64,000 nt of DNA from an uncultured Clostridia bacterium. GTDB lineage: Bacteria; Bacillota; Clostridia; Lachnospirales; CAMZNU01. The position numbers and the translations under genes are program-made. The notes beneath the pieces were generated by a model. The model did not search any database. It was not told where the DNA came from and saw nothing but the letters and a program-made list of their open reading frames with translations. How positions within the stretch are numbered: the first letter of the stretch is position 1; the number at the start of each line of letters is the position of its first letter. Shown here piece after piece: positions 1-64,000 of this stretch. The stretch is taken from positions 1 to 64,000 of the forward strand of contig CAMZNU010000001.1 in NCBI GenBank assembly GCA_947313885.1, read 5' to 3'.

Positions 1-425
1 ATCGTATCATAACATAATTCATCTAAATAATCTTCATACATATTAATTTCTTCTATTACTACGGTTTTTTCTTTTTCTATTTCTTCTTCGCTAAACGTTG
101 AATTAAAAAACATATCTGATAATATTTCTATACTTTTTTCAAAATGACTATCTAATGTTTTTGTGTGATAACATGTGTATTCACGTCCTGTAAATGCATT
201 TAATTGTCCACCTATTAAATCCATCTCCTCTGCTATATCTTTTGCTGTTCTTTTCGCCGTGCCTTTAAATAGCATATGTTCTATAAAATGTGATATTCCA
301 CTTTCTTTTTCTTCCTCATTAGATGCACCATTGGAAACCCAAATCCCTGTTGATATACCTCTTACATGTTCGTTTTTTTCGTATACTACTCTAATTCCAT
401 TACTTAATCTATTTGTCTTAACCAT
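1..425 (-). CDS. M16 family zinc peptidase, N-terminal part (runs off the window)
   Basis: The gene begins at an ATG at 425 behind an AGGAGGG ribosome site and runs off the left edge, so only about 141 residues are visible. They contain HFIEHMLFKG near residue 47, the inverted zinc motif HxxEH of insulinase-like M16 peptidases, followed by the usual GGQLNAFTGRE segment. Clostridial and Bacillus proteins of this type (YmxG/MlpA-like) are about 400-440 residues long and cleave peptides in the cytoplasm. The missing part should carry the third zinc ligand and the second M16 domain. The family is secure; the substrate is not known. Confidence 0.9.
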   Translation of the reverse strand, partial: MVKTNRLSNGIRVVYEKNEHVRGISTGIWVSNGASNEEEKESGISHFIEHMLFKGTAKRTAKDIAEEMDLIGGQLNAFTGREYTCYHTKTLDSHFEKSIEILSDMFFNSTFSEEEIEKEKTVVIEEINMYEDYLDELCYDT

Positions 426-499
426 ATACCCTCCTGTTTAATACTTATTTTTTTTATTATATCATATTTTTCTGTTGTTGTTTATTTATTCAAAATTAC

Positions 500-592
500 A
501 AAAAATAGTCATAACTAGACTTTTTTAACTTACCTTTTATAATTGAGTTTTACAAACAAAAAAAGAGCCTATAACTAGACTCTTTTTTTGTA
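500..592. terminator. Bidirectional terminator downstream of oppA
   Basis: A perfect 11-bp stem (557-567 with 580-590) closes a 12-nt loop and has A and T runs on its two sides, so it can end transcription of oppA on the minus strand. A degenerate second copy with the same loop core (ataactagac) lies at about 505-535, so the element has been duplicated. Confidence 0.75.
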
Positions 593-627
593 ATGTAAAT
601 AAGTATTTTTAATTTATCTTTTTATAA

Positions 628-2472
628 TTATTCGCTTATTGGTTTTTCAGCTAATAATTCTATTTCACTTAATTTAGTACCACCTTCATTATTTGCATCA
701 TAATATTTAACTCTGTTATTTACTGGTGTTAATTCATATCTCCATAACGTTGGAACTGCTATAGGATTTTCAAACATATATTGTTGCCACTCGTTCATGT
801 ACCCTTTTAAGATATCTATATTATACATAGCTTCTTCACTAGCTATATTTTTTTGTATTTGTAATCCTTCATCATCAATATATCTTGTAAAGTTAAACTT
901 CGCTTTTGGTCCATATAATCCTGATGGATCTGGATTAAATCCTGTTGACCAAGCTCCAAAATATATATCTATACTTGGATCATCTATACCAACTCTTTCA
1001 TAGAATGAGTTAAACTCCATTAATCTTCCATCTGTAAGACCAACATTCAATCCAACTTCTTGTAAGTTTTGGATATAGAAATTAGCCATATCTTCTGCAT
1101 CTGATCCTGACATGTGTGCCATGTTAATTACTAACTCTTCACCATCTGGTGTTTCAACAAATCCATCACCATCAATATCTACATATCCTGCATTTGCTAA
1201 TATTTCCATAGATTTTTCTGGGTTGAACATGTATCCTTCTAATTCTGGATTAAAGAAATCTTTTGCTCTAGGTGTTAAAATTGATGTTGCTGGTACTCTT
1301 AGGTCATTGTAAAAAGCAGATGCCATTGTTTCATTGTCTAATGCATATGCCATTGCTTTTCTAAGTTCTGGATCCCACATTTTAGATTCTGGATTTGGCA
1401 TAACTTCCATTTCCGTATCACTCCAAGTTCCTAATTTAAACGCCATGTAACTATAAACTCCTGCTAAATCTGATATAAATTGTGAATTTGATGGTACTCT
1501 ATCTGGATCGTATGTACTTGTTGGATATCCTAAAATAATATCAAATTCACCTTTTCTCATTGCGGCATCTAATATATCTGGGTTTACAGTTCTATATTCA
1601 AAACCACCATTTTTCGGAGCTCCTCTATAATAATCTTCATATGGTTCTGCTATTACAACTTCGCCTGGAACAATTGTTTTGATTTTGTAAGGTCCAAATC
1701 CTAATGGATTTTTTCTTATAGCATCATGTTCTAACATATCCGCATTAATTGGTATATCTTTAAATATATGTTCTGGTAATGCATAGTTGAAAATTCCTGC
1801 ATTAGGGAAAAATCCGTAAGGTTCATCGTAATTAAACTCCATTACAAAATCATTAACTAGTGAAACACCTTTGATTTCATCTGCATTTCCTTCATTATAG
1901 TCTTTTGCCCCTGTAATTAGTGTATGTGGTTCATTAAATCTAACTCCTGGGTAATCTGGATGTGCTATTACTTTTAACGCTTGATATATATCGGCTGTAG
2001 TTAACTGCACTCCATCATGCCAAAAAACATCATCTCTAATAGTAAATATTACTTTTTTAAGATCATCTGATATTTCGTAGTCAACTACTCCACCATTAGT
2101 TAGTTTTGAATCATCTGTAGCTTCAAAAAGACTTCCTATTATTTGTGGGTCTTTAGAACTATCAGGTACTGATTCTGTAAATGCTGGGTAAAACATACCT
2201 CTTATTGGTGTATCACTAACATACCCAACTTTAAGTACAGCATCACTATATACCTTGTCGCCTTCGTTCTCAACAACTCGACCATATGGTGAATTTAAAA
2301 CAAAACCTTTCTTCTCCTCTTTCTTGTCTTCTTTCTTGTCTTCTTTCTTATCTTCTTTCTTATCTTCCACTTTAACATCGTCTTTTGTAGTATCTTCTAC
2401 TGTTTCTTTGCTTCCGCAACTAGCAAACACTAGCATTGATAATGATAGTGGTAATATTAATTTTTTTAACAT
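628..2472 (-). CDS. oppA: Oligopeptide ABC transporter substrate-binding lipoprotein
   Basis: This is a 614-residue extracellular solute-binding protein of family 5. A signal peptide ends in the lipobox FASC, with the lipid-bearing Cys at position 19, so the protein is anchored to the outer face of the membrane. A highly charged spacer of KKED repeats (about residues 27-55, encoded by a 12-bp tandem repeat) separates the anchor from the binding domain. It captures peptides for the permeases OppB/OppC encoded just upstream. It is the last gene of the oppDFBCA operon and is followed by a strong terminator. The exact peptide specificity cannot be read from sequence. Confidence 0.9.
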   Translation of the reverse strand: MLKKLILPLSLSMLVFASCGSKETVEDTTKDDVKVEDKKEDKKEDKKEDKKEEKKGFVLNSPYGRVVENEGDKVYSDAVLKVGYVSDTPIRGMFYPAFTESVPDSSKDPQIIGSLFEATDDSKLTNGGVVDYEISDDLKKVIFTIRDDVFWHDGVQLTTADIYQALKVIAHPDYPGVRFNEPHTLITGAKDYNEGNADEIKGVSLVNDFVMEFNYDEPYGFFPNAGIFNYALPEHIFKDIPINADMLEHDAIRKNPLGFGPYKIKTIVPGEVVIAEPYEDYYRGAPKNGGFEYRTVNPDILDAAMRKGEFDIILGYPTSTYDPDRVPSNSQFISDLAGVYSYMAFKLGTWSDTEMEVMPNPESKMWDPELRKAMAYALDNETMASAFYNDLRVPATSILTPRAKDFFNPELEGYMFNPEKSMEILANAGYVDIDGDGFVETPDGEELVINMAHMSGSDAEDMANFYIQNLQEVGLNVGLTDGRLMEFNSFYERVGIDDPSIDIYFGAWSTGFNPDPSGLYGPKAKFNFTRYIDDEGLQIQKNIASEEAMYNIDILKGYMNEWQQYMFENPIAVPTLWRYELTPVNNRVKYYDANNEGGTKLSEIELLAEKPISE

Positions 2473-2527
2473 AATGTTCCTCCCTTAAATTTCATAATAT
2501 ATAATTAAAAATAACTTATTACTAAAA

Positions 2528-3397
2528 TTATGCTTTCTGTTTAGCCATTAATGCTCGATTTACAGTTTGACCTGTTGCATTTATACAAAGCATCATAACT
2601 AACAAGACAAAAACTGCTGGCATCCATAACCAAGGATAGTTTTGCATTGTAGATATTTCTCTTGATGACGAAATTAATTGTCCTATACTTGGCGTATTCG
2701 CTGGTAATCCAAATCCTAAATAAGTAAGTCCTGTTTCTATAGTTAAGCTAGATGCCAATCCTAATATAATCCTTAAACTAATAAGTGGCACCAGATTTGG
2801 TATCAATTGTTTGTATATTATTTTATAATTTGGCGTACCTAAAACTTTCGACGCCATTATATATTCTTTTTGACCTTCTCCTAGAGTTGAAGCTCTTATC
2901 ATTCTTACATAACCAATCCAATTAAATAGTACTAATATTAACACAAACTTTGCTGGTGTGTAGTTTTTAATTGTAATTATTAAAATTATTTGAAAAATAA
3001 ATGATGGTAATAAAGATATAAAATCTACTGCACGCATAGTGATATTATCTACTTTCCCACCAAAGTATCCTGCCATAACCCCTAAATTTATACCTATTAG
3101 TGATGATAATGTCGTAACGGATAACGCTATCATAATTGAATTTCTAACACCTACTACTAATAACTTGAATATATCTTTTCCACCTTTATCTGTGCCTAGC
3201 AAATATCCATCTGTCATAGGTGGCATATTTCTACCACGTGGATTTATTTTGTAAAGTGCATCCATGTCAACTGTTAATGAATATATAAATGCAAATGCTA
3301 TTATTGAAATTAATAATATAACAGCAAACATCGATAGAGGATGACTTTTTAATTCTTCTTTAAAATTATAGAAAAATGTTCTCTTGTTTTTTATCAT
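2528..3397 (-). CDS. oppC: Oligopeptide ABC transporter permease, OppC type
   Basis: This 289-residue inner-membrane permease has an N-terminal cytoplasmic stretch, a first transmembrane segment at about residues 20-42, a large extracytoplasmic loop, and a cluster of further helices. The GLAS-x-x-IETGLTYLGFGLP region is typical of DppC/OppC proteins. An AGGAGG site precedes the ATG. It lies 9 bp behind oppB and should form the heterodimeric channel with it. Assignment to the peptide/nickel transporter family is firm. Confidence 0.9.
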   Translation of the reverse strand: MIKNKRTFFYNFKEELKSHPLSMFAVILLISIIAFAFIYSLTVDMDALYKINPRGRNMPPMTDGYLLGTDKGGKDIFKLLVVGVRNSIMIALSVTTLSSLIGINLGVMAGYFGGKVDNITMRAVDFISLLPSFIFQIILIITIKNYTPAKFVLILVLFNWIGYVRMIRASTLGEGQKEYIMASKVLGTPNYKIIYKQLIPNLVPLISLRIILGLASSLTIETGLTYLGFGLPANTPSIGQLISSSREISTMQNYPWLWMPAVFVLLVMMLCINATGQTVNRALMAKQKA

Positions 3398-3406
3398 GCT
3401 ATCCTC

Positions 3407-4381
3407 CTAATCTATTCTAACTCTAGGATCTACTGATACAATTAATATATCCGATATTAATGAACCCATAAGAGTTAATATTGACATAAATAAAACTAAT
3501 CCTGTAACTATCGGTGTATCTCTTAAATTTATAGCATCTAAGAAAAATTTACCTATTCCTGGATATGAAAAAATAGTTTCTGTTATTACTGATCCTGCAA
3601 AAATCCCTGTTATGTAAAACCCTAATACTGATGAAATTGGTAAAAATGAATTTCTTAATATATGAGTATTATAGATTATATTTTCTGTTTGCCCTTTCGC
3701 TCTAGCTGTTTTTACATAGTCTTTACCTTTATTTTTTATGATTTCATTTCTAAGGTATTGAATTATTGTCGTTGTTGACAAAATCCCTGCTGTGAATGCT
3801 GGTAATATTACATGGTAAATTCTACTGCCTAGCTTTTGTATTTGTGTTCCCGAATCATACACACTTGGGTTAATACTACCTGATGTCGGAAACCATCCTA
3901 ATGTATATCCAAAGTAATACAACATTAATATCCCTAATACAAAGCTTGGAACGGATAAGGTGAAAAAGTTATATCCTAATACTGTCCTATCAAAAAGACT
4001 ACCCTCATATTTAGCCGAAAATACTCCAAGAGGTATGCCTATACTAAACATTATTACTAGCGACGTCATTCCTAAGAAAAATGTATTAAACATTTTTTCT
4101 TTTATTAGATTTGCAACGTCTGTCCTAAATGTATATGACTTGCCTAAGTCACCTTTTAATGTACCTTTTAACCATAAAGTGTATCTTTCTAGTGGAGGTT
4201 TGTCTAAGTTATATCTTTCTTGTATTTTCATTATTTCTTCTATTGTAGCATCTGGTCTATTCATTAATTCTTGCATAGATGGATCTCCTGGCAATGCTTC
4301 ACTAGTAAAAAATACTACAATACTAACTAAAAATAATGCTGGTAAAATTATGATTAATCTTCTTAAAATAAATTTATACAT
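3407..4381 (-). CDS. oppB: Oligopeptide ABC transporter permease, OppB type
   Basis: This is a 324-residue permease with the conserved OppB/DppB start (a first helix beginning RRLIIILPALFLVS), the ALPGDP motif, and a C-terminal EAA-like region ending VDPRVRID, which is usual for this family. Its ATG lies inside the end of oppF: the two genes share 8 bp (ATGTATAA), indicating translational coupling. The AGGAGG site is inside the oppF coding sequence. It pairs with OppC to form the peptide channel. Confidence 0.92.
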   Translation of the reverse strand: MYKFILRRLIIILPALFLVSIVVFFTSEALPGDPSMQELMNRPDATIEEIMKIQERYNLDKPPLERYTLWLKGTLKGDLGKSYTFRTDVANLIKEKMFNTFFLGMTSLVIMFSIGIPLGVFSAKYEGSLFDRTVLGYNFFTLSVPSFVLGILMLYYFGYTLGWFPTSGSINPSVYDSGTQIQKLGSRIYHVILPAFTAGILSTTTIIQYLRNEIIKNKGKDYVKTARAKGQTENIIYNTHILRNSFLPISSVLGFYITGIFAGSVITETIFSYPGIGKFFLDAINLRDTPIVTGLVLFMSILTLMGSLISDILIVSVDPRVRID

Positions 4382-5309
4382 TATTTACCTCCTTGATTGC
4401 TACTTTATGTGTTGGTGATATTTCTTTTAGGTCGTATGGTCTTCCGCTTTCATCATAAAATAAATGTTCTGTTTCTTTATGGAGCTTTGCCACTTCTTTT
4501 CTAAATTTAAACACCTTTTCTCTATCACGTGGATGTTCTGTCGGAATTGATGATAATAGTTTTTTAGTATATATATGCTGTGGATTTTCAAATATGTCTT
4601 CCACTGTTCCTTCTTCTACTATACGACCTTTATGCATAATGCCTATTTTACTACATAAATGTTTTACTACATTTAAGTCATGTGAAATAAATAAATATGT
4701 TAAATTAAATTTTCCTTGCATTTCTTCCATATAATTTATAACTTGAGCTTGTATAGAAACATCTAATGCACTAACTGCTTCATCGGCTACTATAAACGCT
4801 GGGTTTAATGTTAATGCTCTCGCTATACCTATTCTTTGTCTTTGCCCACCACTAAACTCATGGGGATATTTATAAAGTGCATCTTCAGAAATTCCAACTT
4901 GTAGTGTCATTTCTAATACTCTTTTTCTTATTTCTTCTTCACTTCTATTTCCAAAATTTCTAAGAGGCTCTGCCACTATTTGATACAATGTTTTTTGTGA
5001 ATTTAATGAAGAATATGGATCTTGAAATATCATTTGAATGTGCTCTCTTATCGGTGAGTTATTTTTCTTTATTGTACTTGTTATCTCATCACCATTATAA
5101 AAAATACTTCCTGATGTGATTTTATTTAAACCTACTATCGATCTTCCTGTTGTTGTTTTCCCACATCCACTTTCACCTACTAACCCGTAAGCTTCACCTT
5201 CTTCGATTTTGATTGATAAATCATCAACTGCCTTAACAACAGATAAAACTCTATTTAATATACCACCCCTCACTGGGAAATGTACACTTAAGTTTTTAAT
5301 TTCTAACAT
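4374..5309 (-). CDS. oppF: Oligopeptide ABC transporter ATPase, OppF type
   Basis: This is a 311-residue ABC ATPase. Walker A GESGCGKTT lies near residue 44, the signature SGGQRQR near 149, and Walker B ending in ADEAVSALD just after. The C-terminal extension with the HP/REKVFKFRKEV region is the oligopeptide/dipeptide tail domain. An AGGAGGTG ribosome site precedes the ATG, and only 2 bp separate it from oppD upstream. It should work as the partner of OppD, energising the permeases on the cytoplasmic side. Confidence 0.92.
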   Translation of the reverse strand: MLEIKNLSVHFPVRGGILNRVLSVVKAVDDLSIKIEEGEAYGLVGESGCGKTTTGRSIVGLNKITSGSIFYNGDEITSTIKKNNSPIREHIQMIFQDPYSSLNSQKTLYQIVAEPLRNFGNRSEEEIRKRVLEMTLQVGISEDALYKYPHEFSGGQRQRIGIARALTLNPAFIVADEAVSALDVSIQAQVINYMEEMQGKFNLTYLFISHDLNVVKHLCSKIGIMHKGRIVEEGTVEDIFENPQHIYTKKLLSSIPTEHPRDREKVFKFRKEVAKLHKETEHLFYDESGRPYDLKEISPTHKVAIKEVNNV

Positions 5310-5311
5310 AA

Positions 5312-6316
5312 TTACACCTCCTGTGATTTTTCAATATCAAATTCCTTATAACACGTGCATCTTACAAAATGCCCTTCTTCTACTTCGCGTAATTGGGGAT
5401 TTTCTTCATGAATAGAGTCATCATGCCCTTTTATTCTTTCTGAAAACCTACACCCTGTTCTATCTATATTTTGTAACGATGGTACTATGCCATCAATTAC
5501 GTATAATTTTTTATTGTTATTATCACTATTTGGTATTGATCTTAATAATGAAATAGTATATGGATGCATTGGATTGTCAAATATATCATCGATAGTTCCC
5601 ATCTCTACTATTTGCCCTGCATACATTACTGCTACTCTATCTGCAACTTCTGCTACTACGCCTAAATCATGTGTAATTAAAATTGTTGATGTGTTTTGTT
5701 TTATACGTAAATTATCAATTAACTTTAAAATTTGAGCTTGTATAGTAACATCTAGTGCCGTTGTTGGCTCATCAGCAATAATTACATCTGGATCACACGC
5801 AAGTGCTATAGCTATAACTATTCTTTGGCGCATTCCACCCGATAATTCATGTGGGTATTTTTTAACTACAACTTCCTTGTTAGGTATACCTACTTCATCT
5901 AATAGATCTAGTACTTTGTTATTTTTTTCGCTATCTGATAAACTTGTATGTATGCTTAAAACTTCCTTAATTTGTTCCCCTACTCTCACTAAAGGATTTA
6001 AAGCTGTTAATGGCTCTTGAAAAATCATTCCAAAGTCAAAGCCTCTTATTTTTCTTCTTTCCTCTTTATTCATTTTGTTTAAGTCTTTTTCTTTATAATT
6101 TATCGAACCTTCTATTTTTACACTATCGTCATGTAACCCCATTATTGAAAGTGCTAATGCACTTTTACCACAACCAGACTCACCAACAATAGCAAACATT
6201 TCACCGTCATATAAGTCAAACGTTACATCATCTACAGCTTTGTAGTGTGAACCCATTATTTCAAATGCTGTACTTAGATTTTCAATAGATACTTTCACAT
6301 TTCTATCTTTGCTCAA
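5312..6316 (-). CDS. oppD: Oligopeptide ABC transporter ATPase, OppD type (TTG start)
   Basis: This ABC ATPase has about 334 residues. It contains Walker A GESGCGKSA, signature SGGMRQR, Walker B ADEPTTALD and the C-terminal oligopeptide-transport domain with three Cys (CRFSE, CTCY) that may bind an iron-sulfur cluster in this family. I chose the TTG at 6316 because AGGAGAGGTGA lies immediately upstream. An in-frame GTG at 6346 would add ten residues but has the ribosome site inside its coding sequence. It is the first gene of oppDFBCA and has a clear promoter at 6374-6402. Confidence 0.9.
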   Translation of the reverse strand: MSKDRNVKVSIENLSTAFEIMGSHYKAVDDVTFDLYDGEMFAIVGESGCGKSALALSIMGLHDDSVKIEGSINYKEKDLNKMNKEERRKIRGFDFGMIFQEPLTALNPLVRVGEQIKEVLSIHTSLSDSEKNNKVLDLLDEVGIPNKEVVVKKYPHELSGGMRQRIVIAIALACDPDVIIADEPTTALDVTIQAQILKLIDNLRIKQNTSTILITHDLGVVAEVADRVAVMYAGQIVEMGTIDDIFDNPMHPYTISLLRSIPNSDNNNKKLYVIDGIVPSLQNIDRTGCRFSERIKGHDDSIHEENPQLREVEEGHFVRCTCYKEFDIEKSQEV

Positions 6317-6373
6317 AAAATCACCTCTCCTAATTTTATTTTTCACAATATATATTTTTTTATATATAAATTG

Positions 6374-6402
6374 AGTATACTTTATATTGCAAACTTTTTC
6401 AA
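6374..6402 (-). promoter_or_regulatory. Sigma-A-type promoter of the opp operon
   Basis: On the minus strand the sequence reads TTGAAA, a 17-bp spacer, then TATACT, close to consensus. It places the transcription start about 50 bases upstream of the oppD TTG start. Confidence 0.75.
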
Positions 6403-6433
6403 TTGTTTTTTAAAAAAGTTTATAATATAATGC

Positions 6434-6456
6434 AATATGTTATTTTATAACATATT
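6434..6456. promoter_or_regulatory. Inverted repeat upstream of the opp promoter
   Basis: A perfect 10-bp inverted repeat (AATATGTTAT and its complement around TTT) sits 31 bp upstream of the opp -35 box. It could be an operator for a regulator of peptide uptake. I recognise no particular regulator, and AT-rich DNA produces such repeats by chance. Confidence 0.35.
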
Positions 6457-6665
6457 ATGTTGATCTTTACGTCTTTGTTTTATTTCTTATTACGAGTTCC
6501 CTAAAACTTATTTTTAAATTTCTTAGCATCGGTCATTTCTATTTTTAAATAATAAATTTACATTATACTTAAAATACGTTTCGTTTAATAAAAGGAAAAC
6601 AAAATACTTAATTAAGAAAGTTTTCTCAAAATCTATTACATATCAAGAAAGTTTAAAAAAGTTAT

Positions 6666-6702
6666 AAAAAAATACTAAGAGTAAATTATCTAGTATTTTT
6701 TT
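6666..6702. terminator. Terminator-like hairpin
   Basis: A perfect 12-bp stem (6666-6677 with 6691-6702) encloses a 13-nt loop and ends in a run of T on both strands. No intact gene adjoins it, so it may belong to a lost gene or insertion element. Confidence 0.5.
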
Positions 6703-6905
6703 GAAAAATTTGGATTGATATAGATATTGTCGAGTTGAAAAAGTTAATAATCATCATAGAAATTGAAAAAGACGTATGAAAACAATAAACAGTTAGGGTT
6801 GGAAGATACAATAAAATATTGTTCTCTCTAACTTAACATATGCTGAGAAACTTACTAAATTATAAGCTAAAATAAAGTTTTTAATTTAGTAAGCTAAAAT
6901 ACATA

Positions 6906-7001
6906 GATAAGTTTATTTATTGTTATAATAACCATATGTATCAACGGAGTTTAAAAAAGATGACTTCTGTACAATACAGAAATCATCTTTTACTTTTATA
7001 A
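6906..7001 (+). pseudogene. Fragment of IS3-family transposase orfB, C-terminal end
   Basis: The plus strand reads KFIYCYNNHMYQ, then SLKKMTSVQYRNHLL and a stop at 6999-7001. This is the conserved C-terminus of IS3-family OrfB (YYNN...LKKMTPVQYRNHLL). Only the last 30 or so codons remain. The apparent 17-bp hairpin at 6955-6991 is this coding sequence (the AAGATGACT...AGAAATCATCTT words), not a dedicated terminator. Matching fragments are at 30734-30826 and in the larger element at 24391-25828. Confidence 0.7.
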
Positions 7002-7018
7002 TATTCAAATGCTTCTTT

Positions 7019-7042
7019 CTACTGTAACGCAAGTTACAGTAG
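7019..7042. terminator. Hairpin downstream of the PfkB-family kinase
   Basis: A perfect 10-bp stem (ctactgtaac / gttacagtag) closes a 4-nt loop that reads GCAA on the plus strand. It lies 32 bp beyond the stop of the kinase gene. It lacks a long T run, so it could be a weak terminator or a transcript-stabilising 3' hairpin. Confidence 0.5.
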
Positions 7043-7073
7043 AGTTTATTATTGCTTTTTATTTTCTTTCTAT

Positions 7074-7991
7074 TTAACTTTGCATTTCTATCATCTTTAT
7101 ATGTTCTACTATCTTATATATGTCCTCTTTATTTCCAACACCTTCTGAGAATGCTGTACTACTACCACATGCACAACTAAACTTAAGTGCTTTTCCATAA
7201 TCTTCGGTTTTTAAAAACTCTATTAAAAAACCACTTAACATACTATCCCCCGCTCCTACTGTACTTATTACATTGCCTTCTACCCCATATCCTTTATAAG
7301 TGCTATTTTTTGTTACTAAAATTGCCCCTTCTCTTCCCAATGACACTAAAACATTTTTAGCTCCTAACTTTTGTAGTTGTTTTGCATAATATATAATTTC
7401 TTTTTCACCTTTTATTTTAACTTCAAAAACCTCTTCTAATTCTTTTTTATTTGGCTTTACTAAAAACGCCTTCTGTCTACAACCTATAATTAAATTTTCT
7501 TTAGTGCTATCTACTATTAATAGAACTCCTTTTTCATTCGCTTTTTCCATAATAGTTTTATACATATTATCCGTAACACCTTTACATACACTACCTGATA
7601 ATATTAAAACATCACCTTTTTTTATAGTTTCTAGCTTTTCTAAAAATACAGCCCACTCATTTTTTGTAATCCTTTGTGTCGCACCATTTATTTCTGTTTC
7701 TATTCCATTATTTATTTTTATATTTATTCTAGTATTATCTTTTATCCCTGTGAAATCTAAATTTATTTTTTCATACTTTTTTAACTCATTTAAAATAAAT
7801 TCACCGGTAAAACCACCCAAAAATCCAATAGCTGTACTTTCAATTCCTAAATTGTTCGCAAGTACAGATACTATAATTCCTTTTCCACCTACATCATATA
7901 CTGTATTTTCAACACGGTTTAATTTACCTAAATATACATCTTCTTTAATAAAATAATCTAATGACGGATTTAACGTACATGTATATATCAA
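7074..7991 (-). CDS. PfkB-family sugar-phosphate kinase (1-phosphofructokinase/tagatose-6-phosphate kinase type)
   Basis: A 305-residue ribokinase-fold enzyme. It has the N-terminal TLNPSLDY segment and GGKGI substrate motif (about residue 34) of the FruK/LacC subgroup, and the C-terminal STVGAGDSM motif holding the catalytic Asp. It should phosphorylate a hexose phosphate with ATP. No PTS genes adjoin it, so fructose-1-phosphate is only one option; tagatose-6-phosphate is another. I chose TTG at 7991 because GGGAGGT sits six bases upstream; the longer reading from 8018 would start before that site. It stands alone between IS remnants. Confidence 0.82.
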   Translation of the reverse strand: MIYTCTLNPSLDYFIKEDVYLGKLNRVENTVYDVGGKGIIVSVLANNLGIESTAIGFLGGFTGEFILNELKKYEKINLDFTGIKDNTRINIKINNGIETEINGATQRITKNEWAVFLEKLETIKKGDVLILSGSVCKGVTDNMYKTIMEKANEKGVLLIVDSTKENLIIGCRQKAFLVKPNKKELEEVFEVKIKGEKEIIYYAKQLQKLGAKNVLVSLGREGAILVTKNSTYKGYGVEGNVISTVGAGDSMLSGFLIEFLKTEDYGKALKFSCACGSSTAFSEGVGNKEDIYKIVEHIKMIEMQS

Positions 7992-8031
7992 TTTACTACC
8001 TCCCTGAAATTTCTTCAAACTATTATTACTT

Positions 8032-8060
8032 TTTATTCATAATTACTACACAATTGTCAA
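8032..8060 (-). promoter_or_regulatory. Possible promoter of the PfkB-family kinase
   Basis: A consensus -35 box TTGACA (8055-8060 on the minus strand) is followed after 17 bp by a weak -10, AATAAA. It lies about 40 bp upstream of the TTG start. Confidence 0.45.
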
Positions 8061-8163
8061 GATTTCAAAACTTTTTTATTAAACTTACTATATTTGCAAA
8101 CATATAGCTTTTTCACTGTTTTTTATTACTTTTCTTTTTATACTTCCCTCTCTAGGTTAGTGT

Positions 8164-8577
8164 TGAAAATCCAAAATCTTATTAGTGTAGTGATACCTTG
8201 ATCCTAATGAACAAAGTTATCTTTAGGTAAAACTATACCTTTTGTCCATAAGACACATAACACCCTTTTCTTATATGCTTTTTTCATATTCCTATATCAC
8301 TCACTATTCTTTCATAATCTAACGTTTCAACACTTATATCAACTTAAATACAACTCTAGATTGCTTTACATTTTCACTATCTACTATAAAATATAATTTG
8401 ATACGTTATTCCTTTAGAATAATTTTTTTAACATATTGATTTGTTCTTAAATTTCCAACTTCATTTTTAGTAAATGATATTTTACTCATAACCTCAACTC
8501 CTTATATTCTATTGTATAAAAAAAGAACCTATATCAATAGACTTTTTTTTAGTGTCCATTATATAGGTTCCAGTTTA
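8164..8577 (-). mobile_element. Internally deleted remnant of an IS3-family element
   Basis: The right-hand 180 bp (about 8400-8577) match the end of the element at 24391-25828 almost base for base, including the orfA start and the terminal repeat at 8552-8577. Farther left the sequence jumps from the end of orfA to the orfB region that encodes PKDNFVH-x-DQG (KDAFVHSDQ in the larger copy). About 700 bp have been lost, along with everything past 8164. Stops interrupt all frames. It is a non-mobile relic. Confidence 0.75.
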
Positions 8578-8607
8578 TATAAACAGAAGTTTTTTTACTA
8601 TTTTATT

Positions 8608-10140
8608 CTATATAGCTAATTTACCTACTTTACTTTCTACATTTTTAACTATCGTACCATCTGCTATTATTTTTCTTAATTGTTCAAAATGTGGCGCTAA
8701 TATTACGTCGTCATCTAAAAACGGTACAACTTCTCGTATAGACTCTAATGCTTTTGTCGTTCCATCTCCAAAAGTTTTATCCCCTCTATAATTAAGTCCT
8801 TGGCAACCCATCATTAACTCTATTGATAAAATATGTTCTACATTTTTAAGAATTTCATCACTTTGTCTAGCACCAATAGTTCCCATTGATACATGATCTT
8901 CTTGGTTTGCACTAGTTGGAATTGAATCCGCTGATGCTGGATGTACTAAAACTTTATTTTCTGATGCTAATGCCGCTGCTGTATATTGTGCAATCATAAA
9001 CCCTGAACATATTCCACCTTTATCTGTTAAAAATGGTGGTAAGTCATTACTTAAATGTGGGTCTACCATTCTATTGCATCTTCTTTCTGAAATGTTTCCT
9101 AATTCTGATATCGCTAATTTTAAATAATCCATTACTAACGCTATAGGTTGCCCGTGAAAGTTTCCGCCTGAAATTATTTCACCCGTATCTGGCATAACTA
9201 TCGGATTATCTGTTACAGAATTCATTTCAATTTCTATTGTTTCAATAACTCTTCTTAATGAATCTTTTGAGGCACCATGTACTTGTGTTGAACATCTTAA
9301 TGAATATGCATCTTGCACTCTTTTGTTTTCCGTATTGTTAGCTGTTATATAACTATTTTTTGTTATTTTGTTTATATTTTCTACAGATACTACTTGCCCT
9401 CCATGAGGTCTTATCATCGCTATTCTTGAGTCAAATGCATCTTTTAAACCATCTAATGCTTCTAGTGATACACTTAATGATATATCTGCTATTTTAAATA
9501 AGTTAACTGCATCATATGCCGTAATAGCTGCAACACCTGTCATTACTTGTGTTCCATTTATTAACGCTAGTCCTTCTTTTGCCGTTAACGGATTTTCTTC
9601 AATCCCTGCTTCTTCTAATGCCGTTCTTGCACATACGCCTTTTCCATCTTTATCTAAAACTAATCCTTCTCCAAATACAACAGATGCTATATGTGATAAC
9701 GGTGCTAAATCTCCACTCGCACCTACTGATCCTTTACACGGTACAGCTGGTGTTATTCCTTTATTTAATAATTCTATTAATTTTTCTACTGTTTGTAATC
9801 TTATACCTGAATACCCTTTTGATAATGAATTTACTCTTAGTAACATCATAGCTCTTACATGCTCTCTTGAAAAAAAATTACCTACTCCAACGCTATGGCT
9901 AAGTATTAAGTTTTTTTGTAACAATGACGTTTTCTCTTTTGATATGAAAACTTTACTAAACTCACCAAACCCTGTAGATATTCCATAAACTACTTTTTCT
10001 TCATCTAAAATTTTTTCTACTATACTTCTACTATGTAAAATCGCTTTTTTTGCTTCATCGCTTAATTTTACTTTCTTATTAAACCTTGATACTTCTACTA
10101 CGTTCTCTATCGTTAACCCTTCACCGTTTATAATTATCAT
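8608..10140 (-). CDS. hutH: Histidine ammonia-lyase
   Basis: This 510-residue enzyme removes ammonia from L-histidine to give urocanate, the first step of histidine fermentation. The Ala-Ser-Gly triplet that cyclises into the MIO prosthetic group is at residues 141-143 within GSVGASGDLAPLSH. YGISTGFG, with the catalytic Tyr, is near residue 52. Length and motifs are those of the bacterial HutH family. It is the last gene of the hut operon, 3 bp after fchA, so the first enzyme of the pathway is encoded last. Confidence 0.97.
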   Translation of the reverse strand: MIIINGEGLTIENVVEVSRFNKKVKLSDEAKKAILHSRSIVEKILDEEKVVYGISTGFGEFSKVFISKEKTSLLQKNLILSHSVGVGNFFSREHVRAMMLLRVNSLSKGYSGIRLQTVEKLIELLNKGITPAVPCKGSVGASGDLAPLSHIASVVFGEGLVLDKDGKGVCARTALEEAGIEENPLTAKEGLALINGTQVMTGVAAITAYDAVNLFKIADISLSVSLEALDGLKDAFDSRIAMIRPHGGQVVSVENINKITKNSYITANNTENKRVQDAYSLRCSTQVHGASKDSLRRVIETIEIEMNSVTDNPIVMPDTGEIISGGNFHGQPIALVMDYLKLAISELGNISERRCNRMVDPHLSNDLPPFLTDKGGICSGFMIAQYTAAALASENKVLVHPASADSIPTSANQEDHVSMGTIGARQSDEILKNVEHILSIELMMGCQGLNYRGDKTFGDGTTKALESIREVVPFLDDDVILAPHFEQLRKIIADGTIVKNVESKVGKLAI

Positions 10141-10143
10141 ATT

Positions 10144-10770
10144 TTACACCAATTCCTTTTCTATTTTAATATATATGTCATTAGCTAGTTTTGATGTTTC
10201 ATTTAATAGTTTTAATCCCTTTTCTTTATACTCTTTTACAAACTCCTCATCTTTAATACTCGATAAGTTAATTAAAACATTTAACCATGCACCTTTTATA
10301 CATGTATCAAAATTTAAAACACCAACTCCTATATCTGATAATGCATTAGTATTACTCTTACCTATTAACTCATTAGCTAGTTTAGTAACTACTAATGTTT
10401 CTTCCATTACTTCAAACGGCACTAATACAGCTTCTTTTAAAGCTTTTTGCATAGCTGTTTTTCTATTAGCCTTATCTTCATCCGTTTCCTTTGGCATTGA
10501 AAAAACTGCTGATACTCCATTAAACGCTTCTGTATCTTTATCGATAAATTTTAAAAATTTATTTTTACTTTCGTTTACTTTTTCTAGCACTTCTACGTTT
10601 AAGTCGTTATACTCTACATATTTTTTCTTACCTATTGTTAATTCACATACCATAGCAACTAATGCTGATCCTTGTGACCCTGATAAAGCCGCTGCTGACC
10701 CGCCTCCTGGTGCTGGTTCTTTACTTCCTAATAAATTTATATAATCTTCTATTTTTAAGTTTACTAACAT
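10144..10770 (-). CDS. fchA: Formimidoyltetrahydrofolate cyclodeaminase
   Basis: This 208-residue protein has the APGGGSAAALSG glycine-rich folate-binding motif (about residues 20-31) of the FTCD_C family. It converts 5-formimino-THF to methenyl-THF plus ammonia, completing one-carbon recovery from histidine. Mammals fuse this domain to the formiminotransferase; here the two are separate genes of one operon, as in many Clostridia. It lies 10 bp from hutI and 3 bp from hutH. Confidence 0.93.
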   Translation of the reverse strand: MLVNLKIEDYINLLGSKEPAPGGGSAAALSGSQGSALVAMVCELTIGKKKYVEYNDLNVEVLEKVNESKNKFLKFIDKDTEAFNGVSAVFSMPKETDEDKANRKTAMQKALKEAVLVPFEVMEETLVVTKLANELIGKSNTNALSDIGVGVLNFDTCIKGAWLNVLINLSSIKDEEFVKEYKEKGLKLLNETSKLANDIYIKIEKELV

Positions 10771-10780
10771 ATTATCCCCT

Positions 10781-12010
10781 TTATCTTTTTACAACTATTT
10801 CGCCATTTTTAATAACTGTTTTAACTTGATTACTTCCATATCTATAAAATAAATAATTTAAATCCGGTGCTTTCCATATTACTATATCTGCCTTTTTACC
10901 AACTTCTATAGTTCCTATTTCATCACCACGTTCTATTACACATGCACCGTTTAACGTTACTGCACTTAATGCTTCTTTTGGTGTTAACTTATATTTTGAA
11001 CATGCTAACATCATAGGAAATTGTAAATTTAAATTTGGTGTCGACCCTGGATTAAAGTCTGTAGCTATAGCTATTGCCATGTTTCTTTTAACCATTTCTC
11101 TAGCTCTTGCATAGTCTTTATCTAAATAAAACGATGTAGCTGGTAATAAAACACCTATTACTGATTTTTTAGCCATAGCCTCTATTCCATTATCACTTGA
11201 TTGTATTAAATGTTCTGCTGAAATACACCCTACTTTACCTGCTAACTCTCCTCCACCTATATAATCTATTTCATCTCCATGCATTTTAACTTTAAATCCT
11301 AATTCTTTTGCTATCGTTAATATTTTTTCTGTTTCTTCAACATTAAATACTGCCGTTTCACAAAAAATATCACAATATTTAACGTCTTCATATTTACTTA
11401 CTTTTGGCAACATGTCATTACATATTAATTTTATAAAGTCTTCATGTTTATCTTTATATTCTTTTGGAAATGCATGTGCCCCTAAAAATGTTAATACTAA
11501 ATCCATTTTACTATCTTTATTTAATCTTCTTCCAACTTCTAATTGCTTAAGCTCTGTTTCTAAATTTAAACCATACCCACTTTTACTTTCTATAGTTGTC
11601 GTCCCATGTTCTAACATTTCTTCTAACAACTTTTTACCTTTAACGTATAATTGTTCTTCACTTTCATCTCTAGTACTTTGTACCGTCGATAAAATTCCTC
11701 CACCTTGCTTTAATATATCTAAATAGCTTTGACCTTCTAACTTTAGTTGTAACTCTTTTTGTCTCCACCCCCCAAATACTAAATGTGTATGGCTATCTAC
11801 AAGTCCTGCCGTAACTAAATTTTCCGATGCATCTATTTCTTCATCACAAACAGGCGCATTTTTTAATTTACCTACATAAGTAATTATTCCTTTTTCCACA
11901 GCAATACACTGATCATTACTAATTTCTACGTTGCTAAGTTCTATCCCTTTTAACGGTTTATTCCCTTTTGCCGTTGCTAACTCTTTTATGTTTTTTATTA
12001 GTATACTCAT
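10781..12010 (-). CDS. hutI: Imidazolonepropionase
   Basis: This 409-residue amidohydrolase has the DSHTHLVFGG metal motif near residue 73, the HGDEIDYIGGGELA and SAEHL segments carrying the other metal-site residues, and ATDFNPG near residue 318. It opens the imidazolone ring to N-formimino-L-glutamate, the third step of histidine degradation. It sits 5 bp from ftcD upstream. Length and motifs match HutI closely. Confidence 0.96.
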   Translation of the reverse strand: MSILIKNIKELATAKGNKPLKGIELSNVEISNDQCIAVEKGIITYVGKLKNAPVCDEEIDASENLVTAGLVDSHTHLVFGGWRQKELQLKLEGQSYLDILKQGGGILSTVQSTRDESEEQLYVKGKKLLEEMLEHGTTTIESKSGYGLNLETELKQLEVGRRLNKDSKMDLVLTFLGAHAFPKEYKDKHEDFIKLICNDMLPKVSKYEDVKYCDIFCETAVFNVEETEKILTIAKELGFKVKMHGDEIDYIGGGELAGKVGCISAEHLIQSSDNGIEAMAKKSVIGVLLPATSFYLDKDYARAREMVKRNMAIAIATDFNPGSTPNLNLQFPMMLACSKYKLTPKEALSAVTLNGACVIERGDEIGTIEVGKKADIVIWKAPDLNYLFYRYGSNQVKTVIKNGEIVVKR

Positions 12011-12015
12011 ATTTT

Positions 12016-12912
12016 CTACCCTAATAAGTGATTTTCTAATACTTGTTTACTATAATCAAAATCCTCTACTTGTAAATAATGCTCCGCACAATCAATTAAG
12101 GCTTTTGCTGGTGTAAGTCCTATTATTTCCGTACCTACTACTGTCACACCATATCTTTTAGCTTCAAATCTTATAGTTTCTAAAACTCTATATAGTGGTG
12201 TCCCCTCAAAATCAACCATATTCATAGAAACTTGTGCTATATTTCTTTCTTCTATCATTATTCCTATACCTTTACAGTTTCTATATCCTCCTGATGAACC
12301 TCTAACTATTTTTGCTATTTTATTCGCTATACCAACATCTGACGTACTTAAGTTAACATTAAATGCAACTAATGGCATTCTTGCACCTACTGCTACTAAT
12401 CCAAATGTTTCATGTAATTTTGTTCCGTAATCTGGTTTCCATTGTTCTTCTTGTAATTTTTCTGCCATACCTTCAAATTGTCCTTTACGAACTTTTGCAA
12501 GGTTTGTACGGTGTGGTGCTGATGCCGCTTTTTCGTATAATGTTACTGTTAACCCTAATTCATCATGCATTCTACTTGCTACTTCTTTTGATATTTCTAT
12601 AGTTTCTTCCATTGTTATATCTTTAATCGGAACAAATGGACATACATCCATAGCTCCCATACGCGGATGTTCACCTTTATGTTTTCTCATATCTATAGTT
12701 TCTAATGCTTTTTTTGCTAATAAAAACGCTACTTCTTTTATACCGTCTACAGATCCCACTAATGTAAATACAGAACGGTTATGACTTCCATCACTAGAAT
12801 GATCTAATAACGTAACTCCACCTACTGACGTTGCAACATCTACTAACCCTTGTATTACTTTTTCATCTTTACCTTCACTGAAATTTGGAATACATTGTAC
12901 TAATTTAGCCAT
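12016..12912 (-). CDS. ftcD: Glutamate formimidoyltransferase
   Basis: This 298-residue protein corresponds to the formiminotransferase domain only. Typical features are the start LVQCIPNFSEG, the HPRMGAMDVCPFVPI segment with its active-site His near residue 82, and FNVNL near residue 185. It moves the formimino group from formiminoglutamate to tetrahydrofolate, releasing glutamate; FchA then finishes the job. Its presence in place of HutF/HutG shows the folate-dependent route. The AGGAGG site before the ATG is strong. Confidence 0.95.
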   Translation of the reverse strand: MAKLVQCIPNFSEGKDEKVIQGLVDVATSVGGVTLLDHSSDGSHNRSVFTLVGSVDGIKEVAFLLAKKALETIDMRKHKGEHPRMGAMDVCPFVPIKDITMEETIEISKEVASRMHDELGLTVTLYEKAASAPHRTNLAKVRKGQFEGMAEKLQEEQWKPDYGTKLHETFGLVAVGARMPLVAFNVNLSTSDVGIANKIAKIVRGSSGGYRNCKGIGIMIEERNIAQVSMNMVDFEGTPLYRVLETIRFEAKRYGVTVVGTEIIGLTPAKALIDCAEHYLQVEDFDYSKQVLENHLLG

Positions 12913-12957
12913 TTTATTTCCTCCTATTTAAATTAAATATATATTTTAATATTTTAA

Positions 12958-14982
12958 TTACTTTTTAAATTGTTTGTTTATTAGTTTATCTATTAATTTA
13001 TTATCTGGTATAAATGGTATCGTTATATGTCCCTTACCTTTATAATTTTCATTGTATTTAACTGATGTGCTTATTGAATTTTCATTTCTAGCCCATGAAC
13101 GTCTAGCAACTCCTCCCATAACATCCCACATCATTGATGACTCTATTATTCTTCCTGCTGTTTCGCTACCGTCCAATACCATACCAAAACCACCATTTAT
13201 AGATTTTCCTATCCCAACTCCTCCTCCATTATGAAGAGCTATTAAACTCATTCCTCTTGCCGCATTACCTGCAAAACATTGTGTCGCCATATCTGCCATT
13301 ACATTTGATCCATCTTTTATATTTGATGTTTCTCTAAATGGTGAATCTGTTCCACTTACATCATGGTGATCTCTCCCTAACATAACAGGACCTATTTCAC
13401 CGTTTTTAATCATCTCGTTAAATTTAAGTGCTATTTTTGTACGTCCTTCTGCATCTTGATATAAAATTCTCGCTTGTGTTCCTACTACTAATTTATTTTT
13501 TTCTGCGTCTCTTATCCAAATCCAATTATCTCTATCTTGTCCTCTTCTATTTGGATCAATACAATCCATCGCTGCCTTATCTGTTTTTCTTAAGTCTTCT
13601 GGATCTCCACTTAAGCACACCCATCTAAACGGTCCATACCCATAATCAAATAATTCTGGTCCTAATATATCCTCAACATATGACGGATATATAAAGCCAT
13701 CTTTTTCATCTATTCCATTTTTTGAAACTTCCGTAACACCTGCATCATATACAGATTTTAAAAATGCATTTCCATAGTCAAAGAAGTATGTTCCTTTTGC
13801 TGATAATTTTTTTATAACTTCAAAATGTTTTTTTAACGTCTCATCTACTAACGATATAAATTTATCTCTATCGTTCGAAAGCATTATTGTTCTTTTTTCA
13901 AAACTTATTCCTTGCGGACAATATCCACCATCATATACATTATGGCATGACGTCTGATCTGATAATAAATCTATATGAAAGTTATTTTCTTCTGCATATT
14001 CTAACAAATCAACGATATTTCCATGATACGCTATTGATATTGTAGTCTTTTCTTTTAAATGTTTACTCGCTATTTCAAAAACTTCTTTTAAATCACTTGA
14101 TACTACTGATACCCACCCTTGACTATGTCTAGTCTCTACTCTAGATTTATCAACTTCTGCTATAATTCCAACACCGTTTGCTATTTCTATAGCTTTAGGT
14201 TGCGCTCCTGACATCCCACCTAACCCCGATGTTACAAATAACTTACCTTTTAAATCTTCATTGTCTCCTAACCCTAATTTTTTACGTCCTGCATTTATAA
14301 TTGTATTAAACGTTCCATGAACTATACCTTGTGGTCCTATGTACATCCAGCCGCCTGCTGTCATTTGTCCATAATTCGCAACACCCATTTGCTCCGCTAT
14401 TTCCCAATCTTCTAAATTATCAAACATACCTATCATTAAAGAATTTGTAATTATAACTCTAGGTGCTTCTTTTTTTGATGGGAATAACCCTAACGGATGC
14501 CCTGACTCGATTACTAACGTTTGCATGTCTGTCATCTCTTCTAAATATTTTTTCACTAATACATACTGCATCCAGTTTTGAAATACCGCTCCTGTTTCAC
14601 CATATGTTATTAACTCATATGGGTATAATGCTATTTCTTCATTTAAATTGTTATCTATCATTACTTGAAAAGCTTTTCCTTCTATACATTTACCTTTATA
14701 TTCATCAATCGGTTTTCCAGATATATTTTCTTTTGGCATATATCTATACCCATAAATTCGTCCTAATGTTACTAGCTCATCCATAAACTCTGGGGCAACT
14801 TTTTCATGTAACTCCTCTGGTATATATCTTAATGCATTTTTTAACGCTATTTCTGTTTGTGATTTTGTTAATCTAAACATCCTATCCGGTGCTCTTCTAA
14901 TATGTTTTTTAAATTTTGGATATTCAGGTAACTCATTTCCAAGCTTTATTACCATTGCATTACTTACATCTACATTTTTCAA
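12958..14982 (-). CDS. hutU: Urocanate hydratase, long form (TTG start)
   Basis: This 674-residue enzyme adds water to urocanate to give imidazolone propionate, using tightly bound NAD+. The TSGLGGMSGAQPKA segment near residue 252 and the LGRDHHDVSGTDSPFRET region near 535 are the conserved NAD-binding and active-site parts. At 674 residues it is about 120 longer than HutU of Bacillus or Pseudomonas (about 550) and close to the length of the animal enzyme, a form also known in Clostridia. It starts at TTG with AGGAGG eight bases upstream. It is the first gene of the operon. Confidence 0.95.
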   Translation of the reverse strand: MKNVDVSNAMVIKLGNELPEYPKFKKHIRRAPDRMFRLTKSQTEIALKNALRYIPEELHEKVAPEFMDELVTLGRIYGYRYMPKENISGKPIDEYKGKCIEGKAFQVMIDNNLNEEIALYPYELITYGETGAVFQNWMQYVLVKKYLEEMTDMQTLVIESGHPLGLFPSKKEAPRVIITNSLMIGMFDNLEDWEIAEQMGVANYGQMTAGGWMYIGPQGIVHGTFNTIINAGRKKLGLGDNEDLKGKLFVTSGLGGMSGAQPKAIEIANGVGIIAEVDKSRVETRHSQGWVSVVSSDLKEVFEIASKHLKEKTTISIAYHGNIVDLLEYAEENNFHIDLLSDQTSCHNVYDGGYCPQGISFEKRTIMLSNDRDKFISLVDETLKKHFEVIKKLSAKGTYFFDYGNAFLKSVYDAGVTEVSKNGIDEKDGFIYPSYVEDILGPELFDYGYGPFRWVCLSGDPEDLRKTDKAAMDCIDPNRRGQDRDNWIWIRDAEKNKLVVGTQARILYQDAEGRTKIALKFNEMIKNGEIGPVMLGRDHHDVSGTDSPFRETSNIKDGSNVMADMATQCFAGNAARGMSLIALHNGGGVGIGKSINGGFGMVLDGSETAGRIIESSMMWDVMGGVARRSWARNENSISTSVKYNENYKGKGHITIPFIPDNKLIDKLINKQFKK

Positions 14983-15014
14983 TGTTTTATCCTCCTAAAA
15001 TTTATATTATTTTC

Positions 15015-15046
15015 ATAAGTATATATAATAAATAATATATACTTAT
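15015..15046. promoter_or_regulatory. Inverted repeat in the hut operon leader
   Basis: A perfect 12-bp inverted repeat (ATAAGTATATAT, 8 bp, and its complement) lies between the likely promoter and the hutU ribosome site. It could be an operator of a hut regulator or an RNA hairpin. No regulator gene is nearby. Confidence 0.4.
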
Positions 15047-15065
15047 ATCATTTATATTAACATGT

Positions 15066-15094
15066 TATATATATATTAGCAATAGTTATATCAA
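15066..15094 (-). promoter_or_regulatory. Probable promoter of the hut operon
   Basis: The minus strand reads TTGATA, 17 bp, TATATA. The predicted transcription start is about 75 bases upstream of hutU. The surrounding sequence is almost pure A/T, which weakens the call. Confidence 0.45.
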
Positions 15095-15190
15095 CCTTTT
15101 CCTTTATACGTAATAATGTATATATTTTTATTTTTAAAAGTGTTTTTTGTAACACTTTACACAAATCACCTCTATTTGTTTTTAGCAAAC

Positions 15191-15227
15191 AAAAAAGTTA
15201 CAAGTATTTTTTACTCATAACTTTTTT
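15191..15227 (-). terminator. Terminator after asnB
   Basis: A perfect 10-bp stem (AAAAAAGTTA / TAACTTTTTT) with a 17-nt loop starts 10 bp beyond the asnB stop and has a T run on the minus strand. Confidence 0.7.
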
Positions 15228-15236
15228 ACATCTCTT

Positions 15237-17081
15237 CTATTTATATTTATTTTTCTCTAACCAATAATTTAACTGTATATAATATGCCATTAATTGTGGT
15301 CCTGCCATCAATTGCCCAAACCATGGTTTACCATAATCTTTCGGTGAATCTATTAGTAATTTTACTTGTTCTTCATTTACTATTTTATTTAATGGCGAAT
15401 TTTCATTTTCTAATATTTTTTTCAATTTTTCACCTAATAAATTTTCATATTTTGGATTATATGTTTTTGGATAAGGCACTTTCTTCCTATATAATAGATC
15501 ATTTGGTAATACATCTTTAAATGCATCTCTTAATAACCCTTTTTCCATACCTCTATTTTTATATTCCCACGGAACATTCCACATAAATTCAATTATTCTA
15601 TAATCTGCATAAGGTACTCTACTTTCTAGCCCACTATTCATACTCATTCTATCCATTCTTTCTAACAGTGTTGACATAAACCATTTTACATTTAAATAAC
15701 TTATTTCACGTCGCCTACTTTCTTCCTTATTATCATCTTCAAATTTTGGCACTTCATTTATAGATACATCGTATGCTTTTTGAATGTATTCCTCAATATT
15801 TAACTCATCTCTAATATCATCTTTTAACATCTTATTTCTAAAATCTACGTTTCGTATCCATGGAAATGTATTTGTATTAAATGCATCTTCACTATGAAAC
15901 CACGGATATCCTCCAAAAATTTCATCTGCACATTCCCCTGACATTACAACTTTATGTTTTTTTCCTACCTCTTCACAAAAATACATTAATGAAGATTCTA
16001 TATCTGCCATACCTGGATAATCTTTAGCATCTACTACTTTATTTAAATACTTTTCTAACGTATCAATATTACATTCTAAATACGTATGGTCTAAATCAAA
16101 ATGTTTCACCATCTTATCTACCCATTTTCTATCTTCATCTATTTGAAATTTATTTGATTTAAAATATACACTATTTTCTTCATAATCAAAAGAATACGTA
16201 CTTAATCTTTTACCTTCTTTTTTTAGTTCATTACTTATTATACCTGTAATTATACTAGAATCTAATCCTCCTGATAAAAATGTACTTATAGGAACATCTG
16301 ATACCATTTGTCTTTTTATAGCATCTGTAACTAAAAATTTTACTTTCTCTACTGTTTCTTCATAAGTTAAGTTAAAAGGCTCACTTTTTACTTCCCAATA
16401 TTTTTCCTCTCTTAACCCCTTTTCATTAAATATACCATAATGACCATATTTTATTTCTTTTATATCTTTAAATACTCCATTTCCTTCCGTTCTAGATGGG
16501 AAAAGTCCTAATACCTCTTTTAAACTACCTTTTGTTATTTCTAGACTTACTAGCGGGTGTGCTTCTAGTACTTTTATTTCTGAACCAAATATTAAAGTAT
16601 CTTTTACTATTGTATAGTACAACGGTTTTACCCCAACATGATCTCTACATAAAAATACTCTTTTTTTATTGTCATCCCATATCCCAAATGCAAATATACC
16701 ATTTAATTTATTTGGGCATTCTTCACCAAAATATTTATACGCATTTAAAACTACTTCTGTATCACTACTAGTTAAAAATTTTGCACCTAATTTTTTTAAT
16801 TGTTCTCTTAACTCATCTGTATTATATATTTCGCCATTGTACACTATTGTATATTTACCACAGCTACTAATTATCGGTTGTACTCCACCTTCTATATCTA
16901 TTATCGATAATCTTCTATGTCCTAATATTGCTTTATCATTTATAAAATATCCACTTCCATCTGGTCCTCTCCTAGTTATACTATCTGTCATACATGTTAT
17001 TATTTCTATGTTTTTAAATTCTTCTTCACTATTAACAGTGTAATTTTTATTAAAACAACTATATCCTGCTATACCACACAT
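15237..17081 (-). CDS. asnB: Asparagine synthase (glutamine-hydrolysing), in the dipicolinate operon
   Basis: This 614-residue protein has an N-terminal class II glutamine amidotransferase domain (Cys2 in MCGIAGY, RRGPDGSG at about 37) and a C-terminal synthetase domain with the SGGLDSS pyrophosphate loop near residue 271. It makes asparagine from aspartate, glutamine and ATP. Only 10 bp separate it from dpaB, so it is probably co-transcribed with the spore genes. Bacillus subtilis has a sporulation-linked asparagine synthetase, AsnO, of similar size. That this copy is the sporulation paralogue is my inference from position. Confidence 0.93.
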   Translation of the reverse strand: MCGIAGYSCFNKNYTVNSEEEFKNIEIITCMTDSITRRGPDGSGYFINDKAILGHRRLSIIDIEGGVQPIISSCGKYTIVYNGEIYNTDELREQLKKLGAKFLTSSDTEVVLNAYKYFGEECPNKLNGIFAFGIWDDNKKRVFLCRDHVGVKPLYYTIVKDTLIFGSEIKVLEAHPLVSLEITKGSLKEVLGLFPSRTEGNGVFKDIKEIKYGHYGIFNEKGLREEKYWEVKSEPFNLTYEETVEKVKFLVTDAIKRQMVSDVPISTFLSGGLDSSIITGIISNELKKEGKRLSTYSFDYEENSVYFKSNKFQIDEDRKWVDKMVKHFDLDHTYLECNIDTLEKYLNKVVDAKDYPGMADIESSLMYFCEEVGKKHKVVMSGECADEIFGGYPWFHSEDAFNTNTFPWIRNVDFRNKMLKDDIRDELNIEEYIQKAYDVSINEVPKFEDDNKEESRRREISYLNVKWFMSTLLERMDRMSMNSGLESRVPYADYRIIEFMWNVPWEYKNRGMEKGLLRDAFKDVLPNDLLYRKKVPYPKTYNPKYENLLGEKLKKILENENSPLNKIVNEEQVKLLIDSPKDYGKPWFGQLMAGPQLMAYYIQLNYWLEKNKYK

Positions 17082-17091
17082 ATACTACCTC

Positions 17092-17682
17092 CTATTTTTT
17101 GAAATTTTCAATTATCACTGGTTGAATTTGTTCATATTTTATAGACTCTCTAACACTATCTATTACTCTAGAAAAATCACACGTCAAACTATTTTTTTTC
17201 TTCACTATATCATCTTGACCAAATGGTACAAAAAATATATTTTTTGTCGCCATTAGCTTCATTATATTACTACCACTTAATCCTAACCCATCGTTTGTTA
17301 ATATTCCTAACAACACTGGCTTATTATTTCTTAACGTTGCTTTTCCTGCTAACAATGGCGCTGTATCATTTATCCCATTTGCAAATTTGCCTATACTAGT
17401 ACCTGTTATAGGTAGTATAACCATTAAGTCTAGTTGTATTTTAGGACCAAATTGTTCTGCCTCTACTGTCGTTGTAAATACTTCCCTACCGCATATTTCT
17501 TCTATTTCTTTTATATAATCTTTTGCTACTGCAAATCTAGTATCTTGTTCCAATACTTTCTCACTAACCGATGGATATATTTCTACACCTTCTTTTTTCA
17601 ACTCTCTTAAAATATCTGGTACTCCATTTATAGAACAAAATGAACCTGTAATTCCTATACCTATTTTTTTACCTTTTAACAT
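17092..17682 (-). CDS. dpaB: Dipicolinate synthase subunit B
   Basis: This 196-residue flavoprotein-like subunit begins GIGITGSFCS (about residues 7-16) and contains the PITGTSIGKFANGINDTAPLLAGK segment typical of SpoVFB/DpaB. With DpaA it makes dipicolinic acid, the calcium-chelating small molecule of the spore core, in the mother cell. It lies 1 bp behind dpaA. Length is normal for the family (about 195-200). This gene is strong evidence that the organism forms endospores. Confidence 0.95.
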   Translation of the reverse strand: MLKGKKIGIGITGSFCSINGVPDILRELKKEGVEIYPSVSEKVLEQDTRFAVAKDYIKEIEEICGREVFTTTVEAEQFGPKIQLDLMVILPITGTSIGKFANGINDTAPLLAGKATLRNNKPVLLGILTNDGLGLSGSNIMKLMATKNIFFVPFGQDDIVKKKNSLTCDFSRVIDSVRESIKYEQIQPVIIENFKK

Positions 17683-17683
17683 T

Positions 17684-18454
17684 TTACCCCTCCATAATTT
17701 TCAAAATGTATTCACCTAATATTTCACCTGACGTTTTCACTGCATAATTGCTAGGTATTTTTTCTAACAATTCACTTTTTATTCCTATTTCGTTAGCATA
17801 ATTTAAATCAAATCCATATGGTTTTGATGATATATCTATTAAGTATGTTTTTTTATTCAACTTATTTAATATGGATTTCGTAATAATTTTCCTCGGTATA
17901 GTGTTTATTATTACATCGTATTCATTTTCAAGAACTGTTGTTACATTTTTTACGCCGTTCATATTTGCCCTTATCAATTTATATTCGTTTCTATCAATTA
18001 CATCTGTTTTACCGCCTAAAAAAGATAATGTATTTGCTATTGTACTTCCACATTCACCATATCCCAATACTAAAAATCTACTATTATAAATAGTTTTATT
18101 TCGATTTTTTATTATATGGCTTATTAATCCTTCCATAGTCGCTATAGAGTTTTTCGTAATTATTTCTTTACTTACCATAAACTCATAATATTCTACTTTG
18201 CCTAAAAATAATTTAGTTAAGTAATTGTTTTTCACACCTGTAAAAATAACTGTATCTGATTTTAATTTTTTTATAAACTCATTGTCAATTTTAATATTAC
18301 TATCATTTATAACACCTTCATCGCTTATTCCTTTAAATGGCAATATTATTACGTCGCTTTCCTCAATAATATCCGTCTTCTCGTAACTTCTACTTTCTAA
18401 AAATTTCATAATAAATTCATACCTTGAGTCCGTTCCAAATATAAATATTTTCAT
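17684..18454 (-). CDS. dpaA: Dipicolinate synthase subunit A
   Basis: This 256-residue subunit has a Rossmann NAD(P)-binding motif VLGYGECGSTIANTL near residue 129 and an N-terminal region typical of SpoVFA/DpaA, including VIILPFKGISDEG. It is shorter than the Bacillus protein (about 297), mostly in the N-terminal half. With DpaB it converts the lysine-pathway precursor to dipicolinate during sporulation. An AAGGAGG site precedes the ATG, and a sequence matching a sigma-K promoter lies at 18482-18510. Confidence 0.92.
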   Translation of the reverse strand: MKIFIFGTDSRYEFIMKFLESRSYEKTDIIEESDVIILPFKGISDEGVINDSNIKIDNEFIKKLKSDTVIFTGVKNNYLTKLFLGKVEYYEFMVSKEIITKNSIATMEGLISHIIKNRNKTIYNSRFLVLGYGECGSTIANTLSFLGGKTDVIDRNEYKLIRANMNGVKNVTTVLENEYDVIINTIPRKIITKSILNKLNKKTYLIDISSKPYGFDLNYANEIGIKSELLEKIPSNYAVKTSGEILGEYILKIMEG

Positions 18455-18481
18455 AACAACCTCCTTAAGCTATGTATTTTA

Positions 18482-18510
18482 TATATTATGTCATTTGTTT
18501 TTTTTTGTTC
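18482..18510 (-). promoter_or_regulatory. Sigma-K-type sporulation promoter of dpaA-dpaB-asnB
   Basis: The minus strand reads GAAC, exactly 16 bases, then CATAATATA. This fits the known mother-cell sigma-K pattern (mAC, 16-17 bp, CATAnnnTA). It lies about 28 bases upstream of the dpaA ATG, and in Bacillus the dpa genes are sigma-K controlled. Confidence 0.65.
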
Positions 18511-18800
18511 TTATTTTAAACTAATTTTTAAAAATGAAATTTTCACTATTCATAAATTCATTTTTTGTTTTCTTTTTAACTATATCTACGTTATAATCAC
18601 ATTTTTGAATTAGTTTTATTTCGTTTTTATATTCTTTTGCATTTATCACTTGTTTTGTTTTCATTATTAGTTGTTTGTTTGTTAATTGTCACATATTTGT
18701 TTATTTAATTCATTTTTAAATTTAGTATTTTGTATATTTTCCTTTAATAAATTATTTTTATATGTTACAATATACTAAAATAATATTAAGGAGGTGCAAT
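18511..18800. other. Divergent intergenic region between dpaA and the Vor operon
   Basis: This AT-rich stretch separates leftward dpaA from the rightward Vor operon. A weak extended -10 (TGTTACAAT, 18763-18771) could serve the Vor genes. I see no recognisable gene; an open 47-codon minus-strand frame at 18521-18664 has no ribosome site. Confidence 0.5.
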
Positions 18801-19007
18801 GTGGCTTATATTGAAATCGCACAAGATACTTGCAAAGGTTGTTCATTATGTGTTAACGCTTGTCCTAAACAAATTTTAGAAATTTCATCCGATGTACTAA
18901 ATGCAAAAGGATATCCTACTTTAAAGTGTATCGATCCTAGTAAATGTATTGGTTGCTCATTTTGTGGACTAATCTGTCCTGAAATAGCTATAACTGTATT
19001 TAAATAG
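18801..19007 (+). CDS. 2-oxoacid:ferredoxin oxidoreductase, ferredoxin (delta) subunit (GTG start)
   Basis: This 68-residue protein carries two CxxCxxCxxxCP motifs (CKGCSLCVNACP and CIGCSFCGLICP), each binding one [4Fe-4S] cluster. It passes electrons from the thiamine centre to external ferredoxin. I start it at GTG 18801 because AAGGAGGTG lies just upstream; a longer in-frame reading would include the ribosome site. It is first in the operon and 13 bp from the alpha subunit. It corresponds to VorD/KorD of other organisms. Confidence 0.9.
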   Translation: MAYIEIAQDTCKGCSLCVNACPKQILEISSDVLNAKGYPTLKCIDPSKCIGCSFCGLICPEIAITVFK

Positions 19008-19020
19008 AGGAGTGTTAAAA

Positions 19021-20082
19021 TTGAAAAAAGAATTGATTAAAGGAAATATCGCAATAGCCGAAGCTGCTATTGCCGCTGGTTGCCAATGCTTTTTTGGTTA
19101 CCCTATTACACCGCAAAATGAAATACCTGAATACATGTCTTTAAAAATGCCACAACTTGGTAGAACTTTTGTACAATCTGAAAGTGAAGTATCGGCTATT
19201 AATATGGTTTATGGTGCTGCTGGTTCTGGTGCGCGTGTTATGACTAGTTCATCAGGTCCTGGTATGAGTTTAAAACAAGAAGGTATATCTTTTTTAGCTG
19301 GTGCTGAATTACCTTGTGTTATCGTTAACGTTATGCGTGGTGGTCCTGGACTTGGCGGGATACAACCTGCACAAGCTGATTACTACCAAAGTGTTAAAGG
19401 CGGAGGGCATGGTGATTACCATCTAGTAGTTTATGCACCTTCTACAGTTCAAGAAGCTGTTGAACTTACACAAAAAGCTTTTCACACTGCGGATAAATAT
19501 AGAATACCTGTAGTTGTTTTAGCCGATGGTGTTCTCGGACAAATGATGGAACCTGCTACTATTACAGTTCCTAAAGAAGAACCTTTACCAGAAAAAACTT
19601 GGGCAACTACTAGTATTGGTAACAGTAGTAGAAAACCTAACATTGCAAACTCTTTATATTTAGATCCTTATAAATTAGAAAAACATATACAGCATCTAGC
19701 TAAAAAGTTTGATGTTATAACTGAAAATGAAATTATGGTTGAATATAACGATATAGAAAATGCGGAAATTGTTGTAGTTGCTTATGGAACTACCGCTAGA
19801 ATTGTTCGTTCTGCTATGAACACACTTAAAAAAGAAGGAATTAATATAGGGCTTGTTCGTCCAATAACTTTAAGCCCTTTCCCTACTGACGAAATTAATC
19901 AAGCTTGTAAAAATGCTAATTCTGTTCTAGTAGTTGAAATGTCTTTAGGTCAAATGATTGATGACGTTAAAATTGCTATTAACGGTGAAAAACCTGTTAA
20001 TTTCTATGGAAGACAAGGTGGCGTTATTCCTAAAGCTTCTGACGTCGTAGATGAAATTAAAAAACTTAGGGGGGTAATTTAA
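19021..20082 (+). CDS. vorB: 2-oxoacid:ferredoxin oxidoreductase, alpha subunit (VorB type)
   Basis: This 353-residue subunit has the N-terminal EAAIAAGC and GYPITPQNEIPE motifs and the SEVSAINMVYGAAGSGARVMTSSSGPG segment of the 2-oxoacid oxidoreductase pyrimidine domain. The four-gene layout and length fit the 3-methyl-2-oxobutanoate (VorB) subgroup, which oxidises branched-chain 2-oxoacids to acyl-CoA. I place the start at TTG 19021, eight bases after GAGGAG; the GTG at 19012 overlaps the ribosome site. The adjacent leucine-type dehydrogenase supports a branched-chain substrate; 2-oxoglutarate cannot be excluded. Confidence 0.9.
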   Translation: MKKELIKGNIAIAEAAIAAGCQCFFGYPITPQNEIPEYMSLKMPQLGRTFVQSESEVSAINMVYGAAGSGARVMTSSSGPGMSLKQEGISFLAGAELPCVIVNVMRGGPGLGGIQPAQADYYQSVKGGGHGDYHLVVYAPSTVQEAVELTQKAFHTADKYRIPVVVLADGVLGQMMEPATITVPKEEPLPEKTWATTSIGNSSRKPNIANSLYLDPYKLEKHIQHLAKKFDVITENEIMVEYNDIENAEIVVVAYGTTARIVRSAMNTLKKEGINIGLVRPITLSPFPTDEINQACKNANSVLVVEMSLGQMIDDVKIAINGEKPVNFYGRQGGVIPKASDVVDEIKKLRGVI

Positions 20083-20083
20083 T

Positions 20084-20821
20084 ATGAAACAAGTTTTTAA
20101 AAAAACAACTATGCTTACAGATAAACCTTTCACTTATTGCCCTGGATGTACTCACGGTATTATTCACCGTTTAGTTGCCGAAGTTCTCGAAGAACTTGGC
20201 ATTGGACAAGATACTATAGGTGTTGCCCCTGTTGGTTGTGCTGTTATGTGTTACGAATTTTTTAATTGTGATATGCACGTTTCTGCTCACGGTAGAGCAC
20301 CTGCCATTGCAACAGGAATTAAACGTGTGTATCCTGATAAAATAGTTTTTACATATCAAGGTGATGGAGATTTAGCATCTATTGGTACAGCAGAAACTAT
20401 TCACGTGGCGGCTCGTGGTGAAAACTTAACAACTATTTTTATTAATAATGCTATATATGGTATGACAGGTGGACAAATGGCACCTACTACTTTAATGGAA
20501 CAAAAAACTACTACTTCTCCAACAGGTAGAAGCGAAAGTTTAGGCGGTAATCCTATCAAAATGTCGGAAATTTTAGCTACAATTGATGGCGTTTGTTATG
20601 TTGAACGTACTTCTGTTCACAACCCTCAACATATTATCGCTACTAAAAAAGCTATAAAAAAAGCTTTTCAAAATCAAATAGACAATAAAGGATATTCTAT
20701 AGTTGAAGTTCTTTCTAACTGCCCTACTAACTGGGGTATGTCACCACAACAATCTCTTGTTTGGATGGAAGAAAATATGATACCTGTTTATCCTCTTGGC
20801 GTTAAAAAGGAGGTGAAATAA
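20084..20821 (+). CDS. 2-oxoacid:ferredoxin oxidoreductase, beta subunit (thiamine pyrophosphate)
   Basis: This 245-residue subunit binds thiamine pyrophosphate. It has CPGCTHGI with two Cys near residue 19 and the TPP motif GDGDLASIG near residue 92, followed by NNAIYGMTGGQMAPTT. It catalyses decarboxylation of the 2-oxoacid and formation of the acyl-CoA with the alpha and gamma subunits. It begins 1 bp after the alpha subunit and overlaps the gamma gene by one base (TAATG). Confidence 0.93.
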   Translation: MKQVFKKTTMLTDKPFTYCPGCTHGIIHRLVAEVLEELGIGQDTIGVAPVGCAVMCYEFFNCDMHVSAHGRAPAIATGIKRVYPDKIVFTYQGDGDLASIGTAETIHVAARGENLTTIFINNAIYGMTGGQMAPTTLMEQKTTTSPTGRSESLGGNPIKMSEILATIDGVCYVERTSVHNPQHIIATKKAIKKAFQNQIDNKGYSIVEVLSNCPTNWGMSPQQSLVWMEENMIPVYPLGVKKEVK

Positions 20822-21366
20822 TGGAAGGTAAATTTATTTTTGCTGGTTTTGGTGGTCAAGGCGTTTTAACAGCTGGGCAAATAGTAGCACTTGCTGGAAT
20901 GATAGAAGATAAGTCTGTAACATGGATGCCATCATATGGTCCTGAAATGCGTGGCGGAGCAGCTAACTGCTCTGTTGTCGTTTCTACTAGTTTAGTAGGA
21001 TCACCTATTGTTGATGTTCCTGATACTGTCGTTGTTATGAATAAGCCATCTTTAGATATTTTTGAAAATTCTGTAGCTAAAAATGGTTTCCTTATATATA
21101 ACGAAAGTCTTATATCTACTAAACCAACTAGAACAGATATAACAATACTACCTATACCTTGTAATCAAATTGCTAAAGATTTAGGTAATGTTAAAGTTGC
21201 TAACATCGTATCTCTAGGTGCATTCCTTGCTACTACTGATACCGTTACAATGGATAGTTTAATAGCTGGCCTAAAAGATAAGTTCGGGGAATCTAAAAAA
21301 CATTTATTCGATGTTAATATAGAAGCTTTAAATAAGGGTTATGAATTTGCTAAATCATTAATTTAA
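20821..21366 (+). CDS. 2-oxoacid:ferredoxin oxidoreductase, gamma subunit
   Basis: This 181-residue subunit has the typical start FIFAGFGGQGVLTAGQI and the WMPSYGPEMRGGAANCSVV motif near residue 36. The gamma subunit helps bind coenzyme A in this enzyme family. It overlaps the beta gene by one base, so the stoichiometry is probably set by translational coupling, and an AAGGAGGTG site lies inside the end of the beta gene. It completes the four-subunit complex. Confidence 0.93.
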   Translation: MEGKFIFAGFGGQGVLTAGQIVALAGMIEDKSVTWMPSYGPEMRGGAANCSVVVSTSLVGSPIVDVPDTVVVMNKPSLDIFENSVAKNGFLIYNESLISTKPTRTDITILPIPCNQIAKDLGNVKVANIVSLGAFLATTDTVTMDSLIAGLKDKFGESKKHLFDVNIEALNKGYEFAKSLI

Positions 21367-21394
21367 TTATTATTTTATTCTATGGGAGGTTATT

Positions 21395-22438
21395 ATGAGT
21401 ATTTTTAAACAAATTGAAGGTTACGGACACGAAAAAGTATTATTTGCTACTGATAAAAAAACTGGTCTTAAATGTATCGTGTCTATTCACGATACTACTT
21501 TAGGTCCTGCATGTGGTGGTACTCGTTTTTGGAATTATGAATCTGATGAAGATGCAATATATGACGTACTTAGATTATCGCGTGGTATGACTTTAAAAAA
21601 TGCCGCGGCTGGTCTTGCTGTAGGTGGCGGTAAAGCCGTTATTATCGGTGATCCTAAAAAACTTAAATCTGAAGAATTTTTTAAAGCATATGGTAGAATT
21701 ATTGATTCTTTAGGCGGTTTATATTACACAGCTGAAGATGTTAATATTTCAACTCACGATATCGATATTGTAAACACTGTTACACCTTATGTTATGGGAA
21801 CATCGGCTATTACAGGCGATCCATCTCCTTTTACAGCACGTGGTGTTTTCCAAGGAATGAAAGCCGGAGCTAGTATAAAATTTGGTTCTGATAGTCTAAA
21901 AGGTAAAGTTGTTGCTATCCAAGGTTTAGGATCTGTTGGTATGCTTTTAGCTAAACATTTATATGAAGATGGTGCTATATTAAAAGTTACTGATATTAAT
22001 CAAGAGGCTATAGATTTCGCCGTTAAAAATTACGGTGCTACGGCTGTTCCTATTAACGATATCGTTACTACTGATTGTGATGTTTTTGCACCTTGTGCAT
22101 TAGGAGCTATTTTAAACGTTGATAATGTTAGACATTTAAAATGTGAATTAGTTTGTGGTGCGGCCAATAATGTTTTAGTTGTACCAGAAGTAGGAAATAT
22201 ATTAGAAGAACTTAATATATTATATTTACCTGACTATATCGTTAATGCCGGCGGAATAATAAACTGTGCACCAGAAGCTTTAAAAGAAAAATATGATGTT
22301 GATAATATAAATAAAAAAGTAGATGAAATATATGACACAACTAAAAAAGTTGTTGAATTAGCTAGAAAAGAAAAAATTTCTACTTATGCAGCAGCTGATA
22401 TGTATGCATTATCTATTATAGAAAATGCTAAAAAATAA
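21395..22438 (+). CDS. Leucine/valine-type amino acid dehydrogenase
   Basis: This 347-residue member of the Glu/Leu/Phe/Val dehydrogenase family has the catalytic LAVGGGKAVIIGDP segment near residue 73 and the NAD-binding GLGSVGMLLAKHL motif near residue 177. Its length (about 350, against about 420-450 for glutamate dehydrogenase) points to leucine dehydrogenase. It would deaminate branched-chain amino acids with NAD+, supplying 2-oxoacids to the oxidoreductase encoded 28 bp upstream. A GGGAGG site precedes the ATG. A strong terminator follows. Confidence 0.9.
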   Translation: MSIFKQIEGYGHEKVLFATDKKTGLKCIVSIHDTTLGPACGGTRFWNYESDEDAIYDVLRLSRGMTLKNAAAGLAVGGGKAVIIGDPKKLKSEEFFKAYGRIIDSLGGLYYTAEDVNISTHDIDIVNTVTPYVMGTSAITGDPSPFTARGVFQGMKAGASIKFGSDSLKGKVVAIQGLGSVGMLLAKHLYEDGAILKVTDINQEAIDFAVKNYGATAVPINDIVTTDCDVFAPCALGAILNVDNVRHLKCELVCGAANNVLVVPEVGNILEELNILYLPDYIVNAGGIINCAPEALKEKYDVDNINKKVDEIYDTTKKVVELARKEKISTYAAADMYALSIIENAKK

Positions 22439-22442
22439 TTAA

Positions 22443-22480
22443 TACAAATAACTTATTACAAATAACTTATTACAAATAAC
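22443..22480. repeat. Tandem 14-bp direct repeat
   Basis: The unit tacaaataacttat occurs twice in full and once in part, between the dehydrogenase stop and its terminator. It looks like simple replication slippage. Confidence 0.8.
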
Positions 22481-22518
22481 AAAAAACTAGATACCCTATT
22501 GTGGATATCTAGTTTTTT
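22481..22518 (+). terminator. Terminator of the Vor operon
   Basis: The arms AAAAAACTAGATA and TATCTAGTTTTTT form a 13-bp stem, extended by CC/GG past one bulge, followed by a long T-rich tract on the plus strand. Confidence 0.85.
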
Positions 22519-22531
22519 ATTTTTTTATAAA

Positions 22532-22560
22532 TTGATTTTATATATATAAAGTTTTATACT
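22532..22560 (+). promoter_or_regulatory. Promoter of the aminopeptidase P gene
   Basis: The sequence reads TTGATT, 17 bp, TATACT, and ends 35 bp upstream of the ATG, directly after the preceding terminator. Confidence 0.65.
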
Positions 22561-22594
22561 AAAATAAAATTACATACAATTTTAGGAGGTTTAT

Positions 22595-24358
22595 ATGAAC
22601 AATAAAGAAAATTTAATTAACTTACGTATTAAAATGCAAGAAAATAATATCGATACTTATATTTTAACAGGCTTTGACCCTCATTTAAGCGAATATAAAA
22701 CAGCACATTATAATACTGTTAAATTTATTTCTGGGTTTACAGGCTCTAATGGTACTGTGGTAATTACAAAAGATACAGCTAATTTATGGACTGATGGACG
22801 TTATTTTATACAAGCTAATAACGAACTTGATAACGATACGTTTACATTACAAAAAATAGGGCATAAAAATACACCAACATATATAAATTTCGCTTGTGAT
22901 AATACGCCTAACAACGGTACTATCGCTTTAGATGGTAAAACAATTTCAACTAAAGATTTTAATACCATCTCTAAACTTCTGTCTTTAAAATCTTTAACTT
23001 TAAATACAGAGTTAGATTTAATTAGCCCTTTGTGGACTTCTAGACCTACAATAACCAATAATATTGTTTTTGAACACACTCTTAACTTTTCTGGTGTTTC
23101 AACTACCGATAAAATAAAATCAATTAGAGAGAAATTAAAAGAAAAAAATTGTGACTTAACAGCTATTAATGTTTTAGAAGATATAGCATGGATTTTTAAC
23201 CTTCGTGGTTCTGATTCATCGGAATGCCCTATTTTTAATAGTTATGCTATTGTTTCATTAACAGATGTCGTATTATTTATTGACGAATCTAAAATCATTA
23301 ATGTTAAAAATTATTTATCTAAATTAAATATAACTATTAAACCTTATAATTATATTTATGAATACTTAAAAAATCTTAACGACGTTAATATTTTTCTTAA
23401 ACCTTCTATATTAAATTATTCGATTTTTAAAAATTGCAAAAATTTAAATATCGTTAATAGTGATACTAATATTTCTGAAGATTTAAAAGCTTCTAAAAAT
23501 GAAGTCGAAATTGAAAATATTAAAAAGTCAACTATTCGCGATTGTGTTGCATTAGTAAAATCTATTAAATATATTAAAGAAAATATTCAAAATCAAATTT
23601 CCGAATTCGATGTTACTGGTATTTTAACTAAGTACCGTTCTTTGCAACCTAATTATTTAGCGCCTAGTTTTGAAACTATATGTGCCTATAATAGTAACGG
23701 CGCTATGCTACATTATTCGGCTAAAAAAAATGACTGTTCTATTATTAAACCTTCTGGTTTTTTATTAATCGATAGCGGTGGACAATATTTAGACGGTACT
23801 ACAGACATTACACGTACTATTTCCCTTGGAAATTTAACTGAAGAAATGAAGAAAGATTTTACTCTAGTTTTAAAATCTGTAATAGCTGTATCAACAGCTA
23901 CCTTTATAGAAAATGTTCAAGGTGCTAAAATCGATATGTTAGCTCGTATACCTATGTGGAACGCTGGTATGGATTATAAATGTGGAACAGGTCACGGACT
24001 TGGTTACGTACTTAACGTTCATGAAGGTCCATCTGGCATTGGTTCTACTTTATCACCTATTCGTTTAAATATGCTACTCACTAATGAACCTGGTGTTTAT
24101 AAAGAAGGTCAATACGGAATACGTACTGAAAATACTATGCTAGTTTCTAAATCTTTCGAAAGTTTTGGTGATACTTTTTGTAAGTTTGATACCGTTACTT
24201 TCTTCCCTATTGATTTAGATGCTATTGATAAACATTTACTTACTGAATCGGAACTTACATGGATTAATGATTATCATAAAAAAACTTTTGATACTTTAAG
24301 TCCATACCTTAACGATGACGAAGTTGCTTGGCTTAAAAATGAAACTAAAGCTATTTAG
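22595..24358 (+). CDS. pepP: Xaa-Pro aminopeptidase, M24 family
   Basis: This 587-residue cytoplasmic metallopeptidase removes N-terminal residues that precede proline. Two creatinase-like N-terminal domains (about residues 5-300) come first. The pita-bread domain then supplies the metal ligands: two Asp in IDSGGQYLDGTTDITRT (about 387-403), His in GTGHGLGYVLNVHEGP (about 464), and Glu in NEPGVY and RTENTML. This long architecture is the eukaryote-like aminopeptidase P form found in many Firmicutes. It has its own promoter and an AGGAGG site. It fits the peptide-fermenting lifestyle. Confidence 0.93.
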   Translation: MNNKENLINLRIKMQENNIDTYILTGFDPHLSEYKTAHYNTVKFISGFTGSNGTVVITKDTANLWTDGRYFIQANNELDNDTFTLQKIGHKNTPTYINFACDNTPNNGTIALDGKTISTKDFNTISKLLSLKSLTLNTELDLISPLWTSRPTITNNIVFEHTLNFSGVSTTDKIKSIREKLKEKNCDLTAINVLEDIAWIFNLRGSDSSECPIFNSYAIVSLTDVVLFIDESKIINVKNYLSKLNITIKPYNYIYEYLKNLNDVNIFLKPSILNYSIFKNCKNLNIVNSDTNISEDLKASKNEVEIENIKKSTIRDCVALVKSIKYIKENIQNQISEFDVTGILTKYRSLQPNYLAPSFETICAYNSNGAMLHYSAKKNDCSIIKPSGFLLIDSGGQYLDGTTDITRTISLGNLTEEMKKDFTLVLKSVIAVSTATFIENVQGAKIDMLARIPMWNAGMDYKCGTGHGLGYVLNVHEGPSGIGSTLSPIRLNMLLTNEPGVYKEGQYGIRTENTMLVSKSFESFGDTFCKFDTVTFFPIDLDAIDKHLLTESELTWINDYHKKTFDTLSPYLNDDEVAWLKNETKAI

Positions 24359-24426
24359 TTAAAATATACAAAAAAGATGATTACTATTTATAAACTGACC
24401 CCCAAGTCAAGGACACAATAGAAAAA

Positions 24427-25340
24427 TTATGAAGCAAGAAGCTGATTTCTGTATTTTACAGGAGTCAGCTTTTTTAAATTCCATTAATATCTAAAGTTAT
24501 TATAATAATGCATATAGTCATTTATTAAATACTGTAGTTCTTCAAATGATCCGCACACCTTATAATTAATTTCATCTTCCATATGTCCGAAAAAAGACTC
24601 TTGCGGTGCATTATTTCAACAATTTCCACGTTGTGACATTGATTGACCCAAATTATATTGTTTAAGTAACTTTTGAACTTTAGGGCTAGTGTAATGAGAC
24701 TCTTGATCTGAGTGAACAAAGGCATCTTTAGGCAAAATTACAGACTTGTTTAAGAAGAGTTTTTTGATTGTTGTTGTCACTATATCCAAAGTAGTTCTTT
24801 TAGAAAGGTGATAGGCTAGAATTTCATTAGTCGAACCATCTTTATAGTCGATAAATACGCCATATCACCGTTATTATATAGCATATAAGTAATATCTGTT
24901 AATAGTACCTTACCAGGTTTTCTTGTTTAAAATTGCGTTTAAAACATTTGGAACAACAAGGTGTTCTCTAGTTGCTTTTGCTATCTTTTTATATGGATTT
25001 GCTTTTCTAAACAGGCATATTATATTGTATTTCCCCATAATTCTTTGGATTCTTTTCCTGTTATATATAATACCCATTTCATTTCTAAATACATTTTTAT
25101 AGACCTAGAACCCTTTTTATATCCATGTTTTTCAAAAGCTTTTAATATGATGCTTTTAGCAATTAAGCCCTTTTTTCTTTCTCATTTCAATATCTAATGT
25201 TTTTAGATAGTTATAATACCCAGACCTTGAAACACCTGCTACATCACAAGGGTATCCTGTCATTTTTTTTAGAGAATGTTTTTTAATTAGTTTTTCTATT
25301 AGTATAAATATAGTTCTAGCTTCTAAATTACCGTCTCACA
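24427..25340 (-). pseudogene. IS3-family transposase orfB (DDE integrase), broken
   Basis: Decoding the minus strand gives a DDE integrase: KKHSLKKMTGYPCDVAGVSR near the start, AFVHSDQESHYTSPKVQKLL in the core, NNAPQESFFGHMEDEI with the catalytic Glu, and the end WNLKKLTPVKYRNQLLAS. At least two in-frame stops are visible: TGA where RGNCW is expected, and TAA just after YYNNFRY where family members have Gln. Frameshifts break the middle. The left boundary is the TAA at 24427; the right one is approximate. Confidence 0.8.
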
Positions 25341-25741
25341 CCTGCCTTTCGTTCAAATCTAACTTTTTTACAATTGCTAATTCTGACCTCTAATATGCAA
25401 TTTCTGCATCCTTTCTTTCGATGATTTCTATATCTGTTAATTTTCGTTCAAGAGGTCTCCACTATTTCCTTTCCTAGTATCCATAAGACTCATAACACCC
25501 TTTTCTTTATATGCTTTTTTCCATCTCGCGGTAGCACTTGCTATTCTCCCGTAACTTACCACCTCAACACTTATACCAGCTTCCTCAAATATAACTCTAG
25601 ATTGCTTTCCGTTTTCACTCTCGGCTATAAATGTACCTTGAATTCATCCGTATACGTTATTGCCTTTAGGCTAACTTTTTTAACATATTTATTTGTTCTT
25701 AAATTTTCAACTTCATTTTTGGTAAATAATACTTTACTCAT
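25340..25741 (-). pseudogene. IS3-family orfA (helix-turn-helix), broken
   Basis: The frame begins at ATG 25741 and reads MSKVLFTKNEVENLR through TDEFKVH. It then loses one T near 25632, which shifts it out of frame. In the next frame it continues FEEAGISVEV...RWKKAYKEKGVMSLMDTRKGN, the usual OrfA of this IS group, which binds the ends of the element. A second lesion lies near the RPLER segment. The left end is approximate. Confidence 0.75.
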
Positions 25742-25842
25742 AACCTCAACTCCTTATATTCTATTATATAAAAAAAGAACCTATATCAATAGACTTTTTT
25801 TAGTGTCCATTATATAGGTTCCAGTTTACTTTCTTTCTATTA

Positions 25843-28701
25843 TTAATATATTTCTTGAAGTAATTCTTGAATTTTTTTGTTACTAAATTGTGTTTTAAAT
25901 TTAATTTTTACTGCATCACCAAAAAATTTTTCCGCATGTCTAATCTTTTGCTTTTCTTCTTCTCTTAAACTTTCTTCCTCGGCATTCTTAGTTTCAACAA
26001 TAAAATATAATTTTTTATTTCCGTCTTTATAGTTTAAAACATAAGCAAAATCTGGTGAATAACTTTTACCACCTGCAACAGGAATTTTTATTGAATTTTT
26101 AGGAATTTTAGTAAAAATAATAACTTCTTCTACATTTGTTTCAATATTATTTTTTTCTAATTCTGAATCATAAAATAATTCATTTAAAAAGTAGTTGTTC
26201 ACCACTTTGCAGTCAGCATATGATACCCCAATATCTGAACTAGAAATTTCATTTAATACTTCTCCATTATCATTTGTAAATTTTGTTGGGTGAATTGAGT
26301 TCGTTATTTTTTGATATCCAATACCAAATTTATTTATAGCATTATACATTAGATAATTATCAAATTTTTGCTTCAAAAGTCTTATCGTCGATTGATTTAA
26401 ATAACTATTTATTTCTACATTTGCTTCAACAAAACTACTATGCACCGTTTTTAAATTAATATTTATTTTTTTAGACAACTCTTTTAAAAATTCATCATAT
26501 TTCATTGTACATATATATTCTATATCGGTTTTTGAAATACTTGTTTCTTCACTTATTATAGCTTTATCGTTTTCTATTTTTATTTTTTTTATTCTTTCTT
26601 CAACTCTTTCTTTTGAAAAGCTGGTATTTTTCTTTAAAAATTCTACAAACAGTTCTTTAAATTCTTTTTCACTTGATATTTTATATTCTAGAATAACTTT
26701 TTCATTCAACTTTTCCCACAGTTCTTTTAATTCTAAATATTTTTCTGTTCGAATTTTAATCTTTATCTTTTTATCTGTTGCTTTTCTTACCTTATTTGAT
26801 CCGATACCATTAAAAATAAGTGGGTAATTTTTCTTTATATAATTAAATCCATTTTCCTTAAAAACATTACTTCTTTTAATAACATTTTCCTCATCTAATT
26901 TTTCCAGCAATGACTCTACTGAAACATAATATTTTTCAACAATCTGATTAATCATATTATCGTATAACTTAGTCGGTATTTCTTCTCTTGATATAGCACC
27001 AGATTTTTTATTAATTTCACAGGCTAGCTTTTCTATAAAATCATTTTCTGTAAAATCAACAAAATAATTTAAGAAAAACTCCTCATCTTTAACACGGTTA
27101 CCATACTGGTTTACTGGTAATCTGAGTCCACGTCCAACTTCTTGAAGTTTTGAAATATCTGATCCACTACTTCTCAATTTACAAATTTGAAAAATATTTG
27201 GATTATCCCACCCTTCTCTTAATGTCCATTTTGAAAAAATAAACCTTCGCGGGTTATTTAAATTTAATATTGCTTGTTTGTCATGTAATATTTCATTTAC
27301 TTCCTTTTCTATTTTTTCATCTTTATCGCTATTATCTTTTGAAAAATAACCACCGTGAGTTTTTGAAATATCTTTTAAGGTGCTCTCTAAGTAATTTTTA
27401 TAAAATCCATCTTTCTCTGTTTTTAATATTTTCTCAACCTCTGCTTTTATATATTTTTCAACTACTTTTCTTATATTTCCTTCTTTATTTCTATATTCAT
27501 CAATGTTATCTATAAAAAATAAAGTTAGTGGTTTGATTTTTACCTTTCTTTTAAGATATTTCTTTTCATTCTTAAAATGAGATTCTATAGCTTTTCGTAT
27601 CATATATTCTTGTAATGTTTCCGAATAAGAATAAGGATTTATTTTATCTCCTTTTTTCAACTCTAATCCATTAGATAACAGTGCGGTGCTTTTATTTAAT
27701 TTCTCAATGTATAGTCCCGACATTGCATTATGCACTCTTTCTAAACTTTCTTTTTTAGTAATTTTAAATATTTTATTTCTACCACTTTCTATAAGTTTAA
27801 ATCTTCCTTCCTTACAATCTGAATCTACAAACTCAAGTAATATATTTTTAACACCTTTCGATTCTGCAACATGTCCAATAACACCTTTTACTAAATTCTT
27901 ATTAAAAGAATCAACAGCTGTTAAGTTATATACTAGGTTTTCATTTTCCTTAAAAGTTGCCCCATATCTAATAATAAACTGTGGATTGATTTTTTTAATA
28001 TTTTCCCACGTCTTACTTTTCGTGCTAAATTTATGCGGTTCATCAATAATCATTAATGGCTTTGTAACAGCAAGTGCCTCAAAAGGAACTGTATGTTTAT
28101 CAAGGAATGTTCTATCAAATTCCTCCTGCATAGTTTTTGAATTAATCATTCCCGCATTAATAATTAACACTTGTATTTTATCTTTTTCAAAGTTTCCAGC
28201 TCCTACAAAGTCAATTATTGAAGGTGGCATATACATTTTTTTATTTTTAGTAGTTTTTTTACGTTCTACAATATGTAATTTTATAGTTTTCCCATATTGT
28301 TCTTTAAAATGTTCTCTAGAGCTTTCTGATTTCAAAAAATCTATTGTTCCAGCTTTAATAGGTATTGTCGGTACAACTATAATGAATTTAAAAATTCCAT
28401 ATTGTTTATTAAGTTCAAAAATAGTTTTAGTGTATGTGTATGTTTTACCTGTTCCTGTTTCCATCATAATATCAACAATATTACTTTTAAACGTTGCATT
28501 TTTCTCTATACTATTTTCTTCTTGACAACTCTCTATATTTTTAACAATTTTTTTATTTAAACCTTTATTAAAAAAAGGATTTATATTTTCTTTCCCTATA
28601 CCTTGTGGTTTTACTATTTCAACACCATCAAATACGTTAATGATTGCTTTAACTGCTTGACTTTGATGTGCTAAGTTTTTTTCGAAATTAAATTTACCCA
28701 T
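25843..28701 (-). CDS. res: Type III restriction enzyme, Res subunit
   Basis: This 952-residue protein has a superfamily 2 helicase core: Walker A ETGTGKT near residue 81, DEPH (motif II) near 220, YGAT near 246, and QEVGRGLRLP (motif VI) in the second half. A C-terminal PD-(D/E)xK nuclease follows (SPDFAYVL then FIVETK near residue 900). It cuts DNA after ATP-driven movement from unmethylated sites, in complex with Mod. I start it at ATG 28701, one base after the mod stop and behind ACGAGGT; a longer frame would run into mod. It looks intact. Confidence 0.93.
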   Translation of the reverse strand: MGKFNFEKNLAHQSQAVKAIINVFDGVEIVKPQGIGKENINPFFNKGLNKKIVKNIESCQEENSIEKNATFKSNIVDIMMETGTGKTYTYTKTIFELNKQYGIFKFIIVVPTIPIKAGTIDFLKSESSREHFKEQYGKTIKLHIVERKKTTKNKKMYMPPSIIDFVGAGNFEKDKIQVLIINAGMINSKTMQEEFDRTFLDKHTVPFEALAVTKPLMIIDEPHKFSTKSKTWENIKKINPQFIIRYGATFKENENLVYNLTAVDSFNKNLVKGVIGHVAESKGVKNILLEFVDSDCKEGRFKLIESGRNKIFKITKKESLERVHNAMSGLYIEKLNKSTALLSNGLELKKGDKINPYSYSETLQEYMIRKAIESHFKNEKKYLKRKVKIKPLTLFFIDNIDEYRNKEGNIRKVVEKYIKAEVEKILKTEKDGFYKNYLESTLKDISKTHGGYFSKDNSDKDEKIEKEVNEILHDKQAILNLNNPRRFIFSKWTLREGWDNPNIFQICKLRSSGSDISKLQEVGRGLRLPVNQYGNRVKDEEFFLNYFVDFTENDFIEKLACEINKKSGAISREEIPTKLYDNMINQIVEKYYVSVESLLEKLDEENVIKRSNVFKENGFNYIKKNYPLIFNGIGSNKVRKATDKKIKIKIRTEKYLELKELWEKLNEKVILEYKISSEKEFKELFVEFLKKNTSFSKERVEERIKKIKIENDKAIISEETSISKTDIEYICTMKYDEFLKELSKKININLKTVHSSFVEANVEINSYLNQSTIRLLKQKFDNYLMYNAINKFGIGYQKITNSIHPTKFTNDNGEVLNEISSSDIGVSYADCKVVNNYFLNELFYDSELEKNNIETNVEEVIIFTKIPKNSIKIPVAGGKSYSPDFAYVLNYKDGNKKLYFIVETKNAEEESLREEEKQKIRHAEKFFGDAVKIKFKTQFSNKKIQELLQEIY

Positions 28702-28702
28702 T

Positions 28703-30652
28703 CTAATACCTCGTAATAAAATCAATATCTGTATGTTTTTTATTTGCATAATTTTTAATGTTCTCTGCAAGTTCTCGCATTGTCTTAGATTCAAAATTAT
28801 AGCCAAAGACAACTATTGTTGCTGGATTAAATTCTTCATTTTCATCAATTTCTTCTAACAACTTTTTGAGATTTTTCGTTTTAAACTCTTTATCTACTAA
28901 ATACAGTTTACTACCATAATAATACCCTTTGTATCCATCTAAGTTAATTTCTTTCAAACTTTTTGTCAATGCAATTCCATCGTAAGTTTTCCACGTAGTA
29001 AGAAGTACATTTATATCTTCATTAGATAATTTACTTTCATCAAAAAGTGCTATTTGCGGGTCAAATTTTTCTTCTTCAAAATTATAATCTTTCCAAATTG
29101 GTATTGTTTCAAAAATTTTAAATCCAAAATCCACATTCGATAAATCTTTATCGCTATTATCTTCTTTTATTCTTTTACCCGCTCTTATTAATCTTTCTTT
29201 TGTAATTTCAAAAATAGTTGGGTCATCAACTTTTAATTCATTTTTTATAAAATCATAAGCTGTTGCATCTTTATTTTGATCAATAATCTCTGGAATTTGC
29301 ACGAGAATATATTTTCTGTTTCCATTATCTTCTACATTAAGTTGCATTACTGCATCTCCAGTTGTTCCAGAACCTGCGAAAAAATCTAGGATAATGTCGC
29401 TTTTATGAACAGTTAGGTTTATGCACCACTTTATCAAATTTACAGGCTTTGGATTGTTAAATAAGGCTTGCATATTAAGTAGTGTCATTCTAGATGACCC
29501 GTTGGCATTCAAAAATTGTAATTGCATATTTTCTTCTGATGCATATCTATTATTATCTTTGTTTTTATCTTCATATATTTTAACACACAGCCTATTTTTA
29601 TCAATAACAACTCTTTTATTTTCATTAATTATTTTGTTCTTCGACCAACTCCATGTGCCATCTTTACTACCAATTTTTTCAGGATATATCTCTTTATCAT
29701 TTTTATGTTCCCTTTCAACGCTTACTGTTCCTGATTCCGATATATATATCGGATAATAGGTTTTAGGTCTTTTTTCTCTATATCCATTAGGTCCTCTGTT
29801 TTGAAGAGGATTTAGTTTATAAGATCCAATATCATCAGATAGAGGATATCGTTTAACCCCCTTTATGATCTGCTTCATTTTTAATAAGCTTTTATTTTTC
29901 GAAAATACTAAAATCGAATCATACAGCCTTTGAAACTCCTTTGAAGATTTATCCCTATCATAACATTTAATTTTTCTGGATACTAAATCAACAAAATTTT
30001 CCTCTCCAAATATTTCATCCATCAACAACCTTAATTGTGCCACTTCGTTATCATCAATAGATATAAAAATAACTCCATCATCTTTTAAAAGTTGCTTTGC
30101 AATGTAAAGACGTGGATACATAAAAGTAAGCCATGCAGAGTGGGAGTTGCTTTTCTTTTGTGTAAAATCTAAAATTCTTTTTGCTTTTTCTTCATCTATC
30201 CCTGCTAAAGTTGATAGTTCTTCGACTGTAAATTTTCTATTATCTTGATATAAAAAACCATCACTTCCCGTATTATACGGAGGATCAATATATATCATTT
30301 TTATTTTTTCATAATAAGCATGAGAAAGATGTTTTAAAACTTCTATGTTGTCGCCTTTAATAAGTAAATTCTCTGATTTTTCATTTTCTTTATTTTTATT
30401 CCATTCCTCATTTTCCTTTAAAAGTGTTGTTGCTTCATCGCTTGCTAAAAGTCTAGCATAACTTTTACCTAACCAATCCATCCCATATGAGTCTTCAAGA
30501 ATATTTATTTCATCCTTTGAAATTTGTTGTTTAAATTTTTCAAAGTTAAATGAATCATTTTTATCAAAACAGTGTGAAAAATGTTTTTTTAATTTATTAT
30601 ATACAATTAAATACTTTATTTCTACATTTTTGTTTTGAAGATTGTAAAACAA
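28703..30652 (-). CDS. mod: Type III DNA-adenine methyltransferase, Mod subunit (start uncertain)
   Basis: This protein of about 649 residues has the N6-adenine catalytic motif DPPYNTGSDGF (about residues 123-133) before the SAM motif FFAGSGTTGD. That order is the beta class used by type III Mod proteins. The stretch between them holds the target-recognition region. It methylates the recognition sequence and gives Res its specificity. The only start upstream of the conserved region is a TTG at 30652 without a good ribosome site. An in-frame stop lies a few codons further up and an IS3 scrap begins 80 bp away, so the true N-terminus may have been trimmed. Confidence 0.88.
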   Translation of the reverse strand: MFYNLQNKNVEIKYLIVYNKLKKHFSHCFDKNDSFNFEKFKQQISKDEINILEDSYGMDWLGKSYARLLASDEATTLLKENEEWNKNKENEKSENLLIKGDNIEVLKHLSHAYYEKIKMIYIDPPYNTGSDGFLYQDNRKFTVEELSTLAGIDEEKAKRILDFTQKKSNSHSAWLTFMYPRLYIAKQLLKDDGVIFISIDDNEVAQLRLLMDEIFGEENFVDLVSRKIKCYDRDKSSKEFQRLYDSILVFSKNKSLLKMKQIIKGVKRYPLSDDIGSYKLNPLQNRGPNGYREKRPKTYYPIYISESGTVSVEREHKNDKEIYPEKIGSKDGTWSWSKNKIINENKRVVIDKNRLCVKIYEDKNKDNNRYASEENMQLQFLNANGSSRMTLLNMQALFNNPKPVNLIKWCINLTVHKSDIILDFFAGSGTTGDAVMQLNVEDNGNRKYILVQIPEIIDQNKDATAYDFIKNELKVDDPTIFEITKERLIRAGKRIKEDNSDKDLSNVDFGFKIFETIPIWKDYNFEEEKFDPQIALFDESKLSNEDINVLLTTWKTYDGIALTKSLKEINLDGYKGYYYGSKLYLVDKEFKTKNLKKLLEEIDENEEFNPATIVVFGYNFESKTMRELAENIKNYANKKHTDIDFITRY

Positions 30653-30733
30653 AAAAACTTCTATACACGATAAAAATAAAGAAAAATATTATTTTCAAAA
30701 AATTTAATAAGCTAAAACAGCACATATTAATTT

Positions 30734-30826
30734 ATCTATTATTACAATAATTACAAATTCAATGAATCAAAAAAGATGACTCCTGCACAAATGTACAGAA
30801 ATCATCTTTTACTATTGTATATTTAA
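30734..30826 (+). pseudogene. Fragment of IS3-family transposase orfB, C-terminal end
   Basis: The plus strand reads IYYYNNYKFNES, then KKMTPAQMYRNHLLLLYI and a stop at 30826. It is a relic of the same type as at 6906-7001. It borders the restriction-modification pair on the side opposite the IS at 24391-25828. Confidence 0.7.
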
Positions 30827-30910
30827 ACGCTTTTTTTCTAGTGTACTTAACATAGATTACAGTTCACGCAATACAGAATTCATCTTTTATTTATCTACTC
30901 TTAATATTTC

Positions 30911-31426
30911 CTAATATATCGTTTCACCACTACAGTTTGTAGCTACTACTACTGGTAAATCTTCAACATATAATTTCCTTAAAGCTTCTGTTCCCAATTC
31001 TTCAAAGGCTATAATTTCTACTGACTTTACGCACTTTGACATTTTTGCCGCCGCACCACCAATTGCTACAAAATATATTCCATCACAATTGTCTATCGTC
31101 TCATTTACCTCGTCATTTCTATAGCCTTTTCCTATCATGAATTTAAGCCCTTCTTTTATTAACGTCGGTGAATATTTATCCATTCTTATACTTGTTGTAG
31201 GTCCTATTGAACCTATAACTTCATTTGGTTTATTTGGGCATGGTCCTGCATAATACATAATATTACCTTCAAAATCAAAGGGCATTTTTTCGCCTTTTTC
31301 TATCATTTCTACTAATTTTTTATGTCCTGCATCTCTTAACGTATATATATATCCTGTTATATATACCATCTCACTTAATTTCAATTTTTTAGCATCTTCA
31401 TTACTTAATGGAGTTTTTATTTTCAT
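30911..31426 (-). CDS. Fumarate hydratase class I, beta subunit
   Basis: This 171-residue protein corresponds to the C-terminal domain of iron-sulfur fumarase. It has YITGYIYTLRDAGHKKL near residue 22, GPCPNKP near 81 and GPTTSIRMD near 95. With the alpha subunit it interconverts fumarate and malate. It ends the aspA-malic enzyme-fumarase operon, 11 bp after the alpha gene. A tartrate dehydratase beta subunit would look similar; the neighbours favour fumarase. Confidence 0.92.
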   Translation of the reverse strand: MKIKTPLSNEDAKKLKLSEMVYITGYIYTLRDAGHKKLVEMIEKGEKMPFDFEGNIMYYAGPCPNKPNEVIGSIGPTTSIRMDKYSPTLIKEGLKFMIGKGYRNDEVNETIDNCDGIYFVAIGGAAAKMSKCVKSVEIIAFEELGTEALRKLYVEDLPVVVATNCSGETIY

Positions 31427-31437
31427 ATTTTTTTCTC

Positions 31438-32280
31438 CTACAATATTATTTCTGAATGTCTAGTTACATGACATCCTATATTTACCGCTACTGGTAATCC
31501 TGCTATATGTGTAGGATACGTATTTATATTTACTGATAACGCTGTTGTCATACCACCAAATCCACCTACACCTATATTTAACTTATTTATTTTTTGTAAC
31601 ATTTCTTCCTCTACAGATTTCCAATAGTCATCTTTATTACTTTCCCCTACTTCTCTTAATAACGCTTCTTTAGCTAGTAATGCCGATTTTTCCATAGTTC
31701 CGCCAATGCCAACACCAACTATTATAGGCGGACACGGGTTAGCTCCTGCATTTTTCACAGTGTTTATTATTACGTCTTTTACACCTTCCATACCATCTGA
31801 TGGCATTAACATTTTTAACGCACTCATATTTTCTGATCCAAATCCTTTTGGTGCTACCACTATTTTTAATTTGTCACCTTCTACAATATTATAATGTATT
31901 ACCGCTGGTGTATTATCTTTTGTATTTTCACGTCTTATTGGGTCTTTAACAACTGATTTTCTTAAATATCCTTCTTCGTAACCTTTTGCTACACCTTTAT
32001 TAATAGCTACTTCTAATAAGTCGCCTTCTATTACTACTTTATTTCCCATTTCTATAAATACAACTGCCATTCCCGTATCTTGACATATAGGTTTTTGCTC
32101 GTTTTTTGCTATATCAGCATTTTCTATTAGTATCTCTAATACATCTTTACTTAACTTATCCCTTTCTTTTAGTTTTGCTTCTTTATATCCATTGTATATG
32201 CTTGATGATAAATTACAGTTCGCATCTATACACAGTTTTGCTACTTCTTCCACTATTATTGAACTTTTAATTTTTCTCAT
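31438..32280 (-). CDS. Fumarate hydratase class I, alpha subunit
   Basis: This 280-residue subunit carries the [4Fe-4S] cluster. Candidate ligand Cys are in KPICQDTG (near residue 64), GANPCPP (near 183) and NIGCHVTRHSE (near 272). It hydrates fumarate to malate with the beta subunit. The cluster-dependent two-subunit type suits a strict anaerobe. It lies 13 bp behind malic enzyme. An L(+)-tartrate dehydratase role is possible on sequence alone but unlikely next to aspA. Confidence 0.92.
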   Translation of the reverse strand: MRKIKSSIIVEEVAKLCIDANCNLSSSIYNGYKEAKLKERDKLSKDVLEILIENADIAKNEQKPICQDTGMAVVFIEMGNKVVIEGDLLEVAINKGVAKGYEEGYLRKSVVKDPIRRENTKDNTPAVIHYNIVEGDKLKIVVAPKGFGSENMSALKMLMPSDGMEGVKDVIINTVKNAGANPCPPIIVGVGIGGTMEKSALLAKEALLREVGESNKDDYWKSVEEEMLQKINKLNIGVGGFGGMTTALSVNINTYPTHIAGLPVAVNIGCHVTRHSEIIL

Positions 32281-32293
32281 TTATTATACCTTT

Positions 32294-33526
32294 CTACTTA
32301 GATAATAATTTTACCGCATTATCATATACCATTTGTGGTGTTACTTCTTTATTCCTCGCTACTCCACATTTAATAGCACATTCTGCAACTCGCATAGCTA
32401 CCATAGGTGCAATTCTTTTATCAAATGTATCTGCAATTACGTACTCTGATTTTAATTCATCTTCTGATATTAATTCTGCTATTGCATATGCCGCCGCTAT
32501 TTTCATTTCATCGTTAATTTCTGATGCTCTAACATCTAACGCTCCTCTAAATATTCCTGGAAATGCTAAAACATTATTTACTTGATTTGGGAAGTCTGAA
32601 CGTCCTGTACAAACTACTTTTGCTCCTGCCTTTAATGCTTTTTCTGGCATAATTTCTGGAGTAGGGTTTGCTAATGCAAATACAATAGCATCACTATTCA
32701 TACTAGATACCATTTCCTCACTTACTATATTTGCCGCTGATACCCCTATAAATACATCCGCACCTTTTAATACATCCTCTAATGTACCATCTTCTTTATT
32801 TAAATTTGTTATTTTTGCTATTTCATCTTTATATTCATTAGGGTTTTTACCTTTTCTTCCGTCGTACATCGCCCCTGATCTATCGCACATAATTAAATTA
32901 GTTGCACCACTTTTTAATAATAATTTTGTTATTGCTATTCCTGCTGACCCAGGTCCATTTAAAATAATTTTAGCCGTTTTAATATCTTTATTTACTAATT
33001 TTAATGAATTTATTAATCCTGCTAATACAACTACTGCCGTTCCGTGTTGATCATCATGAAATACTGGTATGTCTAAAGATTCTTTTAATTTTTTCTCTAT
33101 TATAAAACATTCTGGTGCTTTTATATCTTCTAGGTTTATCGCACCCAATGTTGACGTTAATAATTTAACTGTCTTTATTATTTCTTCTGGATCTTCTGTA
33201 TCTAAGCATATTGGAAATGCATCTATCCCTCCAAATAATTTAAATAATATCGCTTTACCTTCCATTACTGGTATACTTGCCGATGCTCCTAAATTACCTA
33301 ACCCTAATACAGCTGTACCATTTGATATTACTGCCACCATATTACTTTTTGCCGTGTAATCATATACTGTATTAATATCTTTATGTATTTCTAAACATGG
33401 TTCTGCTACTCCTGGTGAATATGCTAATGATAAGTCTTCCATGCTGTTCACTGGTGCTTTACATATCATCGCAATTTTACCTACATTGTCCTTATGAAAC
33501 TTTAAAGCCTCTTTTTTTAAATCCAT
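32294..33526 (-). CDS. Malic enzyme (malate to pyruvate)
   Basis: This 410-residue, short bacterial malic enzyme has LAYSPGVAEPC near residue 30, the catalytic region VFHDDQHGTAVV near 155, the Rossmann segment GPGSAGIAI near 190 and FALANPTPEI near 288. It decarboxylates malate to pyruvate, using NAD or NADP. The gene lies between aspA and fumarase, which defines the flow aspartate to fumarate to malate to pyruvate. Confidence 0.93.
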   Translation of the reverse strand: MDLKKEALKFHKDNVGKIAMICKAPVNSMEDLSLAYSPGVAEPCLEIHKDINTVYDYTAKSNMVAVISNGTAVLGLGNLGASASIPVMEGKAILFKLFGGIDAFPICLDTEDPEEIIKTVKLLTSTLGAINLEDIKAPECFIIEKKLKESLDIPVFHDDQHGTAVVVLAGLINSLKLVNKDIKTAKIILNGPGSAGIAITKLLLKSGATNLIMCDRSGAMYDGRKGKNPNEYKDEIAKITNLNKEDGTLEDVLKGADVFIGVSAANIVSEEMVSSMNSDAIVFALANPTPEIMPEKALKAGAKVVCTGRSDFPNQVNNVLAFPGIFRGALDVRASEINDEMKIAAAYAIAELISEDELKSEYVIADTFDKRIAPMVAMRVAECAIKCGVARNKEVTPQMVYDNAVKLLSK

Positions 33527-33537
33527 AATCTTCTCCT

Positions 33538-33561
33538 AAATAATTAAATAATTAAATAATT
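33538..33561. repeat. Three tandem copies of aaataatt
   Basis: Three perfect 8-bp units lie between the aspA stop and the malic enzyme ribosome site, probably produced by slippage. Confidence 0.8.
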
Positions 33562-33579
33562 AACAGTACTTGTAATTTA

Positions 33580-34980
33580 TTACTCGTTTATTCCCGGTAC
33601 ACCTGGCATTGTCATTCTCATAGGGTTTACTAATTTATTATATTCATCATTCGTTAAAATATTATTACCTATTACTTCATCTCGTATATTTGTATTTTTT
33701 CTCATTGCATCTTTTGCAAACTCCGCTGATTTTTTATATCCAAACTTAGCACATAATGCCGTTACTGTTCCAACACTACTTTCTACATATTCTCTACATC
33801 TTTCTTCATTAGCTGTAATACCTTGTATACAATTATTATTAAATGTATCAACACCATTTGATAACATTTCTAATGACTCAAATAAATTATAAAATATTAC
33901 CGGCTCACAGTGGTTTAATTCTAATTGACCACTTTCTGCTGAAAATGTTATCGTTACATCATTTCCCATTATGTTATATGCTATTTGGCTCATAACTTCT
34001 GGTATAACTGGGTTTACTTTCCCTGGCATTATTGATGAACCATTTTGCTTTGATGGTAAATTTATTTCTCCAAATCCTGCTCTTGGTCCTGATGACATTA
34101 ATCTTAAATCATTAGCTATTTTTGATAATGATACGGCGCAAGTTTTTACTACACTTGATGCCATTACAAACCCATCTAAATTTTGCGTACCATCTACTAA
34201 ATCCTCATTTTGAACTAAATCTATTTTACACACTTCTGATAAAGTATTTACAACATTTTTAACATAATGCGACTCTGCATTTAAGCCTGTCCCTACTGCT
34301 GTACCACCTAAGTTTACTGCATTTATTGTAGTTAATAAGTTTTTAAAACGGCATACATCTCTTTTTATTACTACTGCATATGCTTTAAATTCTTGTCCTA
34401 ATCTAATTGGTATTGCATCTTGCATTTGTGTTCTTCCCATTTTTACAATTCTATCAAACTCAACTGCTTTTTTTGATAACTCCACTTCTAGTAACTCAAG
34501 TTTCCCTATCGATACTTTTAATAATTTTATTAATGTCATTTTACCCGCTGTTGGTATAACATCATTTGTTGATTGTCCATAGTTTACATGATCATTAGGA
34601 TGCACTTCTATATACTCACCTTTTTTACCACCTAAAATTTCTGATGCTCTATTTGCTACTACTTCATTAATATTCATATTCATAGACGTTCCCGCTCCAC
34701 CTTGAATCGGATCCGTAATAAAATCATCATGTAATTTACCATCTATTATTTCGTCACATGCCTCTACTATTGCTTTTGTTACTTTATCATTTAAGCATCC
34801 TGATTTATGATTTTCTATTGCACAAGCTTTTTTTACTTCTGCTAATGATATTATAAAATCTTTATGTAATTTTTTACCTGTTATTTGGAAATTTTCAAAT
34901 CCGCGTAGTGTTTGTACTCCATAATATTTTTCTTTTAGAATTTTTTTTGTACCTACAGAATCTGCTTCTAATCTGTACAT
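33580..34980 (-). CDS. aspA: Aspartate ammonia-lyase
   Basis: This 466-residue enzyme of the aspartase/fumarase superfamily has the AspA start EKYYGVQTLRGFENF, the NMNINEV segment near residue 101, and the signature GSSIMPGKVNP at residues 314-324 containing the catalytic Ser loop. It splits aspartate into fumarate and ammonia. The early YYGVQT...ENFxIT sequence favours aspartase over class II fumarase, and a class I fumarase is encoded downstream. It leads the operon, with an AGGAGG site and a strong promoter at 35025-35053. Confidence 0.94.
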   Translation of the reverse strand: MYRLEADSVGTKKILKEKYYGVQTLRGFENFQITGKKLHKDFIISLAEVKKACAIENHKSGCLNDKVTKAIVEACDEIIDGKLHDDFITDPIQGGAGTSMNMNINEVVANRASEILGGKKGEYIEVHPNDHVNYGQSTNDVIPTAGKMTLIKLLKVSIGKLELLEVELSKKAVEFDRIVKMGRTQMQDAIPIRLGQEFKAYAVVIKRDVCRFKNLLTTINAVNLGGTAVGTGLNAESHYVKNVVNTLSEVCKIDLVQNEDLVDGTQNLDGFVMASSVVKTCAVSLSKIANDLRLMSSGPRAGFGEINLPSKQNGSSIMPGKVNPVIPEVMSQIAYNIMGNDVTITFSAESGQLELNHCEPVIFYNLFESLEMLSNGVDTFNNNCIQGITANEERCREYVESSVGTVTALCAKFGYKKSAEFAKDAMRKNTNIRDEVIGNNILTNDEYNKLVNPMRMTMPGVPGINE

Positions 34981-35024
34981 TGTTACCTCCTATATTATAC
35001 GTTATAAAAATCATTTACAAAATT

Positions 35025-35053
35025 ATTTTATAATAGTATTTTATAGTTTTCAA
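35025..35053 (-). promoter_or_regulatory. Sigma-A-type promoter of the aspA operon
   Basis: The minus strand reads TTGAAA, 17 bp, TAAAAT, about 45 bp upstream of the aspA ATG. Confidence 0.7.
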
Positions 35054-35199
35054 GGCGTTTTATTCTGTTTTATGCATTTTGTAGTTATAATAATTGTTTT
35101 TGCATCATATATAAATATATCCTTCATTTTTTTATACTATTTTAATCTTTTTCCCTCTATACGATTTTTTTATGAAACGAATTTTTTATTTAACATCTT

Positions 35200-35982
35200 T
35201 TAATATTTATAATACTCTATTCTTTCCTTCCCCTTTTTAGATTTACCTATAAATCTTTCTATTTTACATCTACCATACTTTCTAACTGTTACCATATCTC
35301 CTTCTTTTACTTCTAATTTATTGCTATTTACAACTATCCAATTTACAAATACTTTTTCTTTTTTTATTAACTCCGATGCTACACTTCTTGACATGTTAAA
35401 TAATTTACTTATTATAACGTCTAATCTTTTTGATGCTACTGTTGACGTATATAATTTCTCTTCACTTTCTTTTATATTTATTTTTTCAATTTCAATTTCT
35501 TCTATTTTAATTTTAGTTTTTCCTATATAGATTATATTATTCATAACATAACTTACTATGTCATTTTCAACTAGCACATATATACCCTCTTCGCTAATAA
35601 TTATATCACCTATTTTCTTTCTCTCTATACCAAGACCTATCAATGATCCTAATACATCTTTATGCAATATTCCTTTTGAAAATTTTTTATTATATTTTAT
35701 TTTTAATGACGTTATCGGAAATAAAATATCCTCCACACTATTTTCTGTCGCAAAACAGATTATTTTTCTTTCTGTATTTTTAATGCCACCACTATAAAAA
35801 AATTTTATATAGTTGGCGTTATCCATAACTTGTTTTACTTTATAAAATATATTAGGAGATACAAAGTCTGTAAATGTATTTTGTCCACTTCTATCGCACA
35901 TTATATATTTATCATATATTTTTGCAACTTCTATTTTTTCTTCTTCTCTAAATTTTTTTAATAATTCCTCTCTTTTTAACAT
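35200..35982 (-). CDS. ylmH: YlmH-family S4-domain RNA-binding protein
   Basis: This 260-residue protein has an N-terminal region typical of YlmH and a C-terminal S4 RNA-binding domain beginning VASKRLDVIISKLFNMSR near residue 182. YlmH-family proteins have been linked to rescue of stalled ribosomes in Bacillus, and the gene is a fixed part of the division cluster. It is the last gene of the hlyD-like-yggS-sepF-ylmG-ylmH operon. Confidence 0.9.
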   Translation of the reverse strand: MLKREELLKKFREEEKIEVAKIYDKYIMCDRSGQNTFTDFVSPNIFYKVKQVMDNANYIKFFYSGGIKNTERKIICFATENSVEDILFPITSLKIKYNKKFSKGILHKDVLGSLIGLGIERKKIGDIIISEEGIYVLVENDIVSYVMNNIIYIGKTKIKIEEIEIEKINIKESEEKLYTSTVASKRLDVIISKLFNMSRSVASELIKKEKVFVNWIVVNSNKLEVKEGDMVTVRKYGRCKIERFIGKSKKGKERIEYYKY

Positions 35983-36006
35983 ACTTTCTCCTTGTCTACA
36001 TATAAA

Positions 36007-36032
36007 AAAAGTATATCTTAAGATATACTTTT
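36007..36032. other. 26-bp perfect palindrome between ylmG and ylmH
   Basis: The sequence AAAAGTATATCTT is followed directly by its exact complement. It begins at the ylmG stop codon, within the operon. It could fold as a processing or attenuating hairpin in the transcript. Confidence 0.5.
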
Positions 36033-36315
36033 AAAATATAATTATTATTAATTTTATTATTTCTCTTTCTAGTACTCCTAATATTAAATACGCTATTATC
36101 GGCGAAAAATCTAAAGACATCCCAGGACCGCCTAGCGGTGATTTGTATATCATTCTTCTTATGGGTCCTAAAATAGGTTCTACAAGAAAGTCCAACCATT
36201 TACCTAATTGACTGCTTCTAGCTCCTGGTACCCATGAACTTAAAACCGTTAATAATATTAAAAAACTAAAAAATGAAAAAAATGATCTTACACTCATTAT
36301 TAATAAACTTGTCAT
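36031..36315 (-). CDS. ylmG: YggT/YlmG-family membrane protein
   Basis: This 94-residue protein has two predicted membrane helices (about residues 5-28 and 72-92) separated by the conserved segment LVEPILGPIRRMIY. YlmG/YggT proteins sit in the division cluster next to sepF and are thought to act in cell-envelope or division processes; the exact function is not settled. It is 9 bp from sepF. Confidence 0.9.
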   Translation of the reverse strand: MTSLLIMSVRSFFSFFSFLILLTVLSSWVPGARSSQLGKWLDFLVEPILGPIRRMIYKSPLGGPGMSLDFSPIIAYLILGVLEREIIKLIIIIF

Positions 36316-36324
36316 TTTACCTTC

Positions 36325-36789
36325 CTATCTTTTTGTGTTGTTATACAGTTTCCCTTTGCTTAGCTTTGGTCTTTTTACTTTGTCTCCTGTTATTTCAAAA
36401 TTTTCTCCTGTTACTATAAAAATATCTCCCGCCACTTTTTCTATACTACCTTTTAGTGCATTTGCTGCACCGCCCAGAAAATCTGCTATTCTCTGCGCCT
36501 CCTCTTTTTCCGCATCTTCTAAACTAACAACTACTACTTTATTTTTAAGTATATCACTTACCACAGCATCCGCTTCTGCAATTGTTTGTGGTGATGATAT
36601 TACAACTTTGCCTTTTTCAATTCCTGGTAAGTTCACTAAATTAACTGTTTTGGATGCACTTGTTGTCTCTTGTTCATTTGATCCACTGCTTTCATATTCT
36701 TCATATTCTTCATATTCTTCATATTCGTCTTCAAAGCTTGCACCCGACAAATAACCCATTATCCCTTGCCCCACCGCTTTTAGTCCCAT
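36325..36789 (-). CDS. sepF: Cell division protein SepF
   Basis: This 154-residue protein has the N-terminal amphipathic membrane-targeting segment (GLKAVGQGIMGYLSG), an acidic linker made of EYE repeats, and a C-terminal SepF core (residues 65-145) with VVVSLEDAEKEEAQRIADFLGGA. SepF links FtsZ filaments to the membrane and forms arcs that shape the division septum. The linker is encoded by four perfect 9-bp repeats (36691-36726), so its length may vary by slippage. Position in the ylm cluster confirms the call. Confidence 0.95.
   Translation of the reverse strand: MGLKAVGQGIMGYLSGASFEDEYEEYEEYEEYESSGSNEQETTSASKTVNLVNLPGIEKGKVVISSPQTIAEADAVVSDILKNKVVVVSLEDAEKEEAQRIADFLGGAANALKGSIEKVAGDIFIVTGENFEITGDKVKRPKLSKGKLYNNTKR
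36691..36726. repeat. Four perfect 9-bp repeats inside sepF
   Basis: The unit ttcatattc is repeated four times without change, encoding the Glu-Tyr-Glu repeats of the SepF linker. Gain or loss of a unit keeps the reading frame. Confidence 0.85.
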
Positions 36790-36821
36790 ATCTACCTCCC
36801 TCTTTACTGGTTCTATATTCT

Positions 36822-37514
36822 TTATGTAATATTATCTCTTTTAAATAATGATTGTCCTATTCTTACTATATCAGCTCCGCATTCAATCGCTATTTCATAA
36901 TCCGAACTCATTCCCATCGATAAATAACTAACTATATTATCTCTTTTAGTTGCATTAATGTCAATCTTTTTTTTATAAACTTTTTGGAATATTTCCTTTA
37001 AAAATGTCGTTTTTTTACCTTTGGGAGGAATTATCATCAATCCTTTTATATTTATATTTTTAAACTTTTCTATCTCATTTATGAAATTTTCTATCTCATC
37101 AAATCTAATTCCGCTTTTATTTTTCTCATCGCAAATATTTATTTCGATTAATATATCCATTTTTTTCCTTATTTTAAAGGCTCTTTTATCTATCTCCTCT
37201 GCTAATCGTATACTATCAACAGAGTGTATCATAACAACTTTATCAATTATGTACTTAACTTTATTTCTTTGTAAGTGTCCTATGAAATGCCAATTTACAT
37301 TTCCTTCTATTTTGTCATATTTATTTAAAAATTCTTGTACTTTATTTTCTCCAAGATTTTTTAATCCAAGATTTATTGCTTCTTGAATTACATCAACCTT
37401 TATATTTTTTGTAACTCCTAATAGCATGACTTCACTATTTTGATTAACTTCTCTTTTTTCACTAGCTATATTTATTTTATTTAATATATTTTCATATCTT
37501 TTTTCTATAGTCAT
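36822..37514 (-). CDS. yggS: Pyridoxal-phosphate homeostasis protein YggS
   Basis: This 230-residue PLP-binding TIM-barrel protein has the lysine-bearing MLLGVTKN segment near residue 30, the HFIGHLQRNKVK motif near 76, and MSSDYEIAIECGADIVRIG at the C-terminus. The family controls the supply of free PLP in the cytoplasm and has no established catalytic reaction. It lies 2 bp behind the HlyD-like gene and upstream of sepF, the usual order in Firmicutes. Confidence 0.93.
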   Translation of the reverse strand: MTIEKRYENILNKINIASEKREVNQNSEVMLLGVTKNIKVDVIQEAINLGLKNLGENKVQEFLNKYDKIEGNVNWHFIGHLQRNKVKYIIDKVVMIHSVDSIRLAEEIDKRAFKIRKKMDILIEINICDEKNKSGIRFDEIENFINEIEKFKNINIKGLMIIPPKGKKTTFLKEIFQKVYKKKIDINATKRDNIVSYLSMGMSSDYEIAIECGADIVRIGQSLFKRDNIT

Positions 37515-37516
37515 TT

Positions 37517-39028
37517 TTACCTACCTATCTTCTCATTTTCTGTAATTTCATTTCCATTTTTTGCGATTGTATCATACCTTCTTATATGTTTATTATCTTT
37601 TACATTTAATATTGTTATCCCTAGTTCTTTTGATATACTTTCATTTATGGTTATTTCTTTAAATGTAGTGAATCCATAATTAGTAGCATATACCCCCTTT
37701 ATTTTTCCTCTTTTAATCTGATATATATTACCATCTTCATTTTCTAATAAATCACCTTCATTCACTTTATTTTCATTCTCTAAAATATAAATATCTCCAT
37801 TATTTTTCATATACGCATTTATCTCTAGCTCAACTTTCCTTTCTCCCATTTTTTTTAATAATATATACGTATGTTCATCCTTCATATTATAAAATCCCTT
37901 TTTTATTATTAAAACTTCCTTATCTACAATTGTAGATGTCGGTATTTTGTATCCTTTGTATACTTCGTTGTGTAATTTAAATTCTAACGTTCTACTCTTT
38001 AAATATTCTTGGACATATTTTGTACTTCTAAAAACTACCTTGCTTTTTTCCGCATCCTTCTCTATCCTATCTACAAAAAAATATATCTCCTTAGGCTTAC
38101 CATTATTCATTACATATGTTTTATGGTATGTTTTTTCTTTTATCTCTTTTATTTTCTCATTCTCTATTTCAAAAACTAAATACCACGTATTACTCTTGAC
38201 TACTTTAGCTATAGTATCATCTGCTTCTACACTTCGTATTTGCCCTAATACATCCATTTTATATTTTTTATCTATTTCTTTTAATCCTATATTAGATATT
38301 TGCTCGTGTGTATATATTTCCTCAAACCCATCTATATGATAACTAACTATTCCACTTGCTTTCGAATTTATTTCTCCTACCTTCCCCTCTGCTACTTCTT
38401 TTGATATTTCTGTCCTTCCGATCATTAATATCTTTTCTTTTTTTAATAGTTCAGCTCTAATTACATTATTTAATTTTTCTATTGATTTTATATTCTTTTC
38501 ATTTTCCTTATATATTTCACTTCGTATATTTGCATCTATTTTATCAACTTTATCTTTATTTCTTCTATATTCATTTTCGTAATAACTCATATTATTTCTT
38601 ATATCATTTGCTTTTACCCCTATATCTACACCTTCACTAATAACTAACGCTATAGTTCCATTTTTCGGTACTTTGTCTTCTTCTTCCATTTTATATATTA
38701 TATTCCCATTCAATTTTGATTTTATAATTTCCTCATCACGCACAATTATACCTTTTTCCATGACTGACAAATCAATAACTCCTATATCGACTGTTGCTAT
38801 CTCTATCTTTTTATCTGTGTAAAAATTGTACGCATATATAAATATATATATTATTATTACTAGAAATATTAGTAGTGATAATACCCCCTCTTTAATTTTT
38901 CTACTTTTTTTTTCTAACGGTACTTTTTTTCTAATATTTTCATTTCTTCTAGTTTTTTTATAATTTATATTTTTTTGTCTATTATATTTTTTTTCATTGT
39001 ATTTTTTTGCTTTCTTTTGTTTTTTAAT
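37517..39028 (-). CDS. HlyD-like membrane protein of the ylm/sepF cluster, apparent ATT start
   Basis: This protein of about 503 residues has a long, very basic cytoplasmic N-terminus (roughly 1-48), one membrane helix (about 50-70), a barrel-sandwich/coiled-coil part and a beta-rich C-terminus, as in HlyD-type adaptor proteins seen before yggS in Clostridia. The frame is open back to a TGA next to GGAGG at 39036-39040. Between that stop and TTG 38770 there is no ATG, GTG or TTG. Starting at 38770 would delete the basic tail and the helix. The ATT at 39028, seven bases after GGAGG, is the best start. Function is unknown. Confidence 0.75.
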   Translation of the reverse strand: MKKQKKAKKYNEKKYNRQKNINYKKTRRNENIRKKVPLEKKSRKIKEGVLSLLIFLVIIIYIFIYAYNFYTDKKIEIATVDIGVIDLSVMEKGIIVRDEEIIKSKLNGNIIYKMEEEDKVPKNGTIALVISEGVDIGVKANDIRNNMSYYENEYRRNKDKVDKIDANIRSEIYKENEKNIKSIEKLNNVIRAELLKKEKILMIGRTEISKEVAEGKVGEINSKASGIVSYHIDGFEEIYTHEQISNIGLKEIDKKYKMDVLGQIRSVEADDTIAKVVKSNTWYLVFEIENEKIKEIKEKTYHKTYVMNNGKPKEIYFFVDRIEKDAEKSKVVFRSTKYVQEYLKSRTLEFKLHNEVYKGYKIPTSTIVDKEVLIIKKGFYNMKDEHTYILLKKMGERKVELEINAYMKNNGDIYILENENKVNEGDLLENEDGNIYQIKRGKIKGVYATNYGFTTFKEITINESISKELGITILNVKDNKHIRRYDTIAKNGNEITENEKIGR

Positions 39029-39043
39029 AATAAAACCTCCATA

Positions 39044-39071
39044 TCATATTTTTTTAATTTACCCATATACT
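39044..39071 (+). promoter_or_regulatory. Possible sigma-E-like promoter of ylbJ
   Basis: TCATATT, 13 bp, then CATATACT resembles a sporulation sigma-E promoter, but the spacer is one base short and the -10 matches only in its first half. Such control would suit ylbJ. Confidence 0.3.
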
Positions 39072-39106
39072 TATTTTATTACTATATAATTATTTGGGAG
39101 GATATT

Positions 39107-40210
39107 ATGTCAAAGTTACAATTGCTTCATTTTTTAATTATAACAATTACTATAATTTCTTTCAATGTTATTATTATAAATAATCCTGAAGTTGTCGTAT
39201 ATTCTGCCAAAGAAGGTTTGCTACTTTGGTTTAACAATGTAATACCTTCTTTATTACCTTTTATAATTTTTAACAATATTCTTAAAGAAACCAACGGGTT
39301 TTATCTTTTGGGAAAGTTTTTTACACCTTTTATGAAATTATTTTTCTCACACTCAGGACTTGGTGGTACCGCTTTTATTGCTGGGCTGTCAAGCGGATAC
39401 CCTTTAGGCGGTAAAGTGTTGTCCGAACTTAAAGATTCTAATACCATTAATGCTCATGATGCTAATTATTTAATTACATTTGTAAATAACGCAGGTCCTC
39501 TTTTTATACTCGGCACTATTGGGGTTACTATGTTTCATAGCACATCAATAGGTTATTTTCTTCTTGTAGTACACTTACTTTCTGCAATTATTAACGGCAT
39601 AATAATGAAGCATATTTTTTTACAAAAAAAAAACACACATCGTATGCTTTTAAATTATAATGTGAAATGTTCACCTATTTCAGATGTCCTATCCACTAGC
39701 ATAAATAATGCTATGAATACTATACTTCTTATAGGCGGATATATTATATTTTATTCCGTTCTATCTTCTATATTCACTGTAATTGGTTTAACTAGTTTTT
39801 TAACATCTATCTTAACTCCTATCTTACCATTTCTTGCACCTTATCAAATAGAAGGTATGCTCATAGGTTCTCTAGAGATGACCACTGGAATTTTTTACAT
39901 AGCAAAAAATTCGACACTTTTGAAAACAGATTTAGTTGTAGTTAGTGGACTCCTTGCTTTTGGTGGGTTTTCTATTCATGGTCAAACTCTATCGTATACT
40001 TCTAAATCAAATATTAAATCGGTAAATTATATGCTTGGTAAACTTTCCCATTGTTGCATTGCTATAATTTTAACTTACTTTTTTGCACCAACTCTTAATC
40101 TTGATTCTTCGAACTTTGTGTTTAATAATAACAATAATAACTCTTCACTACTCATTTTAATTCCCATTATATTTCTTTTCACAGTAAAAAATAACCGTCA
40201 CTCTCTATAA
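39107..40210 (+). CDS. ylbJ: Sporulation integral membrane protein YlbJ (dipicolinate transport)
   Basis: This 367-residue polytopic membrane protein has the YlbJ/SpoVV pattern: LLLWFNNVIPSLLPFIIFNNIL near residue 35, GFYLLGKFFTPFMKLFF near 63, GLSSGYPLGGKV near 95, and a second nucleoside-recognition-like domain. SpoVV is known to move dipicolinate across the outer forespore membrane in Bacillus, matching dpaAB in this window. I start it at ATG 39107, five bases after GGGAGG; upstream in-frame sequence overlaps the divergent gene. Its end overlaps the convergent gene by 13 bp. Confidence 0.9.
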   Translation: MSKLQLLHFLIITITIISFNVIIINNPEVVVYSAKEGLLLWFNNVIPSLLPFIIFNNILKETNGFYLLGKFFTPFMKLFFSHSGLGGTAFIAGLSSGYPLGGKVLSELKDSNTINAHDANYLITFVNNAGPLFILGTIGVTMFHSTSIGYFLLVVHLLSAIINGIIMKHIFLQKKNTHRMLLNYNVKCSPISDVLSTSINNAMNTILLIGGYIIFYSVLSSIFTVIGLTSFLTSILTPILPFLAPYQIEGMLIGSLEMTTGIFYIAKNSTLLKTDLVVVSGLLAFGGFSIHGQTLSYTSKSNIKSVNYMLGKLSHCCIAIILTYFFAPTLNLDSSNFVFNNNNNNSSLLILIPIIFLFTVKNNRHSL

Positions 40211-40728
40211 CTTTCGCGAATTTTGTCTATGGAGTCATATAAATCACGGTAGAACTCTATTAGTTCCGCCTGCTTTCCCTCTATTTGCTCTACTACAGAT
40301 ATTACTGATTTCCCTGTTTCTTCTAATATACTGTCGGCATACTCTCTAGTTTCTAGACGCATCTCCTCTACCTCGTCTTTTACATCTTCTAAACAATTGT
40401 TTCTTCTCGCTATCGCTTCTCTATATATATTATGTTCTGCTATTAATTCTTCTGCTATCGCCTTTGCCTCATCTATAATTTGAGTGGCTATGTTTTCTGC
40501 ATCTTCTCTAATTATTTGTGCTTGGATTAAAGCATCTTCTTTCATATTTTTATAGCCTTCTATAATTTTTATAGATTCATTAATTTCTAATGGTATATTC
40601 TCACGGAGTTCATCTATAGCTTCTAGCACCACTTCCCTATCTACTGACACTTTTTTTGAAAGTACATTTGTTTTGCCTAAAAGTATTTCTTTTTCAATTA
40701 TTTTTAAATACGGCTCTATCCTTTTCAT
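40198..40728 (-). CDS. Coiled-coil protein next to coaD
   Basis: This 176-residue soluble protein is largely charged alpha-helix, with strong coiled-coil stretches at about residues 58-140. Similar short proteins occur beside coaD in many Clostridia, sometimes labelled ATPase, but I see no Walker motif. Some resemblance in style to DivIVA-like proteins exists, without a clear signature. Its start overlaps the end of coaD by 35 bp in another frame, and its end overlaps convergent ylbJ by 13 bp. Function unknown. Confidence 0.8.
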   Translation of the reverse strand: MKRIEPYLKIIEKEILLGKTNVLSKKVSVDREVVLEAIDELRENIPLEINESIKIIEGYKNMKEDALIQAQIIREDAENIATQIIDEAKAIAEELIAEHNIYREAIARRNNCLEDVKDEVEEMRLETREYADSILEETGKSVISVVEQIEGKQAELIEFYRDLYDSIDKIRESYRE

Positions 40729-41203
40729 TTTTTCTCCTACTTTCTAATTTTTTTAGTACGTCAATATTTACATAATTGTCAATTGTGCCTTTGTTATAAA
40801 ATAAACTTTTTACTATTGATGAACTAATATATGATAACGATGGCTTTGTTGGCATAAATAATGTTTCCACCTCTTTATTATATACTTTGATCCCCTGCGC
40901 CATCACTAGCTCTTCCTCAAAATCTTTATTATTTCTTAATCCTTTTAATATAAAATTTATTTTTTTTTCAAATACATAGTCTACCAGTAGCTCATCAAAA
41001 GTTACAACTTCTACATTTCCCAAATGTTCTGTACTTACTTCTATTAACTCCATTCTTTCCTCTATAGTCAATAATGATTTTTTAGTCTCATTTTTTAAAA
41101 CCCCTACTATCACAACATCAAACATTTTACTAGCCCTCTTAATGATGTCTTCATGTCCTAATGTTAATGGGTCAAAACTACCTGGATACATAACCTTAAT
41201 CAT
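40694..41203 (-). CDS. coaD: Phosphopantetheine adenylyltransferase
   Basis: This 169-residue nucleotidyltransferase has the N-terminal MYPGSFDPLTLGHEDII, where TLGH is the T/HxGH ATP-binding motif, and FILKGLRNNKDFEEE near residue 83. It adds AMP to 4'-phosphopantetheine in the fourth step of coenzyme A synthesis. It is slightly longer than usual (about 160) because of a basic C-terminal tail that overlaps the next gene. It lies 8 bp behind rsmD, a very common pairing. Confidence 0.95.
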   Translation of the reverse strand: MIKVMYPGSFDPLTLGHEDIIKRASKMFDVVIVGVLKNETKKSLLTIEERMELIEVSTEHLGNVEVVTFDELLVDYVFEKKINFILKGLRNNKDFEEELVMAQGIKVYNKEVETLFMPTKPSLSYISSSIVKSLFYNKGTIDNYVNIDVLKKLESRRKNEKDRAVFKNN

Positions 41204-41211
41204 TTTACCAC

Positions 41212-41766
41212 CTACCCTATACTTAAAAATTCAAAAGTTGTAGTCTTATATACTTTTTCTTTAAATTTATTTATTTTTATTTCCGATAACCAATTACTAT
41301 TATCACTACTTAATCTTTCTACTATTATATATCCATCTTCCTCTAATATATTTTTTTCTACTATTTCCCCTACTAATTCTATATATAGTTTTTTTTCATA
41401 TGGAGGATCGATAAATATAATATCGTATTTTTTTCCTCCTACACTTAAGTCCTTTATAGCTTCTATACAATCTTTTTTTATCACTATTGTGTTTTCTGTA
41501 CCATTACACAATTTAATATTTTCTTTGATTACATTTATTGCATCTCCATTGTTTTCTATAAATGTGACATTTTTCGCATTTCTACTAAAAGCCTCTAATC
41601 CTATTCCTCCACTCCCCGCACATATATCTAAAAACTTACAATCTAATATATCTATAGCTATTATATTAAATAATGTTTCTTTTAGCCTATCTGTTGTCGG
41701 TCTTGTGTTTAGACCTTCTAATGATTTTAATTTCCTACCTTTTGCTTTTCCAGATATAATTCTCAT
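41212..41766 (-). CDS. rsmD: 16S rRNA (guanine966-N2)-methyltransferase RsmD
   Basis: This 184-residue SAM-dependent methyltransferase has the typical start MRIISGKAKGRKLKSL, TRPTTDRLKETLFNI near residue 21, the SAM motif FLDICAGSGGIGLEA near 44, and the catalytic DPPYEK near 122. It methylates G966 of 16S rRNA in the small subunit. It sits between recG and coaD, as in many Firmicutes. Confidence 0.95.
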   Translation of the reverse strand: MRIISGKAKGRKLKSLEGLNTRPTTDRLKETLFNIIAIDILDCKFLDICAGSGGIGLEAFSRNAKNVTFIENNGDAINVIKENIKLCNGTENTIVIKKDCIEAIKDLSVGGKKYDIIFIDPPYEKKLYIELVGEIVEKNILEEDGYIIVERLSSDNSNWLSEIKINKFKEKVYKTTTFEFLSIG

Positions 41767-41785
41767 TACACATCTCTCCTATATT

Positions 41786-43834
41786 TTACAATGAAATCTC
41801 TTTATTTACAATATCCATAAATAAAAAAACTTCTTTTTTTATCCTTTTTTTATCCTTCTCTAATATTTTTATATTACCGTTATTTATTTCATTAATTATG
41901 TTTTGACATTTTTTAATTATTTCCATATCTGTAAACATGTTTGTTATTTTAAATTCTGGTATTCCATGTTGTCTTGTTCCAAAAAAATCCCCCGTTCCTC
42001 TGATTTCTAAATCCTTTTCTGATATTTTAAAACCATCTGTATTATTACATATAACATCTAATCTTTCTTTCGTTTTTTTACTTTTTCTATCTGATATTAA
42101 TATACAATATGATTTATTACTACCTCTTCCTACTCTACCCCTCAATTGATGCAATTGTGATAACCCAAATTTATGTGCATCTTCTATTATCATCAATGTA
42201 GCATTTGGAACATTAATTCCAACTTCTATTACTGTAGTTGATATTAAAACATCTATTTCTCTATCGTTGAATTTTTTCATGACTTCATTTTTATAATCGT
42301 TTTTCATCTTTCCATGTAATGTACCTATTTTTAACCCACCTAAATTACCTTTTAATATTTCATCAACGTAACTTTCCACAGCTATACCCTTTGCTTTTTC
42401 CGTTTCTTCAACTAATGGACAAATTATGTAACATTGACGCCCTTTACTAATTTCTGAAATTACAAAATTATTTAATCTTTCTCTATAACTACTAGTAACT
42501 TTATACGTTTCTACTTCTTTTCTGTTCGGAGGTAACTCATTTATTATTGATATATCTAAATCACCATAGATTATTATTCCTAATGTTCTTGGAATTGGTG
42601 TAGCTGTCATTACTAATGTATGTGGTAAGTTGCCTTTTTCTGTTAAGGTTGTTCTTTGTTTTACTCCAAACCTATGTTGCTCATCTGTTATGACTAGTCC
42701 TAAATTGTTATACTCTACTTTGTCTTGTATTAGCGCATGTGTCCCTATTATCATCTTGTATTTGCTATCTTTGATTTTTTCTAAATTTTCTCTTTTTTCT
42801 TTCACTCTTTGCGAACCTGTTAATATTACCGTATTTATATTTAATCTACCATATAGCTCCGTTATACTTTCATAATGTTGTTTTGCTAATACTTCTGTTG
42901 GTGCCATTAATGCAACTTGATAACCATTTTTTATTAGTATATAGCTTATTATTACACACACGATAGTTTTTCCAGACCCTACATCACCTTGAATTAACCT
43001 ATTTAATAAGTTACCTCCCTTTATATCTTCTATTATTTCATCTATTACTTTTTTTTGACTATAAGTTAATTTAAATTTTAATTGACTTATTATTTCTTCG
43101 TATCCATAATTTTCTATTTTTATTTTTGACTTCACTCTTTTTAAAGTCTTTATTTCTCTTAATGCTTTACTCAATATGAACACTTCATCAAAAACTAGTC
43201 GCTCTCTAGATTTTAAATATTCATTATTTTCTATTGGGTAATGAATTCCCTTTATCGCCTCACTTTTTCCTATTAATCCTGTTTCATTAAGTATAGCCGT
43301 TGGTAAATAATCTTCCACTTCACCTACTAACTCTAAGCTTTGATATATCAATTTCCTTAACAGTTTCTGAGATATTCCCGCTTTTGTATCATATATTGGC
43401 ACAATTCTACCTATCGATAATTTATTACAATCATCTTCTCTGCAAAATTCTGGATTCTCTATTTGTAATCCTTTTTTATTACTTTTCACTTTACCATATA
43501 TGTAAAATTTATCATTCATTTTAAATTCATTTTTTATATATGGCATATTAAACCATATTCCTTCTATTTCCCCTGTATCATCTTTAAATAAAATTTTTGT
43601 TATACTTACCGTTCTATTCCTGATAACTATCCCTTCTTTTATTACCTTAACTCTCATTAAACTATTTTCTTCTAACTCTATATTTTCAATATTTAATATT
43701 TTACTTCTATCCTCGAATTTTCTAGGATAGTGTGTCAATAAATCTCCTATTGTTTCTATATTTATTTTCTTTAGTTTATTGTTTGTTATCTTCCCTACTC
43801 CCTTTAAAGACGTTATTTTATCTTCTAATTCCAT
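41786..43834 (-). CDS. recG: ATP-dependent DNA helicase RecG
   Basis: This 682-residue helicase has an N-terminal wedge/OB domain, Walker A GDVGSGKT near residue 284, DEQH box near 389, motif III TATPIPRTL, and the GRVGRG motif VI near 567. It remodels stalled replication forks and branched DNA. The length is normal for RecG. It lies between the fakA-type gene and rsmD, a conserved order in Firmicutes. Confidence 0.96.
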   Translation of the reverse strand: MELEDKITSLKGVGKITNNKLKKINIETIGDLLTHYPRKFEDRSKILNIENIELEENSLMRVKVIKEGIVIRNRTVSITKILFKDDTGEIEGIWFNMPYIKNEFKMNDKFYIYGKVKSNKKGLQIENPEFCREDDCNKLSIGRIVPIYDTKAGISQKLLRKLIYQSLELVGEVEDYLPTAILNETGLIGKSEAIKGIHYPIENNEYLKSRERLVFDEVFILSKALREIKTLKRVKSKIKIENYGYEEIISQLKFKLTYSQKKVIDEIIEDIKGGNLLNRLIQGDVGSGKTIVCVIISYILIKNGYQVALMAPTEVLAKQHYESITELYGRLNINTVILTGSQRVKEKRENLEKIKDSKYKMIIGTHALIQDKVEYNNLGLVITDEQHRFGVKQRTTLTEKGNLPHTLVMTATPIPRTLGIIIYGDLDISIINELPPNRKEVETYKVTSSYRERLNNFVISEISKGRQCYIICPLVEETEKAKGIAVESYVDEILKGNLGGLKIGTLHGKMKNDYKNEVMKKFNDREIDVLISTTVIEVGINVPNATLMIIEDAHKFGLSQLHQLRGRVGRGSNKSYCILISDRKSKKTKERLDVICNNTDGFKISEKDLEIRGTGDFFGTRQHGIPEFKITNMFTDMEIIKKCQNIINEINNGNIKILEKDKKRIKKEVFLFMDIVNKEISL

Positions 43835-43853
43835 ACGACCTCTCTTTTTTAAA

Positions 43854-43883
43854 AAAAGAACCCTACCAATAAGTAAAGTTCTT
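43854..43883 (-). terminator. Weak intra-operon terminator between fakA and recG
   Basis: On the minus strand a short stem (AAGAAC / GTTCTT) is followed by seven T. It may partly end fakA transcripts before recG. Confidence 0.5.
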
Positions 43884-43890
43884 CTTTTAT

Positions 43891-45510
43891 TTATTCTATA
43901 GAAATTAAATAGTAATATAATGGTTGACGTCCTTCATACACGTCAAATTCGCATTCTTTATGTTTTTCCGATAATTGTTTAGCTATTTTTTCTGCATCCT
44001 CTTTTTTTACTTCCTCTCCATAATACATTGTTATTATACTATCTTCTTCTATTTTGCTCTCGATTAATTGTATAACTCCTTCTTCTAAATCTTTATTGCT
44101 AAATTCAATATTACCATCTGATATATACAGATAATCTCCTTTTTTTATTTCTATATCCGTCGTTATATCTCTTACGGCATACGTAACTTCCAGAGATTTT
44201 ACTTCAGCATAACCTTCTTCTAAGCTTTCTACTACATTTTTAACATCTTCTGATGGTATGTAGTTTATTAATGCACTTATACCTTCTTGAACCGTCTTTG
44301 TATATATAATATGTATTTTTTTAGATTTTGCTAATTCTTTAGCTTGTTCACACGCTAGAAATACATTTTTATTATTCGGTAGCATTATGACATTATCACT
44401 ATTTACTTTTTCGATAGATTTTAATATTTCCTCTGTACTTGGATTCATAGATTGTCCGCCTCTTATTATTTCATCTACTCCTAAATCATCAAACATTCTA
44501 TAAATTCCATCACCTTGTGCTACTGTAACTATCCCCACTGGCTTTTTAGGTTTGTTTGCTTTTCTCGCATTTTGTAATTTTTCATTTTGTATTTCCATAT
44601 TTTCTATTTTAATGCTATCTACTTTACCGTATTTTACTGCTTCTTCTAACGCTTTACCCGGATTATTCGTATGTACATGTATTTTAACTATTTTTTCATC
44701 TGCTACTACTACTAACGAATCTCCTAACTTTCCTATGCTTCCCTTTAATTTATCTTCTATTTCATCGTTTTCTTCTTCAAGTACTATGAAAAACTCCGTA
44801 CAATAAGCAAATTCTATATCTATTTCTCCACTAAATATATCTACATCTACTTCCTCTCTTGAAGCTTTATATTCATTTATTGTTACTTCCTCACCTGTTC
44901 TTAATGATTCTCCCCAACCTTCTACAATTGTCATCAATCCTTTTGCACCTGAATCTACAACATTTGCCTCACGTAAAACTTCTAGCATATCCATCGTTTT
45001 ATCTAATACAATATTTCCATGCTTTATTAGTTTAGTAAACATTTCATCTACATCTGTTACTTCATCTTTTATTTCCATAGCTTTATCCGCTAATGCTGTT
45101 GCTACCGTTAATATCGTTCCTTCCTTTGGTTTTATTACAGCTTTATATGCTGTCTCTTTAGCTTTAACAAACCCGTTTGCTATATCTTCTATAGTTGCAA
45201 CGTCCTTACCCTTAAATGCTGTTGCAAACCCTCGGTATAACTGAGACACTATTACCCCAGAATTTCCCCTTGCACCTCTTAAGGATCCATTAGATGCCAG
45301 TTTCGAAATACCTGTAATAGTATTATCTTTTGATTTTTCTACTTCCTTAGCCGCCGATAATACCGTTAATGACATGTTCGTGCCTGTGTCACCATCTGGT
45401 ACTGGAAATACATTTAAAGAGTTTAATAACTCTTTATTATCATCTAACTTATTCGCACCTTTAATTATCATTTTTTTAAAAGCACTTCCATCTATAGTCC
45501 TTTTTTTCAT
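43891..45510 (-). CDS. fakA: Fatty acid kinase ATP-binding subunit FakA (YloV, DAK2 domain)
   Basis: This 539-residue protein has an N-terminal DAK2 kinase domain with VPDGDTGTNMS near residue 37 and GARGNSGVI near 80, a central region, and a C-terminal DegV-related part. FakA phosphorylates fatty acids bound to FakB, feeding exogenous acids into phospholipids. I take ATG 45510, which follows GGAGG; a GTG at 45525 overlaps the ribosome site. Pairing with the Asp23-family gene upstream and recG downstream is typical. No fakB is in the window. Confidence 0.92.
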   Translation of the reverse strand: MKKRTIDGSAFKKMIIKGANKLDDNKELLNSLNVFPVPDGDTGTNMSLTVLSAAKEVEKSKDNTITGISKLASNGSLRGARGNSGVIVSQLYRGFATAFKGKDVATIEDIANGFVKAKETAYKAVIKPKEGTILTVATALADKAMEIKDEVTDVDEMFTKLIKHGNIVLDKTMDMLEVLREANVVDSGAKGLMTIVEGWGESLRTGEEVTINEYKASREEVDVDIFSGEIDIEFAYCTEFFIVLEEENDEIEDKLKGSIGKLGDSLVVVADEKIVKIHVHTNNPGKALEEAVKYGKVDSIKIENMEIQNEKLQNARKANKPKKPVGIVTVAQGDGIYRMFDDLGVDEIIRGGQSMNPSTEEILKSIEKVNSDNVIMLPNNKNVFLACEQAKELAKSKKIHIIYTKTVQEGISALINYIPSEDVKNVVESLEEGYAEVKSLEVTYAVRDITTDIEIKKGDYLYISDGNIEFSNKDLEEGVIQLIESKIEEDSIITMYYGEEVKKEDAEKIAKQLSEKHKECEFDVYEGRQPLYYYLISIE

Positions 45511-45525
45511 TTTATAAGCCTCCAC

Positions 45526-45885
45526 TTAGTTATTTACACGTATTCCATCTACCGACACATGTATTTCTTTACACTCTATGCCTAAAAATTCTTTTGCATG
45601 ATAATCCACCGTACTTGTTAACGTCTCGCATATAGCCGTTATATTTGTTCCATACTCTACTATTATATGCAACTCAATTATTAAATTATCCTCTTCGTCA
45701 AATTTAATTTCTACCCCTTTAGTAATATGTTCTTTCTTTAGTAAATGAATTAGTCCATCTCTTACATTTTTTGCTGCCATCCCTACTACACCATAACATT
45801 CTATAGTAGCTAACCCTGTAACTCTTTCTATTACACTTTTATCTATCTCGATTTCTCCTAATTTATTTTTAAATTTAATTGACAT
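45526..45885 (-). CDS. yloU: Asp23/Gls24 family protein YloU
   Basis: This 119-residue protein of the Asp23 family (DUF322) has GEIEIDKSVIERVTGLATIECYGVVGMA at the start and IVEYGTNITAICETL near the middle. The family is associated with the membrane and cell-envelope homeostasis; its precise role is unclear. The start is ATG 45885 behind GGGAGGT; an earlier in-frame ATG at 45906 lies before that site. It leads the yloU-fakA-recG-rsmD-coaD operon and diverges from rpmB. Confidence 0.9.
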   Translation of the reverse strand: MSIKFKNKLGEIEIDKSVIERVTGLATIECYGVVGMAAKNVRDGLIHLLKKEHITKGVEIKFDEEDNLIIELHIIVEYGTNITAICETLTSTVDYHAKEFLGIECKEIHVSVDGIRVNN

Positions 45886-45923
45886 CTTAACCTCCCTACA
45901 TTTCAAAATAAATATATACTATT

Positions 45924-45953
45924 ATTATACACTATATACAAGTTATATTTCAA
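45924..45953 (-). promoter_or_regulatory. Promoter of the yloU operon
   Basis: The minus strand reads TTGAAA, 18 bp, TATAAT. The -35 box lies inside the left arm and loop edge of the long inverted repeat at 45936-45979. Confidence 0.65.
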
Positions 45954-45979
45954 TATATTCAATGAAATATAACTTGTAT
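45936..45979. promoter_or_regulatory. Long inverted repeat over the yloU promoter
   Basis: A perfect 17-bp inverted repeat (atacaagttatatttca and its complement) with a 10-nt centre covers the -35 box and spacer of the yloU promoter and lies 40 bp upstream of the rpmB -35. It may be an operator acting on the divergent pair. Confidence 0.5.
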
Positions 45980-46019
45980 TCCTATTTATTTTTTTACTTC
46001 ACTTTTAATAAAATTATTC

Positions 46020-46048
46020 TTGCATAAAACTTTTTGCTATGATAAAAT
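46020..46048 (+). promoter_or_regulatory. Promoter of rpmB
   Basis: TTGCAT, 17 bp, TAAAAT on the plus strand, 42 bp upstream of the ATG. Confidence 0.7.
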
Positions 46049-46090
46049 CAATTTTGTAGTTATATAAAATAAATAAGGAGGTGCTTCCTA

Positions 46091-46294
46091 ATGGCTAGAT
46101 GCGAAATTTGTGATAAAGGTATTCAAACTGGACATAGAGTAAGTATTACACGTAGCCAAGTTTCTAGACGTGCGAACAAAACTTGGAAACCAAACATAAA
46201 AAAAATTAGAATTATTGAGGAAAACGGTACACATAGAACTATTAAAATATGTACAAGATGTTTACGTTCAAATAAAGTTCAACGAGCTGTATAA
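46091..46294 (+). CDS. rpmB: 50S ribosomal protein L28
   Basis: This 67-residue protein has the L28 start MARCEICDKGIQTGHRVSITRSQ and the C-terminal CTRCLRSNKV. The two Cys pairs (CEIC, CTRC) mark the zinc-binding form. L28 is part of the large subunit. It is a monocistronic plus-strand gene with its own promoter, an AAGGAGGTG site and a strong terminator, and it diverges from yloU as in many Firmicutes. Confidence 0.97.
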   Translation: MARCEICDKGIQTGHRVSITRSQVSRRANKTWKPNIKKIRIIEENGTHRTIKICTRCLRSNKVQRAV

Positions 46295-46300
46295 TTTTTT

Positions 46301-46339
46301 TAAAATAAAAAATGACCTCAATGGTCATTTTTTATTTTA
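46301..46339. terminator. Bidirectional terminator of rpmB and the small membrane-protein gene
   Basis: A perfect 17-bp stem (46301-46317 with 46323-46339) closes a 5-nt loop. Its right arm overlaps the stop codon of the small convergent gene. Confidence 0.85.
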
Positions 46340-46508
46340 AAAAAAGATATCCACCTAAACCCATAAAAAGTAACCCTACTACATAGTCTGGAATACAAAA
46401 AAATGAGTTTATATAAAATACTAGTCCACACATAAATACTATAATTCCACACATATGCTTATTTAAAATAAATCTATATATTAAGCATTTTATAAAATTT
46501 CGTCTCAT
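46332..46508 (-). CDS. Small membrane protein of 58 residues, unknown function
   Basis: The frame begins at ATG 46508 behind AAGGTGAT and encodes 58 residues: a basic start MRRNFIKC, then two hydrophobic helices (about 20-36 and 39-56) around FFCIPDYVVG. The length, ribosome site, shared terminator and membrane pattern argue for a real gene. It has no family that I recognise. It lies convergent to rpmB. Confidence 0.6.
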   Translation of the reverse strand: MRRNFIKCLIYRFILNKHMCGIIVFMCGLVFYINSFFCIPDYVVGLLFMGLGGYLFLK

Positions 46509-46588
46509 ATTATCACCTTTTTTTACCTTTTAATATTATACTATTTAAATTAGAATTTATGTTTTATTACATTACTTAGGAGATCATT

Positions 46589-47293
46589 ATGCAAAAATCA
46601 ACATTTTTATTTAAATCTTTTTTAAAAGTTTTAAAGTTTAAACATTTATTTAATAAGTCTACAACCAACGACTTGAATTTTTTACAACGTTTTCATGTAG
46701 CTGGAAATCTAGTATCTACATTTGCTACTGATATGTTACATTCTAGTAATATACCTATTACTGTTATCGGAAAAGAAAATTTATTAAAAGACCAACCTAT
46801 AGTTATTATGTCTAATCATCAAAGTAATTTAGATATACTTGTTCTCCTAGATGCCCTAGATGTTCATATGTCTTTTATTTCTAAAATTGAACTTTCTAAA
46901 ATACCTTTTCTTACTTATATTATGAATCAGTTACACTGTGTATTTTTAGATCGTTCTGATTTGCGACAATCTGCATCTTGTATTGTTGATGCTATTAAAA
47001 CAATACAAAAAGGGTGTCCTATGGCGGTGTTTCCAGAAGGTACTCGTAGTAAAGACGGAGTAGTTGCTGAATTTAAAAGTGGTGCTTTTAAATTAGCTAC
47101 TAAACCTAAAGTTCCTATTCAACCAATAACTATTACTGGAATATTAGGAATTTATGAAAATGATAGTAAATATATTAAGCCTAACCCGATTACTGTAACG
47201 ATACATAAACCTATTTATACAGATAAATTGACTAAAGACGGAATTAAAAATTTACCTTCTAAAACTCGTGACATTATTATTTCCGCTCTATAG
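46589..47293 (+). CDS. plsC: 1-acyl-sn-glycerol-3-phosphate acyltransferase
   Basis: This 234-residue acyltransferase has the catalytic NHQSNLDI (HxxxxD) near residue 71, the FLDRSD block near 124, and FPEGTRSKDG near 149, the four-motif pattern of PlsC. It adds the second acyl chain in phosphatidic acid synthesis at the membrane. It has a GGAG ribosome site and ends in a strong terminator shared with convergent secG. Confidence 0.92.
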   Translation: MQKSTFLFKSFLKVLKFKHLFNKSTTNDLNFLQRFHVAGNLVSTFATDMLHSSNIPITVIGKENLLKDQPIVIMSNHQSNLDILVLLDALDVHMSFISKIELSKIPFLTYIMNQLHCVFLDRSDLRQSASCIVDAIKTIQKGCPMAVFPEGTRSKDGVVAEFKSGAFKLATKPKVPIQPITITGILGIYENDSKYIKPNPITVTIHKPIYTDKLTKDGIKNLPSKTRDIIISAL

Positions 47294-47310
47294 GTAGTCA
47301 AATCTTATAG

Positions 47311-47362
47311 TTTAAATAAAAAAAGGAATTCCTTTTTATAGGAATTCCTTTTTTTATTTAAA
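47311..47362. terminator. Convergent terminator between plsC and secG
   Basis: A perfect 22-bp stem (arms containing AAAAAAAGGAATTCC and its complement) with an 8-nt loop serves both convergent genes. Its right arm includes the secG stop codon. Confidence 0.9.
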
Positions 47363-47600
47363 TCATTGTCATTACTAACGTGAATAAGAAAAATATTATC
47401 CCACTTATAACTGTGTATTTTTCTAATTTACCTTCTATTGATCCACCTTTATTTTTATCCCAGTAAGTTGAATCTCCTGTGTTCCCTGTCATTGTAGCAC
47501 CCATTCCTGAAGAACGTTTTTTTTGTATCAATATTAAAGTAATAAAAAATACAGTGAATGCTATATATGTTCCAGAAAGCATAATGTACATAGTACTCAT
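47358..47600 (-). CDS. secG: Preprotein translocase subunit SecG
   Basis: This 80-residue membrane protein has two helices (about residues 3-23 and 60-78) around the conserved LIQKKRSSGMGATMTG segment of SecG. It assists the SecYE channel in protein export. It follows enolase by 15 bp, a frequent neighbour pair in Firmicutes. Confidence 0.93.
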   Translation of the reverse strand: MSTMYIMLSGTYIAFTVFFITLILIQKKRSSGMGATMTGNTGDSTYWDKNKGGSIEGKLEKYTVISGIIFFLFTLVMTMI

Positions 47601-47615
47601 AAGTTGTCTCCTCTT

Positions 47616-50497
<2,882 letters not shown>

Positions 50498-50498
50498 A

Positions 50499-51254
50499 TT
50501 ATTTACCTTCTAAATAATTTACAACTTGTTCAAATTCTGGTTTTAAGCTTGCTCCACCTACTAATCCACCATCTATGTTTTCCATGCTAAATAATTCTTT
50601 AGCATTTTTACCATTAACGCTTCCGCCATAAAGTATTCTTACTTTATCGCTTGTCTCTTTATCATATATTTCTGTTAATACTTTTCTGATTTCTTTACAT
50701 ACTTCTTCTGCTTGTGCACTTGTCGCCGTAACACCTGTGCCTATAGCCCATATAGGTTCATATGCTAATATAACTTTTACTACATCATCTTTAGATATAT
50801 TATTTAATGCTACTTTCACCTGTGTTCTCACTAACTCTATCGTTATCCCTTGTTCTCTATTTTCTAAAGTTTCTCCTACACAAGTTATAGGTGTTAGCCC
50901 ATGTTTTAACGCTTGCACTGTTTTTTTATTAACTATTTCATCATTTTCGCCAAAGTACTGACGTCTTTCTGAGTGTCCTACTATAACGTATTGTACTTTT
51001 GCCTCTTTTAACATTTTAGCTGATATTTCACCTGTAAATGCTCCGCTTTCCTCAAAGTGCATGTTTTGACATCCAACGCTTATTTTTGTGTTCTCCAATT
51101 TATCTTGAATTTTCATGATGTTTAAACTTGGAACGCAAAATACAACGTCTATATCATTATTATTAATCTTGTCTTTTATTACGTCTAGATATTGTAAACT
51201 TTCTGATATTGTGTTGTTCATTTTCCAATTTCCAGCTACCATTTTTTTACGCAT
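50499..51254 (-). CDS. tpiA: Triosephosphate isomerase
   Basis: This 251-residue TIM-barrel enzyme has the start GNWKMNN with the catalytic Lys near residue 12, the catalytic His in VGHSERRQ near 95, the catalytic Glu in LAYEPIWAIGTG near 166, and GGSV near 213. I take ATG 51254 behind GGAGGT. It begins the tpiA-gpmI-eno-secG operon; gap and pgk, which often precede tpiA, are not adjacent here. Confidence 0.96.
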   Translation of the reverse strand: MRKKMVAGNWKMNNTISESLQYLDVIKDKINNNDIDVVFCVPSLNIMKIQDKLENTKISVGCQNMHFEESGAFTGEISAKMLKEAKVQYVIVGHSERRQYFGENDEIVNKKTVQALKHGLTPITCVGETLENREQGITIELVRTQVKVALNNISKDDVVKVILAYEPIWAIGTGVTATSAQAEEVCKEIRKVLTEIYDKETSDKVRILYGGSVNGKNAKELFSMENIDGGLVGGASLKPEFEQVVNYLEGK

Positions 51255-51290
51255 CTTTACCTCCATTTTTTTAATGTAATGTATAAATAT

Positions 51291-51319
51291 ACTATAGCAT
51301 ATTTAATACTAATATAAAA
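51291..51319 (-). promoter_or_regulatory. Possible promoter of the tpiA operon
   Basis: An extended -10 (TGCTATAGT on the minus strand) lies about 36 bp upstream of the tpiA ATG; the -35 (TTTTAT) is weak. Confidence 0.4.
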
Positions 51320-51433
51320 TATATTTACTCAATATTTTCATATTCGTTTATAGTCACCATTTTTTGATTTCTTTTATGTAGAAACAATCCATATCTAATA
51401 TATATTTTTCTAGATTAGTCACATTTCTAACAA

Positions 51434-52672
51434 TTATAGATATTCGCTTTCACTTAATAATTTTTCTATAGCTTTTTCATCTTCTATTTTTTCTAGTTCG
51501 TCATAATAAATTTTTAGCAATCTACTATAAATTTCCGTAGTATCAACCCCTTCAAACTCTTTTCCTCTTGTAATTTCATCCCACTGTTTTTTATGCTCCA
51601 TATCTATTTCTTTATACGTCTGTATGTTTTTTTCTTTCATTTTCGTTAGGTCTGCTAATCTCTCTTTTTTATCATCAATAGACACGTTTTTGACGAATGC
51701 ATCTATCGATGTGTTGTTTGGTATCCTTCTACTTTCTATAAACTCTTCCAATTTATCTATCGCAATATGCAATTCACCATACGTGTTTTTTTTCCTACTC
51801 TCTATTTTTTCATACTCGTTAAACTTTTCTATTTTTCTTCTCACTTCCATAGAGTTGTTTGAATCATATTTTTTTTTTGTAACTTCTAGAAAACTTTCAT
51901 AGTACGCATATACCGACATTTTTTTATTCATAATGTCTGTTATCCTCTTTTGCTTCCTATTATTTTTTAATACTTCTTTTTTACCCTTCAACTTAAATAC
52001 ATACGCTAGTGGAATATATATTAACAACGATATAACTATTAACGTTACTGGATAAAATATCTCTATTTCATAAAAAATCTTAGAAAATGCTAAAACTATT
52101 ATTAACGATCCATACATGATTACTATTGCTAATGTGATTTTATTCATTACTTCTAAAGCATTTACGTATCCTCTACTTTCCTCTATCACTACCTGTTTTT
52201 CACCTTTTAGCAAATTTATATCTCTTTGTAGTATTCTATGTTTTTTTTCCGCATTTTCTAATGTAGCTAATTTTTGCTCCGGATCTTTTGATATTTCTTT
52301 CATTCTCTCTAATGTTTTTGAAAATCCTCCTACTTGTCTTTGCAAAAATTTTGACTCATTATTTAAATTTCTATATCTACTAATTAAATTATTTAATTCT
52401 TTTATATCCTCGTCTGATAAACTTTCTATATAAACAAGTTCTAATATTTGCTCCTCTATCTGTTCATTATACCCTCTTATTCTTTTTTTATTCTTTATAA
52501 TTTTAAGAACTTTATCTATTTTATTTCCTATCTCATTTAATTCATCCCTTATTTCTTCGTCTAAATCAAGACCATTTATATAATCATTGAAAACATTTGG
52601 CTCTACTATATCTGTAATACTTCTTTTATTTAGAAATTTATTTAATTTATCAAATATATTTATATTCTTCAT
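51434..52672 (-). CDS. Coiled-coil membrane protein of unknown function
   Basis: This 412-residue protein has a charged N-terminal helical region, coiled coil at about 100-170, two adjacent membrane helices (about 180-200 and 206-226), and a long charged coiled-coil tail to residue 412. Both soluble parts should lie on the same side, most likely the cytoplasm. I recognise no family. It follows the 101-residue gene by 13 bp and probably shares its transcript. Confidence 0.75.
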   Translation of the reverse strand: MKNINIFDKLNKFLNKRSITDIVEPNVFNDYINGLDLDEEIRDELNEIGNKIDKVLKIIKNKKRIRGYNEQIEEQILELVYIESLSDEDIKELNNLISRYRNLNNESKFLQRQVGGFSKTLERMKEISKDPEQKLATLENAEKKHRILQRDINLLKGEKQVVIEESRGYVNALEVMNKITLAIVIMYGSLIIVLAFSKIFYEIEIFYPVTLIVISLLIYIPLAYVFKLKGKKEVLKNNRKQKRITDIMNKKMSVYAYYESFLEVTKKKYDSNNSMEVRRKIEKFNEYEKIESRKKNTYGELHIAIDKLEEFIESRRIPNNTSIDAFVKNVSIDDKKERLADLTKMKEKNIQTYKEIDMEHKKQWDEITRGKEFEGVDTTEIYSRLLKIYYDELEKIEDEKAIEKLLSESEYL

Positions 52673-52685
52673 ATATACACCTCTC

Positions 52686-52991
52686 CTATTTTTTCTCTAA
52701 ATTACTTTTCTCTAAACTATTTTTAAATATAAATCCTATTTTCATACAATTGATAGCTATAACTACAGTAAAATCTTTTTTTCTTACTATTATAGGGTTT
52801 CCATTTTCATTAACTACAACACATATTTTTTCCTTGCCCTCGGATCTATAACTTAAAAAATTTCTCCCCTCTATTTTTTTTACTGCCCATTCACTTTCTA
52901 ATAATGTTTTTAAATAATATTTTTCACTTATTCCAAAGCCTTCATAAATTTTTCTATTTGTCTCTTCTAAATTATATATTATTTTCTCCAT
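52686..52991 (-). CDS. Small protein of unknown function upstream of the coiled-coil gene
   Basis: This 101-residue protein is mixed alpha/beta, with a short hydrophobic stretch (FTVVIAINCMKIGFIF, about 74-89) and a basic tail. A GGAG ribosome site precedes the ATG and a near-consensus promoter lies at 53012-53040. I recognise no motif. It leads a two-gene operon with the 412-residue membrane protein. Confidence 0.7.
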   Translation of the reverse strand: MEKIIYNLEETNRKIYEGFGISEKYYLKTLLESEWAVKKIEGRNFLSYRSEGKEKICVVVNENGNPIIVRKKDFTVVIAINCMKIGFIFKNSLEKSNLEKK

Positions 52992-53011
52992 AACTTTCTC
53001 CTTTTTTTACT

Positions 53012-53040
53012 ATTTTAATACGTCCATTACTTATATGCAA
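53012..53040 (-). promoter_or_regulatory. Promoter of the two-gene unknown operon
   Basis: The minus strand reads TTGCAT, 17 bp, TAAAAT, about 20 bp upstream of the 101-residue gene. Confidence 0.65.
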
Positions 53041-53081
53041 ATTTTTTTTATTTCCTTAAACTTTTTTAACTGTTTTTTTTA

Positions 53082-53090
53082 TGATAAAAT
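53082..53090 (+). promoter_or_regulatory. Possible extended -10 of the recombinase gene
   Basis: TGATAAAAT fits an extended -10 (TGnTAAAAT) 26 bp upstream of the ATG; no clear -35 is seen. Confidence 0.35.
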
Positions 53091-53116
53091 ATATTTAAAA
53101 TATAATAGGAGATATT

Positions 53117-54172
53117 ATGAATGATTACAACGAACACAAGATGATAGCAATAACAATTAAACAACGTGAATTACTTAAAAGTTTACCACCTTTTGTTGCT
53201 AAATATTTTAGAGGCATTGAAAACATAACAGCACCTACTACACGTCTTGCCTACGCCAACGACCTGAAAACTTTTTTTAAGTATTTACTTAGCTACGAAG
53301 AAGATTTTAAATGTATTGAAATGCAAAATTTTACTATATACCACTTAAATATCGTTAACATCGATCACTTAGAAAGTTATATTGATTTCATTGCTTACTA
53401 TTCAAGCTTCTCAAAATCTAAAAATGGAACATCTAAAAACCTCGTAAACAAAGAAAGGGGTAAAAGTCGTAAAATCGCTTCAATTAGAACTTTATTTAAA
53501 TATCACTTTAAGCGACAACTTATAGATAGCAACCCTGCGGATTTGCTTTTGTTACCTAAGATCCATAATAAGGCCATTGTTCGCCTCGAACCACATGAAG
53601 TCTCTATACTTTTAGATGAAGTCGAAAATGGCAATCACCTTACTCCTTCACAAAAAAAATATCACCACATAACTAAAAAAAGAGATATGGCACTTATTAG
53701 TCTCCTCCTAGGAACTGGTATGCGTGTTTCTGAATGTGTAGGTATTGACATTAGACACATCAATTTTGATAACAACAGTGTTTTAATTACAAGAAAAGGT
53801 GGTGATGAAGTTACTTTATACTTTGGAAATGAAGTTCGTAATGCTCTTGTTGACTATTTGAACAGTCGCACCGATCACGATTCCAATAATCATTTGCCTC
53901 TTTTTTTATCTATTCAAAAAAAACGTATCAATATACGCACTGTTCAAAATCTTGTTAAAAAATATTCTAGTGCCGTAATTTCAACTAAAAATATTTCACC
54001 TCATAAACTTCGTAGCACTTTTGGAACCAATCTATACAATCAAAGTGGTGACATATATCTAGTAGCTGATGCACTAGGACATACCGATGTTAATACGACA
54101 AAAAAACATTATGCAAATATAGAAGAAGAAAAACGTAAATCAGCACCTACATTCATAACCTTAAGAGAATAG
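53117..54172 (+). CDS. Tyrosine recombinase, XerC/XerD type
   Basis: This 351-residue recombinase has an N-terminal SAM-like core-binding domain (about 20-140) and a C-terminal catalytic domain with the full set of residues: Arg203 in GTGMRVSE, Lys227, His296 and Arg299 in SPHKLRS, His322 in LGHTD and Tyr332 in KKHYANI. It should cut and rejoin DNA at a specific site; chromosome-dimer resolution at dif is the usual role. No phage or integron genes adjoin it, and no dif-like site was evident. It has a GGAG ribosome site. Confidence 0.88.
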   Translation: MNDYNEHKMIAITIKQRELLKSLPPFVAKYFRGIENITAPTTRLAYANDLKTFFKYLLSYEEDFKCIEMQNFTIYHLNIVNIDHLESYIDFIAYYSSFSKSKNGTSKNLVNKERGKSRKIASIRTLFKYHFKRQLIDSNPADLLLLPKIHNKAIVRLEPHEVSILLDEVENGNHLTPSQKKYHHITKKRDMALISLLLGTGMRVSECVGIDIRHINFDNNSVLITRKGGDEVTLYFGNEVRNALVDYLNSRTDHDSNNHLPLFLSIQKKRINIRTVQNLVKKYSSAVISTKNISPHKLRSTFGTNLYNQSGDIYLVADALGHTDVNTTKKHYANIEEEKRKSAPTFITLRE

Positions 54173-54243
54173 TCGTGCAATTAATATTTTTTTATGTTAA
54201 AATTTTAACTGTAAAATATATTATATTTAAATAGGAGGTTTTT

Positions 54244-55485
54244 ATGAAATTTTTTCTAAAAAGCATTTTAATTATCGGATTGCTATCACTTACTTTATCT
54301 AGTTGTTCTAATGATAAAAATGGAGATGCTATTGTAATTAACGATGAAACTAAAGATGGAGATTACATAACTAAAGATGATCTCACTGAAGATGATCTTA
54401 CTGAAGATGATCTTACTGAAGATGTTGTGACTTCTGCTACAACATCAAAAGGACCTATATTAAAAAATAGTAGTTTTAAAGTTCCAGAAAATAAAGACTA
54501 TTCTGGTGTATATCGTGGATTTTCTTGGAGAGGTGAAAAAAAGGGGGTTATTTTAGAAGATGCATCTCAATTAGTTGAAACTATTCTTACCCTTGATAAA
54601 GATGCTATTATTACAGACTTTGAAATGAATTTTATTAAAGTTGGTGACGATTACTCAACTTTATACCGCAATGATCCATCAGCTACTGTAGAAATTAATT
54701 ATGATGTTACACCAACTTTATCTATACTAGGTGATGACTATTCTAAAGGTGATTCTATGTTCAATATAGAAACTAATGATATGATGTCATTTTTCGCTGT
54801 AGGAGTAAATGATAACAATACAGTCGCTTTTGCTTTTGTAGACCCAATTACTAGGTTTATGTTTGAAAGTAAATTTGATGACGGATTTGACTTCTCTCAA
54901 ACTGTTTCATCATTAACTGTAAATAATAATTTTATTCCAACTGTTAGAACATCTTCTAGTGGATTAATTAAACCTGCATCTTGGGATGAACTAAAAAAAA
55001 TACCATTTTTAAACTTTGATGACTTTTCATATGTAATAACTAAAAGAGGTACTTTTGAAGGATTAACTAATGATAGTACTATTGAAGAATTTTTAACTAT
55101 GGCTGGCGTTTCTTTTGAAAATGGTACTCCGATTTCTATGGAACCTACTTACGGATTCCATTCTGTTGGTGGATGGACTGGTAACTATGATGCTATTAAA
55201 GATAATTTAATAGGTTTAGATGCTAAAACTATTTTTTCTTTAGCTGATTTTACCAATTATAGCTATGGAGAATACTATGTACCTTTAAGCGTAAGTATTG
55301 ATGAAGATAATTTCTTTGGATATAATAGCGATACTGTAGTTGGTGCTACACGTTCTATTCAAAACTCTTACGATACTTTTACAGGTGCTACAGTTCGTTT
55401 ATCTCGTGAAAATGCATCTTTTCAACGTGCTTTAGTTGACGCTGGTTTATTAGATGAAAGTGATGTTATAAAAGCAAGATTCTAA
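54244..55485 (+). CDS. Lipoprotein with paired DxxxGAT motifs (possible FMN carrier)
   Basis: This 413-residue protein has a signal peptide ending LTLSSC, with the lipid-bearing Cys near position 21. An acidic linker follows, holding three DDLTE repeats (three perfect 15-bp units at 54376-54420), then a long extracytoplasmic domain. Near the C-terminus are DTVVGAT (363-369) and DTFTGAT (377-383). The second fits the Dxx[ST]GAT site where ApbE-type transferases attach FMN to Thr. If so, it is a surface electron carrier. I do not recognise the whole domain, and the flavin assignment is inference. An AGGAGG site and a strong terminator flank it. Confidence 0.75.
   Translation: MKFFLKSILIIGLLSLTLSSCSNDKNGDAIVINDETKDGDYITKDDLTEDDLTEDDLTEDVVTSATTSKGPILKNSSFKVPENKDYSGVYRGFSWRGEKKGVILEDASQLVETILTLDKDAIITDFEMNFIKVGDDYSTLYRNDPSATVEINYDVTPTLSILGDDYSKGDSMFNIETNDMMSFFAVGVNDNNTVAFAFVDPITRFMFESKFDDGFDFSQTVSSLTVNNNFIPTVRTSSSGLIKPASWDELKKIPFLNFDDFSYVITKRGTFEGLTNDSTIEEFLTMAGVSFENGTPISMEPTYGFHSVGGWTGNYDAIKDNLIGLDAKTIFSLADFTNYSYGEYYVPLSVSIDEDNFFGYNSDTVVGATRSIQNSYDTFTGATVRLSRENASFQRALVDAGLLDESDVIKARF
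54376..54420. repeat. Three 15-bp tandem repeats in the lipoprotein linker
   Basis: The unit gatgatcttactgaa occurs three times with one base difference, encoding the DDLTE repeats and keeping frame. Confidence 0.85.
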
Positions 55486-55527
55486 AAGACAATAAAAAAA
55501 GCCTTACGGCTTTTTTTATTGTCTTTT
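55484..55527 (+). terminator. Terminator of the lipoprotein gene
   Basis: A perfect 20-bp stem with a TTAC loop begins inside the stop codon and ends in a T run. Confidence 0.92.
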
Positions 55528-55529
55528 TT

Positions 55530-56031
55530 TTGATATTGCATAATTCATAATTTTTATATTGTTTATCTAAGTTTAATACTATTTCATTTTTATTATCCAA
55601 TTGATCTAATGACATTTCCTAATTTAATAAGTATGTTCCAATTATGTACTCATCTATAAATTACTTCTCTTTAACCCACTAGCTACAATTGAGGCTAAAT
55701 ATCTAAATATTTTTGCCACTTTCCTTTTTTTATCTCTTAACTTTAGTGAATTGAAAATATCCCACTAAAAAAATTCTACATGCTACCTTTCGATACACTT
55801 CCCAATTATAACAATAATTATTTTAACAGCACCTTTTTAATATATACTATTCCACATTTATTATATGATCTTTACCCTATAATTACATATATACCTTTCA
55901 AAAAAATATTAAATTATATAAGCACCATATATATTATTGTTCCCTCTTGATATTTTATCTGACTAAATTTTTTCACCTTTTTACAATGTATCCATCTAGA
56001 CCTGTAACCATATTTAATATTATTTTCTCAT
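55530..56031. other. Gene-free region of 500 bp
   Basis: This AT-rich DNA has stops in all frames. I see no recognisable gene or insertion element. It may be decayed coding sequence downstream of the M50-like operon. Confidence 0.5.
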
Positions 56032-56595
56032 TTAACTTATTATTACTATTGACATTAAAATATTTATTACTTGTCTAAATATATTAGTCGTAATAAATAT
56101 TACTAACAACATTTGTAATATTTTTTCATAACTTGACATTTTCATAACTATATTTGGATTTCCATAAAGTCTAAATATTTTCTCGCAATGCAATGGATTG
56201 ATCGGTATTAAATTAAAAAAACCATTAGCAAAACTTATATACATAAACATATTTAAAAAATATATAACGTTGGCATTTAATGACGGTGCAAAAAGCAAGG
56301 TCATATTTGCAATGTATCCTAATGTAAAACTCAGTATTATCGGTACTGCACCTACTAATAAAATCCCTTTTTTTCTATCGTTGTACTTATATGAATTCGT
56401 TTCTATAACTGTACCCCAACCTACACTAAAAAATATCATTAATATTAATCCTATTGGCTCTATATGTTTTATCGGATTTAACGTTATGTATTTTTTTGAA
56501 CTTATATCTCCTATTTTGTAATTAACATACGCTTTAGCATTTCCTACAATAAATAAATATAAAATACTTGCTAAAATTATCTCTTTACTAAACAA
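56032..56595 (-). CDS. Catalytically dead site-2-protease-like (M50) membrane protein
   Basis: This 187-residue polytopic membrane protein aligns along its length with short bacterial site-2 proteases: AYVNYKIGD, ITLNPIKHIEPIGLILM, FFSVGWGTVIETN and FFNLIPINPL match the usual AYVAYKLGD, LTLNPLKHxDPxG, FGWxxPV and NLIPIPPLDG. The zinc site HExxH is replaced by VGNAK at residues 17-21, and the third ligand Asp by His136. It therefore should not cleave peptides and may bind or regulate membrane partners. It is the last gene of the rsmF-led operon, 11 bp after the nuclease gene. Confidence 0.8.
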   Translation of the reverse strand: MFSKEIILASILYLFIVGNAKAYVNYKIGDISSKKYITLNPIKHIEPIGLILMIFFSVGWGTVIETNSYKYNDRKKGILLVGAVPIILSFTLGYIANMTLLFAPSLNANVIYFLNMFMYISFANGFFNLIPINPLHCEKIFRLYGNPNIVMKMSSYEKILQMLLVIFITTNIFRQVINILMSIVIIS

Positions 56596-56606
56596 TTGTT
56601 ACCTCC

Positions 56607-57164
56607 CTAAATATGTTTACAGACAGTTTTCCGACAAATGCAAAATTCACATTTTTTATAACTTGCATCTGCTACTCCCTTACCTGTAACTAACATTTTA
56701 TCCATACTTTTTATAGTATTTAAAACTTTTTTTCGTACTCGCCTTTTATTTTTTACCACAAACATATAATCCTTGTAAACTAATAATCCTTTTTTCGGTC
56801 TACTCCCAAAATTGTCCTCTATCAATAAAAAATATACTCCGATCTGCATTAAATCTTTTTCTTTTGGTTTTAGCTTATTTTTAATTTCACCACTTTTTAT
56901 TTCAATAGGTATATATCTATTAACAAAAACATTTTTTATTATGTAGTCTGGTTTTCCTTTCACTCTATATTTTTCTGATTTTAATAACTTACACATTATA
57001 ACTTCTTTACCGTGACCTTTTTCGTCTGCATAAAACAACTTATAAAATTGTTTTGTTATTTTCGGCTTTTTTTTCTTATATTCTCTTTTATCATAAAATA
57101 TAAGTATTAATAATATTATTATTACTGTTATTACTTTTATTAAATTTAAATCCATTTTTACCAA
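56607..57164 (-). CDS. Membrane-anchored Cas4/RecB-like nuclease, C-terminal half
   Basis: This protein of up to 185 residues (TTG 57164; ATG 57155 is equally possible, neither with a strong ribosome site) has one membrane helix (about 8-24), then a PD-(D/E)xK core. It has motif II GKPDYII (Asp73), motif III PIEIKSG (Glu88, Lys90), DLMQIGVY (Gln107, Tyr111), and a C-terminal cysteine group at 172, 175, 177 and 182. This is the Cas4 pattern without motif I and the first cysteine, which are encoded by the upstream overlapping gene. It may bind an iron-sulfur cluster jointly with that protein. No cas genes adjoin it. Confidence 0.78.
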   Translation of the reverse strand: MVKMDLNLIKVITVIIILLILIFYDKREYKKKKPKITKQFYKLFYADEKGHGKEVIMCKLLKSEKYRVKGKPDYIIKNVFVNRYIPIEIKSGEIKNKLKPKEKDLMQIGVYFLLIEDNFGSRPKKGLLVYKDYMFVVKNKRRVRKKVLNTIKSMDKMLVTGKGVADASYKKCEFCICRKTVCKHI

Positions 57165-57435
57165 TTACCATATATATCAACATAATTATAACTGCTATTA
57201 AAATTATTTTTATAAATTCACTCTTCTTGTGATTTTTGTAATAATTTTCATGAAACTTACGTCCTCTAGCATAATTATCATTAGTGCTTTTATACCCTTC
57301 TATATTAATATTCGTACTTAGCCTTCTTAATTCTTTTGTTGTATACGTCTTCTCATAATACCAACTATAATTACAATATGTATATTTGCTTAGTTCTGTT
57401 GCTGTATACATTCCTTTATTTGTCTTATTTGGCAT
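57091..57435 (-). CDS. Membrane-anchored Cas4/RecB-like nuclease, N-terminal half
   Basis: This 114-residue protein begins with YTATELSKYTYCNYSWYYEKTY (single Cys21), which resembles the N-terminal cluster-binding region of Cas4. RecB motif I ARGRKFHENYY (GxxxH, His62) follows, then one membrane helix (about 74-91) and a short Asn-rich tail. The catalytic motifs II and III are on the next gene, whose start it overlaps by 74 bp in another frame. Its own start overlaps the yhaM stop by 11 bp. Either two proteins assemble one nuclease, or the pair is a frameshifted single gene. Confidence 0.75.
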   Translation of the reverse strand: MPNKTNKGMYTATELSKYTYCNYSWYYEKTYTTKELRRLSTNINIEGYKSTNDNYARGRKFHENYYKNHKKSEFIKIILIAVIIMLIYMVIGKNGFKFNKSNNSNNNIINTYIL

Positions 57436-58402
57436 TTTTCCTACTTTCTACATACTTGGCATCATATTTTGACTTCCTCATATCTCTATTTAACGCTCTA
57501 TTATAACCTACCCACGTTGTTTGTTGCTTGTTATTACTAAAATGTTCTTCGAACATTTTAACTTTTGAATCTAACGTATCTGCTAAATGAAGTACATATG
57601 CCTCTAATGTACTCGGTAACTTAGGTGAACCGTATTCTAATTCCCCGTGGTGTCCTATAATACAATGTTTTAACATGCTTTTTAGCTCATGTGGAAACTC
57701 CGCAATATTCTCACTTTCTTTTGTTATTATTTCTACACCCATTATTATATGACCTAATAATTTACCGTCATCTGTGTAGTCGTTTTCGGGAAATGCTGAT
57801 AATTCATATATTTTTCCTACATCATGTAATAACGCACCCGCTATTAATATATTTTTATCTACGAACTTATAATGGCTACTTAAATACTCACATATATCGG
57901 CTATAGATACTGTGTGTTCTAACAACCCACCTGAATATCCGTGATGCATTACTTTTGCCGCCGAATGAGTTTTTATTTTCTTTGCTATGTTCTCATTTTT
58001 TATAAATATATTTTCTAATAACTCTTTTATATACTTATTTGTTATTCCATCTATATGTCGCAACAATGCACTATGTAAATTGTCTATGTTTTTTTCTGTA
58101 ACAGGTACATAATCATCTACGAAATATTCCCCTTCTCTACTTTTTCTTATTTTAGTAACTTTTAATTGATGGTCACCATTATACACAAGTACTGTTCCCT
58201 CGATTTTAATAAAATCATTAGCCTCAAAGTTTTGTATATTTTTATTTAAGTCCCATACTTTAGCATTTATAGTTCCTGTCTTATCTTGTAGCGTTAACGA
58301 ATAATACGTTTTTCCTGATTTTGCTTTTAAACTTTTTTTATCCTTACATAAGTAATGCTCTACTACTTTTTCATCTTCTACTAATTCTTCTATATATAAC
58401 AT
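57425..58402 (-). CDS. yhaM: 3'-5' exoribonuclease YhaM family (OB fold plus HD domain)
   Basis: This 325-residue protein has an N-terminal OB-fold (YSLTLQDKTGTINAKVWD near residue 33) and a C-terminal HD phosphohydrolase domain with EHTVSIADI near 161, LLHDVGKIYEL near 191 and GHHGELEYGSP near 249. YhaM degrades short RNA and single-stranded DNA from the 3' end with metal ions. It lies 3 bp after ygiQ and overlaps the nuclease half-gene, so it belongs to the same operon. Confidence 0.92.
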   Translation of the reverse strand: MLYIEELVEDEKVVEHYLCKDKKSLKAKSGKTYYSLTLQDKTGTINAKVWDLNKNIQNFEANDFIKIEGTVLVYNGDHQLKVTKIRKSREGEYFVDDYVPVTEKNIDNLHSALLRHIDGITNKYIKELLENIFIKNENIAKKIKTHSAAKVMHHGYSGGLLEHTVSIADICEYLSSHYKFVDKNILIAGALLHDVGKIYELSAFPENDYTDDGKLLGHIIMGVEIITKESENIAEFPHELKSMLKHCIIGHHGELEYGSPKLPSTLEAYVLHLADTLDSKVKMFEEHFSNNKQQTTWVGYNRALNRDMRKSKYDAKYVESRKNAK

Positions 58403-58405
58403 ATT

Positions 58406-60445
58406 TTAATTACCTTTCTTTTTATGAACGTTTCTAATTGTCTTCTTTTTATAAGTTTTTGCTTTTTTTATATTATTTTCTTTATTTTTAAATTTATCTT
58501 TATTCTCTCTATTTATCTTATCACCTCTTTCATTTCCCCTTCTATTATCATTTTTAGTTTCCGTACTTCTCTTATTACGTTTACTTTTATTATCATTCTT
58601 TGCCTTTTTACCTTTATTGCTTTCTATATAATATCCTCTTTTCCCGTTAGTGCCTTTTGGTCTAATTAAACAATGCTTATCAAATCCTATTAAATCCTCA
58701 CGCCCTGCCTCTACTAACGCATTATGCACTAACATATAGTTTTGTGGTAATCTATATTGAATTAATGCCCTTTGAGTCGCTTTCTCTATAGGTTTTTTAG
58801 CTACATATACTTTTTCGAAAGTAAATGGATCTTCCCCTGTATAATATATACACGTCGATAATGTTCCTGGTGTTGGATAAAAATCTTGTACTTGCTCTGG
58901 CATATATTCAAGATCTCTTAAATATTCTGCTAACTCTATGCTAGCCTCTAAATCCGATGCTGGATGTGACGACATTAAATATGGTACTAAAAATTGATTT
59001 TTATCATACTTTTTGTTTAGTTCGTTATATTTTTGTGTGAATTTATTATATACCTCAACTGGTGGTTTACCCATACGTCTTAAAACTTTATTTGATACAT
59101 GCTCTGGCGCTACTTTTAGTTGTCCACTTATATGATACTTTACAAGTTCATTTAAAAATGTTGTATCTTTATCATATATTGCATAATCATATCTAATTCC
59201 TGAACGTACAAATACTTTTTTTATTTTATCAATACTCCTTACTTTTTTTAATAGCTCCACATAATCATCATGAGTTACTTTTAGTTCATTACATTTTTTA
59301 TAACCTAAACATTTTTTCTTTGCACATGCACCTAATTCAAATTTTTCTTGTTTGTCGCAAGCTTTAATTCTAAAATTTGCCGTAGGTCCTCCTACATCAT
59401 GTATATATCCTTTAAAGTTTTCATCTTCTGTTATTTCAACTGCTTCTTTCAAAATAGATTCGTGACTTCTAGATTGTAATGTTCTACCTTGATGAAATGT
59501 TATTGCACAAAACTCACAACTACCATAACAACCTCTATTACTTATAATACTATATTTCACTTCTGTAATCGCTGGTATTCCACCTTGTTCTTCATACATA
59601 GGGTGGTAATCTCTCATAAAGTTTAATTTATAAACTTTATCAAATTCTTCTGTTGTTAATGGTTTATTTCTTATGTTTTGTATTACATAATATCCTTTAT
59701 ACGGTTCTATTAATGTTTTACTAGAACCATATTCTAAATTATTAAATTGTGTCGCATAACTTTGCCCAAAAATACGCTTATCTTTTTTTATTTCTGATAT
59801 TGTTGGTAGCATTATATAGTTATAATATTTATTTATATCCTTATCTTTTACTACCGTTCCTTCTACAAACTTAATATCTTCTATATTAATGCCTAATTTT
59901 AAATTTTCTGCTATTTCTATTATTTGATTCTCTCCCATTCCGTACACCAATATGTCCGCTTGGCTATCAACTAATATTGAATTTCTAATTTTATTATCCC
60001 AATAATCATAATGTGCAAGACGTCTTAAACTTGCTTCTACTCCACCTATTATTATTGGTACATCACCATAACACTCTCTTAATTTATTGCTGTATACAAT
60101 TGTTGCTCGGTCTGGTCTTCTTCCCATTTCACCTTTTGGTGTATAAAAATCTTTTTTCCTTCTATTTTTAGCTACCGTATAATGGTTTACCATAGAATCT
60201 ATATTACCTGACGAAACTAAAAAACCATATTTAGGTTTTCCAAATATTTTAAAACTATTAAGATCATTCCAATCTGGTTGTGGTATTATCCCGACTTTAA
60301 ATCCGTGTTTTTCTAATAGTCTTCCTATAATAGCTACCCCAAATGATGGATGATCTACATATGCATCACCGCTTACCATTATAAAATCAAATTGTTTTAT
60401 ATCACTTTTATCAAAATCTTCCTTATTTGCTATTAAATATTCCAT
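58406..60445 (-). CDS. YgiQ-family radical SAM protein
   Basis: This 679-residue radical SAM enzyme of the YgiQ family has the start DFIMVSGDAYVDHPSFG, the cluster motif CYGSCEFC near residue 309, and a C-terminal DUF3362-like region with FYPTPGTLSTCIYYTG. A lysine/asparagine-rich tail of about 70 residues follows. The reaction of this family is not established. I start it at ATG 60445 behind AGAAAGG; a GTG at 60472 lies before the ribosome site. It follows rsmF closely. Confidence 0.9.
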   Translation of the reverse strand: MEYLIANKEDFDKSDIKQFDFIMVSGDAYVDHPSFGVAIIGRLLEKHGFKVGIIPQPDWNDLNSFKIFGKPKYGFLVSSGNIDSMVNHYTVAKNRRKKDFYTPKGEMGRRPDRATIVYSNKLRECYGDVPIIIGGVEASLRRLAHYDYWDNKIRNSILVDSQADILVYGMGENQIIEIAENLKLGINIEDIKFVEGTVVKDKDINKYYNYIMLPTISEIKKDKRIFGQSYATQFNNLEYGSSKTLIEPYKGYYVIQNIRNKPLTTEEFDKVYKLNFMRDYHPMYEEQGGIPAITEVKYSIISNRGCYGSCEFCAITFHQGRTLQSRSHESILKEAVEITEDENFKGYIHDVGGPTANFRIKACDKQEKFELGACAKKKCLGYKKCNELKVTHDDYVELLKKVRSIDKIKKVFVRSGIRYDYAIYDKDTTFLNELVKYHISGQLKVAPEHVSNKVLRRMGKPPVEVYNKFTQKYNELNKKYDKNQFLVPYLMSSHPASDLEASIELAEYLRDLEYMPEQVQDFYPTPGTLSTCIYYTGEDPFTFEKVYVAKKPIEKATQRALIQYRLPQNYMLVHNALVEAGREDLIGFDKHCLIRPKGTNGKRGYYIESNKGKKAKNDNKSKRNKRSTETKNDNRRGNERGDKINRENKDKFKNKENNIKKAKTYKKKTIRNVHKKKGN

Positions 60446-60486
60446 ATTTACCTTTCTATTTAAATATTTCACTTATACTATTCTTT

Positions 60487-61839
60487 TTAAATATTACCTA
60501 TGAATTTTTTATCATATTTATTTTTTATTTTACCATTATTCGATTTTCCAAACCCTAAAGGGAATTTTTCTACGCATATTAAAACCCAACCATTTTTATG
60601 GTCTATTTCTAATGTGTCACCTCTTAAATATTTTATTACGTTGTTATCATCTTTTTTTAAATTTATTATTTCATTAAAGTCGTCGCTTTTAATTGATAAT
60701 GCTAATGCCTGCGATGGCTCAAACCTTTTTTTCTTAAGCTCTCCTACATAAAAACCACTTCTTACAACTCTTATTTTACTTAACTGTGCCAAATGTTTAT
60801 GAACTATAAATAGAGATGTTCCATGCGATTTGAAAACATACCCTTCTTTTTTTATAGGTTTAGTAAAATATTTTTTTTCAAATTCATGGAAATATTCTAT
60901 CCCTTCTATTTTTTGTTTAAAAGGCTTACTATTTATGTCTGTTTCTTCTCCTTTCGTTTTTTTTAGCTTCGCTATAAAATGTCCTTCACCTTTATTTTTA
61001 TAAGGAAATATTCTAGCTACTCCATTTAATCCAAACCCATTATTTAAACCATATTTTTTAATGTCTATGTTAACTAATTCAATATCGTCTTTTTGTAATA
61101 TTTTTTTTATAGTATTTTCATTTTCTTTTATATTAAATGTACAAGTAGAATATACTATTTCACCACCTACTTTAACCATCTTTAAAGCCTTTTCTAATAA
61201 ATCTATTTGAATATTTTCATATTGTTCCACCTTTTCTAGTGACCAATTTTTTATTAGCTCCTTGTCTTTTCTAAACATGCCCTCGCCAGAACATGGTGCA
61301 TCTACTAATACTTTGTCAAAAAAACCAACAAAATATTCACTTAACTTATTTTGGTTTTCACTTAATATTGTACAGTTTGTTATACCTTGTAGCTCTATAT
61401 TTTTACTAGTTAGTTTAGATCTTGTATTGCTTATATCATTACTAACTAATAATCCTGTATTTTCTAGTTTTATTCCTATTTGTGTGCTTTTCCCTCCTGG
61501 TGCTGAACATAAATCTAATACATAATCATCTTTTTTTATTTCTAATATTTCTACAGGACTCATAGCGCTTGGCTCTTGTGAATAGCAAAGCCCTGCATTG
61601 TAATAAATACTTTTCCCTATTCTAAATTCACCTCTATAGCACAATCCTGTTTCGCACCACATAACATTCTCAAATTTTTGATCCACTAACTTTAAAAATT
61701 GCTCTTTGTTAGTTTTTAACGTGTTAATTCTTATACCTTTATAACTTTCTTCTTCAAAAGATTTTATGTATTTTTCATAATCATCTTTAAGTATTTCTTT
61801 CATCGTTTTCAAATATTTTTCATCAAGTTTTTTTTTCAT
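60487..61839 (-). CDS. rRNA cytosine-C5 methyltransferase, RsmF/NOL1 family
   Basis: This 450-residue SAM-dependent RNA methyltransferase has CSAPGGKSTQ near residue 110, the catalytic DAPCSGEGMFRKD near 181, and STCTFNIKENE with the second catalytic Cys near 235. A C-terminal RNA-binding region with HKNGWVLICVEKFPLGFGK follows. It probably methylates cytosine in rRNA; RsmF-type targets are 16S positions, but the exact site cannot be told. It leads a six-gene operon with a good promoter at 61875-61903. Confidence 0.9.
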   Translation of the reverse strand: MKKKLDEKYLKTMKEILKDDYEKYIKSFEEESYKGIRINTLKTNKEQFLKLVDQKFENVMWCETGLCYRGEFRIGKSIYYNAGLCYSQEPSAMSPVEILEIKKDDYVLDLCSAPGGKSTQIGIKLENTGLLVSNDISNTRSKLTSKNIELQGITNCTILSENQNKLSEYFVGFFDKVLVDAPCSGEGMFRKDKELIKNWSLEKVEQYENIQIDLLEKALKMVKVGGEIVYSTCTFNIKENENTIKKILQKDDIELVNIDIKKYGLNNGFGLNGVARIFPYKNKGEGHFIAKLKKTKGEETDINSKPFKQKIEGIEYFHEFEKKYFTKPIKKEGYVFKSHGTSLFIVHKHLAQLSKIRVVRSGFYVGELKKKRFEPSQALALSIKSDDFNEIINLKKDDNNVIKYLRGDTLEIDHKNGWVLICVEKFPLGFGKSNNGKIKNKYDKKFIGNI

Positions 61840-61874
61840 AACCTTCTCTTCATTTTATACAATATGTTTACTAT

Positions 61875-61903
61875 ATTTTATTACAAATAATATTTACTTT
61901 CAA
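61875..61903 (-). promoter_or_regulatory. Promoter of the rsmF-ygiQ-yhaM-nuclease-M50 operon
   Basis: The minus strand reads TTGAAA, 17 bp, TAAAAT, 36 bp upstream of the rsmF-type ATG. Confidence 0.7.
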
Positions 61904-61940
61904 TAGCATTGCTCCATGTTTATTTACTTTTTATAATTAT

Positions 61941-61985
61941 AAAAACCACATAATATAGACTATTTAGCCTTATTACATGGTTTTT
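61941..61985 (-). terminator. Terminator of the deoxynucleoside kinase gene
   Basis: The arms aaaaaccacataat and attacatggttttt form a 14-bp stem with two mismatched or wobble pairs, ending in T-rich DNA, 8 bp beyond the stop. Confidence 0.65.
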
Positions 61986-61992
61986 AACAGCT

Positions 61993-62652
61993 TTAATTTT
62001 TTAGTTTTAGTATTTTTTTAATTTCATTACATAACTCATCTAACTGTTTTTCATTTTCTAATAAGTCAACTTCATCTATATTTACAACTAATATATTTGA
62101 TTTATCATATTTTGATATGAAGTTATCATATCTTTTATGTATGTTTTCCCAATATGAATGATTAACTAGTTTTTCCATCTCACGACCTCTTTTATCTATT
62201 CTATCTATTATAGATTCAATTGAACCATCTAAATATATTAACAAATCGGGACTTTTTAAATGTGAAACCATATTATGAAATAGTTCTCTATATGTATTGT
62301 AATCCTTTTCACTCATAACTCCTGAATCATATAAGTTTTTTGCAAAAATTTCAACGTCTTCATATATACTTCTATCTTGTATGTTATTAAATCCATTGTT
62401 TGTTATTAAATGTTGTTGTTTAAACCTTTGCGATAAAAAATATAATTGCAAATGAAACCCCCATTTACTTTGATCTTTATAAAAGTCTTCTAAGTATGGG
62501 TTTGTGTCTACGCTTTCATAGTGTGTTTTAAATCCTAATTTTTCTCCAACTAATTTTGTTAATGTAGATTTACCTGCACCTACATTTCCCGCTACTGCTA
62601 TAAATCTATTTTCATTTAATTTTAGCTCTTTGTTTTTTATATACTTATACAT
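61993..62652 (-). CDS. Deoxynucleoside kinase
   Basis: This 219-residue kinase has the P-loop GNVGAGKSTL near residue 22, the YESVDTNPYLEDFYKD segment near 44, the IQDRSIYED (DRS) motif near 91 and an arginine-rich lid near 173. It phosphorylates deoxyadenosine, deoxyguanosine or deoxycytidine for nucleotide salvage; specificity cannot be told. Firmicutes often carry two such genes in tandem, and the wreck of a second copy lies upstream at 62672-63030. A GAGGA ribosome site precedes the ATG. Confidence 0.92.
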   Translation of the reverse strand: MYKYIKNKELKLNENRFIAVAGNVGAGKSTLTKLVGEKLGFKTHYESVDTNPYLEDFYKDQSKWGFHLQLYFLSQRFKQQHLITNNGFNNIQDRSIYEDVEIFAKNLYDSGVMSEKDYNTYRELFHNMVSHLKSPDLLIYLDGSIESIIDRIDKRGREMEKLVNHSYWENIHKRYDNFISKYDKSNILVVNIDEVDLLENEKQLDELCNEIKKILKLKN

Positions 62653-62671
62653 TCATACTGTCCTCTACATT

Positions 62672-63030
62672 TTCAATATTTTTTCATTTTACTATACAAC
62701 TCATCCAACTCATTTTTATTTCCCAATAAATCCACTGTGCCAATTACTGTTAATCTCTTCTATTTTTCATACACATCCCCCCTATCATCTTTACCCTATA
62801 TACAAATAGCCAACTGATTGTTTTAACAACCTTATAGCCTAAAATAACCTGTGTGTTTTCATGTTACTCCATACAAACAATATAATCTCTTTCCCTAATT
62901 AATACTTTCGTAAATAATTCTATCTTGTATATCATTTATATTTTGCCCAGTTATTTTTTTTATTCCCGAAATTTTGTATAAAAAAATTCTAAGACTCATT
63001 CTTTCTAATTTAATACTTCTTTATAGATAT
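62672..63030 (-). pseudogene. Decayed second deoxynucleoside kinase
   Basis: Minus-strand fragments match the intact kinase in order. RMSLRIFLYKISGIKKITGQ corresponds to GFHLQLYFLSQRFKQQHLIT. NINDIQDRIIYES corresponds to NNIQDRSIYED. LTVIGTVDLLGNKNELDELYSKMKK corresponds to LVVNIDEVDLLENEKQLDELCNEIKK. They are separated by stops and frameshifts, and the P-loop end is not recognisable. It was probably the tandem dGK/dAK partner. Boundaries are approximate. Confidence 0.7.
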
Positions 63031-63232
63031 GATTGTTACTTATAATTTCTTTATTCACTTCTAATTTATTGCCCTACAAATATATTAATATATTTTTGCC
63101 TAGTTCTATAACTTAAAACAGTTTTTTATTTCCTTATTCTCTTTTTTGTTAATTTAAATAGTTAATGTCATTTTATTAAATATTATTGTACCATTTATTA
63201 ATTTAATAAAACACTTTTTTATATAATTTTAC
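63031..63232. other. AT-rich gene-free region
   Basis: I see no clear gene between the kinase wreck and the rpmF terminator; the missing 5' part of the pseudogene may lie here, beyond recognition. Confidence 0.4.
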
Positions 63233-63273
63233 ATAAAAAAAGTCACCTACTTTCATAGAATGACTTTTTTTAT
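63233..63273 (-). terminator. Terminator of rpmF
   Basis: A perfect 13-bp stem (ATAAAAAAAGTCA and its complement) with a 15-nt loop lies 15 bp beyond the rpmF stop. Confidence 0.85.
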
Positions 63274-63287
63274 ATTGCTAGCTTTTA

Positions 63288-63470
63288 TTAGCTAACTTTT
63301 ATTACTTCTCTTTTGTTATAAGTTCCACATGCTTTACAAGCTCTATGTGTTCTTACCATTTCTCCACACTTTGGACAAGCATTAAGATTTGGCATAGCTA
63401 TTTTCCACGTTTGCGCTCTTCTTTTATCTCTTTTTGATTTAGACATCTTACCTTTTGGACAAATTGACAT
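63288..63470 (-). CDS. rpmF: 50S ribosomal protein L32
   Basis: This 60-residue protein has the L32 core MSKSKRDKRRAQTWK and a zinc ribbon CPKCGEMVRTHRACKACG. The N-terminus, MSICPKGKM, is a few residues longer than the usual MAVPKRK. It starts at ATG 63470 after GGAGGTG, 2 bp behind the YceD-family gene, the standard pairing in bacteria. Confidence 0.95.
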   Translation of the reverse strand: MSICPKGKMSKSKRDKRRAQTWKIAMPNLNACPKCGEMVRTHRACKACGTYNKREVIKVS

Positions 63471-63472
63471 GA

Positions 63473-63976
63473 TTACACCTCCTTGGTATCTTCTAGTAAA
63501 GAAAGTAAACTTTCAAATCTTGGATCAATTGGTTTTTTACAACTACACTTAGTCTTATTTAGGTCTACACCGCAATATTTACAAAGTCCTTTACAATCCT
63601 CTTCACATGTTTCCTTAAATGGTAGATTTAACAGCAATTCCGTCATTAAAAGTTCTTCAATATCTATTTCATCACCTTTAAATTCCCAAACTTCTGTTAC
63701 ACCAGTATCTTCACTATCATTATTCGAAAATTTTTCTGATACGTTAATCTCTGTTTTAAAATCTATTTCCTTTAAACATTTAGCACAAGGTATTGATCCT
63801 TCTACTACAATATCGCCATTTAACAAATATAAACCATCTCTTAACCTTAAATTTCCTAAAAAAGATATTTCAGCTACGTCATTAGTCACATTATAATCTT
63901 TTGAAATTTCAATCTCTTTCTTTATTTCTATTAGCATTTTAGCGTTGTTAGAAAGTGACTTAATATTATATTTCAT
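63473..63976 (-). CDS. yceD: YceD/DUF177-family protein
   Basis: This 167-residue protein of the DUF177 family has CAKCLKEIDFKTEI near residue 65 and the cysteine-rich C-terminus CEEDCKGLCKYCGVDLN near 125-141, which probably binds zinc. The family always accompanies rpmF and has been linked to 23S rRNA accumulation. A GGAGT ribosome site precedes the ATG at 63976. The gene is complete inside the window. Confidence 0.92.
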   Translation of the reverse strand: MKYNIKSLSNNAKMLIEIKKEIEISKDYNVTNDVAEISFLGNLRLRDGLYLLNGDIVVEGSIPCAKCLKEIDFKTEINVSEKFSNNDSEDTGVTEVWEFKGDEIDIEELLMTELLLNLPFKETCEEDCKGLCKYCGVDLNKTKCSCKKPIDPRFESLLSLLEDTKEV

Positions 63977-64000
63977 ATTTCCACTCCTTTTACATTAAAA

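Follow-up and report, generated by a model that had tools for sequence, protein, structure and literature searches.

Two neighbouring reading frames on the reverse strand of the window, as we call the whole stretch of 64,000 nucleotides that was analysed, encode the N-terminal (A) and the C-terminal (B) half of a nuclease resembling Cas4. This split architecture is strongly supported; the activity, the substrate and the biological role of the two proteins are inferred. We consider it likely that A and B together constitute an obligate two-subunit, membrane-anchored and CRISPR-independent Cas4-like nuclease, of which the pairing, the cluster, the activity, the substrate and the role rest on inference.

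In this view, A and B would be the products of two translationally coupled genes and the subunits of one PD-(D/E)XK nuclease of the Cas4/RecB type. A, with its N-terminus inside, and B, with its C-terminus inside, would come together on the cytoplasmic side of the membrane, and their two helices would form a packed hairpin. One active site would be completed across the subunits by H62 of A together with D70, E85 and K87 of B, and one 4Fe-4S cluster would be held by C21 of A together with C169, C172 and C179 of B. The enzyme would then act as a membrane-tethered, metal-dependent nuclease. By analogy with its Cas4 relatives, its substrate would most likely be single-stranded DNA. Its role may be one in defence or housekeeping that does not involve CRISPR adaptation. 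Of all parts of this proposal, the substrate and the role are the least secure. The explanation as a whole rests on comparison and on a model of the joined chain, without any experiment or any prediction of a two-chain complex.

The two reading frames and their layout in bacteria

The positions of the two reading frames, of their motifs and helices and of the upstream gene are collected in Table 1.

Table 1 Features of the A/B locus in the window. Residue numbers of A and B count from their ATGs.
Feature	Position	Strand	Remark
Upstream operon partner, YhaM-type HD plus OB exonuclease	57425..58402	-	PRK13480 YhaM, E 5e-56, below curated cut-off
ORF A, N-terminal half-nuclease, 114 aa	57091..57435	-	A family in 88/392 genomes of the order
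Cys21 of A, proposed first 4Fe-4S ligand	57373..57375	-	Kept in 83/83
Motif I of A, G58-R-K-F-H62 (GxxxH)	57250..57264	-	G and H kept in 83/83
Membrane helix of A, single	57163..57219	-	N-terminal side cytoplasmic by charge
ORF B, C-terminal half-nuclease, 185 aa from TTG	56607..57164	-	Found in 86/392 genomes
Membrane helix of B	57093..57146	-	C-terminal side cytoplasmic by charge
Motif II of B, GKPD (D70)	56946..56957	-	Kept in 83/83
Motif III of B, E85-I-K87	56895..56903	-	Kept in 83/83
QxxxY motif of B (Q104, Y108)	56832..56846	-	Kept in 83/83
C-terminal Cys group of B (C169, C172, C174, C179)	56619..56651	-	
A/B overlap	57091..57164	-	74 b from TTG; 65 b from ATG

A preliminary description of the locus, made from sequence alone, had proposed an ORF A of 114 residues with Cys21, a GxxxH motif and one membrane helix, and an ORF B with its own helix, the GKPD, EIK and QxxxY motifs and a terminal Cys group. 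Both proposals held and their coordinates proved exact. The overlap of 74 bp given in the same description held for the window if B starts at the TTG, and an alternative start, the ATG at 57155, would shorten B to 182 aa. B lies in the +1 frame relative to A, its helix is followed by a lysine-rich stretch, and its Cys group, which is terminal, reads CEFCICRKTVC.

Among 56 relatives, B was found in 15, all from one order, and a contig collection added two more bacterial loci and one archaeal locus with B. In all of these first relatives, B is preceded by an ORF of about 100 aa that contains YC..WYY and GxxFH and ends in a helix. A wider search covered 392 genomes from the order, 86 of which had B, and 391 genomes sampled from the class at large, where only 3 had B and two of these 3 were again members of the order. 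An independent search with a profile of A retrieved A from 88 of the same 392 genomes, including all 86 that bear B, so that no B was found without A. In the two genomes with A only (G441 and G647), A lies within 174 and 45 bases, respectively, of the end of a contig, which would cut off B. These comparisons show that the pairing of A and B is obligate and conserved.

The layout of the pair is variable in detail. Relative to A, B is in frame 2 in 39, in frame 1 in 38 and in frame 0 in 7 of 84 non-redundant bacterial loci, and the junction ranges from a gap of 206 bases to an overlap of 65 bases with a median overlap of 8, based on the nearest plausible start of B. Thus, on the question whether the two-gene layout and the overlap recur, the layout does and the length of the overlap is not conserved. 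In one genome (G600), A and B are even found on different contigs, A behind yhaM, and B in front of a gene for an RlmD-like protein and behind an unrelated region. In six of the loci with A and B in the same frame (L085, L086, L088, L096, L102 and L110), at most one codon lies between the open frames and the first start codon of B follows 9-18 bases later; read-through of the stop codon would yield a natural fusion there.

Overlapping ORFs with complementary motifs, when viewed alone, resemble a broken gene, and the locus could accordingly be a pseudogene or a sequencing error in which a single gene is broken by a lost base. This explanation is all but excluded, as the same split occurs in about 85 bacterial loci with the invariant residues in both halves. 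An uninterrupted protein in close relatives, which would have spoken against the split, was searched for and no long single ORF was found in any relative close to the window. The split is also seen in single-contig genomes (G037, G603 and L017, the last from Anaerotignum sp. MB30-C6); many of the surveyed genomes are MAGs. The sole unsplit case among the approximately 85 bacterial loci is L126 in genome G446, where a natural single chain of 277 aa has motifs I and II separated by two helices. It nests within the split bacterial clade of the tree described below, and we therefore regard it either as fused again or, the genome being incomplete, as the product of an assembly slip. Since dozens of Clostridia and many archaea share this layout, the split is real and old and not a sequencing error.

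According to another explanation, ribosomes would pass from A into B by programmed frameshifting or by reading through the stop codon, so that one protein is made. In its favour, B of the window overlaps A over a long stretch and is in the +1 frame, and in seven bacterial loci the two ORFs are in the same frame, most of them with no more than one codon between the open frames. Against it stand the above variation of frame offsets and junctions and the separation of A and B in G600. The same two observations contradict both alternatives named in the preliminary description, a programmed +1 shift and an old frameshift. Together with the archaeal junctions described below, they make frameshifting or read-through very unlikely.

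Conserved residues, membrane topology and fold

In the 83 non-redundant bacterial pairs, E14, C21, W25, Y26, G58 and H62 of A are invariant, as are G67-K68-P69-D70, E85, K87, Q104, Y108, C169, C172 and C179 of B; C174 of B is present in 77 of them. This degree of conservation goes far beyond chance. Hence, motifs I, II and III of PD-(D/E)XK nucleases and the QxxxY motif are all present in order, divided over two chains, in 83/83 pairs, and the four Cys typical of Cas4, one N-terminal (C21 of A) and three C-terminal (C169, C172 and C179 of B), are complete. In single-chain relatives, the Cys corresponding to Cys21 of A is found within the same YC..W motif. The comparison shows a strong constraint on every catalytic and cluster residue of the pair. 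It also supports the previous proposal that cluster and active site would form only if the two halves pair; the pairing, the cluster and the activity themselves are inferred.

A referee may object that A and B could be separate membrane proteins without a common active site, B being an inactive or regulatory relic of Cas4 and A its binding partner. This reading is compatible with the fact that no activity is known and that, by profile, most of the nuclease core lies on B alone. We consider it very unlikely, as the catalytic positions of both chains are invariant and single-chain relatives bear all of these positions on one polypeptide.

With regard to topology, the charge around the helix of A is on average +4.3 before and +0.7 after the helix, with a more positive N-terminal side in 78 of 83 A proteins. 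Around the helix of B, the bias is opposite, with means of 0.0 before and +4.5 after the helix in the bacterial pairs and a more positive C-terminal side in 79 of 83. From this opposite bias we infer, by the positive-inside rule, that both soluble domains should face the cytoplasm, in support of what had been proposed for the window. In a few loci, one of the two helices is missing: B lacks its helix and A retains it in family f19 (L012, L113, L122, L127, L128, L130 and L131), and A lacks its helix and B retains it in L102. Such losses would be expected of a complex that a single anchored subunit can keep in place, and suit two chains that are held together rather than one chain.

In searches against Cas4 profiles, A and B map to the N-terminal and the C-terminal part, respectively, of the same profiles. 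The matches of A alone, to positions 4-54 of 161 in one profile (E-value 0.0015) and to 6-63 of 196 in another (0.0039), are weak but at the correct place, and 12 of 18 A proteins match PDDEXK_1. B of the window matches TIGR00372 (cas4) with an E-value of 1.4e-16 and 60.9 bits, which is below the curated cut-off of 65. That B alone falls below this cut-off speaks against our explanation, and the joined chain of A and B does not exceed it either (58.9 bits). Archaeal relatives do exceed it, with 70.9 bits for B of L053, 87.2 for L147 and 69.7 for L080. The joined chain, an artificial read-through in which AACA in the overlap was read as one step and ten residues at the start of B were dropped, covers positions 4-158 of the 161 positions of the Cas4 profile. 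With regard to solved structures, the sequence profile of B matches 8d3l at 2e-6, and those of the fused forms match 4r5q, 8d3l and 4ic1. 8d3l, a type I-C Cas4, aligns with the fused forms in the catalytic core as well as in the part with the Cys and the GxxxH, its GxxxH falling on the region of the single-chain relatives that corresponds to motif I.

The joined chain of the window was also modelled with AlphaFold2, giving a pLDDT of 85.2 and a pTM of 0.77 on 47 aligned rows, compared to 91.1 and 0.83 for a natural archaeal single chain. In both models, N-terminal helices are followed by a long helix, a helix that returns and then the nuclease core, and the best solved structures found for them by Foldseek were the Cas4 structures 8d3l and 7mi5, Dna2 and MGME1; the joined model matches chain 8d3l_J with an E-value of 1.7e-6 and a TM-score of 0.55 on the target. 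The modelling of a fused chain, suggested as a check in the preliminary description, thus gave a confident model that matches Cas4 structures. Together with the profiles, it bears out the earlier assignment of A and B as halves of one Cas4/RecB-like nuclease, and unrelated folds of the two halves, which would have refuted it, were not found, since one fold takes its N-terminal part from A and its C-terminal part from B. A model of a joined single chain cannot, however, prove that A and B bind each other.

Archaeal relatives and single-chain forms

In archaea, the profile retrieved relatives from 113 of the 194 genomes of the phylum to which the Thermoplasmatales MAG L018 belongs. Some loci of these Thermoplasmatota are split exactly like the bacterial pair and others encode single chains, mostly with 2, 4 or 8 helices between motifs I and II; L077, L080, L082, L134, L139 and L147 are among these membrane-hairpin forms. 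An even number of helices is what the topology demands if both domains are cytoplasmic, and the few counts of 3 are likely due to a missed helix. Where a row was flagged as fused but had only 0 or 1 helix, the locus is a split one whose open B frame matched a simple pattern by chance.

In a tree for the B part, based on 84 rows with few columns and having many open forks, the fused archaeal forms group together with a support of 94. The bacterial forms constitute one clade (100), which is grouped with seven archaeal split forms (82). Only two changes between the split and the fused state are needed on this tree, which we read as one old split or fusion that has been inherited since, with L126 as the second event.

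The junctions of the archaeal pairs (L053-L074 and L141) point to the way in which B may be translated. In 18 of 35 pairs, the B codon overlapping the stop of A is ATA, located three bases behind GAGGTGAT or GGGGTGAT, which encodes the conserved C-terminal (E/G)VIL of A. At the position of the ATA, three other pairs have ATG and a further three TTG. We infer that ribosomes reinitiate at archaeal B downstream of an internal Shine-Dalgarno sequence, in many cases on AUA as the start codon. Archaeal B frames often have no ATG, GTG or TTG near the junction, which could be taken in favour of frameshifting or read-through. Against this, the codon behind the Shine-Dalgarno-like sequence is ATG, TTG or ATA and its position is fixed, which suits initiation and not slipping.

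Genomic context and known nucleases

At least 77 of the 84 bacterial loci have yhaM as the immediate upstream neighbour of A, and 67 have a gene for an RlmD-like rRNA methyltransferase downstream of the pair. Of the 38 archaeal split loci, many of which are short, 12 adjoin a gene for a VLRF1-like release factor and 9 adjoin ABCE1, the gene of a ribosome recycling factor. These RNA- and translation-related neighbours do not suggest DNA repair or defence and in this respect speak against our explanation. They rather raise the possibility that the pair, as a nuclease tethered to the membrane, serves RNA turnover or ribosome-linked quality control and does not act on DNA. Other membrane-anchored nucleases of Gram-positive bacteria, e.g. 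RNase Y, act on RNA. We consider this possibility unlikely, since the fold matches those of Cas4, Dna2 and MGME1, which are DNA nucleases, and since a neighbourhood alone is weak evidence. With homology pointing to single-stranded DNA and the neighbours to RNA, we rank DNA first and keep RNA as the main rival.

No cas genes adjoin the A/B pair in the window neighbourhood. The statement of the preliminary description that CRISPR and cas genes are absent is true for this neighbourhood only, as the genome of the window (G000) has two Cas1 genes on other contigs (C20 and C31). The presence of Cas1 is not associated with the pair (9/15 genomes with the pair versus 20/41 without, p 0.55). Since Cas1 is equally common with and without the pair, we conclude that A and B have a vertically kept, CRISPR-independent function. 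A role as partner in CRISPR adaptation was rejected for lack of a link to cas1 in the neighbourhood or at genome level, and so was an origin from phages or viruses, as one scan of viral contigs revealed no relative.

Of the known systems, the Cas4 family (TIGR00372, PF01930; structures 4r5q, 4ic1, 8d3l and 7mi5) gives the best fold and profile matches. It shares with A/B the PD-(D/E)XK core with GxxxH, D, ExK and QxxxY, and the arrangement of one N-terminal and three C-terminal Cys. In contrast to Cas4, motif I of the pair is carried by one polypeptide and motifs II-III by another, both of which normally bear a membrane helix, the pair is located outside a cas operon, and B of the window scores below the curated Cas4 cut-off. 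Thus, A/B does not meet the criterion of a single polypeptide, with two ORFs in all bacterial loci except one, nor that of adjacency to cas1/cas2 applied to CRISPR-associated Cas4. It does meet the criterion for solo-Cas4, a location outside CRISPR-cas loci. Solo-Cas4 and MGE-Cas4 were described by Hudaiberdiev et al. 2017 (PMC5704561), where solo-Cas4, like A/B, is a Cas4 relative outside CRISPR-cas loci with apparently vertical inheritance but, unlike A/B, consists of single genes. A term search in the text of that paper revealed no split and no membrane form, the word "membrane" occurring once, in the name of an unrelated gene. The nuclease domains of Dna2, MGME1 and AddB have the same fold as A/B but are single chains, helicase-fused or stand-alone, without membrane anchor. 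An Fe-S cluster is present in Dna2 and AddB as well. The single chains of Thermoplasmatota have the same order of motifs as A/B, with helices occupying the site at which the pair of the window is divided, but are one chain and constitute a clade apart from the split forms.

The open-access literature searched, outside of which most subscription journals lie, contained no split, membrane, membrane-anchored or transmembrane Cas4, and to our knowledge no Cas4 relatives other than soluble single-chain nucleases are known. On balance, we lean slightly towards a bolder reading, taken as a whole, in which the pair represents an undescribed class of nucleases. In this class, two separately encoded membrane proteins would jointly build an active site and an Fe-S cluster; it would be common to an order of Clostridia and to Thermoplasmatota and act outside CRISPR. 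In half of the archaeal pairs examined, translation of its second subunit would begin at an AUA codon immediately after a strong Shine-Dalgarno sequence located within the gene of the first. With a conserved division falling exactly between motifs I and II and both halves normally bound to the membrane, the nuclease would be active only on the encounter of two membrane proteins, and would constitute a natural switch located where foreign DNA comes in, at the membrane. The single-chain relatives render the idea of two subunits directly testable. The locus is also a likely annotation trap: as B scores as Cas4 and A fits no curated family well, the pair can pass for an orphan or broken cas4.

Some further observations concern the surroundings of the pair. 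In the window, a gene for an M50-like small membrane protein is located directly downstream of B (56032-56595, reverse strand); it adjoins the pair only in the window among the 84 loci and was thus ruled out as part of the system. In the archaeal loci L018, L054, L057, L063 and L072, an eRF1/VLRF1-like release factor gene and ABCE1 are found next to the split pair. The window genome contains two CRISPR-Cas loci, on contigs C31 (locus L175) and C20 (locus L174), and no Cas4 gene was found in either of them within the stretch read. As typed by eye, one of these loci carries a stretch resembling the C-terminus of Cas9 upstream of Cas1 and Cas2, and the other one, which is type VI-like, carries Cas1, Cas2, a repeat-like sequence and a large HEPN-like protein.
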